Positions 1 to 64,000 of a DNA stretch of 64,000 nt are shown here, in pieces. The stretch is from Catenulispora sp. EB89 (GTDB taxonomy: Bacteria; Actinomycetota; Actinomycetes; Streptomycetales; Catenulisporaceae). Location: assembly GCF_041261445.1 (NCBI RefSeq), contig NZ_JBGCCU010000008.1, forward strand, positions 310,001 to 374,000. Reading direction: 5' to 3'. The translations under genes were made by a program, and so were the position numbers. The notes beneath the pieces were generated by a model that was given only the letters and a program-made list of their open reading frames with translations, made no database searches and had not been told where the DNA came from. Position 1 is the stretch's first letter; every line of letters begins with the position of its first letter.

Positions 1-1
1 G

Positions 2-1183
2 CACCACGCGGCGCTGCGCGCGTTCCGCGAGGTGCGGACCACCTCCGCCGGCCACCACCTGGCCGAGGAGATCACCTCGCTGCAGTTCCTGGACCGCTAC
101 GACCACGCCCAGACGCTGCTCGACGAGGTCCGGGCCGCGCACGGCGACACGGACGGCGCGATCCTGCCGGCGTTGCAGTGCGCGCAGATCTGGCAGGACT
201 TCAACCTCGGCCGGGGCGACGAGGCCGAGGCCGGGGCGCGGGCGCTGCTGGAGATCGGGCAGCAGCTCGGCAACGGCGTCTACGCCCTGGACGCGGCGAT
301 CGTGCAGATCTCCGTGGCGCTGCTGCGCGGCGACGCCGTCACCGCCGCCGCCCTCCTGGACTTCGCCGCCGACCTGCCCGGCGCCGACGCGGCGCTGCGC
401 CGGCCGGGCCTGACCGTGATGCGCGGCTGGCTCGCGGTGGCGCGCGGCGATCTGTCGGGCGCCACCGCCGCGCTGGCGCCGGTGGCGCAGGGGGCGACGC
501 GCTCGTGCGGGTACTGGCCGTTGTGGCCGTGCTGGATGGGGCTGTTCTACGAGGTCGGCACGGCCGCCGACGACCAGGCCTTCGCGCAGACGGTGGTGGA
601 CGTGGCCGAACTGGCCGCCGAGCGCACGCCCGGCGTGGCGAGCTTCGAGGGCCTGGCGCTGAACGTCCGCGCCCGCAGCAAGGGCGACCGGGAACTGCTG
701 CGTCAGTCCGCTGACATCCTCGCGCGCAGCCCGCGCCCGCTGCTGCGCGGCTTCGGCGCGGACTGCCTGGGCCGCGCGCTCCTCGCCGACGGCGACCGCG
801 GCGCCGGCCTGGCGCTGCTCGACAGCGCCTGGGATCACTACCACTCTGCCGACGCCCGCGTGTACCGGGACAACGTCCACAAGGTGATGCGCGAGGCCGG
901 GGTCCGGCGCGCCAAGTGGTCCACCGCCACCCCCCGCCCCGACACCGGCACGGACGCCCTGACCGAGGCCGAGCGCCGCGTGGCCCTGCTGGTCGCCGCC
1001 GGGCACTCCAACCGCTCCGCGGCCACCGAGCTCGGGGTGTCGGTGAACACCGTCGGGACGCACCTGCGCTCGGCGTTCGCCAAGCTCGGCGTGCAGTCGC
1101 GGGTGCAGCTGGCGAACGTGCTGCATCGGGAACCCGGCGCCCTCACCTATACAGGTGACGCGAAGTCGCGTGCCGGAATGTGA
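2..1183 (+). CDS. LuxR-family transcriptional regulator, C-terminal part (cut by left window edge)
   Basis: The frame is open from the first bases, so the start lies upstream of the window; the GTG at 32 is unlikely to be the true start. Residues before the end form alpha-helical, TPR-like repeats rich in Ala/Leu. The last ~70 residues are a LuxR/GerE helix-turn-helix (LTEAERRVALLVAAGHSN, then TELGVSVNTVGTHLRS). This architecture is typical of large LuxR regulators with an N-terminal AAA ATPase domain, which would be outside the window. Target genes are unknown. The next gene starts 10 nt after the stop. Confidence 0.85.
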   Translation, partial: HHAALRAFREVRTTSAGHHLAEEITSLQFLDRYDHAQTLLDEVRAAHGDTDGAILPALQCAQIWQDFNLGRGDEAEAGARALLEIGQQLGNGVYALDAAIVQISVALLRGDAVTAAALLDFAADLPGADAALRRPGLTVMRGWLAVARGDLSGATAALAPVAQGATRSCGYWPLWPCWMGLFYEVGTAADDQAFAQTVVDVAELAAERTPGVASFEGLALNVRARSKGDRELLRQSADILARSPRPLLRGFGADCLGRALLADGDRGAGLALLDSAWDHYHSADARVYRDNVHKVMREAGVRRAKWSTATPRPDTGTDALTEAERRVALLVAAGHSNRSAATELGVSVNTVGTHLRSAFAKLGVQSRVQLANVLHREPGALTYTGDAKSRAGM

Positions 1184-1193
1184 AGCTTGTGCC

Positions 1194-1793
1194 ATGAGCG
1201 AGGACGTGATCACCGGCCCCGACGGCGTGACGCGATGCGCCTGGGCCGGCGGCGGTGACGGTGACGGCAACGGAGATACCGCGATGAGCGCCTACCACGA
1301 CGCGGTCTGGGGCACGCCGACCGTGGCTCCGACCGCGCTGTTCGAGGCGCTGACGCTCGGCGTGTTCGAAGTGGGCATGAGCTGGAAGGTGGTGTTCGGC
1401 AAGCGCGAGGGCCTGCGGCGCGCGTTCCGGGACTTCGACGCCGCCGCCGTCGCGAAGATGACCGGCCGCGACGTGGACCGGCTGGTCGGCGACGCCTCGA
1501 TCATCCGCAGCCGGGCCAAGATCCAGGCCACGCTCGACAACGCCCGCGCGATGGTCTCGGCCTCACCGACGCTGGGCGAGTTGGTGCAGACCTACGCCAG
1601 GCAGCGCCGCCGTGCGCCGCGGATGCTGGCCGATGTGCCGACGTCGACGCCGGACTCCGAAGCGTTCGCGCTGGTGCTGAAGGGGCAGGGCTACCGGTTC
1701 GTCGGGCCGACCAGCGTCTATGCGTTCATGCAGAACGTCGGGGCGGTCAACGACCACGTGAAGGGCTGCTTCCGGGCCGCCGGTGCCGGGTGA
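1194..1793 (+). CDS. DNA-3-methyladenine glycosylase I (Tag family)
   Basis: Base-excision repair enzyme of the helix-hairpin-helix superfamily that would remove N3-methyladenine from alkylated DNA. Family signatures are CAW near the N-terminus, YHDAVWG, GMSWKVVFGKRE, IIRSRAKI and GYRFVGPTSVYAFMQ, with the zinc ligands His and Cys of NDHVKGC. The start at 1194 is chosen because homology begins there; an in-frame GTG at 1155 would overlap the LuxR gene. Odd point: the adenine-contacting Glu of E. coli Tag (LEGQQAGLSW) aligns with Gly (LGVFEVGMSW). An acidic low-complexity insert (GGGDGDGNGD) follows CAW. About 199 aa, normal for the family. Confidence 0.85.
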   Translation: MSEDVITGPDGVTRCAWAGGGDGDGNGDTAMSAYHDAVWGTPTVAPTALFEALTLGVFEVGMSWKVVFGKREGLRRAFRDFDAAAVAKMTGRDVDRLVGDASIIRSRAKIQATLDNARAMVSASPTLGELVQTYARQRRRAPRMLADVPTSTPDSEAFALVLKGQGYRFVGPTSVYAFMQNVGAVNDHVKGCFRAAGAG

Positions 1794-1812
1794 GTCGAGG
1801 CTCGACTCGGCC

Positions 1813-3576
1813 TCACAGCTCCGCCCGATCGGCCTGCCGCTGCTCGAACACCATCCGCACCGCCGCCGAGCCCTCGCCGACGGCCGCGGCGACCCGCTTC
1901 ACCGACGCGCCGCGGACGTCGCCGATGGCGAAGACGCCCGGGCGGCTGGTCTCGTAGGGGAACGGGGCGCGGGCCTCGGGCGGCAGGTGCTCGAGGTCGC
2001 GGCCGGTGAGCAGGAAGCCGGAGCGGTCGCGGGCGAGTTGGCCGTCCAGCCAGTCGGTGCAGGGTGCGGCGCCGATGAACACGAACACCGCGCACACCGG
2101 CAGCCAGCGCTGTTCCCCGGTGTCGCGTTCCTCGGTGTCGCGTTCCCCGGCGCCGTGCTCTCCGCTGCCGTGCGCCCCGTTGCCGTGCTCCCCAGCGTCG
2201 CGCTCGGCGATCCGCAGCTGCGAGATCGCGCCCTCGCCGGCGGCCTCGACCGCCTCGGTCCGCAGGTGGACGGTGATCCGCGGCTCGGAGGTGACCGCGT
2301 CGATCAGGTAGCGGGACATCGAGTGCTCCAGGTCGTCCCCGCGCACCAGCAGGTGGACCTCGCGGGCGGTGCGCGCCAGGAACATCGCGGCCTGCCCGGC
2401 CGAGTTCGCCCCGCCGATGACGGCCACCGGCTGGTCCTCGCAGAAGCGCGCCTCGGCGAACGTCGCCGCGTAGTAGACGCCTGAGCCCTCCCACTGCTCG
2501 CCGTCGGCCAGCGGCAGCTCCCGGTAGTCGGCGCCGGTGGCGATGATGACGTTCGCCGCGGCGATCGCCGAGCCGTCGTCGCAGGTCACCTCGTGGACGT
2601 CTGGGTGGCTGGTCAGGCTGGTGGCCCGCACGTTGTTCCGCAGCACCGCCCCGAACTTGCCGGCCTGCAGGACCGCGCGCGTGGTGAGCTCCGCGCCGGA
2701 GAGCCCGGCGGGGAACCCGAGGTAGTTCTCGATCCGGGAGGACGTCCCGGCCTGGCCCCCGAACGCGCCGGCGTCGATGAGGATGGTGTCCAGACCCTCG
2801 GAGGCGCCGTAGACCGCGGCGGCCAGGCCCGCCGGGCCGCCGCCGATCACCAGCAGGTCGCAGACGCTGTGTTGGGGCGTGTCCGGCGGGGTGCCCAGGC
2901 CCAGCGCGCCGGCCAGCTCGGCGCGCGTCGGGTTGCGCATCATCGGACGCCCCGGGACCAGCACGATCGGCAGGTCCCCGACCGGCACCTCCATCTGCGC
3001 CAGCACCGCCTCGGCCTCGCGGTGGACCTCCAGGTCGATCCAGTTCACCGCAGTCCGGCTGCGGGCGAAGAACTTCGTGAGCAGTCGGGTGCGCGCGTCG
3101 TAGCGGGACCCGACCAGCGTGACGCCGACGCCCCGGCGCACCAGCGCGGCCCGCCGCAGCAGGAAGGCGTGCAGGAGGACGTCGCTGAGCTCGACGTCGT
3201 TCGCCATCAGGGCCTGGACCTGCGGCAGCGGGATTCGCAGCACACTGCCGTCGGCGACCATGACCGCGGTGAAGCGGGCCGGCTCGCTCAGCAGCATCCC
3301 GATCTCGCCGAGGAATTCGCCGGGCCCGTAGGCCGCCAGCACCACCTCGCCGGCGCCGAGCTTGCGATCGACGACCTGCGCGACTCCGTCGAGCAGCACG
3401 AACAAGTCGTAGGACGGAGCGCCGGCGGCGAACAGCACGGTGCCGGCCCGAACCTCCTGCACCGATCCCAGAGCCCTGACACGGTCGAGCTGGCCGCGGC
3501 TCAGCGGGGCGGCCGGGAGGCTGCCGGGAACGTGCGGGTGCGGTCCGGGTCCGGGTACGAGTCCGGGGTCCACCAC
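1813..3576 (-). CDS. cNMP-binding / glutaredoxin-like / FAD oxidoreductase fusion (thioredoxin-reductase-like)
   Basis: Predicted 587-aa cytoplasmic protein. Residues ~30-145 form a cyclic-nucleotide-binding (CRP-like) beta-roll with GEFLGEIGML. Residues ~152-228 resemble a glutaredoxin/thioredoxin fold (TRLLTKFF, WIDLE, MMRNPTRAEL). From ~238 there is a thioredoxin-reductase-type flavoprotein with the FAD motif VIGGGPAG, NAD(P) motif VIGGANSAG and C-terminal FAIGDVRG. The CxxC redox pair of true TrxR is absent; its place reads GVYYAATFAEARF. The start is GTG 3576, seven bases after AGGAGG (3584-3589); longer frames run into a repeat and the opposite gene. A 15-bp in-frame repeat inserts a GEHGN/GERDT-type pentapeptide run in the NAD(P) region. 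Substrate unknown. Confidence 0.82.
   Translation of the reverse strand: MVDPGLVPGPGPHPHVPGSLPAAPLSRGQLDRVRALGSVQEVRAGTVLFAAGAPSYDLFVLLDGVAQVVDRKLGAGEVVLAAYGPGEFLGEIGMLLSEPARFTAVMVADGSVLRIPLPQVQALMANDVELSDVLLHAFLLRRAALVRRGVGVTLVGSRYDARTRLLTKFFARSRTAVNWIDLEVHREAEAVLAQMEVPVGDLPIVLVPGRPMMRNPTRAELAGALGLGTPPDTPQHSVCDLLVIGGGPAGLAAAVYGASEGLDTILIDAGAFGGQAGTSSRIENYLGFPAGLSGAELTTRAVLQAGKFGAVLRNNVRATSLTSHPDVHEVTCDDGSAIAAANVIIATGADYRELPLADGEQWEGSGVYYAATFAEARFCEDQPVAVIGGANSAGQAAMFLARTAREVHLLVRGDDLEHSMSRYLIDAVTSEPRITVHLRTEAVEAAGEGAISQLRIAERDAGEHGNGAHGSGEHGAGERDTEERDTGEQRWLPVCAVFVFIGAAPCTDWLDGQLARDRSGFLLTGRDLEHLPPEARAPFPYETSRPGVFAIGDVRGASVKRVAAAVGEGSAAVRMVFEQRQADRAEL
2118..2207 (-). repeat. Six 15-bp tandem units inside the flavoprotein gene
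   Basis: Six consecutive 15-bp units (first at 2118-2132, second at 2133-2147 nearly identical, later ones diverged). Read on the minus strand they encode degenerate pentapeptides of the type GEHGA, GERDT, EERDT. The period is a multiple of three, so copy number can change without breaking the frame. Confidence 0.85.
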
Positions 3577-3583
3577 GGTGCGT

Positions 3584-3589
3584 CCTCCT
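3584..3589 (-). promoter_or_regulatory. Shine-Dalgarno site deciding the start of the cNMP/FAD oxidoreductase
   Basis: Minus-strand AGGAGG lies 7 nt before GTG-GTG at 3576-3571. It supports a start 114 codons downstream of the longest possible frame. Confidence 0.75.
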
Positions 3590-3624
3590 GGTCTCGGCGC
3601 GCGCCGATCGCGATGCGGCCCTGC

Positions 3625-3678
3625 GCTGCTCGGCACCGCATGGCTGCTCGGCACCGCATGGCTGCGCGGCACCGCATG
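3625..3678. repeat. Three tandem 18-bp repeats
   Basis: Unit GCTGCTCGGCACCGCATG at 3625-3642 and 3643-3660, and with one change (GCTGCGCGG) at 3661-3678. It lies in the short divergent region between the oxidoreductase (minus) and the esterase (plus), upstream of the SD of the former. Confidence 0.9.
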
Positions 3679-3817
3679 GCTGCGCGTCTGCGCCTGGTGC
3701 AGCACGATACCCGGCCGACCTCCGGCCGCCCTCACCTGAACACGTGAGGGCATGACCCCGCGCGCCGGGTGATGCTGAGAGGACATCCAGCCGCCCCACC
3801 CAAGGAGCATGTGGATC

Positions 3818-4531
3818 ATGAACGGTTCGAGCACCCCCACGGTCGTCCTCGTGCACGGCGCGTTCGCCGACGCGTCCGGGTTCGGCGGCGTGCTCCGTGA
3901 GCTGCACTCCTCCGGCATCGAGGCCGTCGCCCCGCCGAACCCGCTGCGCGGCCTGGCCTTCGACGCCGCCGCGGTGGCCGACGCGGTGCGCGCCGTCGAC
4001 GGGCCCGTCGTCCTGGTCGGCCATTCCTACGGCGGCGCGGTCATCGGCCAGGCCTCGGCGGACCTGGACAAGGTCACCGCCCTGGTGTTCCTGGCCGCGT
4101 TCGGCCTCGACGCCGGCGAGAGCTGCGCCAGCGTGCAGGGCCCCTTCCCGCCCTCGCTGCTGGCCAAGACCTCCACCCCGACGCCGTACGACGCCCCCGG
4201 CGCCCCGAACGGCCCGGACCTGTACATCACCAGCCAGTTCCGCGAAACGTTCTGCGCCGACGTCCCGGTCGACGTCGCGGCGGTCATGCAGGCCACGCAG
4301 CGCCCGCTGTCCCTGGCCGCGCTCACCGAGAACGCCACCGCCGCCGGCTGGAAGACCAAGCCGAGCTGGTACCTGGTATCCCGGCACGACAACGCGATCC
4401 CGCCGGACGCCGAGCGCTTCATGGCCCAGCGCATGAAGGCCACGACCGAGGAGATCGACGGCTCGCACACCGCGTTCATCGCCCAGCCGGTGGCCACCGC
4501 CGTGTTCATCCGGAAGGCGCTGGACGGCTGA
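3818..4531 (+). CDS. Alpha/beta-hydrolase (EstC-like esterase)
   Basis: Single-domain alpha/beta hydrolase, ~237 aa, no signal peptide. It opens with the strand/oxyanion motif TVVLVHGAFADAS, the nucleophile elbow is GHSYGG, and the late acid and His appear as SRHDNAIPP and GSHTAFIAQP, so the triad is intact. The family holds esterases and related small-molecule hydrolases; the substrate cannot be inferred. AAGGAG at 3802-3807 is 10 nt from ATG 3818 but only 1 nt from ATG 3809, so the later start is preferred. It is divergent from the oxidoreductase gene. Confidence 0.85.
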   Translation: MNGSSTPTVVLVHGAFADASGFGGVLRELHSSGIEAVAPPNPLRGLAFDAAAVADAVRAVDGPVVLVGHSYGGAVIGQASADLDKVTALVFLAAFGLDAGESCASVQGPFPPSLLAKTSTPTPYDAPGAPNGPDLYITSQFRETFCADVPVDVAAVMQATQRPLSLAALTENATAAGWKTKPSWYLVSRHDNAIPPDAERFMAQRMKATTEEIDGSHTAFIAQPVATAVFIRKALDG

Positions 4532-4708
4532 GGGCGGCCGGTCTGTCTTGGGCCGGTCCGTGGTGGGGCCGGTCCGTGGTGCGGGCCGCCACCCGAACGG
4601 CCCAACCACCCGCCGCACCGGTCACCCCGCGCGCCCCGCATGCCGAATGATCGACTCGGCGGACCGGAACCCCGCCCGAGCTGTCACAGAGTCGGCGAGG
4701 AGAGCGTG

Positions 4709-4960
4709 ATGAACAAGGACTCCGGCGCACCGGGATTCGACACCGACATCCGTCCCCTGTTCCGCCAGATCGACATCGAACACATGGCCCCGTTCGGCGT
4801 CCACCTCGATCAGTACTCGTACATGTCGGACCCGGCCCATGCCGAGCGCGTCTACGGCTCCATCGCCGCCAAGAAGATGCCGCCGGAGACCGACGCCACG
4901 TGGCCGGACGAGCACGTGCAACTGCTGCGGGCGTGGATCGACGCGGGATTGCAGCCCTGA
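4709..4960 (+). CDS. Small conserved protein resembling a cytochrome-c-like C-terminal fold without haem motif
   Basis: An 83-aa soluble protein. GAGGAG at 4697-4702 sits 6 nt before the ATG. The sequence has DIRPLFRQIDIEHM, then LDQYSYMSD, KKMPPE and a C-terminal WPDEHVQLLRAWIDAG. The last part recalls the end of c-type cytochrome domains (methionine-proline followed by an amphipathic helix), but there is no CxxCH, so it cannot bind haem covalently. I recognise it only as a recurring actinobacterial small protein without known function. It stands alone between the esterase and mraY. Confidence 0.7.
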   Translation: MNKDSGAPGFDTDIRPLFRQIDIEHMAPFGVHLDQYSYMSDPAHAERVYGSIAAKKMPPETDATWPDEHVQLLRAWIDAGLQP

Positions 4961-5204
4961 GGCCGGTTCTCGGCCGGCATCCATCAGCGGAGTTGAGCTT
5001 GTCGACGTAGTGACCGTTCGCCGTAGGGCCTGCCCAGCTTGAGTGTCCTGACCTGGACGCGTGCACGACGGCGCGGATGATCAGGTCCGTAGCAGGGCAC
5101 GCAATGTGGCGGCCGAAGCTGCCACCTCGGGTGACAAATGGTCTGCCCATCCAGACCATTGGGCCGATGAGCGCGCGACAGCCCGGGCCGACGCACGGAG
5201 CCCG

Positions 5205-6341
5205 ATGACGAGCTCGCACTCCGTCCTGTCCGCCGCGATCACGTCCGGGCCGCAGGGCCAGCTCCAGATGCGCAGCGTTCTCTACGCTGCCGGCTTCGCC
5301 CTGGCGTTGTCGCTGTTCGGCACGCCGGTGGCCATCAAGGTACTGACCCGGCTCGGGATCGGGCAGCAGGTCCGCACCGACGGAGTGCAGGCGCACCTGG
5401 CCAAGCGCGGACGGCCGACGATGGGCGGGCTCGTCATCGTGCTGGCGACGCTGCTCGCCTACGGCTTCACACACGCGGTCGCCTGGCGCTCGCCGACCGC
5501 CTCGGGCCTGCTGGTGCTGGCGCTGATGACCGGGATGGCGGTCGTCGGCGGCGTGGACGATCTGCTGAAGGTGTTCCGCGGCCGGTCCCTGGGGCTGCGC
5601 GCGCGGGCCAAGCTGGTCGGGCAGTGGATCGGCGCGGTCGTGTTCGCGGTGCTGGCGCTGCACTTCCCCGACGCGCACGGCTACCGTCCGGCCTCGGCGC
5701 ACATCTCGATCGTCCGCGACACCGCGCTGACCATCGGGCCGGTGCTGTTCGTGCTCTGGGTCGGTGTGCTGATCGCCGGGGCGTCCAACGGCGTGAACCT
5801 TGCCGACGGTGCCGACGGGCTGTGCGCCGGGGCGTGCACGATCGTGTTCGCCGCGTACGTGTTCATCGGGGTCTGGCAGCACGGCGAGGCGTGCGGGAAC
5901 CGGTGGCCGGCCGGCGCCCCGGCTGGCTGCTACCCGGTGCGCGACCCGCTGGACCTGGCCGTGATCGCCGCGGCGATCGCCGGGGCCTGCTTCGGGTTCC
6001 TGTGGTGGAACACCTTCCCGACGAAGATCTTCATGGGGGACGTCGGTTCGCTGGCCCTCGGCGGGGCGCTCGCCGGGTTGGCGATCTGCACGCGCACCGA
6101 GCTGCTGCTGGTGCTGCTCGGCGGGCTGTTCGTGATGGAGACGGTGTCGGTGATGCTGCAGGTGGGGTACTTCAAGCGCACCGGCGGCAAGCGGCTGTTC
6201 AAGATGTCCCCGATCCACCACCACTTCGAGCTGCTGGGCTGGTCGGAGTCGCAGGTGGTGGTGCGGTTCTGGATCCTGTGCGGGGTGTTCGTCGTGGCGG
6301 GGATCGCCGTGTTCTACGCCGGATGGACGACGGTGCGCTAG
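5205..6341 (+). CDS. mraY: Orphan MraY: phospho-N-acetylmuramoyl-pentapeptide transferase
   Basis: Integral membrane enzyme that moves phospho-MurNAc-pentapeptide from UDP onto undecaprenyl phosphate to make lipid I. All catalytic signatures are present: RGRPTMGGL, the paired aspartates in GGVDDLLKV, NLADGADGL (usually NLTDGLDGL), the aspartate of KIFMGDVGSL, and SPIHHHFELLGW. About ten hydrophobic segments. Start 5205 has GGAG four bases upstream; ATG 5268 would give 357 aa and matches the usual MraY N-terminus, so it is a real alternative. No murF, murD, ftsW or murG is beside it, so it is outside a dcw cluster. It converges on the beta-lactamase gene with 8 bp between stops. Confidence 0.9.
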   Translation: MTSSHSVLSAAITSGPQGQLQMRSVLYAAGFALALSLFGTPVAIKVLTRLGIGQQVRTDGVQAHLAKRGRPTMGGLVIVLATLLAYGFTHAVAWRSPTASGLLVLALMTGMAVVGGVDDLLKVFRGRSLGLRARAKLVGQWIGAVVFAVLALHFPDAHGYRPASAHISIVRDTALTIGPVLFVLWVGVLIAGASNGVNLADGADGLCAGACTIVFAAYVFIGVWQHGEACGNRWPAGAPAGCYPVRDPLDLAVIAAAIAGACFGFLWWNTFPTKIFMGDVGSLALGGALAGLAICTRTELLLVLLGGLFVMETVSVMLQVGYFKRTGGKRLFKMSPIHHHFELLGWSESQVVVRFWILCGVFVVAGIAVFYAGWTTVR

Positions 6342-6349
6342 GAATCAGC

Positions 6350-7315
6350 TCAGCCGAGCCGCTGCAAGGCGATCTTCGTAGCGTCGGCGATGAGGCCGTC
6401 GGCGGAGTTCGCGTCCTTGCCGTCGCGGTGGGAGAGCACTGCGATCACGATCGGCGCGGCGCCCTGCGGCGGCCATACGACGGCGATGTCGTTGCGTGTG
6501 CCGTAGTCGCCGCTGCCGGTCTTGTCGGCGACCTTCCAGCCGGCGGGTACTCCGGCGCGGATGTACTGGCCGCCGGTGGTGTTCGCGGTGAGCCATGATG
6601 TCAGCATCGTGCGGCGTTGCGGTGTCAGCGCGGCGCCGAGGACGTAGGTGCGCAGGTCCTCGGCCAGCGCGCGTGGGGAGCTCGTGTCGCGTGCGTCGCC
6701 GGGCAGTGCGGTGTTGACCGTTGGCTCGTCGCGGTCGGTGTTGGTCGTCGTGTCGTTCATGCCGCGCAGCGCCGCCTGCATCGTCGCGGGGCCGCTGAGC
6801 TGCTTGAGCATCAGGTTCAGCGCGGTGTTGTCGCTGACCTCGATCGCCGCGGTCATCACCGCGGTGAGGCTCATGCCGTCCTTGACGTGCTGCGACGTGA
6901 CGGGGGAGTAGTCGACCAGGTCGGCGGCGGTGTAGGTGACGGTCTGGTTGAGCTGCGCGTCCGTCTCGCGGCGGAGCAGCTCACCGGCCACCAGGGCCTT
7001 GATCGTTGAACAGAACGCGAACCGCTGGTCGGCCTGGAACGCGACGGAGTGCCCGGATCCGGTGTCCAGGGCGTAGATCCCGAGCTGTGCGTGGTAGCGC
7101 GATTCTAGCTGGGTGAACGCTGCCGGGTCGCCGGTGTTATCGGCTGGGGGTGTAGTAGTCGCTGAATTGGAAGTAGTTGCAGGCGAGGCCGGCGAGGTGG
7201 ACGCCGCAGACGCGCATCCCGTCAGCGACGCGCCGACCAGGCCGAGCGAGGCCGCGACCGCAGCGACCCGCGCGACTCCCGCGGCCCCCGCGACCGTCGG
7301 GATCCTGCGAACCAC
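6350..7315 (-). CDS. Class A beta-lactamase, predicted lipoprotein
   Basis: Serine beta-lactamase that hydrolyses penicillins outside the membrane. Motifs with residue numbers from GTG 7315: nucleophile STIK at ~103, SDN at ~160, the general-base region EPTVN with Glu ~197, and KTGSG at ~265. The N-terminus VVRRIP is followed by a hydrophobic stretch ending in the lipobox LTGC, then a Ser/Thr/Ala-rich linker. Start GTG 7315 has AGGAG six bases upstream; ATG 7339 is in frame but lacks an SD. It is divergent from a LysR regulator, the same arrangement as blaL/blaA in Streptomyces cacaoi, which suggests it is inducible. Confidence 0.93.
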   Translation of the reverse strand: MVRRIPTVAGAAGVARVAAVAASLGLVGASLTGCASAASTSPASPATTSNSATTTPPADNTGDPAAFTQLESRYHAQLGIYALDTGSGHSVAFQADQRFAFCSTIKALVAGELLRRETDAQLNQTVTYTAADLVDYSPVTSQHVKDGMSLTAVMTAAIEVSDNTALNLMLKQLSGPATMQAALRGMNDTTTNTDRDEPTVNTALPGDARDTSSPRALAEDLRTYVLGAALTPQRRTMLTSWLTANTTGGQYIRAGVPAGWKVADKTGSGDYGTRNDIAVVWPPQGAAPIVIAVLSHRDGKDANSADGLIADATKIALQRLG

Positions 7316-7346
7316 GGACTGCTCCTGGAATCTCCTCATGATCAGT

Positions 7347-7375
7347 AGCCTGGCCGCGCCGATCCATCCGGTCAA
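7347..7375 (-). promoter_or_regulatory. Candidate promoter of the beta-lactamase gene
   Basis: Minus-strand -35 TTGACC at 7370-7375 and -10 CAGGCT at 7347-7352 with a 17-bp spacer. This places transcription start near 7340, giving a leader of ~25 nt before GTG 7315. Confidence 0.55.
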
Positions 7376-7395
7376 AGACCCTCCCGGGCGATTCC

Positions 7396-7410
7396 ATGCA
7401 GATTCGGCAT
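7396..7410. promoter_or_regulatory. LysR-type box between beta-lactamase and its regulator
   Basis: ATGC-N7-GCAT (ATGC at 7396-7399, GCAT at 7407-7410) contains the T-N11-A core of LysR binding sites. It lies ~20 bp upstream of the beta-lactamase -35 and overlaps TACGAT (7410-7415), a possible -10 for the regulator eight bases before its GTG. The position suits activation of bla and autorepression. Confidence 0.5.
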
Positions 7411-7423
7411 ACGATCTGACCCC

Positions 7424-8350
7424 GTGGACCTCGTCAGCGCCTGCCGCATCTTCACCAGCGTCGCCGAACGCGGCAGCTTCACGCTGGGCGCCGCCGCCGA
7501 GGGCATCCCGCAGTCGGTGGCCAGCCGCCGCGTGGCGGCGCTCGAGAAGCATTTCCGCCAGCCGCTGTTCGACCGCACGGCGCGCCGGGCCGTCCTCACG
7601 GTCTTCGGCCAGGACATGCTCGGGCCCGCCAAGCGGCTGGTGCAGTACGCCGAGACGCTCGAATTCCACGCTGCGGAGGCCAAGCTGCGGCCGCTGACCC
7701 TGGCCGTGCCCGAGACGTGCGACGTCCGGCGCCTGGCGGTGCTCGACGCGGCGGCGCGGGAAGCCGAGCTGGCTCTGGACATCCGCAGCGCGGGCCCGGA
7801 GGCGCGAGCGGCGTGGATGCGGGACAAGGCAGTGCGCGCCGCAGTGCAGGCGGTGCCTCCGGATGACGCGCTGTGGGTCGTCCCGCTCGGGCTGGCCTCG
7901 GCACCGCAGACCGGTCCGCGTGAAGCGACTCAGGGTTCGTCGTCCCCGCGCCGCCGCCCGATCCGGCTCGAAACGCTGCGGCCTTCGCGTACGGAGCCAG
8001 CTCTGCGCCGCGTCTGGATCCAACCCGAGGACGACGTCCCCCACGTCCGCGACGTGCTGCAACGCGCCGGACACCGCGCGGCGCTGCTGCCCGCGCAGAT
8101 ATCCGTCGCCGCGTCGCTGGTCACGGCGGTCGGCGCGGCCCTGCGCACCGGCGCCTTCGTCCTCGCCTCCGCCGACCAGGCGCGCGAGCTCGGCCTGGCC
8201 TGGCGGCCGATCGCCGAGGCCGCCTCGCTGGCGCGCGGCTACACCGTGGCCGCGCACGTCGGTGACGACGCGGCCCTCATCCGCACGCTTGTCGGCGTCG
8301 AACTCGCCCGCGCGCTGGGTGCCGACGAATCAGGGGACGTCGATGCGTGA
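7424..8350 (+). CDS. LysR-family regulator, BlaA/AmpR-like
   Basis: N-terminal LysR winged helix-turn-helix (VSACRIFTSVAERGSFTLGAAAEGIPQSVASRRVAALEKH, about residues 4-42) followed by a ~230-aa effector domain that is weakly conserved. It is transcribed divergently from the class A beta-lactamase and overlaps the next gene by 8 bp. In Streptomyces cacaoi the same position is held by blaA, a LysR-type activator needed for induction of beta-lactamase blaL. GTG 7424 has no SD and may be leaderless. No ligand can be read from the sequence. Function by synteny is likely but not proven. Confidence 0.82.
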   Translation: MDLVSACRIFTSVAERGSFTLGAAAEGIPQSVASRRVAALEKHFRQPLFDRTARRAVLTVFGQDMLGPAKRLVQYAETLEFHAAEAKLRPLTLAVPETCDVRRLAVLDAAAREAELALDIRSAGPEARAAWMRDKAVRAAVQAVPPDDALWVVPLGLASAPQTGPREATQGSSSPRRRPIRLETLRPSRTEPALRRVWIQPEDDVPHVRDVLQRAGHRAALLPAQISVAASLVTAVGAALRTGAFVLASADQARELGLAWRPIAEAASLARGYTVAAHVGDDAALIRTLVGVELARALGADESGDVDA

Positions 8351-9236
8351 CAGAGAACTGATGGCCGGACTGCGCGACCGGCTCGCCGAAGCCGGTCTGC
8401 TGGGCTCCTTCCTCGTGCGCAATCTGGGGACAGGACAGGAGATCGGGCTCGACCCGGACGTCGCCTATCCCATCGCCTCACTCGTCAAGGTGCCGCTCGC
8501 CATCGCGGTCCTGGAAGCGATCCGGGCAGGGCGGCTCGACGGCGCGCAAGCCCTCGAACTCACCCCCGAACCCGACAAGCCGCAGCCGCCGATCGGCATC
8601 GGCCGCTTCCGTCACCCCGCACGCGTCGCGATCGACGACCTGATCTACCTCGCGGTCGCCATCAGCGACAACGCCGCGGCTGACGCGCTGTTCGACCTGG
8701 TGCCGCCGAGTGACGTCGACCGCGTCCTCGCGGATGCCGGCGTCACGGGCATCGCCGTACGGCATCCGATGCGCGACATCCTCGACGTCTTCGGCCAGCC
8801 CGAGGAGCTGCACCTCGCGCATGCCCTGGCCATCGGCGCTCGTACGCCTGGCGGCGGCCACCCTGTCGCGCACCTCGATGTCTCGCGTGCCAACGTCGGC
8901 ACCGCGCGTGCGTTCGCCGATCTGCTGCAACGATTGTGGACGCCGTCCGCGATCCATCCTGACGTGGCCGCGCGAGCCAGGGCCCTGATGGGCGACGGGA
9001 TGCTGCAACGCCGCCTCGGCCCCGACTTCATCTCCGACGCGACCGCCTGGGCCTCCAAGTCCGGCACGCTGCTCAACCTGCGCCACGACGCGGGCGTCGT
9101 CGAACACGAAGACGGCGAGAGCTACGCGGTGGTCGCCCTGACCGAGTCGACCGTGCCGGCCGCGGCCCAGCCCGCCGTGGACGCGCTGATCGGCCGCGTG
9201 GCCCGCGCGCTGCACGACCAGCTCCGCGAGCACTGA
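8343..9236 (+). CDS. BlaB-like cytoplasmic penicillin-recognising protein (class A beta-lactamase fold)
   Basis: A 297-aa protein of the serine beta-lactamase/PBP fold with SLVK at ~46, SDN at ~108 and KSG at ~239. There is no signal peptide or lipobox. I do not find an ExxxN element with the class A general-base Glu between SDN and KSG, and the third motif is KSG, not KTG. This matches what is known of Streptomyces cacaoi BlaB, a non-secreted regulator required with BlaA for blaL induction. The gene overlaps lysR by 8 bp (ATG 8343, preceded by AGGGGA at 8332-8337), so the two proteins are made together. It is more likely a sensor or signalling protein than a working lactamase. Confidence 0.82.
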   Translation: MRDRELMAGLRDRLAEAGLLGSFLVRNLGTGQEIGLDPDVAYPIASLVKVPLAIAVLEAIRAGRLDGAQALELTPEPDKPQPPIGIGRFRHPARVAIDDLIYLAVAISDNAAADALFDLVPPSDVDRVLADAGVTGIAVRHPMRDILDVFGQPEELHLAHALAIGARTPGGGHPVAHLDVSRANVGTARAFADLLQRLWTPSAIHPDVAARARALMGDGMLQRRLGPDFISDATAWASKSGTLLNLRHDAGVVEHEDGESYAVVALTESTVPAAAQPAVDALIGRVARALHDQLREH

Positions 9237-9463
9237 CGTCGAGCACTGGCCTTGCGCACTGGCCTTGCGCGCCGACCGCGTGCACTGGCCTTGCGCGCCG
9301 GCCTCGCGCACCGGCCTTACGCACTGACCTCGCGCACTGACCTCGTGTACCGGCCTTGCATACTGACGTCGCGCGCCGACCGCGTGCACTGACCTCGCGC
9401 GCCGACCGCGAGCACCGACCGCCAGCACCGGCCGTGCGCACTGACCTCGCGCTCTGAACCACC
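9230..9463. repeat. 13-bp minisatellite, 18 degenerate units
   Basis: Unbroken array of 13-bp units with consensus close to GCACTGACCTCGC. Units start at 9230, 9243, 9256, 9269 and so on to 9451. Main variants are GCACTGGCCTTGC, GCGCCGACCGCGT and GCACTGACCTCGC, each recurring. The first unit contains the TGA stop of the blaB-like gene. The period is not a multiple of three. It fills most of the gap before the next gene. Confidence 0.93.
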
Positions 9464-9544
9464 GTGCCGCCGAACCGCCGCGCGACCGAACCGAGGGGTG
9501 GACCTCGCCGCTGAGCGGCCGCCGTCGATCGATAGTGTGCCGCA
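9237..9544. other. Gap between blaB-like gene and 9545: repeat array only
   Basis: Apart from the 13-bp array (to 9463) this stretch holds no coding region. Just before ATG 9545 there is TAGTGT at 9533-9538, a -10-like hexamer six bases from the start codon. Confidence 0.7.
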
Positions 9545-10303
9545 ATGAGCGATGTCCTCCCGCGTCATGTGTTGTGTGTACTCGGCTCCGGTCTGGAGCT
9601 GTCGGAAATCGAGCGGGTCGCCGGCCCCGACCGCTTCACGCTCGACTGGGAGTACTCGCAGACCGAGCCCGATCCGCAGATGCCCCAGGCGTTCCAGGCC
9701 TGCACGATGAACGCCGTCTCGTTCGACGAGAAGGACCTGCTGGCCGTGGAGTCCCACGACACCGTCGGCTACCTGCTGTCCCCGCCGATACCGCGCGACC
9801 AGGCCCTGGCCATATCGCGCGGGCTGCTGGTCGCGGCCGGCGACCTGCTGCGCTCCGGCGCGACCGCCGTCAAGAACGAGAGCAGTGGCATCGCCCACGG
9901 CCGCACCCGCTGGCTGGCCCTCGCCGACCGTGCCGCCGCCACCGGCGATCTGGAAGGCCTCGCCGGCGTCCTCATCGAGGCGTGGGTCCAGCGCCCCATC
10001 GCCGACGACGGCGTGCTCTACACCTGCGGCATGCACCTGCTCGGCGCCCCCGACGTCGAGATCGAGGCCTCGGCCCAGGAGCGCGCCGGCGGGGAGGTGG
10101 CGGACATGGCCGGGCTGCTGGACGTGCTGGCGTTCTACCTGCTCACCGACCCGCGCGCCAAAGAGGTCGAGGACGGATCCGGCTTCCGGATGTCGGAGGA
10201 CTCGCCCCGGTGGGTGCTGCGTACCGGTGCGTGCGAGCGGTACGAGAGCGACGACTTCTTCTTCAACCCCTACGGGTACGTGCGGCTGACCTCGCCCGAG
10301 TAG
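9545..10303 (+). CDS. Hypothetical cytoplasmic protein
   Basis: A 252-aa acidic soluble protein without signal peptide or membrane segment. Recognisable blocks are SESSGIAHGR-like NESSGIAHGRTRW near residue 115, a middle helix-rich part, and LLDVLAFYLLTDP near 195, which recall DUF4261-type proteins, but I am not sure of that assignment. There is no SD; TAGTGT ends six bases upstream of the ATG, so the mRNA may be leaderless. It stands alone, with the sigma factor gene 140 bp downstream. Function unknown. Confidence 0.75.
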   Translation: MSDVLPRHVLCVLGSGLELSEIERVAGPDRFTLDWEYSQTEPDPQMPQAFQACTMNAVSFDEKDLLAVESHDTVGYLLSPPIPRDQALAISRGLLVAAGDLLRSGATAVKNESSGIAHGRTRWLALADRAAATGDLEGLAGVLIEAWVQRPIADDGVLYTCGMHLLGAPDVEIEASAQERAGGEVADMAGLLDVLAFYLLTDPRAKEVEDGSGFRMSEDSPRWVLRTGACERYESDDFFFNPYGYVRLTSPE

Positions 10304-10443
10304 CGAGGATCGGACGGTAGCGACGTCCCCGATCCGCGCCCGCCACGCGGGCAACCTTTCCCCCGCCACCGGAGTGTTAGTGTCCACAACCCGCGCGGCG
10401 TCCGAGCCGCGCGGCCGGACCACGGTGAAGGCGGGGACGACAG

Positions 10444-10977
10444 ATGGCGGACAGCGAGCCACGGGGGTTTCGCGAGTACGTCGCCGCTCGCAGGCAGGGG
10501 CTGCTCGCGGTGGGCTACGTGCTCACCGGTTCGCAGCACGGGGCGGAGGACCTGGTGCAGGCCACGCTGGTGAAGGTGTGGCCGCGCTGGAACCGGGTCG
10601 CTGACGCCGGCGACCCGGACGCGTACGTGCGCAAGGCGATGCTGAACACGTTCCTGTCCTGGCGGCGCCGCGACGGCGGGCGTGAGATCCCCAGCGACGA
10701 CGTCGCAGCATTGCCGTCCTCGCTCTCACGTCCGCAGCCGACGGCCGACTCCGGCGCGGGCAGCGCGCTGACCGGGGTGCTGGACCGGGTCGTGCTGCGG
10801 GATCTGCTGCGCGCGCTGCCCCGGCGGCAGCGCGCGGTGGTGGTGCTGCGGTACTACGCCGACCTCACCGAGGCGCAGGTCGCCGAGGCGATGGGGTGTT
10901 CGGTCGGGACCGTCAAGAGCCAGCACGCCAAAGCCCTGGCCACCCTCCGGCGCCACACGCCTGCCGAAGACCGATAG
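10444..10977 (+). CDS. ECF sigma factor, SigE family
   Basis: A 177-aa RNA polymerase sigma-70 protein. Region 2 is FREYVAARRQGLLAVGYVLTG through AEDLVQATLVKVW and YVRKAMLNTFLSWRRR. Region 4 is LPRRQRAVVVLRYYADLTEAQVAEAMGCSVGTVKSQ. This wording is characteristic of the actinobacterial SigE-family group. The next gene, 11 nt downstream, encodes a membrane protein with a short cytoplasmic N-terminus and is probably its partner or anti-sigma factor. The regulon is unknown. Confidence 0.92.
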   Translation: MADSEPRGFREYVAARRQGLLAVGYVLTGSQHGAEDLVQATLVKVWPRWNRVADAGDPDAYVRKAMLNTFLSWRRRDGGREIPSDDVAALPSSLSRPQPTADSGAGSALTGVLDRVVLRDLLRALPRRQRAVVVLRYYADLTEAQVAEAMGCSVGTVKSQHAKALATLRRHTPAEDR

Positions 10978-10988
10978 GAGCGGATCCG

Positions 10989-11621
10989 ATGTCACAGCAG
11001 GAGCAGGATTCCGACACCCGTCCGCTGGCCGAGGGCCTGCGCGAGCTCGCCGGCCAGGCTGCCGACGCCCCCGGGCTGTTCGACGCGGTGTCCGCCGGCG
11101 CGCGCCGCCGCTCTGCCCGGGTGCGGACCTCCGGGGCGGTGCTGGCCGTCGGCGGGGTGCTGGCGGTCGCCGGGGGAGTGACGGCGTGGCCGTCGCTGTC
11201 CGGGGGGAGCCATGGGGTGACAGCAGACTCGGCGCATTCGATCGCACAGGCGCACTGTCCGGCGCAGCCTCCCGACGCCGACCGCCCCGCCGGCTCCGCC
11301 GGCCGGCTGTTCACCGGGACGCCCGGCGCGGCGACGCTGTGCGTCTACGGGTTCACGGAGACCAGCACCACGCTGCGCTCGGAGTCCATCACCGGCTCGG
11401 CCCTCACGTCGCTGACTCGCGGGCTGGCTCACGGGAAGGACCCCGACTCCGCCATCTGCACCATGGAGCTCAAAAACCCCGAGCACCTGCTGATCCTTCA
11501 GTACGCGGACGGCTCGACGCAGGATCTGGTGATCGACATGAGCGGCTGCGGAACGGTGGGCACCGCGACGCACAGGGTGCTGCTGCCGGACGATCTGCGG
11601 AAGCTGATCATGGTTGGGTAG
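10989..11621 (+). CDS. Single-pass membrane protein paired with the sigma factor
   Basis: A 210-aa protein. Residues ~1-48 are cytoplasmic (LAEGLRELAGQAADAPGLFDAV), one transmembrane helix covers ~50-70 (SGAVLAVGGVLAVAGGVTAW), and the rest is extracytoplasmic with three or four cysteines (HCPAQP, TLCVYG, AICTME, SGCGTV). AGGAG at 10976-10980 lies 8 nt before the ATG. The position directly after a SigE-family factor suggests an anti-sigma or sensor role, but there is no zinc-binding HxxxCxxC motif, so this is inferred from context only. Confidence 0.75.
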   Translation: MSQQEQDSDTRPLAEGLRELAGQAADAPGLFDAVSAGARRRSARVRTSGAVLAVGGVLAVAGGVTAWPSLSGGSHGVTADSAHSIAQAHCPAQPPDADRPAGSAGRLFTGTPGAATLCVYGFTETSTTLRSESITGSALTSLTRGLAHGKDPDSAICTMELKNPEHLLILQYADGSTQDLVIDMSGCGTVGTATHRVLLPDDLRKLIMVG

Positions 11622-11671
11622 GACGGGGTAGGGCCAGGTAACGTCGGGTAGGGCCAGGTAGCGCCAGGTAC
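11614..11671. repeat. Short direct repeats after the sigma-factor operon
   Basis: GGGTAGGGCCAGGTA occurs twice (about 11626-11640 and 11646-11660) with partial copies on each side. No coding meaning is seen. Confidence 0.7.
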
Positions 11672-11754
11672 GGCTGGTTGTACGCCGGCGAGCGGCGCGG
11701 GAACAGGTGAGAATTACCGTCGCCGCCGCCGTTCGCGCTGGCCACAATCGCCGA

Positions 11755-12438
11755 ATGCGGAACAGTCGCTGGGGTGGGGCGATCGCGGTCGCGGTGACGG
11801 TCGTCGGTCTGGCGTTCGGGGTGGCCGGGTGCTCCGGTACTTCGGGGAGTGTGGCGGCGGGGGCTGGCGCGTCGAGCACGACGTCCGGCGGTGCTGCCGC
11901 GACGACGTCGGCGGTGTCGACGACCGGGGCTTCGACGGCGGCGGGGTCGTCGTCGGCATCGACTTCGGCATCGACATCGACATCGGCGGCGGCGTCGAGC
12001 AGCGCGGCGGCGGTCACGTCGTCGTCCTCGGCAGCGGCGCCGCCCTCGTCCAGCAACCCGGGGGCGGGCAACGCGCCGACCGGCGCCAGCATTCTGAAGC
12101 CGTTCATCGGCAGCTGGACCGGACACGACCGCATCCTGACGATCACGTCGAACGGCATCGCCACCGAGAAGGTGTTCGACGGCTGCTGCACCGTCGCCTA
12201 CACACTGACCTTCAGGATCGACCACGCCAGCGGCAACCACGCGAACGGCACCCTCTACGCCACGGTGACATCGGCGACGTTCAACGAGAACCCGAACTGG
12301 CCCAGCCCCGGCTCGCCCGAGGCCCAGAAGGGGGAGGACGGCATCGTGGGCGTGCAGGACGGCGTGCTGGTCGATCCGTTCGCCGGCGGAACGTTCTGCG
12401 ACAACGCCGCCGACGTCGCAGGGAAGTGTGGCTTGTAG
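11755..12438 (+). CDS. Secreted lipoprotein with Ser/Thr/Ala-rich linker
   Basis: A 227-aa protein. The signal peptide ends in the lipobox VAGC at ~25. Residues ~30-105 are almost only Ser, Thr, Ala and Gly, a flexible surface linker. The folded C-terminal part (~108-227) begins FIGSWTGHDRILTITSNGIA and contains the pair CC in DGCCTVAYTL plus two later cysteines. I do not recognise the domain. It converges on another lipoprotein gene 30 bp away on the minus strand. Confidence 0.75.
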   Translation: MRNSRWGGAIAVAVTVVGLAFGVAGCSGTSGSVAAGAGASSTTSGGAAATTSAVSTTGASTAAGSSSASTSASTSTSAAASSSAAAVTSSSSAAAPPSSSNPGAGNAPTGASILKPFIGSWTGHDRILTITSNGIATEKVFDGCCTVAYTLTFRIDHASGNHANGTLYATVTSATFNENPNWPSPGSPEAQKGEDGIVGVQDGVLVDPFAGGTFCDNAADVAGKCGL

Positions 12439-12468
12439 GCGCGACAGAGGACTGCCGCAGCGATCCGA

Positions 12469-13242
12469 TCAGTTGCTCATCGCAGCCTGGTTCTCGTAGT
12501 AGCTCGAGTCGAGCATCGCGCCGCGCAGCGTCGGCTGCTTGCCGCTCTCGTAGTCGATGCCGATGGTGCGCACCACGTTCGTCCCGCTGGCGAAGTCCAG
12601 CTCCAGCCGTCCGCTGGACTCGATGCGGTACGTCCCGTGCTGGTCGGCCGGCAGGACCGCCGCGTCGCCGTTCAGGGTGCCGACGGTGGCGCCGCTCGCG
12701 GTGGCAAACCGGCCGTTCGAGGCCAGTGTCAGGTCGCTGAATCCGCCGGAGAAGTCGCTGCCCGCGCCGGAGGCGTAGACGTTCTGGAACGTCACCGCCA
12801 GCGTGCTGCCGGCCTTCGGCACCGTCAGCTCCGCCAGGTGCAGGTTGTCGAGCGTGAACGCGCCGCCGGTGTACGTGCCCTGCATGGTGCCGACGGTGAC
12901 GGCGCCGGTCGACGGGTTGTAGCTGTAGCTCGTGCAGCCCTGCGCGCCGATGCCCTGCGGCGTGCCGACGCCGGTGTCGCTGCCGGTGCAGCTGGGCAGT
13001 CCCTGGTGCGGCAGGCCTGTGTACGCGTGGCTGCCGTCGGCGAAGTACACGCCGAGGAAGTTGGTGCCGTTGGCCGTGCCCCAGAAGTAGTGGCCGGCCA
13101 AGCCAGAGCCGCCGGATCCGCCGGCAGCGCTCGATCCCGCAGCGACTCCGGTGAACGAAACTCCGCTCCCTGACGAACACCCACTTGCCAGCAGCACCGC
13201 GGCCGCCCAAGCCGTGCATGACAGAACCCTGCTGCGCCGCAT
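12469..13242 (-). CDS. Secreted lipoprotein of unknown function
   Basis: A 257-aa protein from ATG 13242 (a longer frame to 13293 lacks a good start). The signal peptide MRRSRVLSC... ends in the lipobox LLASGC. The mature part is Gly/Ser/Thr-rich and predicted beta-rich (LAGHYFWGTANGTNFLGVYFADGSHAYTG at the start), with a cysteine pair around CTGS and GCTSYSY. It resembles many actinobacterial surface lipoproteins but no catalytic motif is visible. It is divergent from the PhyH gene. Confidence 0.72.
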   Translation of the reverse strand: MRRSRVLSCTAWAAAVLLASGCSSGSGVSFTGVAAGSSAAGGSGGSGLAGHYFWGTANGTNFLGVYFADGSHAYTGLPHQGLPSCTGSDTGVGTPQGIGAQGCTSYSYNPSTGAVTVGTMQGTYTGGAFTLDNLHLAELTVPKAGSTLAVTFQNVYASGAGSDFSGGFSDLTLASNGRFATASGATVGTLNGDAAVLPADQHGTYRIESSGRLELDFASGTNVVRTIGIDYESGKQPTLRGAMLDSSYYENQAAMSN

Positions 13243-13378
13243 CACGCCCCCGAAAGCGGTTTCTCGACATCCGACCGCACGATTCTCGCGCACCGACCGC
13301 CACGCCGTCTCCCCGACCGGGTATCACTTTCTCGGCCCGTTCCCATTCCCGTCCCTGACACCTGTGGAGTGCATCGAC

Positions 13379-14212
13379 ATGACCGCGACGGCGGCGCCGA
13401 CCGACGAACTCGACGTGCCCTACCGGCGCCTGCCCCCGACCGCCACCGCCGACTTCGCGCGCGACGGCTTCGTGCACCTGTCCGGCGTGCTGTCCGCGGA
13501 GACGATCGCGCACTACGAACCGGTGATCACCTCTGAGGTGATCCGCCTGAACACCCAGCACCGGCCACTGTCCGAGCGCGATACCTACGGCCGGGCGTTC
13601 CTCCAGGTGTCGAACCTGTGGCGGGAGAACGAGACGGTCAAGCAGCTGGTGTTCTCCCGCCGCCTGGCCGGCATCGCCGCCGCGCTGTTGGGCGTCCACG
13701 CGGTACGGCTCTACCACGACCAGGCGCTGTACAAGGAGCCCAGCGGCGGCATCACGCCCTGGCACGCGGACCAGTACTACTGGCCGCTGTCCTCCGACCG
13801 CTGCCTGACGATCTGGCTGCCGCTCCAGGAGACGCCCCTGGACATGGGGCCGCTGGCGTTCGCGCGCGGCAGCCACAACTTCTCCCACGGACGCGACCTC
13901 CCGATCTCCGACGAGTCGGAGCAGCAGCTCGAGCAGGCAGTCGCCGACCAGGCGTTCGAGCACGTCGTCGAACCCTTCGCGCTCGGCGACGCCAGCTTCC
14001 ACCGCGGCTGGACGTTCCACCACGCCGGCCCGAACCGCGGGACGACGCCGCGGCGGGTGATGACGGTGATCTACATGGATGCTGACATCCGGCTGGCCGA
14101 GCCGACCAACGAGAACCAGGAGAGGGACCGCGACTGGATGCCCGGCGCGGAGATCGGGCAGGTGCCGGACACGGCGCTGAACCCGGTGTTGTTCGACGGG
14201 CTGGCGGCTTGA
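13379..14212 (+). CDS. Phytanoyl-CoA dioxygenase (PhyH) family oxygenase
   Basis: Non-haem Fe(II)/2-oxoglutarate dioxygenase of 277 aa. Iron ligands are in HxD form (PWHADQYYW, ~residue 130) with the distal His in GWTFHHAGPN (~216), and the 2-oxoglutarate Arg is likely in TPRRVMTV. It starts with the typical FARDGFVHLSGVLS. The family hydroxylates small molecules (ectoine, alkaloids, acyl-CoA and natural products); nothing nearby identifies the substrate. TGGAG at 13365-13369 precedes the ATG by 9 nt. It is a single gene, followed by a bidirectional terminator. Confidence 0.88.
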   Translation: MTATAAPTDELDVPYRRLPPTATADFARDGFVHLSGVLSAETIAHYEPVITSEVIRLNTQHRPLSERDTYGRAFLQVSNLWRENETVKQLVFSRRLAGIAAALLGVHAVRLYHDQALYKEPSGGITPWHADQYYWPLSSDRCLTIWLPLQETPLDMGPLAFARGSHNFSHGRDLPISDESEQQLEQAVADQAFEHVVEPFALGDASFHRGWTFHHAGPNRGTTPRRVMTVIYMDADIRLAEPTNENQERDRDWMPGAEIGQVPDTALNPVLFDGLAA

Positions 14213-14530
14213 TGTCCGCCGGCGGATCGACAGGTTGGGCAGATGCCGGACCGGGCGGACCGGCGGATTGTGCGGACCGCCCGACTGAGCGGAATGACCG
14301 GCCTGGCGGACGGGCAGAGCTGTGGACTGCCGGCCGGCAGGGCTGCGGGGCCGGGCGAGTCAGCGGTCTGGCCAGGGCTGTGGGCCGGGCGAGCTGGCAC
14401 AGCGGCGGACTGCTGGCCGGCCGCGCCGACGTCGCGCCCGGCGATCAGCGTGATCGGCCTGAGCGGCCTGATCAGCACGGGGCCGCAGCGTGTGATGCAC
14501 TGCGGCCCCGCACTCGTACTCGTCGTAGCG
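14213..14530. other. Convergent gap without genes
   Basis: The stretch between the PhyH gene and the GH39-like gene is rich in CGGAC/CCGGC words and degenerate short repeats, but no ORF looks coding. A terminator lies near its right end. Confidence 0.6.
14478..14510. terminator. Bidirectional hairpin terminator
   Basis: Perfect 11-bp stem CGGGGCCGCAG (14478-14488) / CTGCGGCCCCG (14500-14510) with an 11-nt loop. It lies between two convergent genes. There is no strong U-tract, as is common in actinomycetes. Confidence 0.75.
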
Positions 14531-16855
14531 CTACGGCGTGACGTCGGCCCGGTCGATGGCGATGTTGATCCCGGAGCTGGCGCTGTTCCGGTTGCCGGTG
14601 TTGACGATCGTGACCGTGTGCGAACCGGCGGCGAGCGTCGGGCTCGTCCACGCGATCCCCGAGGCGTTCCGCGACGGCGCGTAGTTGTCGACCGTCGCCG
14701 GGGCGCCGCCGTCGACCGCGACGGTCATGATGCCCTGGTCGACGTCGTGAACCGCGTGCAGCGCGACCTGCGTTCCGGTGAAGCGGAACGTCGCGGTGGC
14801 CCCGGCCGTGTGGCTCCAGTTCGCAGTCCCCAGATACATGTCGGACACGCCGGTCGTCAGGCCCCAGTTGGTGTCGTACTGGAACTGGTTCTGACCGCTC
14901 CCGGTGACGTTCCCGTCCACGATCGTCTGCGCGGGCGCCGACGACGTCGTGACGTCGACGCGGTCGATGGCGACGTTGTTCCCCGAGCTGGCGCTGTTCT
15001 TATTGCCGGTGTTGACGACCGTCAACGTGTGCGAACCGGCCGCGAGCGTCGGGCTCGTCCACACGACCCCCGACGCGTTGCGCGACGACGCGTAGTTGTC
15101 GACCGAGGTCGGCGCGCCGCCGTCGACGGAGACCGTCATGATGCCCTGGTCGACGTCGCGCACCGCGTGCAGAGCCACCTGTGTTCCGGTGAAGTGGAAC
15201 GTCGCGGTCGCACCCGCCGTGTGGCTCCAGTTCGCGGTGCCGGCGTACATGTCCGACACGCCGGAGGTCTCGCCCCAGTTCGCGTCGTACTGCCACTGGT
15301 CGTTGGCGGTGCCGATCTCGTTGCCGTCGACGTAGATCTGCCCGCCGCCGGGTCCGCCGGGGCCGGTGATGGCGACGCCGTGCGGAGACAGCACCAGCCA
15401 GAACGCGTCGGTGCCCGACTGGAACGTCGCGGGCAGGCTGATGCTTCCGCTGTTCACCGTCACATCAGTGTCGGACACGGTGATCGGCTGTGACAGCGGC
15501 GTGTTGTCCGGGATGCGCATCAGTGTGGCGTGCACCGTCGAGCCGGCTGTGAGCCAGGGCGTGGACCCCAGCCCCTGCACCGTGACCGTCGTGGTCCCGG
15601 TCTGCCCGCTGTTGTTGCCGAGCAGCACGTCGGCCTGGCCGGCGTTCTGATCCGCCGAGGCGGCGACCGCGACGGCAGCGTTGCCGCTCGTGGCCGAGAC
15701 CAGGTGGCCGGTCAGGCTTGCATAAGCCCGATAAGCCCACCACTGACCAGTCGGTGAGGCCAGGTTGCCGGTCCCGCCGAGCACCGAGTCCAGCGTGCCG
15801 GCCACGCAGCAGTCGCTCCAGATGGCGTGCGCCGCCGCGCCGATGTTCGAGACCGCGAGCCGGTCCAGGAACCAGGCCGTGTAGCCGGCCGTCTGCTGGT
15901 TGCCGAACAGGTACTCGTTGATGGACAACGGCATCGGGCTCAGGCCGTGCGCCGCGACGATCGACGCCGCGTCGGCGCCGTCGGCGGCCGGATCGGTGCC
16001 GAAGTGCCAGTTCAGGACGTTCGGCAGCGTGTTGTCGGCCTTCGTCTGGCCGATGAAGCCGTCGAGCCAGGAGTGGTTGTACCCGCTGTAGGAGGGCCCG
16101 ACGATCGTCGCCGACGGACTCAGCCTCCTGATCTCCTTCACCGCCGTGTCCCACATCTGGTAGTACTGCGCGCTGTTCACGCCGCGCTGCCAGAAGCCCG
16201 TGCCGTCGGGCTCGTTCCAGATGTCGTAGGCGACGGTGACCCCGGAGGCCTGGACATCGCCGACCACCTGGTCGATGAAGGCCTTCCAGTTCGAGCAGTC
16301 GCCGTTGTCGCAGGGGTAGACGGTGTTCGAAGGCTGCGTCGTGTCGGCGCCGTAGAGGTCCGAGACGAGGAGGTCGTAACGGCCGTTGTAGGGCGCCGTG
16401 GTCACCCGGCGGGCTTGGGCGACGGCGGAGTTGATGCGGGCCCGGTAGCCGCTGCCGGCGGAGTACCCGTCGCCGATCCAGCCGCCGCCGGTCAGGCGCG
16501 CGCCGCCGCCGCGGAACAGCGTCGGTGCCAGCGGCTGCAGGAGGGCGTCGGACGGGCCGCTCCCGTCCTGGCTCAGGCCGTAGAGGAAGCCGGCGCCGGC
16601 GTGCGTGGGTGCCTTGCCGGTCTGCGAGACGTCGACGGTGACGGTCGTGTCCGGTGCGTTGGCCACAGCAGAAGGTACTCCGGTCAGTGCGGCGCCCACG
16701 GTCACGGCGGCGACCAGGAGCGCGCCGGTCAGGGTGCGGCGCGTGCGGCGGGCGCGGCGCGCGGGGCGTTCAGGCTGGTCGGACTGGTCGGACTGGTCGC
16801 GTCGGGATCGGGAGGTCAGGCCGTAGCGCGGTCGGTGCGGGGTCGTTCGCTTCAT
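14531..16855 (-). CDS. Secreted GH39-like glycoside hydrolase with two C-terminal sugar-binding-type modules
   Basis: A 774-aa exported enzyme. A long Arg-rich N-terminus leads to a signal peptide ending near SAVANA. The catalytic (beta/alpha)8 domain (~70-430) has the acid/base Glu in IWNEPDG (~214) and the likely nucleophile in SINEYLF (~312), clan A features closest to GH39. Two tandem ~125-aa beta modules follow (~511-637 and ~650-773). They are very alike (WGETSGVSDMYAGTANWSH and WGLTTGVSDMYLGTANWSH). AGGAGG precedes the ATG, and the ATGA overlap with the upstream GH31 gene shows coupling. Substrate unknown; xylosides or arabinosides are plausible from family and neighbour. Confidence 0.8.
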   Translation of the reverse strand: MKRTTPHRPRYGLTSRSRRDQSDQSDQPERPARRARRTRRTLTGALLVAAVTVGAALTGVPSAVANAPDTTVTVDVSQTGKAPTHAGAGFLYGLSQDGSGPSDALLQPLAPTLFRGGGARLTGGGWIGDGYSAGSGYRARINSAVAQARRVTTAPYNGRYDLLVSDLYGADTTQPSNTVYPCDNGDCSNWKAFIDQVVGDVQASGVTVAYDIWNEPDGTGFWQRGVNSAQYYQMWDTAVKEIRRLSPSATIVGPSYSGYNHSWLDGFIGQTKADNTLPNVLNWHFGTDPAADGADAASIVAAHGLSPMPLSINEYLFGNQQTAGYTAWFLDRLAVSNIGAAAHAIWSDCCVAGTLDSVLGGTGNLASPTGQWWAYRAYASLTGHLVSATSGNAAVAVAASADQNAGQADVLLGNNSGQTGTTTVTVQGLGSTPWLTAGSTVHATLMRIPDNTPLSQPITVSDTDVTVNSGSISLPATFQSGTDAFWLVLSPHGVAITGPGGPGGGQIYVDGNEIGTANDQWQYDANWGETSGVSDMYAGTANWSHTAGATATFHFTGTQVALHAVRDVDQGIMTVSVDGGAPTSVDNYASSRNASGVVWTSPTLAAGSHTLTVVNTGNKNSASSGNNVAIDRVDVTTSSAPAQTIVDGNVTGSGQNQFQYDTNWGLTTGVSDMYLGTANWSHTAGATATFRFTGTQVALHAVHDVDQGIMTVAVDGGAPATVDNYAPSRNASGIAWTSPTLAAGSHTVTIVNTGNRNSASSGINIAIDRADVTP
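14534..15310 (-). repeat. Duplicated ~370-bp coding module in the GH39-like gene
   Basis: Two copies of a beta-sandwich module (about 14945-15310 and 14534-14905) keep long near-identical DNA stretches, for example around GATGCCCTGGTCGACGTCG at 14732 and 15141. This indicates a recent intragenic duplication or gene conversion. Confidence 0.85.
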
Positions 16856-18873
16856 TGCGCCTCCTCGGAAACGGGTGGTGCGAGGGGTGGCTCGGCGTCG
16901 TCACGCACGAACAAGGGGATGGCATCCAGCGGCGCGTCGACGGTGACGTGCGATCCGCCGGGATATCGGCGCCCGGTTCCGGTGTGCGTCCACTCCGCAC
17001 CGGCCGGCAGGTACACGCGGCGCTGCCGGGCGCCGAGCGCGGTGACCGGGGCGACCAGGATGTCGGGGCCGAACAGGTACTGGTCCTCGACCCCCCAGGC
17101 GGCCTCGTCGTCGGGGAAGGCGAGCAGCAGCGGCCGCATCAGGGGGATGCCGTTGGTCTCGCCGTCGCGCAGGTGCGCGTGGATGTAAGGCCGCAGCCGC
17201 TCCCGCAGCCGCAGCATCGCGGTGATCGCCTCGTACGCCTCGGGCCCGTACGCCCAGACCTCGTTCGGGCCGCCGCCGTCGCCGACCGTGCCGTGGCTGA
17301 CGCGCGGCTCGCGGTGGCCGTGCAGCCGGAACAGGGGACAGAAGACGCCGAACTGGAACCAGCGCACGACCAGCTCCCGGTACGCCGGGTCGTCCGGGTC
17401 CCCGCCGTGGAACCCGCCGATGTCGGAGTTCCACCACGGCAGCCCCGACATGGCGACGTTCAGTCCGGCGGGGATCGCGGCGGCCAGGGCGGCGAAGGTG
17501 GGTTCGATGTCGCCGGACCACAAGGCCACGCCATACCGCTGCGACCCGGCCCACGCCGAGCGCACCAGGGACAGCACCTCGGTCTCACCGGCCGCGCGCA
17601 TGTGCTCGAACACGCCTCGGGCATGCTCGCGCGGATACAGGTTCGCCACCTCGCTGCCGACGCCGGCCGCGTAGGTCAGCGTGTGCGGAGCGGGCCGGAG
17701 CTCCGGTTCGCATCCGTCGAGCCAGAACGCGCGGATCCCCAGCTTGTAGTAGTTGGTTTGAAGCCGCTCCCACAGGTGGGCACGGGCTCGGGCATCGGTG
17801 GCGTCGTAGAAGCCGACGCCGATCTCAGCCCCCGACTCGCCGTCCGGCCAGGCCCCGGTGATCGCCGCGCCGTTGTCGGCCGTGGCCAGCATTCCGGCGT
17901 CCCGCATGGTCGCGTAGCTTTCGGACAACGGACTGACCGACGGCCACACCGACACCGCCGGCTCGATGCCCAGCGCGTGCAGCTCCTCGACCATGGTGCG
18001 CGCGTCCGGCCAGTCGGCCGTGTCGAAATCCCAGTCGCCGAGATGCTTCCAATGCAGGTAGTCGATGACGAGCACGGACAGCGGCAGCCCGCGGCGCGCG
18101 TATTCGCGGGCCACCTCCAGCAGTTCCTCCTGGTTGCGGTAGCGGAGCTTGCTCTGCCAGAACCCTGATGCCCATCGCGGCATCGCCGACGGGAAACCGG
18201 TGGCCCCCGCGTAGGCGGTGAGGATCTGCGCCGGAGTGTCGCCGACGGTCAGCCAGTAGTCGATCTGCCGGGCCCGGTCGGACACCCACCGCGTGCCGTT
18301 CTCGGCGAACTCGACCCGGCCCACCGCCGGACTGTTCCACAGCAGGCCGTAGCCACGATTGGACACCGCGAACGGGATCGACACCTCGCCGTTGCGCTGC
18401 GCCAGCTCCAGGACCATGCCCTTCTGGTCCAGGCGGCCGTGGCCGTGCTGTCCGAGCCCGTATATTCGCTCCCTGGGATCGGACGCGAAGCGCTGCTCGA
18501 TGCGGTGGAGTCCGCCGCCGGCCGCCTCGAAGTGCCGTGCGCCGGGCCACCAGAAGTGCGCAGGTTGCTCCCGCAGGACTTCGGCGCCGGTCTGCGAATG
18601 CCGGACGGTCAGCAGGCCGGTGGCCGCGTCGATGCGGACGTCGGCCCGGCCGTTGACCAGCGTCGCGGACTGTCCGTCGGCGGCGATCTCCAGCCGTATG
18701 TCAGGGTTCATGGTCGGGCGGTCGGACTCCAGGGCACCGGGCAGGTCCGGCACGATCCGGTGCAGGCCGGCGCGCACGCGCACGCTGTCGGCGCCCCACG
18801 GCTCGACGGTCAGCAGGTGGTGGCCGCCGCGCCAGGTCAGGACCTCGTCGGAGAGGGCGAACGGGTTGAGCAC
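16852..18873 (-). CDS. GH31 alpha-glycosidase (alpha-xylosidase/alpha-glucosidase type)
   Basis: A 673-aa cytoplasmic enzyme. An N-terminal beta-sandwich is followed by the catalytic barrel with the nucleophile Asp in FWLDGCEPE (~386) and the acid/base Asp in SGDIEPTF (~453), plus RWASGFWQSKLRYRNQEELLEVA. The YicI-like subgroup, which removes alpha-xylose from xyloglucan oligosaccharides, fits best, but alpha-glucosidase cannot be excluded. GTG 18873 has GGGAG six bases upstream. It is the fourth gene of the LacI-controlled sugar operon, 77 bp after the second permease, and overlaps the secreted GH39-like gene. Confidence 0.88.
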   Translation of the reverse strand: MLNPFALSDEVLTWRGGHHLLTVEPWGADSVRVRAGLHRIVPDLPGALESDRPTMNPDIRLEIAADGQSATLVNGRADVRIDAATGLLTVRHSQTGAEVLREQPAHFWWPGARHFEAAGGGLHRIEQRFASDPRERIYGLGQHGHGRLDQKGMVLELAQRNGEVSIPFAVSNRGYGLLWNSPAVGRVEFAENGTRWVSDRARQIDYWLTVGDTPAQILTAYAGATGFPSAMPRWASGFWQSKLRYRNQEELLEVAREYARRGLPLSVLVIDYLHWKHLGDWDFDTADWPDARTMVEELHALGIEPAVSVWPSVSPLSESYATMRDAGMLATADNGAAITGAWPDGESGAEIGVGFYDATDARARAHLWERLQTNYYKLGIRAFWLDGCEPELRPAPHTLTYAAGVGSEVANLYPREHARGVFEHMRAAGETEVLSLVRSAWAGSQRYGVALWSGDIEPTFAALAAAIPAGLNVAMSGLPWWNSDIGGFHGGDPDDPAYRELVVRWFQFGVFCPLFRLHGHREPRVSHGTVGDGGGPNEVWAYGPEAYEAITAMLRLRERLRPYIHAHLRDGETNGIPLMRPLLLAFPDDEAAWGVEDQYLFGPDILVAPVTALGARQRRVYLPAGAEWTHTGTGRRYPGGSHVTVDAPLDAIPLFVRDDAEPPLAPPVSEEAQ

Positions 18874-18950
18874 GGGGTCTCCCGGGATCGAAGAGATGCG
18901 GTCGGAGCGAGGGACCGGCTGCGGTCCGTCAGGGCGCTCATTCAGAGTTC

Positions 18951-19775
18951 TCAGTCCTTGAGCGCGGCGTTGCCGATGCCGGCCGCGACGTAGCGCTGCG
19001 CGGCGACCAGCAGCACCGCCGCCGGGACCGAGGCGATGACGCCGGTGGCCATGACGCCGTTCCAGTCCACGAGGTTGGCGCCGATGAACCGGTAGAGCCC
19101 GACGGTGATCGGCGCCCGGCTGTCGTCGGTGGTGAGCGTGACGCCGAACAGGAAGTCGGCCCAGGTGAACAGGAACGAGAACAGCGCCGCGGTGATGACG
19201 CCGTTGCGGGCCACCGGCAGGATCACGGACACGAAGGTCCGCAGCCGCGAGGCGCCGTCCAGGGACGCGGCCTCGGCCAACTCGTCGGGCACGCCCTTCA
19301 GGAACGACTGCAGGATCAGCGTCGCGAACGGCACACACAGCGTGGAGTCGGCCAGGATCAGCGCGAAGGGCGAGTTGATCATGCCGAGCTTGTTCGCCGA
19401 GATGTACAGCGAGTTGGCCATCACGATGCCCGGGATCATCTGCGCGACCAGCAGCGCGAACATCAGGGCCCGCCGTCCCGGCACGCGCAGCTTGGCCAGG
19501 CCGTACGCGGCGGGTGCCGCGATCAGCAGGGTCACCGCCACGGTGCCGAGCGACACCACGAGGCTCACCATCAGGTGTCCGCCCTCGGCGCTCAGGGCAC
19601 TGCGATAGCCGGCGAGCGTCCCGTGCAGCGGGAACCAGACGGGGCTGCGGCTGACCAGGTCGGACGGCTTCAGCAGCGAGGCGTTGACCATCCAGTACAG
19701 CGGGAACAGCATGATGCCCACGATCACCACGCCGACGGTGGTCGTCGTCGCCGCGTTGCGGCCCTGCCTGCTCAT
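18951..19775 (-). CDS. Sugar ABC transporter permease (MalG type)
   Basis: A 274-aa inner-membrane subunit with six predicted helices. The EAA loop that docks the ATPase reads DELAEAASLDGASRLRTF. It overlaps the MalF-type permease gene by 4 bp (ATGA). It belongs to the importer formed with 19772-20857 and the binding protein at 20860-22128. No ATPase gene is in the operon. Confidence 0.93.
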   Translation of the reverse strand: MSRQGRNAATTTTVGVVIVGIMLFPLYWMVNASLLKPSDLVSRSPVWFPLHGTLAGYRSALSAEGGHLMVSLVVSLGTVAVTLLIAAPAAYGLAKLRVPGRRALMFALLVAQMIPGIVMANSLYISANKLGMINSPFALILADSTLCVPFATLILQSFLKGVPDELAEAASLDGASRLRTFVSVILPVARNGVITAALFSFLFTWADFLFGVTLTTDDSRAPITVGLYRFIGANLVDWNGVMATGVIASVPAAVLLVAAQRYVAAGIGNAALKD

Positions 19776-20857
19776 CGGTTCCGTCCTTCCGGCTCCCGGA
19801 CCGACCGCAGGTACAGGGCGGCGAAGACGATCGCGACCAGGATCAGCAGGTTCCCGACGGCCGCGCCCTTGCCGAACTCCAGCTGCTGGAAGGACAGGTT
19901 GTAGGCGTAGGTGGTCAGGGTCTGGGAGGAGTTCGCCGGGCCGCCCTGCGTGACGATCTGGATGACGTCGAACACCTTGACCGTGTAGATCAGGCCGAGG
20001 GTCAGCACCACCAGCGTCACCGGGCGCAGCATCGGCCAGGTGATCCGCCGGAAGCGCTGCCAGGCGTTCGCGCCGTCGATGGCCGCGGCTTCGTAGAGCT
20101 GTTCCGGGACGCCCTGGAGCCCGCCGTACAGGATCACCATGTTGAAGGGGATCCCGACCCAGACGTTGACCAGCGTGACGGCGGTCAGCGACCAGGTGGT
20201 GCTGACCAGCCAGGGCACCGGGTGGGTGATCACGTGCAGGTTCAGCAGCATGCGGTTGAGCACGCCGGAGTCGGCGTACATCATCCAGCGCCACACCGTC
20301 CCGGACACCACCAGCGGCAGCAGCCACGGGACGAGCAGCAGCGAGCGGAGCACGCCGTTGAGCGGGAACTTGCGGCGGAAGAACACTGCCAACGCCAGGC
20401 CGATCCCGAACTGGAAGACCAGGGAGCCGAGGGTGAACAGCAGCGTGTTGGTCACGATGCCGGCGAACTGCGGGCTGTGGAACACCGAGCGGTAGTTCGC
20501 GAAGCCGACGTAGGGCGCCGAGCCGGAGTAGAAGGAGGAGACCGAGTAGTCCTGGAATCCCATGCGGACGTTCGCGATCAGCGGGTAGACGTAGAAGCAG
20601 AGGATGTAGATCCAGACCGGGACGACGAATCCGGCTACGCGCCAGGCGGTGCTACGGCGGGCTCGGGGGCGTCCGCCTCGGCTGCCTCGGCCGCCGCGAC
20701 CACCTTGGCCGCTGCGACCGGTGCCGCTGCCGTGGTCGCTGTGGCTGTGGCTGTCGCGATCGGGCAGCGCGCGCCCCGAGTCCGTCCCCGGCCCCGCCGC
20801 CGTAGCAGCAGCGGCGGGGACGGAGAACGCGGCGGACTTGCTGGTCATCGCCGCCAT
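19772..20857 (-). CDS. Sugar ABC transporter permease (MalF type) with long N-terminal tail
   Basis: Permease of 361 aa from ATG 20857 (358 from ATG 20848). Residues ~1-65 are a Ser/Gly/Arg/His-rich cytoplasmic tail (DSHSHSDHGSG, RGGRGSRGGRPRARR), then six helices. EAA loop: PEQLYEAAAIDGANAWQRF. It starts 2 nt after the stop of the binding-protein gene and overlaps the MalG-type gene. The substrate is presumably an oligosaccharide handled by the GH31 enzyme. Confidence 0.92.
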   Translation of the reverse strand: MAAMTSKSAAFSVPAAAATAAGPGTDSGRALPDRDSHSHSDHGSGTGRSGQGGRGGRGSRGGRPRARRSTAWRVAGFVVPVWIYILCFYVYPLIANVRMGFQDYSVSSFYSGSAPYVGFANYRSVFHSPQFAGIVTNTLLFTLGSLVFQFGIGLALAVFFRRKFPLNGVLRSLLLVPWLLPLVVSGTVWRWMMYADSGVLNRMLLNLHVITHPVPWLVSTTWSLTAVTLVNVWVGIPFNMVILYGGLQGVPEQLYEAAAIDGANAWQRFRRITWPMLRPVTLVVLTLGLIYTVKVFDVIQIVTQGGPANSSQTLTTYAYNLSFQQLEFGKGAAVGNLLILVAIVFAALYLRSVREPEGRNR

Positions 20858-20859
20858 CG

Positions 20860-22128
20860 TCAGGATCCGGCCTGGCTCTGCGCCTGGTTCAGCGCGTCCT
20901 GCGGCGAGGTGCCGCCGGCCAGCGCCGCCTGGATCGCGGTGGACAGCGCCGTGCTCACCTTCGGGTAGGCCGTGCCGAGTTCCGCGGTGCGGGCCTGCGC
21001 GGTGGCGATCTCGGTGACGAACGCCTGCAACTGCGGGTCGGAGGCGCCGAGCTGCGCGGCGGCGGCCTGGTTGCTCGGGATGTAGCCGGCGTCCTTCGAC
21101 CACTCGCTCGCGCGGTCCGGGCTCATCAGGCACTTGACCACCGCGACCGCCTTGGCCTCGCGGCCGGCGTTGCTGTGCCCGACGGCCCACACCTCGCCGC
21201 CGAGCGGCGTCACCGGCTTGGCCGAGGCCGAGGGGACCGGGATCGGGACGGTGCCGAAGTGCAGGCCGGTCTTGGCGTTCAGGCCCGGCAGCTGCCAGGG
21301 GCCGTTCACCATCATCGCCACGTTGCCGGCCGCGAACTGCTGGTCGACGTCGGCCTGGGTCCAGTTCACCACCGACTTCGAGGCCCAGCCCTTGTCCACG
21401 AAGGTCTTCCACAGCGTCAGCGCCTGCACCGCCTGCGGGGAGTTCAGGGTCTTCAGATCGGCGCCGGCGGTCCAGAAGAAGGGCTCGAACTGGAAGCTGC
21501 CCTCCTCGTTGCCGACCGCGGAGAACGCGATGCCCTGCTTGCCGCCGGCGGTCAGCTTCTGCGCGTCGGCGGTCAGCTCGTCCCAGGTCGTCGGCGGGGT
21601 CAGGCCGGCGGCGGCGAACAGGTCCTTGTTGTAGTAGAGCGCCAGGCCGTTGACGCCCGGGGCGATGCCGTAGATCTGGCCCTGGTAGGCGCCGGCCGAG
21701 ACGATCGAGGGGAACAGGCCGTCGGTGGACAGCCCGGCGGCCGACAGCGAGACCAGGCCGCCGGTCGAGGCGACCTGCTGCAGGTCGGGGTTGTCGACGA
21801 GCAGCAGGTCGGGCAGCGACTTGGAGGACGCCTGCTGGAGCAGCTTGGGCATCAGCTGCTCGCGCGGGAGCTCGTGGTGCACCACCTTCACGCCGCCGAC
21901 CTGCGTGGCGCACTCGTCGAGGACGCCCTGGATCTGCGTGTTCTGCGGGGCCGAGCCGTAGTAGTCGGTCTCGTTCAGCGTCAGCACGCCGCCTGAGCCT
22001 GCGCCGGAACTGGAGGAGGACGAGCCGCCGGAACCGCAGGCGGTCAGGACCAGCAGGCAGGCGGAGGCGACGGCCAGGGCGCCGACGCCGGTCGTGGCGG
22101 GCCGGCGGCCCGGAGCACCAGATATCAT
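20860..22128 (-). CDS. Sugar ABC transporter substrate-binding lipoprotein
   Basis: A 422-aa extracellular solute-binding protein of the carbohydrate family 1 type. Signal peptide with lipobox LTACGS, then a Ser/Gly linker and a two-lobe fold (GQIYGIAPGVNGLALYYNKDLF, FAAGNVAMMVNGPWQL, GGEVWAVGHSNAGREA). It is the first gene of the operon. Its ATG at 22128 lies 13 bp from a palindromic LacI operator. ATG 22164 upstream would place the operator inside the gene, so it is not used. Confidence 0.92.
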   Translation of the reverse strand: MISGAPGRRPATTGVGALAVASACLLVLTACGSGGSSSSSSGAGSGGVLTLNETDYYGSAPQNTQIQGVLDECATQVGGVKVVHHELPREQLMPKLLQQASSKSLPDLLLVDNPDLQQVASTGGLVSLSAAGLSTDGLFPSIVSAGAYQGQIYGIAPGVNGLALYYNKDLFAAAGLTPPTTWDELTADAQKLTAGGKQGIAFSAVGNEEGSFQFEPFFWTAGADLKTLNSPQAVQALTLWKTFVDKGWASKSVVNWTQADVDQQFAAGNVAMMVNGPWQLPGLNAKTGLHFGTVPIPVPSASAKPVTPLGGEVWAVGHSNAGREAKAVAVVKCLMSPDRASEWSKDAGYIPSNQAAAAQLGASDPQLQAFVTEIATAQARTAELGTAYPKVSTALSTAIQAALAGGTSPQDALNQAQSQAGS

Positions 22129-22140
22129 GGCCTTTACCTT

Positions 22141-22154
22141 TCGAATCGATTCGA
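22141..22154. promoter_or_regulatory. LacI operator at the sugar operon
   Basis: Perfect 14-bp palindrome TCGAATCGATTCGA just upstream of the binding-protein start. The same arms recur upstream of the lacI gene. Confidence 0.8.
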
Positions 22155-22217
22155 CAAAGGGCACGCGCGGGCACCGGCCCTTTTCAGGAGCGCGGCGCCG
22201 AGGCGCGAGGGGCCGGC

Positions 22218-23246
22218 TCAGGAACGGCCGGTGCCGCCGGCCGGAGCCGGCGCGGTGGTGTCACGGACTTTCAGCGTCGGCGCCAGGATCGTCACCGACG
22301 GCACGGACTCCCCGTTGACCTGCCCGGCCAGCAGCCGGACCGCGGTGCGGGCCAGCTCCTCCACCGGCAGGGACACGGCGCTGACCGGCACCGCGAGCCG
22401 TTCGGCCTCGTCGTCGGGGCACACCGCGACCACCGAGACGTCCTGCGGCACCCGCAGCCCCAGACCGCTGAGACGGTCCAGGACCAGCGGGAGCGCGCGC
22501 TCGTTGTAGACGATCAGGCCGGTCAGGCCGTGGACCTTGGCCAGCAGGCCGTCCACGGCGCGCGCCACCTCGGCCGGCTGCCCGTCGCACGGCGTCCAGG
22601 CGGTCTTGGCCCGCTGCCCGCGCAGCGTGGCCAGCGCCCCGTCGCGGGCGTGGATCGCGTAGGCGACGTCGCGGCGGAACGTGGACTGCGACTGCCCGAT
22701 GTAGCCGACCCGGCGGTGCCCCAGCTCCAGCAGGTGCTCGGCGCACAGCCGGCCGGCCAGCGCCGCGTCGAAGTCGACGTAGGGCAGCCGGGCGCTGTCG
22801 TCGGGCGTCCCGACCAGCACCGCGGGGCATCGCAGGGTGCTGAGCAGGGCCACGCGCGGGTCGTTGCGCTGGACCTCCATCAGCATCACGCCGTCGACCT
22901 GGGAGCCGGTCACGGTGTCCCGGATCGCGGTCTCGCCGTCGTCGTCGGTGAGCATCAGCAGCTTGAGCCCGAGGTCCTGCGCCGCGGTCAGCGACGCCCA
23001 GACGTAGGGCATCTGCACCTGGTTGTGCGGGCCGTAGACCATGGGCAGCGCCATGGCGATGACCCCGTTGCGGCCGCTGCGGATGGAGCGCGCCCCGGCG
23101 TGCGGGCGGAACTGCAGTTCGTCGATCGCCTGCTCCACGCGGGCCCGGGTCTCCGCGGAGATGGAGCGGGTTCCGCTCAGGACGTAGGACACGGTGCTGC
23201 GCGAGACTCCGGCGCGCTTCGCGACGTCGGCGATCGTGACGGCCAT
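22218..23246 (-). CDS. LacI-family repressor of the sugar operon
   Basis: A 342-aa regulator. The N-terminal LacI helix-turn-helix is VTIADVAKRAGVSRSTVSYVLSG with hinge helix FRPHAGARSIRSG. The periplasmic-binding-protein-like effector domain follows (GVMLMEVQRNDPRV, GYIGQSQSTFRRD, VSVVAVCPDDEAERL). GGGAG lies 7 nt before the ATG. Operators of the same form occur at its own promoter and at the ABC operon, 90 bp downstream of its stop. It should respond to a sugar released from the transported oligosaccharide. Confidence 0.93.
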   Translation of the reverse strand: MAVTIADVAKRAGVSRSTVSYVLSGTRSISAETRARVEQAIDELQFRPHAGARSIRSGRNGVIAMALPMVYGPHNQVQMPYVWASLTAAQDLGLKLLMLTDDDGETAIRDTVTGSQVDGVMLMEVQRNDPRVALLSTLRCPAVLVGTPDDSARLPYVDFDAALAGRLCAEHLLELGHRRVGYIGQSQSTFRRDVAYAIHARDGALATLRGQRAKTAWTPCDGQPAEVARAVDGLLAKVHGLTGLIVYNERALPLVLDRLSGLGLRVPQDVSVVAVCPDDEAERLAVPVSAVSLPVEELARTAVRLLAGQVNGESVPSVTILAPTLKVRDTTAPAPAGGTGRS

Positions 23247-23266
23247 ACCGTGCTCCCTTCGGATCG

Positions 23267-23280
23267 TCGAACTGATTCGA
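23267..23280. promoter_or_regulatory. LacI operator upstream of lacI
   Basis: TCGAACTGATTCGA has the same TCGAA/TTCGA arms as the operon operator. It is 20 bp from the lacI ATG, which suggests autorepression. Confidence 0.72.
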
Positions 23281-23529
23281 TGTGGCGTGGCGTGACGGTA
23301 GCACCGGGGTTTCCGGTGACGCAATGGTTTGTGTCGGGGTTGTTTCGGGAGGCTTGCGCGGGGGCGGTGCCGCGCCGGTCGGCCGGCTCCGCCGGGAAGT
23401 CACGGTTTGGGCTCGACTGCCCGATCGGAATGCCGTGCTCTGATACGGCCGCTTACTCTGTGGATCTGCTCAGTCACGGGGAAGCGGGGTCGTCCACCAC
23501 GTTCCGTTTCGGGTTATCCGGAGGTGAGC

Positions 23530-24045
23530 ATGTTCGCCAAGAACAATCGCGGGAAGAACGCGCCGTCCGACAGGGATCTTTACAGCGCCATGCGGTTGAT
23601 GGCGCTGGAGTCGGCGCAGCGTGGACCGATCCCGCGGCACCCCGATCACCCGGACGTGCACGGCATCCTGGTCGACGTCGGTCAGGAGAACGGCTACGTC
23701 GCGCTGTCGGTGGTCGCCGGCGGCGCGGCGAACCTCTACGTCGATGTCAGCGGTCCGGTCGGCCTGCTGGAGGCGGCGGCTGCCGAACGGTCGGCGCGGC
23801 GGCTGCTCACCACGACGCAGGCTTACTTGAAGTACTTCTCGTCGGTGGATGACGGGGAGCGTCCGCCGCGCGGCATGACTCGCGTGCATGTGGTCAACAC
23901 CGGCGCGGGGCGCTTCGCCGATCTGCCGACCGAGGCGTTCTGGGGGCGGGCCGGGACGGGGCATCCGTTGTGGCCGGTCGTGATGAAGGTGCAGGCGGTG
24001 ATCTACGCCATCCGGACCGGCGGGGATGAGATGCCAGAGTCCTGA
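23530..24045 (+). CDS. Hypothetical cytoplasmic protein
   Basis: A 171-aa protein with a basic N-terminus (MFAKNNRGKNAPSDRDLY). The central part is GILVDVGQENGYVALSVVAGGAANLYVDVSGPVG and a later YLKYFSSVDDGERPPRG block. There is no signal peptide and no membrane helix. GGAGGTG directly precedes the ATG. It resembles small conserved actinobacterial proteins with no known function. It is followed by two repeated dyads and a secreted protein gene. Confidence 0.72.
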   Translation: MFAKNNRGKNAPSDRDLYSAMRLMALESAQRGPIPRHPDHPDVHGILVDVGQENGYVALSVVAGGAANLYVDVSGPVGLLEAAAAERSARRLLTTTQAYLKYFSSVDDGERPPRGMTRVHVVNTGAGRFADLPTEAFWGRAGTGHPLWPVVMKVQAVIYAIRTGGDEMPES

Positions 24046-24083
24046 GTAAGTGGCGCTGCTCGCCGTTCTTTGCTCGGCCGGAA

Positions 24084-24143
24084 GTTGACGCCGTTAACAT
24101 CGGTTCGGCATGCTGGCTGGGGCGGCAAGTTAACGCCGTCAAC
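24084..24143. promoter_or_regulatory. Twin dyad sites upstream of the secreted protein
   Basis: GTTGACGCCGTTAAC at 24084-24098 and GTTAACGCCGTCAAC at 24129-24143. Each is an imperfect palindrome (GTTrAC-GCC-GTyAAC), the second being nearly the mirror of the first, 45 bp apart centre to centre. They are candidate binding sites for an unknown dimeric regulator. Confidence 0.6.
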
Positions 24144-24164
24144 ATCCAGAACGGGGAGTTCATG

Positions 24165-25148
24165 ATGTCTGCACTGCGTCATCGGTTTGCTGTTGTGCTT
24201 GTCGCCGTCGGTGTGGCGGCGGGGACGGCCACTACTGCTGCCGCCGAGGCTCCGGGGGTATCGGCGGTTTCTGTCATCGGGCAGGGGAGCGGCAATCTGC
24301 CTGGCGACCTCTTTCCGCAATGGGCCGGGGACCCCATCGACTTCACTGTCAATGCTCAGGCGTCGCCCGATCCGTCCGGGACCTTCGAAGTCACCCATCG
24401 GCGCGCTGACGGTTCGCTGTACACGGAGTTCTCCGGAACCGTCGTCTCCGTGGCGGCGGCGGGGCAGATGGCCGTGGTGAACGGGGTGATCACGGCCGCC
24501 GATGATCCTGCCAACCCCGGGCTCACCCTGGTCGGGGCCAAGGTCGCGATGACGTTCGACGAGCGTCCCGACGGCACGCGCGTGGGATTCGTCTGGGGGT
24601 TCGCGGGGCAGCCGGTTGCCGAGGGGCAGGGTGCTGTCCCGTTCTTCCCGCTCTCCAGTAGCTCGGTCATTGTCAAAAGCGGCGGCCGGCTTGGACCGAC
24701 CGGTGCCAGGACCCTGACTGGCGGCCAGCCGAGCCAGGTGCCGGCGCGGCAGCTCAGCGGCACGGTCACCGGGGTCGATCCGGCCACCGGCGGGTATTAC
24801 ACGCTGACTACCAGCGCGGCCGTCGCCGCCGGGGCCGCGACGACGACGGCTCAGGGCACGTTCACGTACTCGCTCTACCAGCCCGACATCGCCAAGTCGA
24901 CGAGCTACAGCGGCACGATCAGCTGCCTGGACGTCGGCGGCGACGACGCGGTGGCGACCGGGCAGATCACGGCGTCCAGCGGCAACGCGACGCTCGTCGG
25001 CAAGCGTGTAGCCTGGTCGGTTTACGACGACGGCACCGACAACTGGGTCACCGGCATCCTCGACTCGGCGGCCACGCCGGTGCACGGCTGCCAGGGGCCG
25101 GTCCCGGTCGGGATCGGGACCGGAGGGCACATCACCGTGACGGGTTGA
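24165..25148 (+). CDS. Secreted protein with two related beta domains
   Basis: A 327-aa protein. A signal peptide is cut near AAAEAPG. Two halves share a pattern: GTFEVTHR...FSGTVVSV...NGVITAADDPANPGLTLVGAKVAMTFDE and GTFTYSLYQ...YSGTISCLDV...GQITASSGNATLVGKRVAWSVYDDG. They look like an internal duplication of a ~120-aa beta-rich module. The second half has two cysteines likely to pair. GGGGAG is 6 nt from ATG 24165 (ATG 24162 is too near). Two GTTrAC dyads lie upstream. Function unknown. Confidence 0.78.
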   Translation: MSALRHRFAVVLVAVGVAAGTATTAAAEAPGVSAVSVIGQGSGNLPGDLFPQWAGDPIDFTVNAQASPDPSGTFEVTHRRADGSLYTEFSGTVVSVAAAGQMAVVNGVITAADDPANPGLTLVGAKVAMTFDERPDGTRVGFVWGFAGQPVAEGQGAVPFFPLSSSSVIVKSGGRLGPTGARTLTGGQPSQVPARQLSGTVTGVDPATGGYYTLTTSAAVAAGAATTTAQGTFTYSLYQPDIAKSTSYSGTISCLDVGGDDAVATGQITASSGNATLVGKRVAWSVYDDGTDNWVTGILDSAATPVHGCQGPVPVGIGTGGHITVTG

Positions 25149-25192
25149 GGGAACGCCGGGGAGGGCTATTGTGGGGCACGACCCAGTCGTTA

Positions 25193-25208
25193 CTGAGCAG
25201 TAGCTCAG
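25193..25208. promoter_or_regulatory. Short perfect inverted repeat before the SnoaL-like gene
   Basis: CTGAGC-AGTA-GCTCAG at 25193-25208, 20 bp before the ATG. It could be an operator or a small hairpin. Confidence 0.45.
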
Positions 25209-25228
25209 CTTGCCCGACCAGGAGCACC

Positions 25229-25621
25229 ATGCACCCGTTCCGTGCGGCGGTGGAGGCCCGAGACACGGCGGCGATCGAGGCGATGCTCGCCGACGACGTC
25301 GTGTTCACCAGCCCTGTCGCGTTCAAGCCCTACCCCGGCAAGCCGATCACCGCGGCGATCCTGCGCGGCGTCCTGCGGGTGTTCGAGGACTTCCGCTACG
25401 TCCGCGAGATCGCCGGCGCGGACGGCCGCGACCACGCGCTCGTGTTCACGGCCACGGTGAACGGCAAGCAGGTCAACGGCTGCGACTTCCTGCACTTCGA
25501 CGACGAGGGCAAGATCGACGACTTCATGGTCATGGTCCGGCCGCTGTCCGGCGCGCAGGCGCTCGCCGAGGCGATGGGTGCGCAGTTCGCGCAGATCAGC
25601 GCGGAGGTCGCCGGCGGCTGA
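25229..25621 (+). CDS. SnoaL/NTF2-like protein
   Basis: A 130-aa cone-shaped alpha+beta barrel protein of the nuclear-transport-factor-2-like superfamily. Signs are FRAAVEARDTAAIEAMLADDVVFTSPVAFKPYPGK at the start and GCDFLHFDDEGKIDDFMVMVRPLSG near the end. Family members include ketosteroid-isomerase-like enzymes, limonene epoxide hydrolases and binding proteins; the active residue set here is not clear. AGGAG at 25220-25224 precedes the ATG by 4 nt. Confidence 0.82.
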   Translation: MHPFRAAVEARDTAAIEAMLADDVVFTSPVAFKPYPGKPITAAILRGVLRVFEDFRYVREIAGADGRDHALVFTATVNGKQVNGCDFLHFDDEGKIDDFMVMVRPLSGAQALAEAMGAQFAQISAEVAGG

Positions 25622-25657
25622 GAGCCGCGGTGCGGAAGCTGCCGGCTGCAACGCCTC

Positions 25658-26113
25658 TCAGTGAGTTGCGGGCTGAATCAGCTCGATGAGGTTCCCCTCG
25701 GGGTCGTGGACGTAGGCGTATCGGACGCCCGCGGTGGCACCGGGGCCGGGCTTGACGACGGCGGGCGCGGCGCATTCGGTGGTCAGGCGCGCGAAGGCGG
25801 CGTCGAGGTCGGCGACGTGCAGCGCCAGGTGCGTGAACGTCTGGCGTGCGGTGGCCGCGAACGGGTCCGGGGTGTCGATCGGTGTGGAGCCTGCGCGCTC
25901 GGTGAATTCCACGCGCAGGCCCGCGCCGTTGCTCAGGATGGCGGTGCGGACGCCGGCTTCGGGCAGTTCCAGGCGCTCCTCGACTTGATCGAGGCCGAGG
26001 GCGGTGCGGTACCAGCGCTCCTGCACGTCGAGGTCGGCGACCGACAGGCTGATGTGGTGGACGCGGAACGCCGGTGCGGCGGCTGTGCTGGTCGTGCTGG
26101 TCGTGCTGGACAA
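25658..26113 (-). CDS. VOC-superfamily (glyoxalase-like) protein
   Basis: A 151-aa vicinal-oxygen-chelate protein with paired beta-alpha-beta-beta-beta units. Metal ligands are suggested by HHISLSVADLD, FTHLALHVADLD and DPEGNLIELIQ. The likely start is TTG 26113 (LSSTTSTTS), with no in-frame ATG nearby; the start is therefore uncertain. It is transcribed divergently from a TetR gene whose operator lies 20 bp upstream, so it is probably the regulated target. Confidence 0.82.
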   Translation of the reverse strand: MSSTTSTTSTAAAPAFRVHHISLSVADLDVQERWYRTALGLDQVEERLELPEAGVRTAILSNGAGLRVEFTERAGSTPIDTPDPFAATARQTFTHLALHVADLDAAFARLTTECAAPAVVKPGPGATAGVRYAYVHDPEGNLIELIQPATH

Positions 26114-26133
26114 GGGTCTCTCGCTCTCCTCGC

Positions 26134-26172
26134 AAGGTGAACACCATTTACCTGGTGAATAGTGTTAACCTT
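26134..26172. promoter_or_regulatory. TetR operator between VOC gene and tetR
   Basis: Arms AAGGTGAACACCATT (26134-26148) and AATAGTGTTAACCTT (26158-26172) are inverted copies matching at 13 of 15 positions around a 9-bp centre. The right arm ends seven bases before the tetR ATG. Confidence 0.75.
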
Positions 26173-26178
26173 AACCCC

Positions 26179-26784
26179 ATGCCGCCCCCCGTCAAGCGCC
26201 GCCCCACCGGCCACCACCACGGCGACCTGCGCAACGCCCTGGAAAAGGCGGCCCTCGAACTCGTCGCCGAGAAGGGGCCGCACGGCTTCAGCCTGAACGA
26301 GGCGAGCCGTCGTGCCGGCGTGAGCGTCGCCGCGCCCTACAAGCACTTCGCCGACCGGGAGGCGCTGCTCGCGGCGCTGGCCGTCACCGGCTACCGCGAG
26401 CAGCGGGAGCTGTACTCGGCGGCGGTGTCCGGGTTCGACGACCCGGCCGATCAGCTCGCCGCGTTCGCCGCCGCCTACGTGCGCTTCGCCGCCGAGCGGC
26501 CGGCGCTGTTCGACGTGACCTTCTACGCGGGCCTCGACAAGGCGCGCCATCCCGAACTCGCCGAAGCCGGCGACCTTCTGTTGGCGACGCTGCTTCCGCT
26601 CGCCAGCAGCGTGGCTTCGGACGAGGCGGCGGCCTTCGACCTCCTGCTGCGGATCTCCTCGGCGGCCCACGGGCTGGCCGTGTTCCTGCGCCAGGGCTTG
26701 TTCGGCATCGAGCCGGACGCGCTGGACGAGACCGCGGAACGAGCGGCGCGGACGGCGCGCGCGATCATCGCCGGCGTTGAGTAG
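26179..26784 (+). CDS. TetR-family repressor
   Basis: A 201-aa regulator. The N-terminal DNA-binding domain is HHHGDLRNALEKAALELVAEKGPHGFSLNEASRRAGVSVAAPYKHFADREALLAALA with a TetR C-terminal domain of the WHG type. No SD; the operator's right arm and TAACCT end about seven bases before the ATG, so it may be leaderless. Most likely it represses itself and the divergent VOC gene. Confidence 0.9.
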   Translation: MPPPVKRRPTGHHHGDLRNALEKAALELVAEKGPHGFSLNEASRRAGVSVAAPYKHFADREALLAALAVTGYREQRELYSAAVSGFDDPADQLAAFAAAYVRFAAERPALFDVTFYAGLDKARHPELAEAGDLLLATLLPLASSVASDEAAAFDLLLRISSAAHGLAVFLRQGLFGIEPDALDETAERAARTARAIIAGVE

Positions 26785-26820
26785 CCGGAGCGATGATCAC
26801 GCGCCGCCTGTGAGCGTCGC

Positions 26821-28944
26821 CTACACCCGCCGCAGATGAAGCAGAGCACTGCCGTAATCCCCACCCGGCAGCTCCACCTCCAACCCGGTCCGCGCCACCG
26901 CGCCGCTGATCCGCACGTCCCGATCGACGTCGTAGTACTCGGCCTCAGCATCCAGCGCGCTCAGCCGCACCAACGGCTGCGGCAGCCCGAACCCAGTAGC
27001 GGTCCGCCAAGCGATGACCACATGCTCCGCACCATCGGCAGACGCATAGTGCACTGCCGTCGAACGCCCCTCCGTCGAGGGCCGATACAGCACACCGTGC
27101 TGCACCACATGCCGGATCCGCTTGTACTGCGCGACGAACCCCGCAGCCTCCTCCAACTCGTCCGGCGTCCACTCCGTCAGCTTCCCGCCGATCCCCAGCG
27201 CGCCGGCCATCGAGACGTGGAACCGGAACCGCAGCGGCGTCGTCCGACCGGTCGCGATGTTCGGGCTGTCGGTCACCCACGCCGCCATGACCTCGGCGGG
27301 GAACACCATCCCGAAGCCGTGCTGGATCGCCAGCCGGTCCACCGGATCGGTGTTGTCCGACGTCCACACCTGGTCCGTGCGCGCCAGCACGCCGAGGTCG
27401 GCACGGCCGCCGCCGCCGGCGCAGGCCTCGATGCGCAGCCGCGGGTGGTCGGCGCGGAGCTGGTCCATGATGCGGTAGACGGCACGCGTGTGGTCGATCC
27501 ACAGCCGGTCGGGGTCGGGATGCCCGGGCCAGCCGGCGTCGGTGACGGCGCGGTTCGCGTCCCACTTCAGGAAGTCGATCCCGTACTCGCGCACCAGCTG
27601 GTCGAGCCACTGGTGGGCCCACTCGGCCACGTCGGCGCGTCCGTAGTTCAGCATCAGTTGGTGCCGCAGCTCGGTCGGGTCGCGGTTCGGTGTGTGCACG
27701 ACCCAGTCCGGGTGCGCGCGGTACAGGTCGCTGTCGGCGTTGACCATCTCCGGCTCGACCCACAGTCCGAAGCGCATGCCCAGCTGGTGCACCTTCTCCA
27801 CCAGCGGTTCGAGGCCCTGCGGGAACGCTCCCGGGTACGGTTGCCAGTCGCCGAGGCCCGCGGTGTCGTCGCGCCTGCCGCCGAACCAGCCGTCGTCCAG
27901 GACGAACAGCTCGATCCCGATCCCGGCGGCGGCCTCGGCGAGCCGGAGCTGGCCGGCCTCGTCCACGGCGAAGCCGGTCGCCTCCCACGAGTTGTAGACG
28001 ACAGGCCGGTCCTCGTGCGGCGTCGGGGACACGTGCCGGCGGACGTAGTCGTGCCAGGCGCGGGCCGCGCCGCCGAAGCCGCCGGTGGTGTGCAGGCCGG
28101 CGAAGACCGGGGTGGCCAGGCTCTGGCCCGGGGCCAGGGTCCAGCCGATGCCCTCGTGGCCGAAGCCGCCGGTCCAGGTGACGCGGTCGGACGGGTCCCG
28201 GTGCAGCGTGATCCGCCAGCTCCCGCTCCAGGCCAGCGCCGTGCTCCAGACCGCGCCGCGGTCCTCGTCGGCGGTGCCGTCGTCGATCGCGAGCCAGGGG
28301 TTGGCCTGGTGTCCGGTCAGGCCGCGGCGGCTGGTGAACACCGTCTCGGCGACCGGGACCTGGCCGCGGCGCGGCTGGAACTCGTGGTTCCAGCCGCCGA
28401 CCACGTGGCTCATCCGGTAGTCGGTCAGGCGCGGGAGGCTCCAGGCGGCCGAGTCCAGGCGGCCGACGCTGATCGGCTCGTGGCCGTCGTTGGCCAGCAC
28501 CGTCCAGCGCTCGATGACGTCGGTGTCCTGATACACCCGGTAGTGCAGCTCCGCCGACAGCGGGTAGCGGCGGTCCTGGAGCCGGATCACCAGGTGCCCG
28601 TCGCTGTTATCGGGGCCGGTGCTGATCTCGTGAGCGGCCGGGCCCCACTGCGCGCCGCGCGTGCCGTCGGCGAAGCGGACCTGCAGGCCGGCCGGGCCGA
28701 AGCGGGCGCCGGTCTCGATGCCGAGTTCGTCGGCCACGCCGTCGCCGGCGAAGCTGTTGGCGTTCCCGGGCGAGGTCAGGGCGCCGGCGTCGGCGTGGGC
28801 TGCGACGGCCTCCGGCGTGCCCCACGCGACGTGCCGGGGGCTGCCGTCCGGATCGGTGCGCAGCAGGTATCTGGTGTCGGGTGTGGTCAGCAGCCAGGTG
28901 CCGCGGGCAGCGTCGTAGGTCACGGGTTGCGGGGGAACACGCAC
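26821..28944 (-). CDS. GH36 alpha-galactosidase
   Basis: A 707-aa cytoplasmic enzyme that releases terminal alpha-galactose (melibiose, raffinose or galactomannan oligosaccharides). The N-terminal beta-supersandwich leads into the barrel with VLDDGWFGGRRDD, FGLWVEPEMVN, the nucleophile Asp in FLKWDANR (~462) and the acid/base Asp in SDNTDPVDR (~530). The spacing matches GH36 enzymes. GTG 28944 is preceded by GAGGT. The gene is divergent from a ROK regulator and belongs with the sugar locus at 29-38 kb. Confidence 0.94.
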   Translation of the reverse strand: MRVPPQPVTYDAARGTWLLTTPDTRYLLRTDPDGSPRHVAWGTPEAVAAHADAGALTSPGNANSFAGDGVADELGIETGARFGPAGLQVRFADGTRGAQWGPAAHEISTGPDNSDGHLVIRLQDRRYPLSAELHYRVYQDTDVIERWTVLANDGHEPISVGRLDSAAWSLPRLTDYRMSHVVGGWNHEFQPRRGQVPVAETVFTSRRGLTGHQANPWLAIDDGTADEDRGAVWSTALAWSGSWRITLHRDPSDRVTWTGGFGHEGIGWTLAPGQSLATPVFAGLHTTGGFGGAARAWHDYVRRHVSPTPHEDRPVVYNSWEATGFAVDEAGQLRLAEAAAGIGIELFVLDDGWFGGRRDDTAGLGDWQPYPGAFPQGLEPLVEKVHQLGMRFGLWVEPEMVNADSDLYRAHPDWVVHTPNRDPTELRHQLMLNYGRADVAEWAHQWLDQLVREYGIDFLKWDANRAVTDAGWPGHPDPDRLWIDHTRAVYRIMDQLRADHPRLRIEACAGGGGRADLGVLARTDQVWTSDNTDPVDRLAIQHGFGMVFPAEVMAAWVTDSPNIATGRTTPLRFRFHVSMAGALGIGGKLTEWTPDELEEAAGFVAQYKRIRHVVQHGVLYRPSTEGRSTAVHYASADGAEHVVIAWRTATGFGLPQPLVRLSALDAEAEYYDVDRDVRISGAVARTGLEVELPGGDYGSALLHLRRV

Positions 28945-29020
28945 AGGTCAACCTCACCAAACAGGTCTAGGGCGGTGGGAGCCGCGAGCTGCGAGCGTAG
29001 GGCGGGCCTTCGCTCGGAAT

Positions 29021-29055
29021 CAATACTTGACGAAAGAAATTATTGCGCTTAGGTT
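29021..29055 (+). promoter_or_regulatory. Leaderless promoter and AT-rich operator of the ROK gene
   Basis: -35 TTGACG (29027-29032), 17-bp spacer, -10 TAGGTT (29050-29055), then ATG six bases later at 29062. Overlapping it is an AT-rich inverted repeat, CAATACTT (29021-29028) and AAATTATTG (29037-29045), as expected for ROK-family sites. Confidence 0.65.
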
Positions 29056-29061
29056 TCCGCC

Positions 29062-30255
29062 ATGTCTCCGAAGCCGAGCTCCTGGATGGGGTACAGAGCA
29101 CCCCAGCCGCTCGCCGCCACCCCGGCTGCGACCGCCGTGCTGGCCATGGTCCTGACCGAGGGCCCGCTCAGCCGGGTCGACCTGGCTCGGCGGCTCGGCA
29201 TCTCCTCGGCCGCCGTCACCAAGGCCGCCCGGCCTTTCCTGGACGACGGCTATCTGCACGAACTGGACTCCGAGCGGACGGCGCCCGGCGCCGGCCGCCC
29301 GGTGAGCCCGCTGGCGATCACCCCGGACCGGGAGTTCGTCGCGGGGGTGAAGGTGACCGCCGACGAGGTGATCGGCGTGGTCTGCGACCTCAAGGCGCGG
29401 ATCCGGACCTCGGCACACCGGCCGCTGGCGGACTGCGGGCCCGCGACCGTGCTGGCCACCCTCACCGCGCTGGTCGACGAACTGCTCGACGCCGAACCGG
29501 AGCTGCGCGCCAGGACCCGCCTGCTGGGCCTGGCCGTCTCCGGCGACGTCGATCCGGCCGCCGGCCTGGTCCGGCTCTCGCCGCTGCTGGGCTGGGAGAA
29601 CGTCGAGCTGGCCGGTCCGGTCGGCGCGGCGACCGGCCTGGCCGTGGTGGTCGAGAACGATGTCAAGGCGCTCACCGTCGCCGAGCACTGGTTCGGCGAC
29701 GGCGTCGGCACCGACGACTTCACCCTGGTCACCGTCGGCGCCGGCATCGGCTGCGGCATCGTCACCGGCGGCCGGCTGCTGTCCGGGGCCTACGGCGTGG
29801 CCGGCGAGGTCGGCCACGTCTGCGTCGACGCCTCCGGACCGCGCTGCCACTGCGGGGCCCGGGGCTGCGTCGAGGCGATCGCCGCCACTGAGGCGATCGC
29901 CGGCCGGGCCCGGCAGCTGACCGGGCGCGACGACCTCACCTTCACCGAGGCCGCCGAGCTCGCCCGGTCCGGCTCGGCCCCGGTGCGCGCCCTGTTCTCC
30001 GAGGCGGGCACCGCGATCGGGCTCGGCATCACCGCCGTGGTCAACCTGATCGGCCCGGAGCGGATCGTGGTGTCCGGGGAGGGCCTGGACGCCTACGACC
30101 TGTTCGAGACCGAGATCCGGGAGGCGTACGCCACCCACGCCTTCGGTGCGGCGGCCCGGTGCCCGCTCACCATCCGGCCGCTGCCGTTCGAGGAGTGGGC
30201 GCGCGGCGCCGCCTCGGTCGGCATCCAGACCCTGTTCGCGCCCGCTCGCCGCTAG
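29062..30255 (+). CDS. ROK-family transcriptional regulator
   Basis: A 397-aa protein. N-terminal winged helix (GPLSRVDLARRLGISSAAVTKAARPFLDDGYL) fused to a ROK domain with GVKVTADEVIGVVCDL, ENDVKA, GAGIGCGIV, GHVCVD and the zinc motif CHCGARGCVE. It is a XylR/NagC-like sugar-responsive repressor rather than a kinase alone. It lies between the GH36 gene (divergent) and the sugar importer (same strand, 174 bp downstream) and is their likely regulator. The promoter shows no room for a leader. Confidence 0.9.
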   Translation: MSPKPSSWMGYRAPQPLAATPAATAVLAMVLTEGPLSRVDLARRLGISSAAVTKAARPFLDDGYLHELDSERTAPGAGRPVSPLAITPDREFVAGVKVTADEVIGVVCDLKARIRTSAHRPLADCGPATVLATLTALVDELLDAEPELRARTRLLGLAVSGDVDPAAGLVRLSPLLGWENVELAGPVGAATGLAVVVENDVKALTVAEHWFGDGVGTDDFTLVTVGAGIGCGIVTGGRLLSGAYGVAGEVGHVCVDASGPRCHCGARGCVEAIAATEAIAGRARQLTGRDDLTFTEAAELARSGSAPVRALFSEAGTAIGLGITAVVNLIGPERIVVSGEGLDAYDLFETEIREAYATHAFGAAARCPLTIRPLPFEEWARGAASVGIQTLFAPARR

Positions 30256-30330
30256 CGGGCTTCGGCTTCGACCCTCACAACACCGAACACCCCCGACCTC
30301 TGACCGGACCGGCACCCGCCGGACCCGGAG

Positions 30331-30366
30331 TTCGACGCACCCTTCGACGCACCCTTCGACGCACCA
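30331..30366. repeat. Three tandem 12-bp repeats
   Basis: TTCGACGCACCC at 30331-30342 and 30343-30354, and TTCGACGCACCA at 30355-30366, in the leader between the ROK gene and the binding-protein gene. Confidence 0.85.
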
Positions 30367-30428
30367 CGGGGACCTGCCCGCCCGCAGGCGATCTCCCATA
30401 CCCTCACCCCTCACTCAGGAGGACGACC

Positions 30429-31739
30429 ATGTCCCGTGGACCGATCACCGATCGTCGTACCCTGCTTCGCGGCGCGATAGGCGGCGCCGGCCTGCTGCTG
30501 GCCAGCCCCGCGCTCGCCGCCTGCGGCAAGAGCAACGCCTCTTCCAGCGGCAGCGGGGGCGGCGGCAGCCAGGTGACGTTCGGCTCCGACGGCTCGGACC
30601 CGACCCCGCGCAAGGCCTACGGCGCGCTCACCAGCGCCTACACGGCCGCCAGCGGCATGCAGGTCCGCACGAACACCCTGGACCACAACACCTTCGCCCA
30701 GCAGATCACCGCGTACCTGCAGGGCACCCCGGAGGACGTGGTCACCTGGTTCGCCGGCTACCGCATGCAGTTCTTCGCCCAGAAGAACCTGCTGCACCCG
30801 ATCGACGACGTCTGGGCCCAGATCGGCGGCGGCTTCTCCGACGCCGCGAAGAAGCTGAGCCTGGGCCTGGACGGCAAGGCCTACTTCGTCCCGCTCTACA
30901 ACTACCCGTGGGGCGTCTTCTACCGGAAGAGCCTGTTCGCCGCCAAGGGCTACCAGCCGGCCGCCGACTGGGACAGCTTCGTCGCGCTGTGCGCGCAGAT
31001 GAAGAAGGACGGCCTGTCCCCGCTCGCGGCCGGCTTCGGCGGCGGCGACTCCTGGACCAACCTGGGGACCTTCGACTATCTCAACCTCCGGATCAACGGC
31101 TACGACTTCCACATGCAGCTGATGGGCGGCAAGGCTGCGTGGTCCGACCCCCGGCTGAACGCCGTGATGGATCACTGGCGGCAGCTCTCCCCGTACCTGG
31201 AGGCCGGCGCCTCGGGGCGCAAGTGGCAGGACGCGGCGCAGTCGGTGTTCGACAAGAAGTCCGGGATGACGGTCACCGGCCTGTTCATGGGCCAGGCGAT
31301 CACGGACGAGTCGCTGCGCGACGACATGGACTTCTTCGCCTTCCCGGCCATCGACCCGACCCACGGTCAGGACGCCGTCGAGGCGCCGACCGACGGCTTC
31401 GTCCTGAGCGCCAAGGCCAAGCACGTGGACGCCGGCAAGAAGATGCTCGAGTGGATCGGCACCTCGGCCGCCGAGACCGTCTACGCGGGCGTCGACCCGA
31501 GCAACGTCGGGGCCAGCACCAAGGCCGACACCAGCAAGTACAACGCGCTGCAGCAGAAGTCGGCGCAGATGATCGCCTCGGCGAAGTACATCACCCAGTT
31601 CGGCGACCGGGACAGCGACCCGGGCTTCATCTCGGCCGTGGTCGAACCCGGATTCGCGCAGTGGCTGGCCTCGCCCGACGACGGGGCGTCCACGCTGAAG
31701 AAGATCGAGTCCCAGCGCTCCCAGTACTTCACGTCCTGA
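30429..31739 (+). CDS. Sugar ABC transporter substrate-binding protein, Tat-type lipoprotein
   Basis: A 436-aa extracellular binding protein. The N-terminus has a twin-arginine motif (TDRRTLLRG) and lipobox ALAACG. The family-1 sugar-binding fold is seen in VTWFAGYRMQFFAQKNLLHPIDDVW, YNYPWGVFYRKSLFAAKGY and GMTVTGLFMGQAI. AGGAGG at 30417-30422 precedes the ATG by 6 nt. It leads the second sugar operon with two permeases and two glycosidases. Confidence 0.92.
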   Translation: MSRGPITDRRTLLRGAIGGAGLLLASPALAACGKSNASSSGSGGGGSQVTFGSDGSDPTPRKAYGALTSAYTAASGMQVRTNTLDHNTFAQQITAYLQGTPEDVVTWFAGYRMQFFAQKNLLHPIDDVWAQIGGGFSDAAKKLSLGLDGKAYFVPLYNYPWGVFYRKSLFAAKGYQPAADWDSFVALCAQMKKDGLSPLAAGFGGGDSWTNLGTFDYLNLRINGYDFHMQLMGGKAAWSDPRLNAVMDHWRQLSPYLEAGASGRKWQDAAQSVFDKKSGMTVTGLFMGQAITDESLRDDMDFFAFPAIDPTHGQDAVEAPTDGFVLSAKAKHVDAGKKMLEWIGTSAAETVYAGVDPSNVGASTKADTSKYNALQQKSAQMIASAKYITQFGDRDSDPGFISAVVEPGFAQWLASPDDGASTLKKIESQRSQYFTS

Positions 31740-31778
31740 TGGCGGGCGGCGGACGGCAAGAGGACGAAGGGGAGTGGC

Positions 31779-32747
31779 ATGGCCCTCACAGCTGACGTGA
31801 CCGGCAAGAACGCCAAGGCCGCGGCACCACGGCGCAGACCCCGCACGCGGGTGCTGTCCGTCGGGGACAAGCTCTTCCTCGCGGTGCTGATCGGGGTGCC
31901 GCTGCTCGCGCTGCTCGCCTTCGTCTGGCTCCCGGCGCTGGCCTCGGTGGGGATCTCCTTCACCCAGTGGGACGGCATCGGGCTCTCCTCGATCCACTGG
32001 GTCGGCCTGCAGAACTACAAGAACATCTTCACGAACTACCCGCCGTTCTGGCCGGCCGTGGAGCACAACGTCATCTGGATGGTGTTCACCGCGCTGGTGC
32101 CGACGCCGGCCGGCATCTTCCTGGCCTACCAGCTGGACCGCAAGATCAGGTTCAGCCGGGTCTACCAGATGGCGATCTTCCTGCCGGTGGTGCTGTCCAC
32201 GGCGGTCGTCGGGTTCATCTGGGAGATCGTCTACGACCCGGACCACGGCCTGCTCAACAGCGTGCTGGGGACCAACAACCCCAGCGGCAAGCACTACATC
32301 GACTGGCTCGGCGACCCGCACCTGAACCTGTGGGCGGTGCTCGTGGCCTCGGCGTGGCGGCACACCGGCTACGTGATGATCCTCTACTTGGCCGGCCTCA
32401 AGAGCGTGGACCCCTCGCTGCGCGAGGCGGCCGCGATCGACGGCGCCAACGGCCGGCAGACCTTCCTGCGGGTGATCGTGCCGGCGATGAAGCCGATCAA
32501 CGTGACGATCATCGTGGTCACGGTGATGGAGTCGCTGCGCGCGTTCGACATGGTCTACGTGCTCTCCGGCAACAACGGCAGCAAACAGGGCCTGGAGCTG
32601 CTGTCGCTGCTGATCACCAACAACACCGTCGGTGAGTCGCCCCGCCCCGGGTACGGCTCGGCGCTGGCCACCGTGCTGCTGGTGGTGTCGCTCGCCGCGA
32701 TCGTCACCTTCCTCGTGCAGAACTTCCGGAAGGAGCGCCAGGCATGA
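31779..32747 (+). CDS. Sugar ABC transporter permease (MalF type)
   Basis: A 322-aa membrane subunit with six helices after an Arg/Lys-rich start. EAA loop: PSLREAAAIDGANGRQTF. AAGGGGAG precedes the ATG. It overlaps the next permease gene by 4 bp (ATGA). The operon has no ATPase gene, so a shared MsiK-like ATPase encoded elsewhere is expected. Confidence 0.93.
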   Translation: MALTADVTGKNAKAAAPRRRPRTRVLSVGDKLFLAVLIGVPLLALLAFVWLPALASVGISFTQWDGIGLSSIHWVGLQNYKNIFTNYPPFWPAVEHNVIWMVFTALVPTPAGIFLAYQLDRKIRFSRVYQMAIFLPVVLSTAVVGFIWEIVYDPDHGLLNSVLGTNNPSGKHYIDWLGDPHLNLWAVLVASAWRHTGYVMILYLAGLKSVDPSLREAAAIDGANGRQTFLRVIVPAMKPINVTIIVVTVMESLRAFDMVYVLSGNNGSKQGLELLSLLITNNTVGESPRPGYGSALATVLLVVSLAAIVTFLVQNFRKERQA

Positions 32748-33664
32748 CCACGACCACCGCGACCGACCTGCCGAAGGCGGCGGCCCCGGCCGGGCGTCCG
32801 GCGACCCGGAGCCGCAGACCGCGGGGGCTCGGCCGGCACGTGTTCCTCGCCCTGGTCTCGGTCGGCTGGCTCATCCCGCTGGCCTGGGCGCTGTTCACGT
32901 CGCTGCGCTCGTACTCGGACACCGCCGAACACGGCTATCTGAGCTGGCCGCACGGCCTGAGCTTCGACAACTTCAGCACGGCGTTCGACCAGTCCGGCAT
33001 GCCGCACTTCTTCTGGAACTCGCTGCTGATCACCGTCCCGGCGGTGCTGCTGACGCTGCTGTTCGCCTCGGCGGTGGCCTTCTTCGTCTCCCGGTTCGAC
33101 TTCCGGTTCAACATCGCGCTGCTGATGCTGTTCACGGCGGGGAACCTGCTGCCGGCCCAGGTGATCATCACTCCGCTGTACAAGCTCTACCTCCAGTTGC
33201 CGCTGCCGAGCTTCCTGAGCGGCTCCGGGTACTTTTACGACTCGGCGTTCGGCGTCATCACCATCCACGTCGCCTACCAGTGCGGCTTCTGCGTCTTCGT
33301 GCTCAGCAACTACATGCGCACGATCCCGCGGGAGATCAGCGAGGCGGCGCTGGTGGACGGCGCGCCGGTGTGGCGGCAGTACTTCCAGATCATCCTGCCG
33401 CTGTGCCGGCCGGCCTTCGCCGCGCTGGCCACGCTGGAGTCGATCTGGATCTACAACGACTTCTTCTGGTCGCTGATCCTCATGGAGACCGGCGACAAGC
33501 GGCCCGTCACCTCGGCGTTGGCCGGGCTGTCGGGCGAGTACTTCACCAATCCCAACCTCATCGCCGCCGGGGCGCTCCTGACGTGCATCCCGACGCTGCT
33601 CATCTATCTGGTCCTGCAGCGCCACTTCGTGGGCGGTCTGACCATCGGGGCCAGCAAGACCTGA
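32744..33664 (+). CDS. Sugar ABC transporter permease (MalG type)
   Basis: A 306-aa membrane subunit with six helices. EAA loop: PREISEAALVDGAPVWRQY. It is coupled to the upstream permease by ATGA. The secreted GH27 gene starts 15 bp downstream, so import and extracellular digestion are one transcription unit. Confidence 0.93.
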   Translation: MTTTTATDLPKAAAPAGRPATRSRRPRGLGRHVFLALVSVGWLIPLAWALFTSLRSYSDTAEHGYLSWPHGLSFDNFSTAFDQSGMPHFFWNSLLITVPAVLLTLLFASAVAFFVSRFDFRFNIALLMLFTAGNLLPAQVIITPLYKLYLQLPLPSFLSGSGYFYDSAFGVITIHVAYQCGFCVFVLSNYMRTIPREISEAALVDGAPVWRQYFQIILPLCRPAFAALATLESIWIYNDFFWSLILMETGDKRPVTSALAGLSGEYFTNPNLIAAGALLTCIPTLLIYLVLQRHFVGGLTIGASKT

Positions 33665-33679
33665 CCTGAGGGAATCATC

Positions 33680-35518
33680 ATGCGCATAAGCATCAGACGG
33701 CCGCGCCGCGCGGTCGTGCTCGCCGCCCTGCTCGGCACGCTGCCGGCGCTCGGGCTGATCCAGCTTCCCGACGCCGCCGGCGCCGCCCGGGCTCCCGGGA
33801 CGGCCGACGGCGGCAGCACCGCCGTTGACGTGGCGACCGCCGCCAACGTCGCCACCGCCGCCAAGCCCTACATGGGCTGGAGCAGCTGGAGTCTGGAGTC
33901 CACCACCGCTCCCGGCGTCAACGCCGCCGGCCAGGGCGGCTCGCTCACCGAGGCCGAGGTCATCGCCAACGCCGACGTCATGGCCGCCAAGCTGAAGCCG
34001 CACGGCTACACCTACGTCAACATCGACGCCGGCTGGTGGGTGGACGACAAGTGGAAGACGGAGTACGACGGCAACGGCATCCCGAAGGCCGACCCGACCC
34101 GCTTCCCCGACGGCATCAAGGCGGTCGCCGACCACGTCCACCGCGAAGGCCTCAAGCTCGGCCTGTACCTGCCGGTCGGGCTGGAGATCGCCGACTACCA
34201 GGCCGGGAACTTCCCGATCGCCGGTGCGCCCTCGTGTCATACCCATGACATCGTCTACTCCGATCTGCGCACCACGAACGGCTGGGACAGCGCCTACAAA
34301 ATCGACTTCTCCAATCCCTGCGCGCAGAAGTTCGTCGACGCCGAAGCCAACCGCCTCGCCTCCTGGGGCATGGACTTCCTGAAGATGGACGGCGTCGGCC
34401 CGGGCTCGGTGAAGAGCGGCAACAACTACGACAACACCGCGGACGTCGCCGCGTGGTCGCAGGCCCTGAAGCGGACCGGCCGGGACATCCAGTTCGTCCT
34501 GTCCTGGTCGCTGGACCACGCGCACGTGGCCACCTGGCAGCGCTACTCCAACGGCTGGCGCATCGACACCGACGTGGAGTGCTACTGCAACTCGCTGGTG
34601 ACCTGGCAGAACTCGGTGGTCGGACGCTGGACCGACGTCATCCCGTGGATCGCCGACGCCAAGCCCGGCGGCTGGAACAACCTGGACTCCCTGGACGTCG
34701 GAGTCGGCTCGATGGACGGTCTGACCAACGACGAGCGCCAGAGCTACATGACGCTGTGGGCGATCGAGGCCGCGCCGCTGTACACCGGGGACGACCTGAC
34801 GAAGCTCGACTCCTACGGCCTGTCGCTGCTCGGCAACGACGAGGTGATCGGGGTCGACCAGGCCGGCCGTCCGGCCCGGCCGCTGACACAGGACACTGAT
34901 CAGCAAGTCTGGTACAGCCGCAACCCCGACGGCTCGCTCACCGTGGCGCTTTTCAACCTCGGCACGGCCCCGGCGACCGTCACCGCGCCGTTCGCCTCGC
35001 TCGGCGTCAGCGGATCGGCGACGGTCCGGGACCTGTGGACGCACCAGAGCCTCGGCGCGATGTCCGGCCAGTTCTCCGCCACGCTGCCGGCGCACGGCTC
35101 CCGGCTGCTGAAGGTCGTGCCGAGCGGCGGAAGCCTGGTCTCGTACGAGGCGGAGTCGCCGTTGAACGTCCTGACCGGCGGCGCGGCCGTCACCGGATGC
35201 AGCGGCTGCTCCGGATCGCAGAAGGTCGGCAGCCTCGGCCACGAGGGCGCGCTGACGTTCACCGGGGTCAAGGCGGCCAAGGCGGGCCCGCACACCATCA
35301 CCGTGGTCTACGACGACGGCGACACCAACGGCCGTCCGCTCACCTACAGCGCCAACGGCGGTCCGGAGACCACCGTCCAGGCCCCCGGCACCGGCGGCTG
35401 GAACACGGTCGGAACCCTGACGATCACCCTGCCGTTGCGGGCCGGAGCCAACACCATCACCTTCACCGGTCCTGACTCCACCACCTACTCGCCCGACGTA
35501 GACCGGATCATGCTGTGA
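33680..35518 (+). CDS. Secreted GH27 alpha-galactosidase (or beta-L-arabinopyranosidase) with C-terminal CBM
   Basis: A 612-aa exported protein with a signal peptide (MRISIRRPRRAVVLAALLG). The GH27 barrel starts at KPYMGWSSWS, with YVNIDAGWW, the nucleophile Asp in FLKMDGVG (~237) and the acid/base in the WRIDTDVE region (~296). A beta domain follows, then a CBM35/6-like module from ~490 (VSYEAESPLN, GSLGHEGALTFTGV, DVDRIML). Some streptomycete GH27 enzymes are beta-L-arabinopyranosidases, so the sugar is not certain. Its stop overlaps the GH95 start (GTGA). Confidence 0.9.
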   Translation: MRISIRRPRRAVVLAALLGTLPALGLIQLPDAAGAARAPGTADGGSTAVDVATAANVATAAKPYMGWSSWSLESTTAPGVNAAGQGGSLTEAEVIANADVMAAKLKPHGYTYVNIDAGWWVDDKWKTEYDGNGIPKADPTRFPDGIKAVADHVHREGLKLGLYLPVGLEIADYQAGNFPIAGAPSCHTHDIVYSDLRTTNGWDSAYKIDFSNPCAQKFVDAEANRLASWGMDFLKMDGVGPGSVKSGNNYDNTADVAAWSQALKRTGRDIQFVLSWSLDHAHVATWQRYSNGWRIDTDVECYCNSLVTWQNSVVGRWTDVIPWIADAKPGGWNNLDSLDVGVGSMDGLTNDERQSYMTLWAIEAAPLYTGDDLTKLDSYGLSLLGNDEVIGVDQAGRPARPLTQDTDQQVWYSRNPDGSLTVALFNLGTAPATVTAPFASLGVSGSATVRDLWTHQSLGAMSGQFSATLPAHGSRLLKVVPSGGSLVSYEAESPLNVLTGGAAVTGCSGCSGSQKVGSLGHEGALTFTGVKAAKAGPHTITVVYDDGDTNGRPLTYSANGGPETTVQAPGTGGWNTVGTLTITLPLRAGANTITFTGPDSTTYSPDVDRIML

Positions 35519-37923
35519 CGTCACGCGATCTGAAGCTGGCCTGGCCTCGGCCGGCGGGCAGCTGGTTCGAGGCCGCGCCGGTCGGGAACGGCCGGCTCGG
35601 GGCGATGGTCTTCGGCGGGGTGCGGCTGGGGCGTTGGCAGATCAACGATTCCAGCGTGTGGTCCGGCACTCCGTCGAGCCCATCTGAGGGGCTCGCCGCG
35701 GTTCTCGGTGCGGGTGCCGGTCCGGAGCGGCTTGCCGAGCTGCGCGAGGCGATCCGGGCGGAGGACTATCGGCGGGCTGACAGTCTGGCGATGTTGTTCG
35801 AGGGCCGGTACAGCCAGGAGTACCTGCCGTTCGTCGATCTCTGGATGTCTCTCGACGGGGACGGCGACTACCGGGGCCGGACGCTCAACCTCGACAGCGG
35901 TGTCGTCGCCGAGGAGATCGAGCTGGACGGCCGCCGGATCGTGCGGCGGACGTGGGCGAGTCGGCCGGCCGGGGCGCTGTGCGTCGCGCTGGAGGTCGCC
36001 GAGGGCAGCGTCGACATCGACCTCGAACTCACTTCTGAGTTGCGGGTCGTGGGGCGGACCGGGCTGAGCCTGGCCGTCGAGATGCCGATCGACGGCGCTC
36101 CGACGCACGAGCCGACCGCGCCGCCGCATCGCTATGGCGACGGTCCGGTCGAGGGTCCGGTCGACGGGTACGACCCGTTCGGCGTGGCGGCAATGGCCGT
36201 CGACACCGACGGCGACGTGCGCGTGGTCGACGGGGTCGTGCGGGTGGCTGGGGCTTCGCGGTTGCTGGTCGTGGTGACCAGCTCGACGAGCGGCGCCGAC
36301 TTCTGGTCGCGGAACTCTCCGGCTTCGCGGGACGAACACCTGCGACGTGCGTCGCAGAGTGCTGAGGTCGCTGCCGCGCGCGGGGCTTCTGAGCTGCTGC
36401 GCGAGCACGAAGAGGATCTGCGCGGACTGCTCGGCGGTATGGAGCTGACGATCGGCGCGCGCCGGTCCGGGACGTTCGACGTAGCCGCGGATGTGTTGTC
36501 CGGTAAGGACGAGCAGCTGACGGCGACGGTGATCGTCCAGCTCGGCCGGTATCTGCTGGCCTCGGCGTCCCGGCCCGGCGGCGGTCCTCCGCCGAACCTT
36601 CAGGGCATCTGGAACCAGGAACTGAGCCCGCCGTGGTCGTCGAACTACACGATCAACATCAACACCGAGATGAACTACTGGGGCGCCGAGCAGGCCGGTC
36701 TGGGCGAGTGCCACGATCCGCTGTTCGGCCTGATCGAGCGGCTTTCCGAGGCCGGGGCGCCGGTCGCGCGGGAGCTCTACGGCGCGCGCGGCTGGCTCGC
36801 GCACCACAACACCGACATGTGGGGCTGGGCTCTGCCGGTCGGGATGGGGCACGGCAATCCGTCGTGGGCGTTGTGGATGATGGGTGGTGTGTGGCTGACC
36901 CAGCATCTGTGGGACCACTTCGAGTTCAGTCAGGACCTTGAGTTCCTGGGCGATCGGGCGTGGCCGCTGATGCGCGGGTGTGCCGAGTTCTGCTTGGACT
37001 GGTTGGTGGATGGCGCGGACGGTTTGCTCGACACGATTCCGTCGACCTCGCCGGAGAACCTGTTCGTCTCGCGCGCCGGGACGATCGAGTCGTTGTCGGT
37101 CTCGACGGCGATGGACATGGCGTTGATCCGTGCGCTGTTCACTCGGTGCCTCGCGGCCGCGGAGTTGCTGGGTGTCGAGGACTCGGTGTGTGCTGAGATC
37201 AGGACTGCGCTGCCGCGGTTGCGACCGCCGGGGCTGACCGCCGACGGCCGGCTGCTGGAGTGGGGCGAGGACCACGTCGAGCAGGATCCGCAGCACCGGC
37301 ACATGTCGCACCTGGTGGGCGTCCACCCGCTGGACCAGATCGATCCGGATCGGACGCCGGAGCTGGCCCAGGCGGCGTTGGCGACGCTGGATCGGCGCGG
37401 GCCGGGGGCGATGGGCTGGTCGTGGTCGTGGAAGATCACGTTGCGGGCTCGGTTGCGCGATGCTGCGGTGGCGCGCGAGCTGCTGTTGGAGGCGGTTCAG
37501 CCGTACTCCGGCGATCCGCTGCTGAGCGCGCCGCCGGAGGGGACGGAGTGGGGCGGGTTGCTGCCCAACTTGTTCAGCACGCATCCGCCGTTCCAGATGG
37601 ATGGCAACTATGGGCTGATGGCGGCCGTGGTGGAGATGCTGGTGCAGAGCCATGGCGGGGTTGTCAGGGTTCTGCCGGCCTTGCCGCCGGAGTGGCCTGA
37701 CGGTGCGGTTCGGGGCGTTCGTTGCCGGGGCGGGCTGGCTGTGGATCTGGTGTGGCGCGGCGGGCGACTCAGCACTCTGTCGTTGCATCGGCTGCACGGG
37801 GATGACGGGCCGGTGTGGATCGACTACGAGGGCCGGCGGAAGGAGGTTCAGGTGGTGTGCGGCTCGTCGGTGGATTTCGGCGCGGAGCTGGAGGTTCGAT
37901 CCCTCATTGAGCGCGGATTCTGA
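35515..37923 (+). CDS. GH95 alpha-L-fucosidase (or alpha-L-galactosidase)
   Basis: An 802-aa cytoplasmic enzyme without signal peptide. Typical GH95 text: WFEAAPVGNGRLGAMVFGGV at the start, PPNLQGIWNQELSPPWSSNYTININTEMNYW, HHNTDMWGWA (~431), TSPENLF (~513) and FQMDGNYG (~694), which contain the catalytic residues of the inverting mechanism. The family acts on Fuc-alpha-1,2-Gal ends or on alpha-L-galactose. The GTG start overlaps the GH27 stop by 4 bp. It is the last gene of the operon. Confidence 0.93.
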   Translation: MTSRDLKLAWPRPAGSWFEAAPVGNGRLGAMVFGGVRLGRWQINDSSVWSGTPSSPSEGLAAVLGAGAGPERLAELREAIRAEDYRRADSLAMLFEGRYSQEYLPFVDLWMSLDGDGDYRGRTLNLDSGVVAEEIELDGRRIVRRTWASRPAGALCVALEVAEGSVDIDLELTSELRVVGRTGLSLAVEMPIDGAPTHEPTAPPHRYGDGPVEGPVDGYDPFGVAAMAVDTDGDVRVVDGVVRVAGASRLLVVVTSSTSGADFWSRNSPASRDEHLRRASQSAEVAAARGASELLREHEEDLRGLLGGMELTIGARRSGTFDVAADVLSGKDEQLTATVIVQLGRYLLASASRPGGGPPPNLQGIWNQELSPPWSSNYTININTEMNYWGAEQAGLGECHDPLFGLIERLSEAGAPVARELYGARGWLAHHNTDMWGWALPVGMGHGNPSWALWMMGGVWLTQHLWDHFEFSQDLEFLGDRAWPLMRGCAEFCLDWLVDGADGLLDTIPSTSPENLFVSRAGTIESLSVSTAMDMALIRALFTRCLAAAELLGVEDSVCAEIRTALPRLRPPGLTADGRLLEWGEDHVEQDPQHRHMSHLVGVHPLDQIDPDRTPELAQAALATLDRRGPGAMGWSWSWKITLRARLRDAAVARELLLEAVQPYSGDPLLSAPPEGTEWGGLLPNLFSTHPPFQMDGNYGLMAAVVEMLVQSHGGVVRVLPALPPEWPDGAVRGVRCRGGLAVDLVWRGGRLSTLSLHRLHGDDGPVWIDYEGRRKEVQVVCGSSVDFGAELEVRSLIERGF

Positions 37924-37940
37924 ATCGGCGCCGATTCAGA
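37919..37940. promoter_or_regulatory. 22-bp perfect palindrome at the end of the sugar operon
   Basis: Arms TCTGAATCG and CGATTCAGA around GCGC. It covers the stop codon of the GH95 gene. It could form a 9-bp hairpin acting as terminator, or bind a regulator of the gene at 37980. Confidence 0.7.
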
Positions 37941-37979
37941 CCGGCGGGGAAACTTCGGGTGTTGTTATAGGGTTCAGGG

Positions 37980-38741
37980 GTGACAGAGGGGCGATTCGGT
38001 CGGCGCGGCGTGCTCGCTGCGCTGGCCGTCGGTGGGGTGCTGCCGGCGCTTGCCGCGTGTTCCGGCGGCGGGAAGCACAAGCACGATAAGCAGGATGGCG
38101 CTGGCGCCGGCGCCGCGGTCAGCAGCAGTAGCGCAAGCGCAAGCAATGTGGGCGAGGGCGGCATGGACGTTCTGATGATCATCCGGCACGCCGAGAAGCC
38201 CACCGGCTCCGGCGCCCCGTACGGCCTCACCGCCGACGGCGTGCAGGACGACCACTCGCTCACGATCCAGGGCTGGACCCGGGCCGGGGCGCTGGTCGGC
38301 CTGTTCGACCCGCGCGACTCCTCCGGCGGGCCGGTCGCGCTGCGTGCCGGTCTGACCCGGCCCGCGGTGGTGGCCGCAGCCGCGGCGGGCACCGGCGGCA
38401 GCAACAGCAAGCGTCCGCAGGAGACGGTGACGCCGCTGGCCTCGGCCCTCGGCGTGACGCTTGAGACGCAGTTCTCGGTCGGCCAGGAGGCGGCGCTCGC
38501 CACGTGGCTGATGGGCCCGACCGGCCCTTCGGGGCCGACGCTCGTCGCCTGGGAGCACCAGCACATCCCGGACATCATCGCCGGCCTCGGCCAGGTGACG
38601 CCGAAGCCCCCGACCTCCTGGCCCGGCGCCAGGTTCGACATCGTCTACGTCTTCACACGCGCCGCCGGCACCGGCGGCTGGACGTTCACGCAGGTCCCGC
38701 AGTCACTGCTGGCGGGGGACCTGTCGAGCCCGATCGGCTAG
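37980..38741 (+). CDS. Histidine-phosphatase-like Tat lipoprotein
   Basis: A 253-aa protein. The N-terminus has RFGRRGVLAALAVGG with lipobox ALAACS. Mature part: a His/Lys-rich linker, then MDVLMIIRHAEKP, the RHxE-type start of the histidine phosphatase (phosphoglycerate mutase) superfamily; the second His may be in VAWEHQHIPDI. The usual RxxxT spacing is distorted, so activity is uncertain. TAGGGT (37968-37973) lies six bases before GTG 37980 with no SD, indicating a leaderless mRNA. The stop overlaps the convergent hydrolase gene. Confidence 0.78.
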   Translation: MTEGRFGRRGVLAALAVGGVLPALAACSGGGKHKHDKQDGAGAGAAVSSSSASASNVGEGGMDVLMIIRHAEKPTGSGAPYGLTADGVQDDHSLTIQGWTRAGALVGLFDPRDSSGGPVALRAGLTRPAVVAAAAAGTGGSNSKRPQETVTPLASALGVTLETQFSVGQEAALATWLMGPTGPSGPTLVAWEHQHIPDIIAGLGQVTPKPPTSWPGARFDIVYVFTRAAGTGGWTFTQVPQSLLAGDLSSPIG

Positions 38742-39481
38742 CCTCGCCGCAGGTGGCGGCTGAAGAAACGAAGCGAGCTGTCCAGCTCGAACGCCGGGGT
38801 CTCGGTGTGCGCGCCGGGGTTCGCGTGCAGGGTCTTCTCGGCCGAGCCGAACGCGTCGAACAGCGCGAGCCCTGCCTCCCTCGGCACGATGGCGTCGTCC
38901 CATTGCAGAACGAACTCGACGGGGATCGTGATGGCCGGCGCGAGGTCGAGCAACGCGCGCCCATGCGCCAGCCCGAGCACCGCTGCGGCGATGCGCGGCT
39001 CGGCGGCGAGCAGCCGCACGCCGACGGCGGTGCCGAAGGAGACGCCCCAGTAGCCGACCGGCCCAGCGATGCCGGCCTGGCCGAGCAGCGCGTCCAGCGT
39101 CGCCCGCCACTCGGGCACCGCCTGCGCGGCGACCTCGGTATTGAAGCGGACGACGTCAGCTGCCAGTGGCGCTTCGCCGGCAGCGGACCGCTCCCTGATC
39201 GCGCCGAGCAACTGCCGGCCGCGCTCGGTGTGCGGGCGGTCGCCGTAACCAGGCATGTCGATGGCGGCCACCGCGAACCCGCCATCGGTGACGTAGCGGC
39301 GCGCCCTGGCGACCAGCGCGTCGGCGGCCTTGTGCTGCCCGCCGCCGTGCCCGAGCAGGATCAGGGGACTGGCACGCGGTGCCGCCGCCTCGGACGGCGA
39401 CCAGACCACGCCGTGGGCGTCTTCGTGCGTGAAGAAGCGCTCGATGACGCCGTCGGACACGGTCTCCGAGGTGTAGCGCAT
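38738..39481 (-). CDS. Dienelactone-hydrolase-like alpha/beta hydrolase
   Basis: A 247-aa cytoplasmic hydrolase with intact triad: oxyanion strand ILLGHGGGQH, nucleophile elbow GVSFGT (~150), acid in QWDDAIVP and His in PGAHTETP. The family cleaves esters of small molecules; substrate unknown. The start at ATG 39481 fits the homology; no clear SD is seen. Convergent overlap of 4 bp with the lipoprotein gene. Confidence 0.82.
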   Translation of the reverse strand: MRYTSETVSDGVIERFFTHEDAHGVVWSPSEAAAPRASPLILLGHGGGQHKAADALVARARRYVTDGGFAVAAIDMPGYGDRPHTERGRQLLGAIRERSAAGEAPLAADVVRFNTEVAAQAVPEWRATLDALLGQAGIAGPVGYWGVSFGTAVGVRLLAAEPRIAAAVLGLAHGRALLDLAPAITIPVEFVLQWDDAIVPREAGLALFDAFGSAEKTLHANPGAHTETPAFELDSSLRFFSRHLRRG

Positions 39482-39551
39482 GCGTCTGTGATAGCACGCA
39501 ACGATCAACGGACATGCACCAGGCTCGTCAGTCCTCATTCCGGCTGGGACG

Positions 39552-39986
39552 CTACCCCTTGGCCCATCCATCGTCGTTCGAGTACGACTCGTAGCTGTAG
39601 CGGGTCCGCCGGTCCCATTCCTCGCCGGTCAGGTCGAGGTATACCCGGTCCGGTACGTACAGCAGCTCCTCCGCCCCATCGCTGGTGAACTGCTCGAACA
39701 CGCGCGGGTCGGCAAGAACGCTCTCGTAGACGGTTCGGCCGGCAGCGACAGCGCCGGCGCGGGCGTACAGGAAGCTGTCGCCGGAGTGGCCCTCCGCGAG
39801 CTCGTTCCGGTCCAGCCGGTACAACGCCCACGACAATTGCTCGGCGAACCCGACGACCCGATACACGGGCCCACTGCCGAGGGTCTTGATGAGCGCAGCG
39901 ACCAAGCCGCGGTTGCCTGGATCAGGGCTGTCCGGAGTGCAGTACTCGATGAGTCGCCAGAAGGAGTCCTCGTCCACGGCCGCCAT
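39552..39986 (-). CDS. DUF4240-like protein
   Basis: A 144-aa soluble protein beginning MAAVDEDSFWRLIEYC, the typical opening of DUF4240 proteins (DEdxFWxlIe), and containing LYRLDRNELAEGH and a late TGEEWDRRTRYSYESYSN. These are common in actinomycetes and have no established function. Adjacent ATG codons at 39989 and 39986 are both possible starts. It is divergent from the FtsX-like permease. Confidence 0.78.
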   Translation of the reverse strand: MAAVDEDSFWRLIEYCTPDSPDPGNRGLVAALIKTLGSGPVYRVVGFAEQLSWALYRLDRNELAEGHSGDSFLYARAGAVAAGRTVYESVLADPRVFEQFTSDGAEELLYVPDRVYLDLTGEEWDRRTRYSYESYSNDDGWAKG

Positions 39987-40119
39987 CATGCCGGACGACA
40001 CTGACCGACGTTGCGCTGTCGCCGACGTCGGCCGTGAGCCCCTTGCGGGCGTGGATGCATACCCGGTATGTATATCTCCATGGCTCCACACCCTACTGAG
40101 TATGCACGGGTACTGTGAT

Positions 40120-42966
40120 ATGTCCGTGATCGCCGCTTGGTGGCTTCCGTTGCGCGTCGCCCGCCGGGAGGCGTGGCGGAACAAGCGTCGTTCGTTGCTG
40201 GTGGCGGCGATGATTGCGTTGCCGGTCGCTGGTGCTGTTGCCGCCGACACGTTGTGGCGCAGTGCTGAGGTGACGACGCAGGAGCAGGCGGTCCGCGACA
40301 TGGGGCGGTATGACGCGCGGATATCCGCGGGGTCTGGTTCGGCGCTGTATCAGAGCCCGGATGGGGCCGACTCGGCTCCGGTGCGGGCTGGGGATTCGGG
40401 CCAGGTGCAGCGTGGTCCCGGTGGCGCCGCCGACCTCGCCGCGCTGCTTCCGGCGGGGTCGCACGTCGCAGGGCCCTACGTGCGCTACAGCCTCCAGGCG
40501 CTCGTCACCCTCGGCGACGGCCGGACGTGGGCGGGGATCCAGGAGTGCGACCCGGGCGATCCGCTTCAGGCGGGCATCCTGACCCGGCACAGTGGGCGTG
40601 CGCCGAGTGGCGATGACCAGGTCGCGATCAGTTCCGCGCTCGCGCGTCATCTCGGTAAGGGTGCCGGTGACAGCATCGAGGTGCGCGTCCAATCCGGTGA
40701 CGGCAGCGCGCCGCCGTCGGCGCCGATGACCGTCCACGTCACCGGCGTCTACGACAGCACCTCGGCGCCTTACGACTCCACGATCTTCGCGCCGCACGCC
40801 GTCTTCAGCTCGGTGAGCACGGCGAGCACCGCGACGACCGCGACCACGACCACGGCGAGCGCCGCGACCACCGGGAGCCAGGCCGACAGTCCCTTCTACT
40901 TCGTCCGCGTCCCCGGCGGAGTCTCCTGGGACCTGGTCCGGCAGCTGAACGCGCACGGGTTCACCGCCGAGTCCAAGAAGGTCCTGGCCGATCCGCCCCC
41001 GCCGTCGCAGGTGCCGTTCTACTCGCTCGGACTGCCGATGTCCGGCCCCGCCGGCAGCAACGCCGAGGACCTGTTCGCGATGGCCGTGACCGGCGTGACG
41101 ATCGTCCTGTTGGAGGTCGTGCTGCTCGCCGGTCCCGCGTTCGCGGTCGGTGCCCGGCGTCGGCGGCGCGACTTCGGCCTGCTCGCCACCGCCGGTGCGG
41201 ACGGCGGGCAACTGCGCCGCGTCGTGCTGGCCGACGGCGTGGTGCTCGGCCTGGTCGGCGGCTGCGTCGGGCTGGTGGCCGGGGTGGCCGGCGCCGCGAT
41301 CGGCTTCCCGTACCTCGATCGGGCGACGCACCAGGCGCCGGGCGGCTTCCGGCTGGCGCCGCTCGAACTGCTCGCGGCGTTCGCGGTCGGTGTGGTCACC
41401 GGCGTCATCGCCGCGCTGGCGCCCGCCGTCAGCACCGCGCGGCAGGACGTGGTCGTCGCGCTCACCGGACGCCGCGGGCAGTCCGCGCCGCACTGGAAGC
41501 TGCCGATCCTCGGTCTGGTGGGAACGGCGATCGGAAGTGCACTGATTCTGTGGGGCGCGTTCGCCGAAGGCCACAACAGCTACCCGGTCACCGTGGGCCT
41601 GGTCGTCGCCGAGCTCGGAGTCGTGGCCTGCACTCCGATTCTCGTTACCTGGTCGGGCAAATTCGGACGCTTGCTACCTCTGAGCGGACGCCTCGCTCTG
41701 CGCGACGGAGCGCGCAACCGCGGACGCACCGCCCCGGCGGTCGCGGCGGTCCTGGCCGCCGTGGCAGGCGCTTCGACGATCGCGATGGTGATCAGCTCCG
41801 ACAGCGCCAAGGCGCGCGCGGAGTACAGCAGTGAGCTGCGCTCCGGCGAGGCGGCGCTGAGCCTGAACCCGCAGGCCGGCGTGGACCCGGCGCAGCTGGG
41901 GGCGCAGATCGCCGGGCTGTTGCCGACCCGGCAGTACGCCGTGGTGCAGGGCGTGACCTATCGCCCCGGGCTCGAGAACGGCTACATCCTGGCCCCGACC
42001 CTGGTCAGCGATGGCGTGGTTCCGGGCGAGCGCTTGCAGGCGTCGATCACGGACCGGCACTACGAACGGGGCGACGCGGGCTGTTGCACCGTCGGCGGCC
42101 CGGAGTTGCTGCGCACCATGCTCGGGTATCAGGATCCTGTCGCGGAGAACGTCCTGAGCCGAGGCGGCGTCGTGGTGTTCGGCCGTCCCGACGCCTCACA
42201 CGCCGGGCCGAATCCGACGGTCGTCGTCGGGTTGGGCCAGGTGTGCGTCGCATCGGAGATCGAAAACGTCGGCGGCATCCAGGCCGTCAACGGCCCGATG
42301 AAATGCACGCAGCCGCCGAACCAGCTGACGCTTCCCGCAGCCTACGTCGACGCGCCGCGGCAGCGGACCAACGCCGTCATCGCCCCGGCGCCGCTGGACA
42401 AGCTCGGTGTCTACTACCGTCCCTCGGCGTTGCTGTTCGACGACGCGAGCATGCCCACCGCCGCGCAGGAGCAGAAGGCGTCCGATCTGGCCGCCGGGGA
42501 CGGAATCACCTACCCGTTCTACGTCGAGCGCGGCTACCAGGACCACACCTATCTCGGGCTGCTCGCGCTCGCCGGCGTGGCCGGGGTGGTGATGCTCGGC
42601 GCGTCGGCCATCGCGACCGGCCTGGCCATCACCGACGCGCAGGCCGACCTGGAGACGCTGGCCGCGATCGGCGCGCGGTCCCGGGTGCGGCGCAAGCTGG
42701 CGGCGTCGCAGGCCGCGGTCACCGCCGGACTCGGCGCGCTGCTCGGGGCGGCGTTCGGCCTGCTCCCGGCGATCGGGATCATCGAGGTCGGGGCACGCGG
42801 CGCGTACGGCGCCCCGAGGATGGGGGCCGGCGACCGGGTCTATCTGTCGGTGCCGTGGCTGTTCCTGGCGCTGGTGATCGTCGCGCTGCCGCTGCTGGCC
42901 GCCGGCGGCGCGGCGGTGCTGACGCGGTCGCGGATCGACATGCGGCGGCGGCGCTTACAGGGGTAG
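40120..42966 (+). CDS. Orphan FtsX-like ABC-type permease (two FtsX domains)
   Basis: A 948-aa membrane protein. The first helix is near residues 20-45 (RSLLVAAMIALPVAGAVAA), then a large extracellular region, a group of helices around ~315-480, more helices near ~545-640, a second extracellular region and three C-terminal helices (~805-930). This is the duplicated FtsX/MacB-permease layout. Such permeases work with an ATP-binding subunit in export or signalling, but none is encoded next to it. The start is not certain (ATG 40102 or 40120); no SD. Confidence 0.85.
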   Translation: MSVIAAWWLPLRVARREAWRNKRRSLLVAAMIALPVAGAVAADTLWRSAEVTTQEQAVRDMGRYDARISAGSGSALYQSPDGADSAPVRAGDSGQVQRGPGGAADLAALLPAGSHVAGPYVRYSLQALVTLGDGRTWAGIQECDPGDPLQAGILTRHSGRAPSGDDQVAISSALARHLGKGAGDSIEVRVQSGDGSAPPSAPMTVHVTGVYDSTSAPYDSTIFAPHAVFSSVSTASTATTATTTTASAATTGSQADSPFYFVRVPGGVSWDLVRQLNAHGFTAESKKVLADPPPPSQVPFYSLGLPMSGPAGSNAEDLFAMAVTGVTIVLLEVVLLAGPAFAVGARRRRRDFGLLATAGADGGQLRRVVLADGVVLGLVGGCVGLVAGVAGAAIGFPYLDRATHQAPGGFRLAPLELLAAFAVGVVTGVIAALAPAVSTARQDVVVALTGRRGQSAPHWKLPILGLVGTAIGSALILWGAFAEGHNSYPVTVGLVVAELGVVACTPILVTWSGKFGRLLPLSGRLALRDGARNRGRTAPAVAAVLAAVAGASTIAMVISSDSAKARAEYSSELRSGEAALSLNPQAGVDPAQLGAQIAGLLPTRQYAVVQGVTYRPGLENGYILAPTLVSDGVVPGERLQASITDRHYERGDAGCCTVGGPELLRTMLGYQDPVAENVLSRGGVVVFGRPDASHAGPNPTVVVGLGQVCVASEIENVGGIQAVNGPMKCTQPPNQLTLPAAYVDAPRQRTNAVIAPAPLDKLGVYYRPSALLFDDASMPTAAQEQKASDLAAGDGITYPFYVERGYQDHTYLGLLALAGVAGVVMLGASAIATGLAITDAQADLETLAAIGARSRVRRKLAASQAAVTAGLGALLGAAFGLLPAIGIIEVGARGAYGAPRMGAGDRVYLSVPWLFLALVIVALPLLAAGGAAVLTRSRIDMRRRRLQG

Positions 42967-42985
42967 GTGCTTATCGCGGTGGTCG

Positions 42986-43816
42986 CTACGGGGCGGCCGG
43001 GGCGAGTTCGCGCACGAAGAAGGCCACGACCTGGTCGACGAGCTGCTGCGCGTCGGGGTGTCCTTCGAAGACGTGGTCCGCGCCTTCGACCGGGGCGAAC
43101 TCCGCGCGAGCCCCGGCCGCGACCAGGGCCTTGTGCAGGAGCTCGGCCTGCTCGACGGGGACTTTGCGGTCGGCGTCGCCGTGCATGATGAGGAACGGCG
43201 GCGCGTCGGCGCGGACGTGGGTGACCGGGCTGGCCAGCGTGGCGGCGGCCTTCAGCTTGTCGCCGTCGCCGTCGCCGTCGCGGTCGCGGTCGCGGTCGCC
43301 AGCGCCGTCGTCGCCGAGCAGACCCGCGATGGCGCTGAAATGGCGCAACGCGACCAGGTCCGTGGGCGAGCACCAGGTGGCGGCCGCGGCGATCGGGAGG
43401 TCGGCTCCATCGTCGGCGGGGGAGAGCGCCGCGAGCGCGCCGAGCGTCCCGCCCGACGACTCGCCCCAGACACCCACGCGCGCCGGGTCCAGTCCCCACG
43501 TCGAAGCGTTGGAGCGCAGGTACCTGATCGCGGCCCGCACGTCATGCAACTGCGCCGGGAACTTGGCCTCACCGGAGAACCGGTAGTCGATCGTCGCGGC
43601 GGCTATCCCGGCCGCGACGAGCGTGTCGAACACCGCGTTCGGCGCGAGGTTCGACGGCAGGTAGCGCCGATCGCCGGACCAGAAGGCCCCGCCGTGCATC
43701 CAGACCACGACCGGCACCGGCGAGTGCGCGCCGGCGTGCGCCGGGAGGTGCAGGTCCAGCAGGAGCGGCCGAAAACCCTGGATCTCGGCGTATGTCAGGC
43801 CTTCGAGGGTGCTCAT
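42986..43816 (-). CDS. Carboxylesterase/lipase of the HGG (BD-FAE/HSL) type
   Basis: A 276-aa alpha/beta hydrolase with the oxyanion motif [11 protein letters not shown], nucleophile GESSGG (~118), acid in [10 protein letters not shown] and His in EGADHVFEG. An inserted acidic run [13 protein letters not shown] (~175-188) is encoded by a 6-bp microsatellite and probably forms a surface loop. It acts on short acyl esters by family. It is followed on the same strand order by a small protein gene 10 bp away. Confidence 0.87.
43256..43302. repeat. Hexanucleotide microsatellite in the esterase gene
   Basis: Repeats of CGTCGC/CGGTCG words encode alternating Asp-Gly and Asp-Arg in an apparent loop of the esterase. 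Confidence 0.75.
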
Positions 43817-43826
43817 GCGATTGGCC

Positions 43827-44201
43827 TCAGCGTTCCCGGAATCCGCCGAGGAACCGGCGGAACACGCCGCCCTCCCGGGGCAGCGGCGGCCGGGGCGGCG
43901 GCGCTTCGGTGCGGCGGGTGGCGATCGGCTGGTCGTAGTCGGTGCGCAGGAGCGCGTCGATGGTCTGCTGCTCGTCGAAGTCCTCGGAGCCCTCGATCGT
44001 CGGGACGTACCCGACCAGCATCCCGTCCTTCATCACCTGGGCCTCCAGGCCCGCGGTGTCGTCGGTGTCCCACTCGGCCTGGCGTCCGCCCGACAGCATC
44101 ACGCGCACGCCGAACTGGTAGACGCTGACCTTGGCGACGTGCGCGTCCACGCCGCGCTCGCGGAGGGCGTCGACGACGCGGCGCGCTCGATTCTCGTCCA
44201 T
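43827..44201 (-). CDS. Small conserved actinobacterial protein
   Basis: A 124-aa cytoplasmic protein. It opens [34 protein letters not shown] and ends in a Pro/Arg-rich basic tail. No catalytic motif or membrane helix. The minus-strand TACCCT hexamer at 44214-44209 ends seven bases before the ATG, a leaderless arrangement. It is divergent from the TetR gene and upstream of the esterase gene on the same strand. Function unknown. Confidence 0.75.
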
Positions 44202-44270
44202 GCTGATCAGGGTAACCGGCTGACCTCGGTCTGGGCCTCGACGATGGGGACCCGGCGCTCTTTCCGCGCG

Positions 44271-44310
44271 TTGACATCTTGATCGCTATCGCCATAGCGT
44301 CGGTTATGTG
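44271..44310 (+). promoter_or_regulatory. Leaderless promoter with TetR operator (tetR)
   Basis: -35 TTGACA (44271-44276), 18-bp spacer, -10 TAGCGT (44295-44300), GTG at 44308. The perfect inverted repeat CGCTAT-CGCC-ATAGCG (44284-44299) overlaps the -10. It matches the promoter at 45080 in spacing and sequence. Confidence 0.82.
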
Positions 44311-44961
44311 AGTCCTGACGCCGAGCCGCCCCCGCGCCGCCTCACCCGCGCCGAGGCCAAGGCCCGGACCCGCGAGCGGCTGCTGGACGCGGCCGCGCAG
44401 GTGTTCGCGCGCCGGGGCTTCGGCGGCGCGTCGGTGGACGAGATCGCCGAGACCGCCGGCTATTCGACCGGCGCGCTGTACTCGAACTTCGGCGGCAAGG
44501 ACGAGCTGTTCCTGGAGCTGCTGGACAGCCGGACCGGCCTGCGGCAGGACGCGGCGGCGGCGATCGTCGGCAGCCGCGACAAGACGGTGGAGCAGGTCCA
44601 GGCGGAGCTGAACCGGATCCTGGTCGAGGCCGCGGACGGGGACAGCGACATCGCGCTGTTGCAGGCCGAGCTGTGGCTGTACGCGATCCGTCGGCCGGAG
44701 TTGCTGGAGCGGTTGGCGTCGCGGTTCCGGGGCAACCGTGATGTGTTGAGCGGGCTGCTGGCGGAGCGCGCGCAGGCGCGGGGGCAGGCTGAGGATCTTC
44801 CGTTCGACGATCTGGCCACGGTGGTGCTGGCGCTGTTCCAGGGGCTGGTGCAGCTGCGGCGGACCGATCCGGAGCTGGTGCGTCCCGAGCTCTACGGGAC
44901 GGCGCTGAGCTGGATGTTCAGGGGGATCAACGAGGCCTCCTCGAGGCCTGACGAAGGCTGA
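44308..44961 (+). CDS. TetR-family repressor
   Basis: A 217-aa regulator. DNA-binding domain: RTRERLLDAAAQVFARRGFGGASVDEIAETAGYSTGALYSNFGGKDELFLELL. C-terminal ligand domain about 130 aa. The GTG is at the expected transcription start, so translation is leaderless. The operator in its promoter recurs upstream of the membrane protein gene at 45117, the likely target. A strong terminator follows. Confidence 0.92.
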   Translation: MSPDAEPPPRRLTRAEAKARTRERLLDAAAQVFARRGFGGASVDEIAETAGYSTGALYSNFGGKDELFLELLDSRTGLRQDAAAAIVGSRDKTVEQVQAELNRILVEAADGDSDIALLQAELWLYAIRRPELLERLASRFRGNRDVLSGLLAERAQARGQAEDLPFDDLATVVLALFQGLVQLRRTDPELVRPELYGTALSWMFRGINEASSRPDEG

Positions 44962-44993
44962 TCAGCACTCTTACACGTCACTGATTCACCGCA

Positions 44994-45022
44994 CCGCCGC
45001 AGGTTCTGCCTGCGGCGGTTTT
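44994..45022 (+). terminator. Rho-independent terminator after tetR
   Basis: Perfect 10-bp stem CCGCCGCAGG (44994-45003) / CCTGCGGCGG (45009-45018), 5-nt loop, followed by TTTT. It insulates tetR from the co-regulated gene at 45117. Confidence 0.9.
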
Positions 45023-45079
45023 CGTATGCCCGCAGCGTGATCAACGTACTCAGCGTGATCGACGCGCTCGGCCGTGCGA

Positions 45080-45119
45080 TTGACATAGCGATCGTTATCC
45101 GAATAGCGTTCGCTACGTG
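45080..45119 (+). promoter_or_regulatory. Leaderless promoter with TetR operator (45117 gene)
   Basis: -35 TTGACA (45080-45085), 18-bp spacer, -10 TAGCGT (45104-45109), GTG at 45117. Inverted repeat CGTTAT-CCGA-ATAGCG (45093-45108) is one base from the tetR site, and all distances are the same as there. Confidence 0.82.
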
Positions 45120-45542
45120 AATGCAACCCTGACCGGTCTGCCGAAGTCGATCCGCTACCTGCTCGGCGGCGTGATGATCGGCCTGTTCTGGTACCTCAAC
45201 CGCCACCGCCCGCCGTGGGAGGAGGCCCTGCGCACGATCGTCGTGTTCGCCGTGCTGATGGCCGCGCTGAAGGCGAAGGTCAGAAGCGCCGGGATCGACA
45301 TCCACCTGATCCCGCTGGTCGTCAGCAAGGCGGCGGTCGTCGTCGCCGCGGCCGTCGTCGAGCAGGTGCTGGAGCACTCAATGCGGGCTTCGTCCGATGT
45401 GCCGCTGTTCGTCGCGCTCGGGCTGGCCGCCACGGTCGCGGTGCTGGGGCCGTTCGGCGACAGCCACTACTTCACCGTGGCGGCCGAGGCTCAGACCAGC
45501 ACGGAGCCGCCGTCGACCGGGACGATCGCGCCCGAGGCGTAG
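45117..45542 (+). CDS. Small four-helix membrane protein under TetR control
   Basis: A 141-aa protein with about four membrane segments: SIRYLLGGVMIGLFWYL, ALRTIVVFAVLMAALK, LVVSKAAVVVAAAVVEQV and VPLFVALGLAATVAVLGPF. The hydrophilic C-terminus overlaps the convergent SDR gene by 52 bp. I do not recognise the family. The promoter is almost the same as that of the preceding tetR gene, so it is probably the main target; size and helices would suit a small transporter or envelope protein, but this is a guess. Confidence 0.75.
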   Translation: MNATLTGLPKSIRYLLGGVMIGLFWYLNRHRPPWEEALRTIVVFAVLMAALKAKVRSAGIDIHLIPLVVSKAAVVVAAAVVEQVLEHSMRASSDVPLFVALGLAATVAVLGPFGDSHYFTVAAEAQTSTEPPSTGTIAPEA

Positions 45543-46210
45543 GTCTGCTCCATGCAGTACACGAAGGCGCGCGCGATCTCCTCGACGCGGCCGGTGTGCC
45601 CGACCGGCGTCGTCTTGGCCGTGGCCTCGAAGAGCGCGTCGCGCTGGTCCTCCGGGAGCGCGGACCACAGCGGGCTCTCCACGACGCCGGGGCGGACCAG
45701 GTTGACCCGGACCGGGGCGAGTTCGAGCGCGAGTTCGCGGGTCAGGGCCTCCATGGCGCCGCAGATGCTGGCCGCCACGGCCCAGCCGGGGGCGGGGCGC
45801 GGGGCGGCCGAGCCGCCGGTGAGGGTGATGGAGCCGGTCGGGGCCAGGTGCGGTGCGGCGGCGCGGACGGCCGCCAGGACGCCGAAGTACCTGATCTCGA
45901 AGAAGCGGCGCGCGGTGTCGACGTCGAGCTCGGCGATGGGGGAGAGGGCCAGCGGCTCGCCCGAGGTGTACGCCAGGTGGTCGAACGCGCCGATCTGCTG
46001 GAAGAGCGTGTCGAGCGCGGCCGGGTCGCGGACGTCGACCGCGTGGCCGGTGGTGCCGGCCGGCAGTTCGCTGAGCGCGTTCTGGACGCTCTGCTGCCGT
46101 CCGGAGACGACCACGACCTGGGCGCCGCGCTCGGCCGCCGCGTGTGCCGTGGCCAGTCCGATCCCGGACGTGCCTCCGATCAGGACGACGCGCTGTCCGG
46201 TGATGTCCAT
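45491..46210 (-). CDS. Atypical short-chain dehydrogenase/reductase
   Basis: A 239-aa Rossmann protein. The NAD(P) motif is GGTSGIG with VDVRDPAAL and C-terminal YASGAIVPVDGGS. The catalytic YxxxK is missing: the region reads GWAVAASICGAMEALTREL, with neither Tyr nor Lys in place, although the preceding Ser is there (LTGGSAA). A similar W-A-x-x-A-A-x-C-G-A-M-E pattern is known to me from other actinobacterial SDR-like proteins. It may bind cofactor without the classical reaction. Divergent from a LysR regulator. Confidence 0.87.
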   Translation of the reverse strand: MDITGQRVVLIGGTSGIGLATAHAAAERGAQVVVVSGRQQSVQNALSELPAGTTGHAVDVRDPAALDTLFQQIGAFDHLAYTSGEPLALSPIAELDVDTARRFFEIRYFGVLAAVRAAAPHLAPTGSITLTGGSAAPRPAPGWAVAASICGAMEALTRELALELAPVRVNLVRPGVVESPLWSALPEDQRDALFEATAKTTPVGHTGRVEEIARAFVYCMEQTYASGAIVPVDGGSVLV

Positions 46211-46324
46211 GGCGGTTCCCTTTTCTCGTTGGTGCCGTTGGCGTTGTCTTTGCTGTCGCCGTCTGCCTTACGACGTCCACGATCCGCTGCGCGACGGTCG
46301 CGCGTCCAAGACCCGTCCGGTCGG

Positions 46325-46349
46325 CTGTGATACCTTCAAGGCATCACAG
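46325..46349. promoter_or_regulatory. 25-bp LysR-type operator
   Basis: CTGTGATaCCTT-C-AAGGcATCACAG, 12-bp arms with one mismatch, between the SDR and lysR genes. Confidence 0.75.
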
Positions 46350-46366
46350 GTAGCCGGGAGGCCTAC

Positions 46367-47245
46367 ATGGACCTGGACCTTCGCAAAATCCGCTACTTCA
46401 TGGCGGTCGCCGGCGAGCTGAACTTCGGGCGTGCGGCGCAGGAGCTGCACATCGCGCAGCCGGTGTTGTCGCGCCAGATCCGGGCGCTGGAGTCGGAGCT
46501 CGGCGTGCAGCTGTTCGTGCGCGATCGGCGGCGTACCGAGCTGACCCCGGCCGGCGAGGCGCTGTACGCCGATGCCGGGCCGGTGCTGGCGGGGGCGGAG
46601 GCGCTGCGGCGGCGGGTCGGGCGCGCCGCTCGGGGGACGGACGCGTTCACCGTCGGCTTCATGCCCGGGCTGATCGTGACCGGCGCGGTCAGGGCGCTGA
46701 CTGCCGCCCATCCGCAGCTGCGGGTCGAGGTGCTGCGGACGAGTTGGGCCGATCAGGTCGAGGTGCTGCGGGACGGCCGGGCTGACGTCAGCTTCGTGCG
46801 GCTTCCGGTCGACCAGCGCGGCCTAAAGGTGACGACGTTGTTCGAGGAGCCGCGGGTCGTGGTGCTGCCGAGCGGGCATCGCCTGGCGAGCAAGGACGAG
46901 ATTCATCTCGACGACCTTGCCGGCGAGACGCTGCTGCAGCCGCACAAGGCAGTTCCCGAGTGGCAGGCGCTGACCGGCGATACCGCGCCGCGGGACGAGG
47001 GTGGTCCGGCGCCGCTGGCCGTCGAGGAGAAGCTGGAGCATGTCGCCTCGGGGAGCGGCATCGTGATTCTGCCGGCGTCGACCGCCGGGTTCTATCAGCG
47101 TCCTGACGTGGTGACCGTGTCGATCGCCGACCTCGGGCCCACGCGCGTGGCCCTGGCCTGGGACGCGACCCGCCGGAGCCGGTTGATCGCCGAGTTCGCG
47201 GCGCTGGCCGCGGTCCACCTGAGCTCGCCGCGACCGACGGGATGA
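46367..47245 (+). CDS. LysR-family regulator
   Basis: A 292-aa protein. N-terminal helix-turn-helix LRKIRYFMAVAGELNFGRAAQELHIAQPVLSRQIRALESELG, then a periplasmic-binding-protein-like effector domain. GGGAGG precedes the ATG. It is divergent from the SDR gene with a 25-bp palindrome between, so it probably controls that gene and itself. The effector is unknown. Confidence 0.93.
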   Translation: MDLDLRKIRYFMAVAGELNFGRAAQELHIAQPVLSRQIRALESELGVQLFVRDRRRTELTPAGEALYADAGPVLAGAEALRRRVGRAARGTDAFTVGFMPGLIVTGAVRALTAAHPQLRVEVLRTSWADQVEVLRDGRADVSFVRLPVDQRGLKVTTLFEEPRVVVLPSGHRLASKDEIHLDDLAGETLLQPHKAVPEWQALTGDTAPRDEGGPAPLAVEEKLEHVASGSGIVILPASTAGFYQRPDVVTVSIADLGPTRVALAWDATRRSRLIAEFAALAAVHLSSPRPTG

Positions 47246-47322
47246 CAGCGTCGTGACACGCCGGTCGTCCGGTCGGCGCTCGGTTGCCTCACGGGCCCGG
47301 GCCTGCCTGTAGCGTCGTTCCC

Positions 47323-47964
47323 GTGGATCGTTTCAACGGCTTGGAAATCCCCGAATCCCTCGCGGAAGCGCTCGACCCCGCGAAGACCGCCCTGATCGTC
47401 TACGACATGCAGGTCGGCGTGCTGCGCCAGATCGCCGACGGCGAGCAGCTGCTGGCGAACGTCAAGCGCGTCCTCGCCGCCGCCCGCGAAAGCGGGATCC
47501 GCACGATCTTCCTGCGCCACTACTTCATGCCCGCGGCGCTCGCCGGCGTCTTCCAGCTGCGGCAGGCCAAGATCTGGCAGCACAAGACCGCCGCCGCAGA
47601 CACCCGGCCGCTGATCCCGCACGGCTCGCCCGGCTTCCACCTGGTCGAGGGCCTGGACCCGACCCCCGACGAGCCGATCATCGACAAGATCACGATGTCC
47701 GCCTTCGAAGGCACCCCGCTGGACCTCGTCCTGCGCGACTGCGGCATCCGCAGCTACCTGATCGTCGGCGCCGCGACCGAAGTCGGCATCGAACCCACCG
47801 CCCGCCACTCCACCGACCTCGGCTACATCCCCGTCATCGTCCGCGACGCCTGCGGCGCCGGCCACCCCGAAGCCGCCGAGCGCGCCCTGGCCGGCCTGGC
47901 GTTCACCGGCGACGCGTTCCTGACGGACACTGAGGAGGTGTGCCGGATCCTCGGGGCGCTGTGA
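47323..47964 (+). CDS. Isochorismatase-superfamily protein without the catalytic cysteine
   Basis: A 213-aa alpha/beta protein. The Asp and Lys of the family are present (ALIVYDMQVGVL, IIDKITMSAFEGT), but the cysteine position has Gly: VGAATEVGIEPTARHS in place of the usual TxVCVxxTAR. True isochorismatases such as PhzD also lack the Cys, while amidases need it, so an amidase role is unlikely. GTG 47323 is seven bases after TAGCGT (47310-47315), without SD, so it appears leaderless. Context gives no pathway. Confidence 0.85.
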   Translation: MDRFNGLEIPESLAEALDPAKTALIVYDMQVGVLRQIADGEQLLANVKRVLAAARESGIRTIFLRHYFMPAALAGVFQLRQAKIWQHKTAAADTRPLIPHGSPGFHLVEGLDPTPDEPIIDKITMSAFEGTPLDLVLRDCGIRSYLIVGAATEVGIEPTARHSTDLGYIPVIVRDACGAGHPEAAERALAGLAFTGDAFLTDTEEVCRILGAL

Positions 47965-48024
47965 TGGGGCCTCTGTCGCGGTTTTGGGTATCGCAGCCCT
48001 CGGCCTCGACCGGCACCTGACTGT

Positions 48025-49554
<1,530 letters not shown>

Positions 49555-49698
49555 GGTGCAGCCTTTCGGTGAGGGGGAGTCAGGCTGAGGGCGGGGGACG
49601 GTGCTGGGGGACGAGGTGCTGCAGGGCGCGGTCGTGCCGGCAGTGCCGGCAGTGCCGGCGGTGCTTCAGAAACCGGTTGAGCAGGGTGGCGCCAAGCC

Positions 49699-50466
49699 CT
49701 ACCAGCGCCCCGCGCCCAGGTCCCGCGAGATCATCTGCGCGGCGTTCTGCACGGCGGCGGCCAGCCCCGCGTCCGGTTTCCCGGTCGAAGGACACACCCG
49801 GTCCACCGCCCCGGTGATGCTGATCGCCCCGACCACCAGGCCGCCGTAGCCGCGGATCGGCGCGGCGATCGAGGCCTGGCCCAGCGTCGACTCCTCGATG
49901 TCGGTGGCGAAGCCGTGCTCGCGGACCTTCGTCAGCTCGCGGCGCAGCGCGGCCGGGGTGACCAGGGTGCGCCGGGTCAGCGGCGCCAGCTCGGTCTCCT
50001 GCAGTTCGGCGGCGGCCTGCGTGTCGTAGGCCAGCAGCACCTTGCCCAGCGCGCTGGCGTGCAGCGGCAGCAGCGCGCCCACGTCCAGGCTCTGCAGCGA
50101 GTCGTCCGGACGGAAGACGTGGTGCACGATGAGCACCTTGCCGTCCAGCAGCGTCCCGATCCACACCGCCTCGCCGCTGCGCGCCGCCAGGGCGTCGGCC
50201 CAGTTGATGGCCCGGGACCGCAGCTCGTTCACGTCCAGATAACTGGTGCCCAGGTGCAGCAGGGTGGCGCCGAGCTGGTACTTGCCGCTGGCTTTGTCCT
50301 GCTCGACGAAGCCGACGCCCTGCAGCGTGCGCAGGATGCCGTGCGTCGTCCCCTTCGCCAGGCCCAGCGAGGCCGCTATCTCGCCCACGCCGAGCCGCCC
50401 GGAACCGCGCGCCAGCAGGCGCAGGATCGCAGCCGCGCGTTCGATGGACTGCACGGGTCCCGGCAT
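49699..50466 (-). CDS. gylR: IclR-family regulator of glycerol use (GylR-like)
   Basis: A 255-aa regulator. N-terminal winged helix: SIERAAAILRLLARGSGRLGVGEIAASLGLAKGTTHGILRTLQGVGFVEQ. The C-terminal IclR effector domain has LHASALGKVLLAY and GYGGLVVGAISITGAVDRV. In Streptomyces, GylR represses the glycerol operon and responds to glycerol-3-phosphate. Here it is divergent from glpF-glpK-glpD and upstream of the other glpK on its own strand. Candidate operators lie in the intergenic region. Confidence 0.92.
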   Translation of the reverse strand: MPGPVQSIERAAAILRLLARGSGRLGVGEIAASLGLAKGTTHGILRTLQGVGFVEQDKASGKYQLGATLLHLGTSYLDVNELRSRAINWADALAARSGEAVWIGTLLDGKVLIVHHVFRPDDSLQSLDVGALLPLHASALGKVLLAYDTQAAAELQETELAPLTRRTLVTPAALRRELTKVREHGFATDIEESTLGQASIAAPIRGYGGLVVGAISITGAVDRVCPSTGKPDAGLAAAVQNAAQMISRDLGAGRW

Positions 50467-50493
50467 GGCGGTGATGATAGCCCTTCGTGCGGT

Positions 50494-50510
50494 GGTCGAC
50501 GTCGTCGAAC
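50494..50510. promoter_or_regulatory. Candidate GylR operator near gylR
   Basis: GGTCGAC-GTC-GTCGAAC, arms matching at 6 of 7 positions, 28 bp upstream of the gylR ATG. Confidence 0.5.
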
Positions 50511-50656
50511 GCCGTACCCGGTGGCGGGCACGGCGGGGACGCCGCCGGCGGCGCGTGCGCGACACGCCGGCCGGCCTGACCGGCCAGGACCGGGGTGTCC
50601 GCGAAGATTACCGCCATGTCGCGCGACGGTACCCCAGGTCGGGGATCCTGACCAGA

Positions 50657-50673
50657 GTTCGACATTGTCGTAC
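50657..50673. promoter_or_regulatory. Candidate GylR operator upstream of glpF
   Basis: GTTCGACA-T-TGTCGTAC, arms matching at 7 of 8 positions, ~130 bp before the glpF ATG. The arms share TCGAC/GTCG with the site near gylR. Confidence 0.6.
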
Positions 50674-50802
50674 GGGGTCCGTTGACGGGAGGTTTCGGGG
50701 AACGCACGCTGTGCGTCAATCCCATGGTGAGCTTCGACACGCTCGGTGTGGGACATCAGGCGCCCCGGACGGCCGGGGTGTCCCACCCGGTCAGGAGGAG
50801 AC

Positions 50803-51660
50803 ATGGCGAATCGCTTGGCGGATCGCGTTCGAGCCAAAGGGCTCGTGGGAGAGCTGGCCGCGGAGTTCGCGGGCACGTTCATCCTTCTGCTGTTCGGCAT
50901 CGGCGTTGTGGCACAGGTGGTCGCCGGCGGCATCGGCAACCACGACAGCATCGCCTGGGCCTGGGGTTTCGGCGTCCTGCTGGGCGTCTACGTGGCCGGC
51001 AAGATCACCGGCGCGCACCTGAACCCCGCCGTCACCGTGGCACTGGCCGCCTTCGGCGGCTTCTCGTGGCGCAAGGTGCTCCCGTACGCCCTGGCGCAGA
51101 CCCTCGGGGCGTTCGTCGCCGCGCTGGTCGTGCGCTGGAACTACACCGAGGTCATCGCGAAGTTCGACCCCGGCCACACGATCAAGAGCCAGGGCATCTT
51201 CTCGACGCTGCCCGGCAACGGCTCGCTCCCGGTGCACATGTGGGGCGGGTTCCGCGACCAGATCATCGGCACGGCCATCCTGCTGTTCTGCATCCTGGCG
51301 ATCACCGACCTGCGCAACACCTCCCCGGGGGCCAACATGGCGCCGGTCGTGGTGGGCCTGCTCGTGGTGGCCATCGGCATGGCCTTCGGCACCGACGCCG
51401 GCTACGCCATCAACCCGGCGCGTGACTTCGGTCCGCGGCTGGCGTCGTTCTTCACCGGCTACGGGACGGCGTTCAGAGACCAATACGGCGACTTGTACTT
51501 CTGGGTGCCAATCGTCGCGCCGATCATCGGCGGCCTCATCGGCGCCTGGCTGTACCGGGTGCTGATCGGCACGTTCCTGTCGGACGACACCTCGCCGGAC
51601 GACCCGGCCGCCGTGCCGATCGACAACCCGGAGGCGACCTCGGGGCAGCAGACCGCGTAG
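50803..51660 (+). CDS. glpF: Glycerol facilitator (MIP family)
   Basis: A 285-aa aquaglyceroporin. Both half-helix signatures are present, HLNPAVT (~72) and [10 protein letters not shown] (~213); the Asp after the second NPAR is the mark of glycerol channels. Six helices with a hydrophilic C-terminal tail. AGGAGGAG is directly upstream. It is the first gene of the glpF-glpK-glpD operon, divergent from gylR. Confidence 0.95.
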
Positions 51661-51671
51661 CCGGTCCCGGA

Positions 51672-51693
51672 CTCGGCCGGACCCCCGGCCGAG
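51672..51693 (+). terminator. Intercistronic hairpin between glpF and glpK
   Basis: Perfect 9-bp stem CTCGGCCGG / CCGGCCGAG with loop ACCC, 12 bp after the glpF stop. It has no U-tract and may be a partial terminator or RNA-stabilising hairpin. Confidence 0.6.
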
Positions 51694-51709
51694 CCGGCCC
51701 TCCCATCCC

Positions 51710-51751
51710 CCAGAAGGCCCATTCCAGAAGGCCTACCCCAGAAGGCCCAGA
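51710..51751. repeat. Three tandem 14-bp repeats in the glpF-glpK gap
   Basis: Units CCAGAAGGCCCATT, CCAGAAGGCCTACC and CCAGAAGGCCCAGA at 51710, 51724 and 51738. Confidence 0.85.
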
Positions 51752-51790
51752 GCGCGCCCCGAAGCGCTCATCGCGAGAGAGGCAATCCTC

Positions 51791-53311
51791 ATGGCTGACT
51801 ACGTCGGCGCGGTCGACCAGGGCACCACCAGCACCCGCTTCATGATCTTCGATCACGGCGGCAACGAGGTGGCCCGGCACCAGCTCGAACACTCGCAGAT
51901 CCTGCCGCAGGCCGGCTGGGTCGAGCACAACCCCACCGAGGTCTGGGAGCGGACCCGGGCGGTCATCGAGACCGCGATGAACAGCGCGCACCTGCACGCC
52001 GCCGACCTGGCCGCGCTCGGTATCACCAACCAGCGCGAGACCTCGGTGGTGTGGAACCGGCACACCGGGCGGCCGTACTACAACGCGATCGTCTGGCAGG
52101 ACACCCGCACCGACCGCATCGCCGCCGCCCTGGACGCCGACGAGCGCGGCCAGGTCATCCGGCGCAAGGCCGGCCTGCCGCCGGCGACGTACTTCGCCGG
52201 CGGCAAGATCCAGTGGCTGCTGGAGAACGTCGACGGCCTGCGCGCCGACGCCGAGGCCGGGGACGCGATCTTCGGCACCATGGACACCTGGATCATCTGG
52301 AACCTGACCGGCGGCGTCGACGGCGGCGTCCACGTCACCGACGTCACCAACGCCAGCCGCACGATGCTGATGGACCTGGAGACGCTGGACTGGGACGACG
52401 AACTCCTCGGGTTCTTCAACGTCCCGCGCGCCATGCTCCCGGCCATCCGCCCCTCCTCCGACCCGCAGGGCTACGGCGTCACCCGCGCCGACGGCCCGCT
52501 GCGCGGCGAGGTGCGGATCACCGGCAGCCTCGGCGACCAGCAGGCCGCCACCGTCGGCCAGGTCTGCTTCACCCCCGGCACCGCGAAGAACACCTACGGG
52601 ACCGGCAACTTCCTGCTGCTGAACACCGGCACGGAGATCGTCCGCTCGGAGAACGGGCTGCTGACCACCGTGGCCTACAAGTTCGGCGACGAGCCCGCCG
52701 TCTACGCGCTGGAGGGCTCCATCGCGGTGACCGGCTCGGCCGTGCAGTGGCTGCGCGACCAGCTCGGCATCATCTCCGGCGCGGCGCAGAGCGAGTCGCT
52801 GGCCCGGCAGGTCGAGGACAACGGCGGCGTGTACTTCGTGCCGGCGTTCTCCGGCCTGTTCGCCCCCTACTGGCGCTCCGACGCGCGCGGCGCGATCGTC
52901 GGCCTGTCGCGCTACAACACCAACGCCCACCTGGCGCGCGCCACGCTGGAGTCGATCGCCTACCAGACCCGCGACGTCGTGGAGGCGATGGAGCAGGACT
53001 CGGGCGTGCGGCTGGACGTGCTGCGCGTGGACGGCGGCGTGACCGCCAACGAGCTGGCCATGCAGATCCAGGCCGACGTGCTCGGGGTGCCGGTGTCCAA
53101 GCCGGTCGTGGCCGAGACCACCGCGCTGGGCGCCGCGTACGCCGCCGGGCTCGCGGTCGGCTTCTGGAAGTCGACCGAGGAGCTGGTCAGCAACTGGAAC
53201 GAGGACAAGCGCTGGCTGCCCGAGGCCGACGAGGCCGCGCGCGCCAAGGGTTACCGGAACTGGAAGAAGGCCGTGGCGCGGACGCTGGACTGGGTCGAGT
53301 TCGAGGACTGA
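51791..53311 (+). CDS. glpK: Glycerol kinase (second copy, in the glp operon)
   Basis: A 506-aa FGGY kinase with the same signatures as the first copy: [58 protein letters not shown] and [23 protein letters not shown] precedes the ATG by 8 nt. It lies between glpF and glpD in the order known from Streptomyces gyl operons. It is probably the main kinase for glycerol growth; the copy at 48025 may serve another condition. Confidence 0.96.
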
Positions 53312-53318
53312 TGCGCAT

Positions 53319-53348
53319 CGGCCGGGCCCGGGGATCCGGGCCCGGCCG
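53319..53348 (+). terminator. Strong intercistronic hairpin between glpK and glpD
   Basis: Perfect 13-bp GC stem CGGCCGGGCCCGG / CCGGGCCCGGCCG with a 4-nt loop, 8 bp after the glpK stop. It probably reduces read-through or protects the upstream mRNA. Confidence 0.75.
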
Positions 53349-53470
53349 CGGCCGTCCGTCGCCGGCCGTCCGTCACCACCTCTGCAAGCAAGCAAAAAGT
53401 ACAAAAGCAAGAAGCAAGGAAGCTGGAAGCGCTCAGAGCGCCCACTCGTCGTATCAACGGAGGAAACACC

Positions 53471-55252
53471 GTGCAATCCACACCCCTGGGCGCTCAGTAC
53501 CGGCTCGGCGCGCTCCAGCAGATGGCCGAGGAGGAGTTCGACGTCCTGGTCATCGGCGGCGGCGTGGTCGGCGCCGGGGCCGCCCTGGACGCCGCGACCC
53601 GCGGCCTGTCCGTCGCCCTGGTCGAGGCCCGTGACTGGGCCGCCGGGACGTCGAGCCGTTCCAGCAAGCTGATCCACGGCGGCCTGCGCTACCTGGAGCA
53701 GCGCGACTTCGGCCTGGTCCGCGAGGCGCTGACCGAGCGCGGCCTGCTGCTGAACCGGATCGCGCCGCACCTGGTCCGTCCGGTTCCGTTCCTGCTGCCG
53801 CTGAAGCACCGGGTCTGGGAGCGCTTTTACATAGGCGCCGGCGTCATGCTCTACGACACCATGGGCGGCGCCCGCGCCCTGCCCCGGCACCGCCACCTGA
53901 CCAAGAGCGCGGCCCTGCGGCGGGCCCCCGCCCTGCGCCACGACTCACTGGTCGGCGCGATCCAGTACTACGACGCGCAGGTCGACGACGCGCGCTTCGT
54001 GATGGCGCTGGCCCGCACGGCCGCGCAGTACGGGGCCCGCGTCGCCACCCGCACCCGGGTCACCGGGTTGCTGCGCGAAGGCGGCCGGGTCACCGGCGCG
54101 GTGGTGCGGGACCTGGAGAGCGGACGCAGCATCGACGTCCGGGCCCGCCAGGTCGTGGGCGCGACCGGGGTGTGGACCGACGACATCCACGAACTGGCGG
54201 ACCTGCGCGCGGCGATCTCGGTGCGCGCGTCCAAGGGCGTCCACCTGGTCGTGCCGCGCGACCGGATCGACCTGCGCACCGGGCTGATATCCCGGACCGA
54301 GAAGAGCGTGCTGTTCATCATCCCCTGGGGCCGGCACTGGCTGGTCGGCACCACCGACACCGACTGGGACCTGGACCGCGAGCACCCGGCGGCCAGCCGC
54401 GCGGACATCGAGTACCTGCTGGAGCACGCCAACGCGGTGCTCGCCAAGCCGCTGACGGAGCAGGACATCGAGGGCGTGTACGTGGGTCTGCGGCCGCTGC
54501 TGTCGGGCAACGCGGATCAGACCACGAAGCTCTCGCGCGAGCACATCGTCTCCTCCCCGGCGCCGGGCCTGACGGTCGTGGCCGGCGGCAAGTACACGAC
54601 CTACCGGGTGATGGCCAAGGACGTCATCGACGCGGCGGTCGAGGACCTGGACACCACCGACGGCGCGAAGGTCCCGGAGTCGGTGACCGACAAGGTCCCG
54701 GTCCTGGGCGCGGAGGGCTTCGCGGCGCGCTGGAACGAGCGCGGCCGGATCGCCCGCCGGACCGGGCTGCACCAGGTGCGGGTGGAACACCTGCTGCGCC
54801 GGTACGGGTCCTGCGTCGACGAGCTGCTGGAGCTGGTCGCGGCCGACTCCTCGCTCGGCGAGCCGATCGCCGGCGCCGACGACTACCTGCGGGTCGAGGC
54901 GGTGTACGCGGCGTCGCACGAGGGCGCGCTGCACCTGGAGGACGTGCTGACCCGCCGGACCCGCATCTCGATCGAGACCTGGGACCGCGGCGTCACGGCC
55001 GCCCCGGAGGTCGCGGCGCTGATGGCGCCGGTGCTTGGCTGGGACGAGAAGACGGTGCGGGAGGAAGTGGAGCGGTACCTGGCGCGGGTCGAGGCCGAGC
55101 GGGCTTCGCAGGCTCGGGAGGACGACTCGGAGGCCGACGCGGTGCGGCGGGCTGCGCCGGATCTGGCGGATGTGAACGCGGTGCCGGGGGCGAGTGGACC
55201 GATCGATGCGGAGACTTGCGGGGCGGCCGCGTCGGAGAAGAGCCAGCGCTGA
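53471..55252 (+). CDS. glpD: Glycerol-3-phosphate dehydrogenase (FAD-dependent)
   Basis: A 593-aa flavoprotein that oxidises glycerol-3-phosphate to dihydroxyacetone phosphate at the membrane. FAD motif DVLVIGGGVVGAGAALDAATRGLSVALVE, then TSSRSSKLIHGGLRYLEQ, IIPWGRHWLVGTTDTDWD and VVAGGKYTTYRVMAKDV; a DAO C-terminal domain follows. An acidic Ser/Asp/Ala-rich tail covers the last ~50 residues. GGAGGA precedes the GTG by 6 nt. Last gene of the operon. Confidence 0.95.
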   Translation: MQSTPLGAQYRLGALQQMAEEEFDVLVIGGGVVGAGAALDAATRGLSVALVEARDWAAGTSSRSSKLIHGGLRYLEQRDFGLVREALTERGLLLNRIAPHLVRPVPFLLPLKHRVWERFYIGAGVMLYDTMGGARALPRHRHLTKSAALRRAPALRHDSLVGAIQYYDAQVDDARFVMALARTAAQYGARVATRTRVTGLLREGGRVTGAVVRDLESGRSIDVRARQVVGATGVWTDDIHELADLRAAISVRASKGVHLVVPRDRIDLRTGLISRTEKSVLFIIPWGRHWLVGTTDTDWDLDREHPAASRADIEYLLEHANAVLAKPLTEQDIEGVYVGLRPLLSGNADQTTKLSREHIVSSPAPGLTVVAGGKYTTYRVMAKDVIDAAVEDLDTTDGAKVPESVTDKVPVLGAEGFAARWNERGRIARRTGLHQVRVEHLLRRYGSCVDELLELVAADSSLGEPIAGADDYLRVEAVYAASHEGALHLEDVLTRRTRISIETWDRGVTAAPEVAALMAPVLGWDEKTVREEVERYLARVEAERASQAREDDSEADAVRRAAPDLADVNAVPGASGPIDAETCGAAASEKSQR

Positions 55253-55258
55253 TCGAGT

Positions 55259-55294
55259 GTATAGATGTAGCTATAGGTATAGATGTAGCTACAG
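55259..55294. repeat. Two AT-rich 18-bp repeats after glpD
   Basis: GTATAGATGTAGCTATAG at 55259-55276 and GTATAGATGTAGCTACAG at 55277-55294. The second contains the palindrome TGTAGCTACA. The composition is strikingly AT-rich for this window. Confidence 0.9.
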
Positions 55295-55328
55295 GAGTGG
55301 GGTGGCAGGGCGCGATCTGTCGTGGGTC

Positions 55329-56144
55329 TCAGGGCCATGACTTTGCGCGCCGCCAACCGACGCGCTCATGCCCACGGTGCCAGAAGTCCTGGCGTGAGGC
55401 GCGCAGCCACTGGTAGCAACCCGCGGCCCAGAGCCAGCCGTTCCCGCCGACCTGGGCCCAGCGGTCGTGCGCGCCGGCGTGGGCCAGGACCGCCCAGGCG
55501 CCGACGGCGACGGCGAGCGCGGCCACCAACGCTGATCTCGGGCCCGGCAGCGCGCAGCCGGCCATCACCGTCGCGAAGACGAGCAGCCACGCCACCTCGT
55601 GCCAGCCCTGCCCGGTGTGCGACGTGCCCAGGTCGGTCGGGCTGGTCGGGCTGGTCGGTCCGGGGCGAAAAGACAGCGCCAGCGGGAACGCCGCCGCGAT
55701 CAGCCGCAGCCGCATCAGCCGCAGCTGCGCGAACGGTGTCTTGGCCGAGAACCCGCGGCGCTCGCAGACGGCGGCCAGCAGCGCGACGAGGAGCTGGCCG
55801 TAGCAGAACAGGAACACGGCCGTGGCGTCCTTCGCCGCGCCGTCCGTCGGCCCCGCCGTGGCGAGGCCGCCGGGGAGCAGCGCCCAGACGGTCAGGGCCC
55901 CGACCCACGCCGGGGTCGGTATCCACTCGATCCCGCCGAACCAGGTCAGAGCGATGACGAGCAGCGGCGCCAGCGGAATCAGGACACTGAACCACCCGGC
56001 GCCGGTCAGCGCGGCCCCGGCCGTCGGGACGGCGGCGGCCAGCGACCACAGAGCGACGATCGTCCAGAACACGGCGCGCGGCCGCCGTTCGCGCAGCTCG
56101 TCGACGAGCCTTTCCAGTCCGTCGAAGAAAGCGTCCAGCCACAT
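55329..56144 (-). CDS. Hypothetical multi-pass membrane protein
   Basis: A 271-aa protein with about six hydrophobic segments, for example AVFWTIVALWSLAAAVP, FSVLIPLAPLLVIALTWF, VGALTVWALLPGGLA, LFCYGQLLVALLAAVC, WLLVFATVMAGCALP and SALVAALAVAVGAWAVLAHAG. The C-terminus is basic. A short PTSPTSPT run sits in a loop. The start is ATG 56144 (GGGGGG upstream); TTG 56153 is possible. It is 36 bp after a MerR gene on the same strand and may be its target. Function unknown. Confidence 0.78.
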   Translation of the reverse strand: MWLDAFFDGLERLVDELRERRPRAVFWTIVALWSLAAAVPTAGAALTGAGWFSVLIPLAPLLVIALTWFGGIEWIPTPAWVGALTVWALLPGGLATAGPTDGAAKDATAVFLFCYGQLLVALLAAVCERRGFSAKTPFAQLRLMRLRLIAAAFPLALSFRPGPTSPTSPTDLGTSHTGQGWHEVAWLLVFATVMAGCALPGPRSALVAALAVAVGAWAVLAHAGAHDRWAQVGGNGWLWAAGCYQWLRASRQDFWHRGHERVGWRRAKSWP

Positions 56145-56180
56145 CGTTGACAAGCCCCCCGCTCATCGTCCCGCTCTTGC

Positions 56181-56921
56181 TTACCGCAGCCCGGCCCGCT
56201 CCTCGATCAGCCGCGTCGCCGCTTCGTCCAGCGCCATCCGCATCAGCGCCAGCATCGAGTCCAGCGCCAGCGGCCGCAGCCGGTCCAGGCCGCTGAGGAT
56301 GTCCGGCCACTGGTCGGCGGGGTAGCCGGCGGCCTCGAAGGGGGCCCAGATCTGGTCCATGTACAGCTGCACGAAGCCCTTCGCCACGGCCTGCACATGC
56401 GTGCGCGCCTCGGCCGCCGCCTTCAGCGCGCTGGCCGGGGGGATGCCCAGGGCCATGAGCTCGGCGCCGATGCGCGTCAGCTGCGGGGAGCGCTCCTCGA
56501 AGCGGCCGTTGCCCAGCGGGCGCAGCAGGCCGAGGTCGACGGCTGATTCCAGGAGGGCGGCGCTGTCGGCGTTGTCCTCGCCTTCCTTCGGCTCGTCCAA
56601 GCCGGGGAACAGGGTGTGGATGTCGTCCAGGCGGACCACGCGCTTGTCGCCGTCGTCGAAAGCCTGGTGGACCGCGGCGGCGAAGGAGGCGAACTCGGCA
56701 CCGCCGCCGAGCATGCGGCGGATCGACTCCAGCGTGAAGCCCTCGGCCTGCAGGCGCTTGATCTGCTCCAGGCGGGCCAGGTGCTCGGGGCCGTAGAAGC
56801 CGACCCGGCCGCGCACGGTCGGGGCCGGCAGCAGGCCGCGGGACTGGTGCTCGCGGATGTTGCGGACCGTCATGCCCGACAGGCGCGCGAGGTCGTCGAC
56901 GCGGTATTCCTCGCCGCTCAC
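56181..56921 (-). CDS. MerR-family regulator
   Basis: A 246-aa regulator. N-terminal MerR domain: YRVDDLARLSGMTVRNIREHQSRGLLPAPTVRGRVGFYGPEHLARLEQIKRLQAEGFTLESIRRML. A long C-terminal helical domain (about 150 aa) has no metal-binding cysteines, so it is a drug- or metabolite-type member. GTG 56921 has GGGAGG eight bases upstream. The membrane protein gene follows on the same strand. Confidence 0.92.
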   Translation of the reverse strand: MSGEEYRVDDLARLSGMTVRNIREHQSRGLLPAPTVRGRVGFYGPEHLARLEQIKRLQAEGFTLESIRRMLGGGAEFASFAAAVHQAFDDGDKRVVRLDDIHTLFPGLDEPKEGEDNADSAALLESAVDLGLLRPLGNGRFEERSPQLTRIGAELMALGIPPASALKAAAEARTHVQAVAKGFVQLYMDQIWAPFEAAGYPADQWPDILSGLDRLRPLALDSMLALMRMALDEAATRLIEERAGLR

Positions 56922-57280
56922 CCCGTGTGCCTCCCGATGGACTCCTGTGCCGGACTCCTGTGCGATCGAGAATAACATCGCGATCACCGGCGACTGCGAT
57001 GGGTGACGGGGCGCTGTCGGCGGCGGTGACGGCGGGCTGGTACGTGGTGTTCACGCTGCTGGTGGCGCGCGGGCGGGCTCGCGTTTCGTGTCCGGGGGTG
57101 CAGCGGGGCTGAGCGTGACGACGGGGGTCGTGCTGATGGCGCTCGGTGTGGCGGTCACGGCCGGCGTCTGATGCGTGCCCGGCGTGCCCGGCCCTGGTCC
57201 GACTGGCCGCCTCCGAGCGGCGCGCCCGGCGTCGTGGGCCAATAGTGGGAGGACACAACCGCCCGCCGGAAGGAGCCCCC
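56922..57280. other. Divergent gap between MerR and DoxX genes
   Basis: No convincing gene. Short open frames (for example 56927-57112 plus strand) have a hydrophobic patch, AVTAGWYVVFTLLVAR, but no SD and no continuation. It must hold the merR and doxX promoters; I could not place them with confidence. Confidence 0.5.
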
Positions 57281-57865
57281 ATGGCCTGCCGAGAACGCAC
57301 CGACCTGGGCCTGCTGGCACTGCGCCTGAGCACCGGCGGCATTCTGATCGCCCACGGCACGCAGAAGCTCTTCGGCTGGTTCGGCGGCCGCGGCCTGAAG
57401 GGCGCAGCCGGCGCGATGCACGCCATGGGCTTCCGCCCCGGCCTCCCGAACGCCGCCATGGCGGGCCTCAGCGAATCCGGCGGCGGCCTCCTCCTGGCCC
57501 TCGGCGCCGCCACCCCCGCCGCCGGCGCGGCAGTGGTCGGAGCCATGTCGGCCGCAGTGGAGGTGCACCGACCCTCCGGCTTCTTCAACAGCGGCGGCGG
57601 CTACGAATACCCAGCCTTCCTCGCACTGGCCGCGACAGGCCTGGCGATCACGGGCCCAGGCCGGTACTCGATCGACCACGCCACCGGCAACCGCCTGAAC
57701 TCGCCGAAAGTATTCGCCGGAGCCTACGCACTCAGCGCCATCGCGGCGACGGTAGTACTCCGACGGCGCACGAAGGTGATGGCGGCGCAGGCGACGGCCA
57801 AGGCACAGGCTGCCGCGAAGGAGGAAGAGGTGAGCCCGGAGGAGGCGGTGGCCGAACTGCCTTGA
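57281..57865 (+). CDS. DoxX-family membrane protein
   Basis: A 194-aa protein with four membrane segments. The family pattern is GLLALRLSTGGILIAHGTQKLFGWFGG at the start and GGGYEYPAFLALAATGLAITGPGRYSID. DoxX-like proteins are thought to act in envelope redox or stress functions. The C-terminus is an Ala/Glu/Lys-rich tail (TAKAQAAAKEEEVSPEEAV). AAGGAG is 6-8 nt before the ATG. Single gene. Confidence 0.9.
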   Translation: MACRERTDLGLLALRLSTGGILIAHGTQKLFGWFGGRGLKGAAGAMHAMGFRPGLPNAAMAGLSESGGGLLLALGAATPAAGAAVVGAMSAAVEVHRPSGFFNSGGGYEYPAFLALAATGLAITGPGRYSIDHATGNRLNSPKVFAGAYALSAIAATVVLRRRTKVMAAQATAKAQAAAKEEEVSPEEAVAELP

Positions 57866-58169
57866 TGCGGCGGTAGGCAGGACGGCGGCCGGTATCGCGA
57901 AATGCTCGCCGGCGCGGGCTGCGAGCGAGTGAAGGCGGGCGCGGCATTGCCGGGCGGCATGCGGTCTGCTGGGCGGCGGGCTTTGGCTCGGGCGTGCCGC
58001 AGCCAGTACAGGTGCTTGGCCTTGCGCAACGGCAGTGCCTGCGCGAGCCGCAAGTGAGTACAGGCAGCCGCGCGGCAGTGGGCGGTGACCAAGCAGTGCG
58101 GCGCTCGGCATGGCCGGGCGGCACGCAGTTGGCGGTGTGGCCTGCCGCTACCTGCGTGCGATGCGTGCC
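57866..58169. other. Convergent gap without recognised genes
   Basis: Between the DoxX and TetR genes. It contains degenerate repeats (GTACAGG... words; minus-strand translations repeat LYSLAARAG and LHSLAARAG), but no frame looks coding and no clear terminator stem was found. Confidence 0.5.
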
Positions 58170-58739
58170 CTACCCGCGCCGCAGCCCGTCCATCAGCAGG
58201 TCCATCAGCCGCCCCGCCTGTTCCCGCTGCTCCGGCAGCGTGCATACCGAGACCACTCCCACAAGGGCCGCGACCACGTCCTCCGCCTGCACGTCCGCGC
58301 GGAGCGTCCCGGCGGCGGATCCGGCGGCGAGTAGGCGGCGGACTGCTGTCGACAGTTCCTCTCGGGCCTGGGATTGGGTCACGGTGCCGTCGGCGAAGAG
58401 GGCGCGGAGGGCGTCGGCCATCTCGCGCTTCGTGGCGATGTAGTCGGCGAAGCGGTTCATCCAGGTGCGGAGGGCTTGCTCGGGCGGTTGTTGGGTCAGG
58501 AGTTCGGCGGCGGCGTCGCAGAGGCGGCCGCGTTCGGCGAGGTAGACGGCCTCGACCAGGGCTTCTCGGGTGGGGAAGTGGCGGTAGAGGGTGCCGATGC
58601 CGACGCCGGCCTCCTTGGCCACCGACTCCAGGGAGACCTTGGCGTCGCCGGTGGTGAAGGCGCGGTGGGCTACGTCGATGAGGCGTTGGCGGTTGCGTTG
58701 GGCGTCGGCGCGTCCGCGGGGGTGCTGGGTGGCGGGCAT
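58170..58739 (-). CDS. TetR-family repressor
   Basis: A 189-aa regulator. DNA-binding domain: RNRQRLIDVAHRAFTTGDAKVSLESVAKEAGVGIGTLYRHFPTREALVEAVY, C-terminal domain of the SbtR-like type (FADYIATKREMADALRALF). Divergent from the aldo/keto reductase with two GGAGG/CCTCC palindromes between. It probably represses both genes. Confidence 0.92.
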   Translation of the reverse strand: MPATQHPRGRADAQRNRQRLIDVAHRAFTTGDAKVSLESVAKEAGVGIGTLYRHFPTREALVEAVYLAERGRLCDAAAELLTQQPPEQALRTWMNRFADYIATKREMADALRALFADGTVTQSQAREELSTAVRRLLAAGSAAGTLRADVQAEDVVAALVGVVSVCTLPEQREQAGRLMDLLMDGLRRG

Positions 58740-58743
58740 AAAG

Positions 58744-58757
58744 CGGAGGGTCCTCCG
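58744..58757. promoter_or_regulatory. TetR half-strength operator
   Basis: CGGAGG-GT-CCTCCG, five bases upstream of the tetR ATG. It shares its arms with the larger site at 58777. Confidence 0.65.
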
Positions 58758-58776
58758 TTTCTGCTATCGTGGGGCT

Positions 58777-58796
58777 AACCGGAGGATCCTCCGGTT
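58777..58796. promoter_or_regulatory. 20-bp perfect palindrome, TetR operator
   Basis: AACCGGAGGA followed by its exact reverse complement. It lies 38 bp before the aldo/keto reductase ATG. Confidence 0.82.
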
Positions 58797-58834
58797 GTTC
58801 TTCCACTATCCCACTTCGCAGACGGGAACGGGAC

Positions 58835-59797
58835 ATGAGCGCCAACGAGATAGCAGACGCCACAGCTGAACGCAGCCAGCCGAGCCACCCCGGCGGCACG
58901 GCCACGCTCGCCGGCCACCGCGTAGCCCGCATCGGCTTCGGCGTCATGCAGCTCACCGAGCATCGCCCGGGCCGCACGGCCGTCACCCCCGAAGCCGCCG
59001 TCGCCATCGTGCGCGCGGCCGTCGACAGCGGCATCAACCACCTCGACACCGCCGAGTTCTACGGAACCCGCGCCGCCAACGCCAACGACCTGATCCGCGC
59101 CGCCCTGCACCCCTACGCCGACGACCTCGTCCTGGCCACCAAGGTCGGTGCCGAGCGCGACGCCGCCAACGCGCTGCTGCCCGCGCAGCGTCCCGAGCAG
59201 CTGCGCGCCAGCGTCGAGGCGAACCTCGCGCGCCTGGACGTCGAGCGCCTCGCCGTCGTCAACCTCCGCCGGGTCGACGCCGCGCCGGGCCTCATCGCCG
59301 AGGGCGACCAGCGCGTCGACCTCGACAGCCAGCTCGCCGAGCTCCTGGCGTTGCGCGAGGCCGGCAAGATCGGCGGCATCGGCCTGAGCAACGTCAGCGC
59401 CGACCAGCTCCGGCATGCCCTGCCGGCTGGCATCGTCTGCGTCCAGAACTCGCACAGCCCGGTCGACCGCGCCAGCGAACCGGTGCTCGATCTGTGCCGC
59501 GCGCACGACATCGCGTGGGTTCCCTTCTGCCCGCTCGGCTCGGCGTTCCCGCAGTGGCCGAAGGTCGCCGACCAGCCCGCCGTGCGCACCGCGGCCGCCG
59601 CCCTCGGCGTCACGCCGGTCCAGGTCGGCATCGCCTGGCACCTGGCGCACTACGCCAACACGCTGCTCATCGCCGGGACGGCCGACCCGGCGCACCTGGC
59701 GGAGAACATCGCCGCCGGCGAGCTGCGGCTCGACGTCGAGACGCTCGCGGCCATCGACGCGATCGACAACGGCATCGCGGCACCGTCAGCGTTCTGA
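58835..59797 (+). CDS. Aldo/keto reductase
   Basis: A 320-aa NADPH-dependent oxidoreductase with a (beta/alpha)8 barrel. The catalytic tetrad is visible as HLDTAEFYG (Asp, Tyr), LATKVGAER (Lys) and VVNLRRVD, where the usual catalytic His (LHRVD) is Asn-Leu-Arg, an unusual change. NADPH site: TLLIAGTADPAHLAEN. A ~20-aa N-terminal extension precedes the barrel. It is controlled by the divergent TetR through the 20-bp palindrome. Confidence 0.9.
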   Translation: MSANEIADATAERSQPSHPGGTATLAGHRVARIGFGVMQLTEHRPGRTAVTPEAAVAIVRAAVDSGINHLDTAEFYGTRAANANDLIRAALHPYADDLVLATKVGAERDAANALLPAQRPEQLRASVEANLARLDVERLAVVNLRRVDAAPGLIAEGDQRVDLDSQLAELLALREAGKIGGIGLSNVSADQLRHALPAGIVCVQNSHSPVDRASEPVLDLCRAHDIAWVPFCPLGSAFPQWPKVADQPAVRTAAAALGVTPVQVGIAWHLAHYANTLLIAGTADPAHLAENIAAGELRLDVETLAAIDAIDNGIAAPSAF

Positions 59798-59950
59798 GTC
59801 GCCGTCATTCTGAATCGCCGTCGCGGAAACCCCGCCACGGAAACGGTTCCACAAAGATCGGCCCCCGCCCTTCCCCGCCGACGCAGTGGTCTGAAATGCT
59901 GTTCGCCCGACAACCACGGCGTGCTGCCATCGGACCTGGGGGAGTGAACG

Positions 59951-60370
59951 GTGGACTGGCTGCTGGCCATGGCCTACGGCGCGATCGGCGGCGCGGTCGT
60001 CGAAGCGGTGGTGAGCTCGGACCGGGTCCTGGCCTGGAACGCCGCACGGCACCAGGCCCTCGGCCACCAGCCGGCCACGCCGGTCCCGGCCCTGACCTCG
60101 TACGTCGACCCGCTCTCCGACATCGCGGCCGGCCTGACCCGGATCCTGCTCGGCGCGGTCGCCGGTCTCCTGTTCCACTCGCAGGTGACCGGGGCCTACG
60201 CGGCGATCGCGGTCGGGTGCTCGGCGCCGACGGTGTTGCGGCAGCTGGGATCGGCGCGTTTGGGCACGGCGTTCGAGCTCGAACCCGATCCAGCAGAACC
60301 CCATGCGACAGAGCCGCATACAACAGAGCCCCATGCGATAGAGCCGGCGGCGCCGCAGGAACAAGCGTGA
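59951..60370 (+). CDS. Small two-helix membrane protein
   Basis: A 139-aa protein. Hydrophobic segments are LLAMAYGAIGGAVVEAVV near the start and LTRILLGAVAGLLFHSQV to AAIAVGCSA in the middle. The C-terminus has a repeated EPHATEPHTTEPHAIEP run. GTG 59951 follows GGGGGAG. It overlaps the next gene by GTGA, so both are made together. Function unknown. Confidence 0.75.
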   Translation: MDWLLAMAYGAIGGAVVEAVVSSDRVLAWNAARHQALGHQPATPVPALTSYVDPLSDIAAGLTRILLGAVAGLLFHSQVTGAYAAIAVGCSAPTVLRQLGSARLGTAFELEPDPAEPHATEPHTTEPHAIEPAAPQEQA

Positions 60371-61134
60371 GCCGCGGCCCTCTCGCGCGCCGCTACTGGT
60401 CCTCATTGACCGGTGTCGGACATGGCCCGGCCGTGCAGCGGAACTGGCGCGGGCAATCGTTCTGGCGACGCTACGTGGCTTCGTTCTTCGTGCTCCCGCA
60501 GCCACCCGGCCAACCAACGCAGCCAAAGATCCGCAAGGCCATCGCCCCGCAAACAAGCGCCTCCCAGCCGCAGCGCCTCCGCGCCCCGCGCCTGTTCCGC
60601 TACCAGTCGGCGCTACTCGGCGGCGCGGCCGTGCTCGCGGCGGTCGTCGTCTCCGTGACGCAGCTCGGCGGCGGATCCTCGCCCGGCAGCGGTGGTCCCA
60701 ACCCCGGCCCGAGCAACGGCGGCACGCCGCCGAACCCCACGACCTCCACCGGCGCCTCGTCGACGCCGTCCGCCACCAGCCCGTCCAAGGTCGAGCTCTG
60801 GCAGGGCACCATCCGCGTCAACGTCCGGGGCGAGCAGGTCACCGCCGGTCCGTCACCGGTCGCGGGCCTGCTCTTCGGCCTCGCGGCGACCAACGAGACG
60901 ACGCTCAACGGCCCCGGCAACCTCGCGTCATGGACCCAGGACGGCACCCCCACCGCGGCCGGCTGCCTGGCCGCGCTCCAGGCGCACGCCACCAACCAGG
61001 TGACCGTCCAGGTCGGCGACCAGGTCTGCATCGCGGCCCTGGACGGACGCACGAGCGTCGGCAAGGTGACCGCCGAGGACTCCAACGACACCAGCGGCGC
61101 CTACATCGACCTCGCCGTCGAGGCGTACCCCTGA
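60367..61134 (+). CDS. Single-pass membrane-anchored protein, coupled to the preceding gene
   Basis: A 255-aa protein from GTG 60367. About 75 cytoplasmic residues rich in Arg/Pro, one helix (YQSALLGGAAVLAAVVVSV), a Gly/Pro/Ser/Thr linker, then an extracellular domain with KVELWQGTIRVNVRGEQVTAG and two cysteines (AAGCLAALQ, GDQVCIAAL) likely to pair. Unknown family, but the layout resembles actinobacterial envelope proteins with a small sensor or binding domain outside. Confidence 0.75.
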   Translation: MSRGPLARRYWSSLTGVGHGPAVQRNWRGQSFWRRYVASFFVLPQPPGQPTQPKIRKAIAPQTSASQPQRLRAPRLFRYQSALLGGAAVLAAVVVSVTQLGGGSSPGSGGPNPGPSNGGTPPNPTTSTGASSTPSATSPSKVELWQGTIRVNVRGEQVTAGPSPVAGLLFGLAATNETTLNGPGNLASWTQDGTPTAAGCLAALQAHATNQVTVQVGDQVCIAALDGRTSVGKVTAEDSNDTSGAYIDLAVEAYP

Positions 61135-61191
61135 CCTCTAAGGGCGTAGCCCTAGCCGGCAAGGCGTGGCTCGGGCCCCTGGCGCCTGGCC

Positions 61192-61716
61192 TCAGCTCGC
61201 GGGCGACGTGGCGGCGTGCGTGATGTTCGACGTGTCGATGAACAACGCCCCGAACGCCGTAGCCAGCGCCGTCAGCGCGGCAGCGGCGTTCACGTGGTGC
61301 GTGCCGTTGATCGCCAGCGCCAGCGCGGCCACCACGATCGCCACGGCCCCGATCACCACCGCCACGTCCCACATCATGTCGCTCTTCTGCCCGAGTGCCT
61401 TGGCGGCGTCGTGCTGAACCGCCTCGACCTGCTGCGCGACCTGCGCCACCTGCACGGAGTTCTCCGGCTGCGCGACGGCCCCGGCCGCGACCCCGAGGAC
61501 GACCCCGCCGTGCCCGCCGTTCAGCGTCTTCATCAGCGGGTTGATGATCCCGCCCAGGAACCCGGAGCCGATGATCCCGGCGAACTGCCCGACGTCCGGC
61601 AGGTTCAGGCTCGTGCTGCGCCACGAGACCACGGCCAGCGCCACCGCGACGACGGCGAACCCGACCAGCTGTGCGGCGCGTGCGATCGTGGTGGTCGATA
61701 TGGGAGCGGCGGCCAT
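61192..61716 (-). CDS. Hypothetical membrane protein
   Basis: A 174-aa protein with helices at AAQLVGFAVVAVALAVVSW, FAGIIGSGFLGGIINPL, WDVAVVIGAVAIVVAALALAI and AALTALATAFGALFI. A soluble middle part (VAQVAQQVEAVQHDAAKALG) may be coiled-coil. ATG 61716 is six bases after AAAGG; ATG 61719 and GTG 61722 are alternatives. Convergent with the upstream two-gene unit. Unknown function. Confidence 0.72.
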   Translation of the reverse strand: MAAAPISTTTIARAAQLVGFAVVAVALAVVSWRSTSLNLPDVGQFAGIIGSGFLGGIINPLMKTLNGGHGGVVLGVAAGAVAQPENSVQVAQVAQQVEAVQHDAAKALGQKSDMMWDVAVVIGAVAIVVAALALAINGTHHVNAAAALTALATAFGALFIDTSNITHAATSPAS

Positions 61717-61898
61717 CATCACCCTTTCGAGGACGGTTCACGGGGGAGGGCAGAAACAGCATTGCCCTGCGATGTCCGCCAAACAATAGGGGATGGTCCT
61801 GCCCCCGCCGCACGCAGGTGCCGCCGGTGCGGGGCGCACGGGAAGGGATCGCGGTGTTGCCTGGTTGTGCTCGGTGAGCCGACTTCAGGAGGACACAA

Positions 61899-62189
61899 AT
61901 GGCGATGCGAGCAGTGTGGAACGGCCAGGTCCTGGCCGAGAGCGACGACACCGTCGTCGTCGAGGGCAACCACTACTTCCCGCCGGAGTCGTTGAACAGC
62001 GAGTTCTTCTCCTCCAGCGAGACCCACACGGTCTGCCCGTGGAAGGGCCTGGCGAGCTACTACACCGTCACCGTGGACGGCGAGGCCAACGCGGACGCGG
62101 CGTGGTTCTACCCCGAGCCGAAGACCGAGGCCGAGCACGTGCGCGACCGCGTGGCGTTCTGGCGCGGGGTGAAGGTGGAGACCGTCTAG
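61899..62189 (+). CDS. DUF427 protein
   Basis: A 96-aa protein. Pattern: VEGNHYFPPESLNSEFFSSSETHTVCPWKGLASYYTVTVDG and AAWFYPEP with VAFWRGVKVE, a close match to the DUF427 fold, which is a small beta-barrel of unknown activity found widely in actinomycetes and fungi. AGGAGGACACAA precedes the ATG. Its stop overlaps the stop of the convergent VOC gene. Confidence 0.93.
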   Translation: MAMRAVWNGQVLAESDDTVVVEGNHYFPPESLNSEFFSSSETHTVCPWKGLASYYTVTVDGEANADAAWFYPEPKTEAEHVRDRVAFWRGVKVETV

Positions 62190-62569
62190 GCGGCACTCTC
62201 GACGATCTCGAACCGGTTGCCGTCCGGGTCCTTGAACTCGTACATCGGCGGCACCCCCGGCCACCGCAGCAACTCCCCGACCTCGATGCCGCGCTCCCGC
62301 ATGGCGGTGTGCTCGGCCTCGGCGTCGGGGACCATGAACCGGATGCCGGTGTCCTGCCCGACACCCCCGGCGGCAATCAGTGCGACCGACACCGCGGCCC
62401 CCGGCGCGGCGACCGTGACCCACCGGAAGCTCTCCCCGGCGCGCAGGTCCAGCCGCTTGTCGAAGCCGAGCGTGCCGGTGAAGAACTCCAGGGCCTTGTC
62501 CTGGTCGCTGACCGGGATGCCCACGGTTCCGATGTCGGTGATCGTGGTGTGTGAACGGGATGCGGACAT
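62186..62569 (-). CDS. VOC-superfamily (glyoxalase/bleomycin-resistance-like) protein
   Basis: A 127-aa protein with two beta-alpha-beta-beta-beta units: TVGIPVSDQDKALEFFTGTLGFDKRLD and GIRFMVPDAEAEHTAMRERGIEVG, ending FKDPDGNRFEIVES. It follows the ArsR-SRPBCC gene by 20 bp on the same strand, an arrangement often seen for this regulator type, and is probably its target. Confidence 0.92.
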   Translation of the reverse strand: MSASRSHTTITDIGTVGIPVSDQDKALEFFTGTLGFDKRLDLRAGESFRWVTVAAPGAAVSVALIAAGGVGQDTGIRFMVPDAEAEHTAMRERGIEVGELLRWPGVPPMYEFKDPDGNRFEIVESAA

Positions 62570-62589
62570 GGCGAACTCCTGTCTCGTGA

Positions 62590-63372
62590 TCAGTGCTTGT
62601 CAGTGGGCTTGTCAGTAGGCGGGCTGTACATCTGCGACCCGGGCGTGGTGAGCGTCTCCCCGGTCTCCAGCCAGGTCTTGAGCCCGGACAGCACCATCGG
62701 CCAGCCGCCGTACACCTCGGACGGGACGTCCGGCGGCAGCTGGTCGTGGACCACCGTCAGCCGGCACGAGTCCCCGACCGGCTCGATCTCCCACGTCACC
62801 CGGCTGGTCCCGGCCGCCTCGGCGTCCGGCCCCCACAGCGCCCGCATGCTCTGCACGAGCCGGCGCGGCGGGTCGACCTCTAGGTTCTCGCCCTCGACGA
62901 TCGACCGCTCGGCCGCCGGATGCGCCAGCCGGTACGGGGACCCCTCGGTCCAGTCCGACTCCACCGCCATCCCGAAGTGGTACTTGGCCCGGATCGCCGG
63001 ATCGGTGATCGCCTCCCACAACCGCTCCGGCGTGGTGCGGATGTAGATCTCGAAGACGCGCTCCATCGGTGCCTCCAGGTCACGCTTCAGGCCGACCAGC
63101 CCGGCCGCCCACTGCTCGGTGTACTTGCCGACCCAGCGGTCGTGGACCAGGCGGATCGGGACCGGGTTGAGGAAATGCAGCTTCTCCCGGCCGCGGCGGC
63201 GGGTCACGACCAGCCCCGCCTCCTCCAGGATCTTCAGGTGTTTCGCCACGGCGATGCGCGTCATGGCGTGCCGCGCCGTGAGGGCCGCGAGGGTCTGGCC
63301 GTCGTCGGCGAACAGCTCGTCCAGGAGTGCCCGCCGCGTCGGGTCGGCCAGGGCCTTGAACACGGGGTCCAT
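62590..63372 (-). CDS. ArsR regulator fused to an SRPBCC (AHSA1-like) domain
   Basis: A 260-aa fusion. Residues ~1-85 are an ArsR winged helix (MDPVFKALADPTRRALLDELFADDGQTLAALTARHAMTRIAVAKHLKILEEAGLV). From ~105 there is a START-like AHSA1 domain (VFEIYIRTTPERLWEAITDP, KYHFGMAVESDWTEGSPY, GGWPMVLSGLKTWLETGE). Usually these are two adjacent genes; here one protein may both sense a hydrophobic ligand and bind DNA. No metal-binding cysteines. It forms an operon with the VOC gene and has its own operator. Confidence 0.92.
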   Translation of the reverse strand: MDPVFKALADPTRRALLDELFADDGQTLAALTARHAMTRIAVAKHLKILEEAGLVVTRRRGREKLHFLNPVPIRLVHDRWVGKYTEQWAAGLVGLKRDLEAPMERVFEIYIRTTPERLWEAITDPAIRAKYHFGMAVESDWTEGSPYRLAHPAAERSIVEGENLEVDPPRRLVQSMRALWGPDAEAAGTSRVTWEIEPVGDSCRLTVVHDQLPPDVPSEVYGGWPMVLSGLKTWLETGETLTTPGSQMYSPPTDKPTDKH

Positions 63373-63383
63373 GGCTCCACAAT

Positions 63384-63403
63384 AGGAAACCATTTGGTTT
63401 CCT
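63384..63403. promoter_or_regulatory. ArsR-SRPBCC operator
   Basis: AGGAAACCA-TT-TGGTTTCCT, 9-bp perfect arms, 11 bp upstream of the ATG. Autoregulation is likely. Confidence 0.82.
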
Positions 63404-63405
63404 GT

Positions 63406-63439
63406 CAACGGGAGCGGGAGCGGGAACGGGAGCGGGACC
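63406..63439. repeat. Hexanucleotide repeats GGGAGC
   Basis: Five or six GGGAGC/GGGAAC units upstream of the ArsR fusion gene. Confidence 0.75.
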
Positions 63440-63450
63440 CGGGGAAAGCC

Positions 63451-63484
63451 GACTGCCCGGCCGCGAGATCGCGGCCGGGCAGTC
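63451..63484 (-). terminator. Hairpin terminator after the right-edge gene
   Basis: Perfect 15-bp stem (63451-63465 with 63470-63484), loop AGAT, 15 bp after the minus-strand stop at 63500. The following minus-strand sequence has only a short T run. Confidence 0.8.
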
Positions 63485-63499
63485 ACACCAGGTCGAGCG

Positions 63500-64000
63500 T
63501 TACCCGCGGGACAGCACCTCGGACAGCACCGACGGCAAGCCGGTCCAGTCCGTCGACACCACGCTCGCGTGCTTGCTCGCCAGCAACGCCACCCGGGCCG
63601 CGGCGTCGGACTGGCTCGGCGCGGTGTCGCTGAGCGCCGGGGCGACGTTCTGCGCGTCGGTCATGATCAGGATGTAGTGGTTGGTGTCGTACCACGACGT
63701 GTCGACGCTGGTGACGTAGGTGTTGGCGTCACCGTCGAAGACCACGAACCACGGCTTGATCGAGGAGTCGGAGTACTGGCTGCGGGGGTCGCCCGCCTGC
63801 GCCCCGAGCACGCACGGGAAGACCTGCGCCTGGCCGACGTTGCCGGCCGCCGCGAGGTTCTTCAGGTACGTGCCGTACTCGACGTCGGTGTGCAGGGTGT
63901 CGAACGGGTTGCCCAGTTCCACGGTCCCCGGGATCGCGTACAGGATCACCTTCCCGGCCAGCGCCGAGCGCGACGGCCAGGCGTCGGCCTTCGCCGCGGC
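63500..64000 (-). CDS. C-terminal part of a PI-PLC-like or related phosphodiesterase (cut by right edge)
   Basis: The frame continues to the window edge without a start. Visible text is WPSRSALAGKVILYAIPGT, then FDTLHTDVEYGTYLKN, VVFDGDANTYVTSVDTSWYDTNHY and near the end AARVALLASKHASVVSTDW. The GKV-beta strand followed much later by SxVSTDW recalls the last strands of PI-PLC-like TIM barrels, where the enzyme cleaves phosphodiesters outside the cell, but catalytic histidines would be in the missing part. Assignment is tentative. A hairpin lies after the stop. Confidence 0.55.
   Translation of the reverse strand, partial: AAAKADAWPSRSALAGKVILYAIPGTVELGNPFDTLHTDVEYGTYLKNLAAAGNVGQAQVFPCVLGAQAGDPRSQYSDSSIKPWFVVFDGDANTYVTSVDTSWYDTNHYILIMTDAQNVAPALSDTAPSQSDAAARVALLASKHASVVSTDWTGLPSVLSEVLSRG

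Follow-up and report, generated by a model that had tools for sequence, protein, structure and literature searches.

In the AmpR-AmpC circuit, a LysR regulator is encoded divergently from a beta-lactamase, with a box between the two genes. In the BlaR1/BlaI and MecR1/MecI circuits of staphylococci, a penicillin-binding sensor controls either a beta-lactamase gene or the gene for a MecA_N-type penicillin-binding protein (PBP). A further circuit is that of Streptomyces cacaoi, in which the beta-lactamase BlaL is controlled through two proteins, an activator of the LysR type and BlaB, which is a PBP, according to passages of PMC3610667 that cite Raskin 2003. Among the literature passages searched, the circuit is described only in those of that article, and no account of its reach was found in the literature searched. 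We examine a locus of Catenulispora sp. EB89, lying in a window of 64,000 nucleotides (the whole stretch of DNA that was analyzed), for which comparison supports a BlaL-BlaA-BlaB type as in S. cacaoi. It is a well-supported and largely ordinary member of that known system, with a clear candidate operator. What is new here, and was unexpected, is that paralogous LysR/BlaB-like pairs are found divergent from PBP genes. Such circuits matter for the timing of beta-lactam resistance in soil actinomycetes.

The three genes and their S. cacaoi counterparts

The bla gene (6350-7339, minus strand) encodes a lipoprotein class A beta-lactamase of the BlaL type. Divergent from it, on the plus strand, are lysR (7424-8350), a BlaA-type regulator of 308 residues with a GTG start, and a blaB-type gene (8343-9236) for a predicted cytoplasmic PBP-type protein of class A fold, which overlaps lysR by 8 nt (ATGCGTGA). 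All 3 reading frames are intact. An initial annotation of the DNA had proposed this layout, and the open reading frames together with Pfam and NCBIfam confirm it. The motifs it had seen in the second gene are there as SLVK, SDN, and KSG, and its claim that a signal peptide is lacking agrees with the absence of a strongly hydrophobic N-terminal segment, as judged from the first 36 residues only, where the best 19-residue hydropathy mean is 0.81. The protein reaches a peak of 1.69 from residue 44, which is the helix after SxxK. Counting against the cytoplasmic reading, 7 of the 42 closest (tier-1, see below) BlaB proteins exceed a mean of 1.6 within their first 60 residues.

The bla product has the lipobox LTGC and the motifs STIK, SDN, RDEPTVN, and KTG, and a lipobox pattern is found in 40 of the 47 bla proteins from the loci that we fetched for comparison. 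It matches Pfam Beta-lactamase2 at 7.1e-39 and the NCBIfam class A equivalog at 295.6 bits (cut-off 200 bits). Against the NCBIfam BlaL family NF033101 it scores 248 bits, below a curated cut-off of 650 bits that is reached by none of 391 genomes of the order, S. cacaoi being outside the scored set. As read from the sequence, translation may start at the ATG at 7339 or at a GTG at 7315 behind AGGAG. The lysR product matches only HTH_1 in Pfam. The missing PF03466 was considered as the mark of an odd LysR and ruled out, since the structure model (mean pLDDT 90) matches full-length LysR-type structures.

NF033101 failed as a route to S. cacaoi among the genomes, none being over the cut-off; the locus of strain NBRC 12748 (L140) was located with the sequence of PDB 2WUQ. 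As the initial annotation had proposed, its 3 genes are homologous to those of the window and arranged alike in order and orientation. Identity to the window is 48% for BlaL (47.7% over 264 columns of the mature part), 51% over 301 columns for BlaA, and 53% for BlaB, with homology along the whole of the latter two. The window protein also aligns over its full length with 2WUQ, which is the structure of BlaB, and no other solved structure is closer to it. The S. cacaoi blaA and blaB genes appear to overlap as lysR and blaB do in the window, and its BlaB likewise combines SxxK and KxG with the absence of a Glu166-type motif, differing in having SDG and KTG for the SDN and KSG of the window. By eye, BlaL of S. 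cacaoi has a lipobox-like LVAC and a likely start giving 325 residues. By the title of a cited paper, another S. cacaoi enzyme, BlaU, is also under this control, whereas the window genome gives one BlaL-type match (E ≤ 1e-60). Since the same 3 genes stand in the same order as in S. cacaoi, bla is likely to be inducible by beta-lactams, by prediction through a penicillin-binding-type sensor inside the cell.

The locus departs from AmpR-AmpC in having a class A enzyme and the extra blaB gene. The predicted induction without an AmpG/AmpD-style pathway was examined for its AmpG half: AmpG (TIGR00901) has no match at E ≤ 0.001 in this genome, an E. coli control being positive. It departs from the staphylococcal circuits in that the sensor is predicted to be soluble and cytoplasmic and a LysR protein takes the place of the BlaI repressor. 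None of the 5 BlaI-type genes of the genome is on the contig of the window, and so none is beside bla.

A BlaB search that covered 147 genomes from the order listed 97 places in 76 of them. Those at 54% identity or more, which we call tier 1, number 32 including the window, one per genome, so only part of the order has the tier-1 module. We fetched 30 of these 32 and added 12 loci reached by a bla search, which contain bla by construction, for 42 tier-1 loci. In all 30 of the BlaB-selected loci, the window among them, lysR adjoins blaB and bla is divergent, 29 having been seen at the outset and the last (L029, genome G109) in a wider region. The bla search also returned regions, 6 of 20, with bla and neither lysR nor blaB in the fetched region. 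A set of 30 named loci, partly repeating the other set and including Nocardiopsis, Amycolatopsis, Saccharothrix, Herbidospora, and Nocardia, has a bla match in 27. Of the other 3, L157 is cut by a contig end, L155 lacks a bla match as well as an exact box and a −35-like element, and L152 has a PBP-type gene in the place of bla, as described below.

A box phased with the bla promoter

Between the divergent genes is the LysR-type box ATGC-N7-GCAT, of the T-N11-A form (ATGCAGATTCGGCAT, 7396-7410). Centered 64 nt ahead of the bla ATG, it lies 19 nt from a −35-like element of bla, TTTGAC (7371-7376, minus strand), which is conserved across loci and has TTGGAC as its counterpart in most Streptomyces loci. 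A possible −10 read from the sequence, CAGGCT (7347-7352, minus strand), follows at 18 nt. A scan with the sigma-70 consensus found no promoter here, which counts against the explanation that we prefer below.

The box itself is not rare enough to be informative: its longer form CATGC-N7-GCATA occurs at 5 sites in the 11.9-Mb genome, versus 4 for a reversed control, and on those numbers a genome-wide regulon drawn from the box alone was rejected. The box noticed in the initial annotation counts as real because its position is conserved, rather than because of one exact match in a genome. Of the 42 tier-1 loci, 39 (27/30 BlaB-selected and 12/12 bla-selected) have an exact copy in the 200 bp preceding lysR, and the remaining 489 kb of these loci contain only 2. 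A −35-like hexamer on the bla strand is exactly 19 nt away for 59 of 60 exact boxes, a count drawn from 2 overlapping sets with 54 distinct sequences, many of them close kin and so not independent. The hexamers at that place are TTGGAC in 48, TTTGAC in 9, and TTGGAT, TTCGAC, and TTGGTG (the last in L157) once each. The distance from box to lysR varies from 9 to 148 nt. A fixed 19 nt on one side and a variable distance on the other link the box to the bla promoter, where selection appears to hold it. The comparison thereby narrows the candidate operator to one well-defined element, the box kept at 19 nt from the −35-like hexamer of bla.

The exact box is missing in 3 of the 42 tier-1 loci and in 9 of the 30 named loci, which counts against this picture; 21 of the named loci have it, and 8 of the other 9 have a version with 6 to 7 of the 8 arm bases at the same spacing, L155 having none. 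S. cacaoi is one of these 8, its box being imperfect (7 of 8), where that of the window is perfect, and TTCGAC replaces TTGGAC in S. cacaoi, yet the 19-nt spacing is the same. The imperfect copy counts against the operator reading in its own right, S. cacaoi being the organism in which the circuit was studied. In the loci with bla only, the box is missing in 5 of 6, and its intact presence without regulators in the sixth (L134) again counts against. L136, from the same genus as the window, has a bla product at 78% identity without lysR or blaB in its 14-kb region; it keeps the −35-like element and no box was found there, which counts for the explanation that we prefer. In L129, the place of the box matches at 5 of 8 bases.

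LysR/BlaB-like pairs beside PBP genes

Below tier 1, 54 places were listed with less than 40% identity, of which we fetched 43, and 11 at 40 to 43%, of which we fetched 3. A second pair in the window genome (L039), with a blaB-like product 33% identical, is divergent from a PBP gene rather than from a beta-lactamase gene. Within L039, the PBP gene spans 5040-6770, lysR 6859-7809, and the blaB-like gene about 7803-8693. Where lysR is present beside the blaB-like gene, bla is found in 3 of 3 tier-2 loci, a divergent PBP in 23 of 25 loci of tier 3, the main group (5 of these with bla behind it), and a PBP, bla, or both in 6 of 8 tier-4 loci. In 3 of the tier-3 loci (L070, L075, and L089) the PBP gene is more than 1 kb from lysR. 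Both target genes were recognized by tblastn, with Pfam domains checked in 3 PBPs: MecA_N plus transpeptidase in L039 and L067, and transpeptidase alone in L047. The exact tier-1 box is found within 200 bp of lysR in none of the 36 tier 2-4 loci with lysR, and GTCCAA, GTCAAA, or GTCGAA is found upstream of lysR in 35 of them, so the regulators of these tiers probably read other boxes.

Ten fetched loci had no lysR by search. In 5 of them (L040, L086, L090, L094, and L097), the blaB relative comes directly after an enolase-superfamily gene, identified as MR_MLE by Pfam in L040 and by eye from like sequences in the others; in L041, another of the 10, it follows an amidohydrolase gene and a PLP decarboxylase-type gene.

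A tree was made of 88 BlaB-like rows and 4 enzymes, in which long branches make the deep forks unsure. All but one (L098) of the 77 LysR-linked rows fall in a single group with support 98/86. Inside it, 45 rows make up a bla group (100/100) and 31 rows a group that is mainly PBP (94/81, just under the mark of the tool for firm support). The exceptions are L047 of the bla group, which has a PBP behind bla, and L092 and L101 of the PBP group, which have bla only. A PBP match behind bla is likewise found in the tier-1 loci L147, L148, L161, and L163, making 5 with L047, and in L152, which has no bla match, lysR and a PBP-type gene form the directly divergent pair, with a tier-1 box that is exact. 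The tree and L152 together point to swapping of targets between bla and PBP.

Our opinion is evenly divided on a wider proposal, that LysR/BlaB pairs are a general and modular actinobacterial sensor of beta-lactams or wall damage, consisting of a LysR activator and a cytoplasmic deacylation-deficient receptor of class A fold, joined once and then rewired to bla, to a MecA_N-type PBP, or to both, this genome having 2 copies with different boxes. If it is true, the pairs would do in actinobacteria, with unrelated parts, what the bla/mec circuits do in staphylococci. Such pairs beside PBPs are undescribed in the passages searched of PMC6273383, PMC9146315, PMC4757070, and PMC10235803, a search mostly outside the subscription literature, and this silence is a weak argument for novelty.

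What the BlaB-type protein may sense

SxxK, SD, and KxG are retained in all 42 tier-1 BlaB proteins, the third residue of the SDN motif being G in 26, N in 9, S in 6, and Q in 1. A Glu166-type motif (ExxLN-like, after SDN) is found in 0 of these 42 and in 0 of 24 tier-3 BlaB-like proteins, the over-long row L091 left out, and in 42 of the 47 bla proteins of the fetched loci; this is a count of a sequence pattern and not a structural superposition. Placement of Glu166 by profile alignment was rejected in favor of the count, the omega loop being too uncertain. The retained motifs and the absent Glu166 type fit a penicillin-binding sensor, and BlaB is likely, on these motifs, to be acylatable and slow to release.

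PDB 2WUQ is the top match of the window protein both by sequence (E = 1.6e-95) and by Foldseek with the model, which has a class A fold, a mean pLDDT of 78, and values under 50 for residues 149-182, the expected omega loop. The fold neighbors after 2WUQ start with LRA-5, in entries titled as an engineered V166E mutant, and include PBP-A, with titles naming an L158E mutant and a penicillin G acyl-enzyme. By these titles, LRA-5 and PBP-A are class A folds without a native Glu.

We favor, with fair assurance, a mechanism for the BlaL-BlaA-BlaB-type locus in which the LysR protein binds the box and activates bla once a beta-lactam has acylated Ser46 of the predicted-cytoplasmic BlaB. The conserved box would be the BlaA operator, lying as it does at the usual place of LysR binding, near −65. 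With no deacylating Glu in BlaB, the acyl form would be long-lived and, perhaps by direct contact, would alter BlaA such that RNA polymerase is recruited. BlaA may also control itself, because the box sits just upstream of lysR.

A tentative alternative, which we consider less probable, is that BlaB senses a cytoplasmic wall fragment, either a D-Ala-D-Ala-type peptide or a muropeptide, rather than the drug, so that, as with AmpR, induction would report damage to the wall. The site of beta-lactam action is outside the membrane, and these drugs may reach the cytoplasm poorly, which favors such a ligand, and the enolase-superfamily, amidohydrolase, and PLP decarboxylase-type neighbors of the LysR-free relatives could belong to peptide or D-amino-acid catabolism. 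Against it, AmpG is unmatched in this genome, and BlaB of S. cacaoi is reported as a penicillin-binding protein in the title of Raskin 2003. With 2 modules in one soil organism, the old question of the ligand of BlaB becomes testable.

It is improbable that the blaB-type protein is instead a second cytoplasmic serine hydrolase or beta-lactamase with no sensing role. The complete set of catalytic motifs (42/42) would suit an enzyme, as would the match to Pfam Beta-lactamase2 and the fold neighbors, among which the active class A enzymes PER and TEM-1 trail closely with scores only slightly weaker, and therefore the fold fails to separate sensor from enzyme. What speaks against such an enzyme is the count of 0 of 42 for the Glu166-type motif, a score of 70 against NCBIfam class A (cut-off 200), the overlap of lysR and blaB or a gap of at most 2 nt in 40 of 42 tier-1 loci, and the supported grouping (98/86) of LysR-linked forms apart from LysR-free ones. 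Least probable of all, and very unlikely, is that the regulators are relics beside a constitutive bla and no longer matter, since the relatives with bla and neither regulator (6/20) are outweighed by 3 intact frames, BlaB active-site residues kept in 42 loci, many LysR HTH residues kept across 62 sequences, and the intact box and spacing of the window.

A link of bla to the mraY gene at 5061-6341, whose end is 8 bp away, was dropped from the mechanism on finding no mraY match in the regions of 17 relatives; the genome has 3 mraY that exceed the family cut-off, this one included. An mraY-like gene at 28-29% is found in 2 tier-3 regions, L065 and L068.

LysR/BlaB pairs facing PBP genes

The genome of Catenulispora sp. 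EB89 holds a second LysR/BlaB-like pair on a different contig (L039:5040-8693), from which the gene of a penicillin-binding protein (PBP) with MecA_N and transpeptidase diverges, and relatives repeat this layout. In Streptomyces sp. SBT349 (L152:1-541), a PBP-type gene, incomplete because the contig end cuts it, occupies the place of bla in other loci and faces a tier-1 lysR-blaB (the tier with BlaB at least 54% identical to the window BlaB, or selected by bla), with an exact ATGC-N7-GCAT box present.

A bla locus without its regulators

The bla gene of genome G121 (L134, near 6220) keeps an intact box and the -35-like element. Matches to lysR and blaB are absent from the fetched region, no BlaB match at E <= 1e-10 was found in the genome, and the two regulators were perhaps lost recently.

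BlaB-like genes without LysR

At loci L040, L086, L090, L094 and L097, an enolase-superfamily gene (assigned by Pfam in L040 only) is followed directly by a LysR-free BlaB-like gene. Some of these five have nearby a PucR-like gene (a visual assignment) or a beta-lactamase-family gene of PF00144, assigned by Pfam in L097. The arrangement is possibly a cluster for wall-peptide catabolism. Elsewhere in the EB89 genome (L041:6454-10153), a remote BlaB-like gene comes after one gene for an amidohydrolase and another of PLP decarboxylase type, surroundings that may point to D-amino-acid metabolism.

Features of the window locus

Within the LysR protein (7424-8350), neither Cys7 nor Cys99 varies across an alignment of 62 sequences. 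Convergent with bla is mraY (5061-6341), the gene ends lying 8 bp apart; the genome has 3 mraY genes that score above the family cut-off, this one included, and none was seen in the regions of the 17 relatives examined. Immediately 3' of blaB, short degenerate GCACTGGCCTTGCGC-like repeats occupy 9237-9460.
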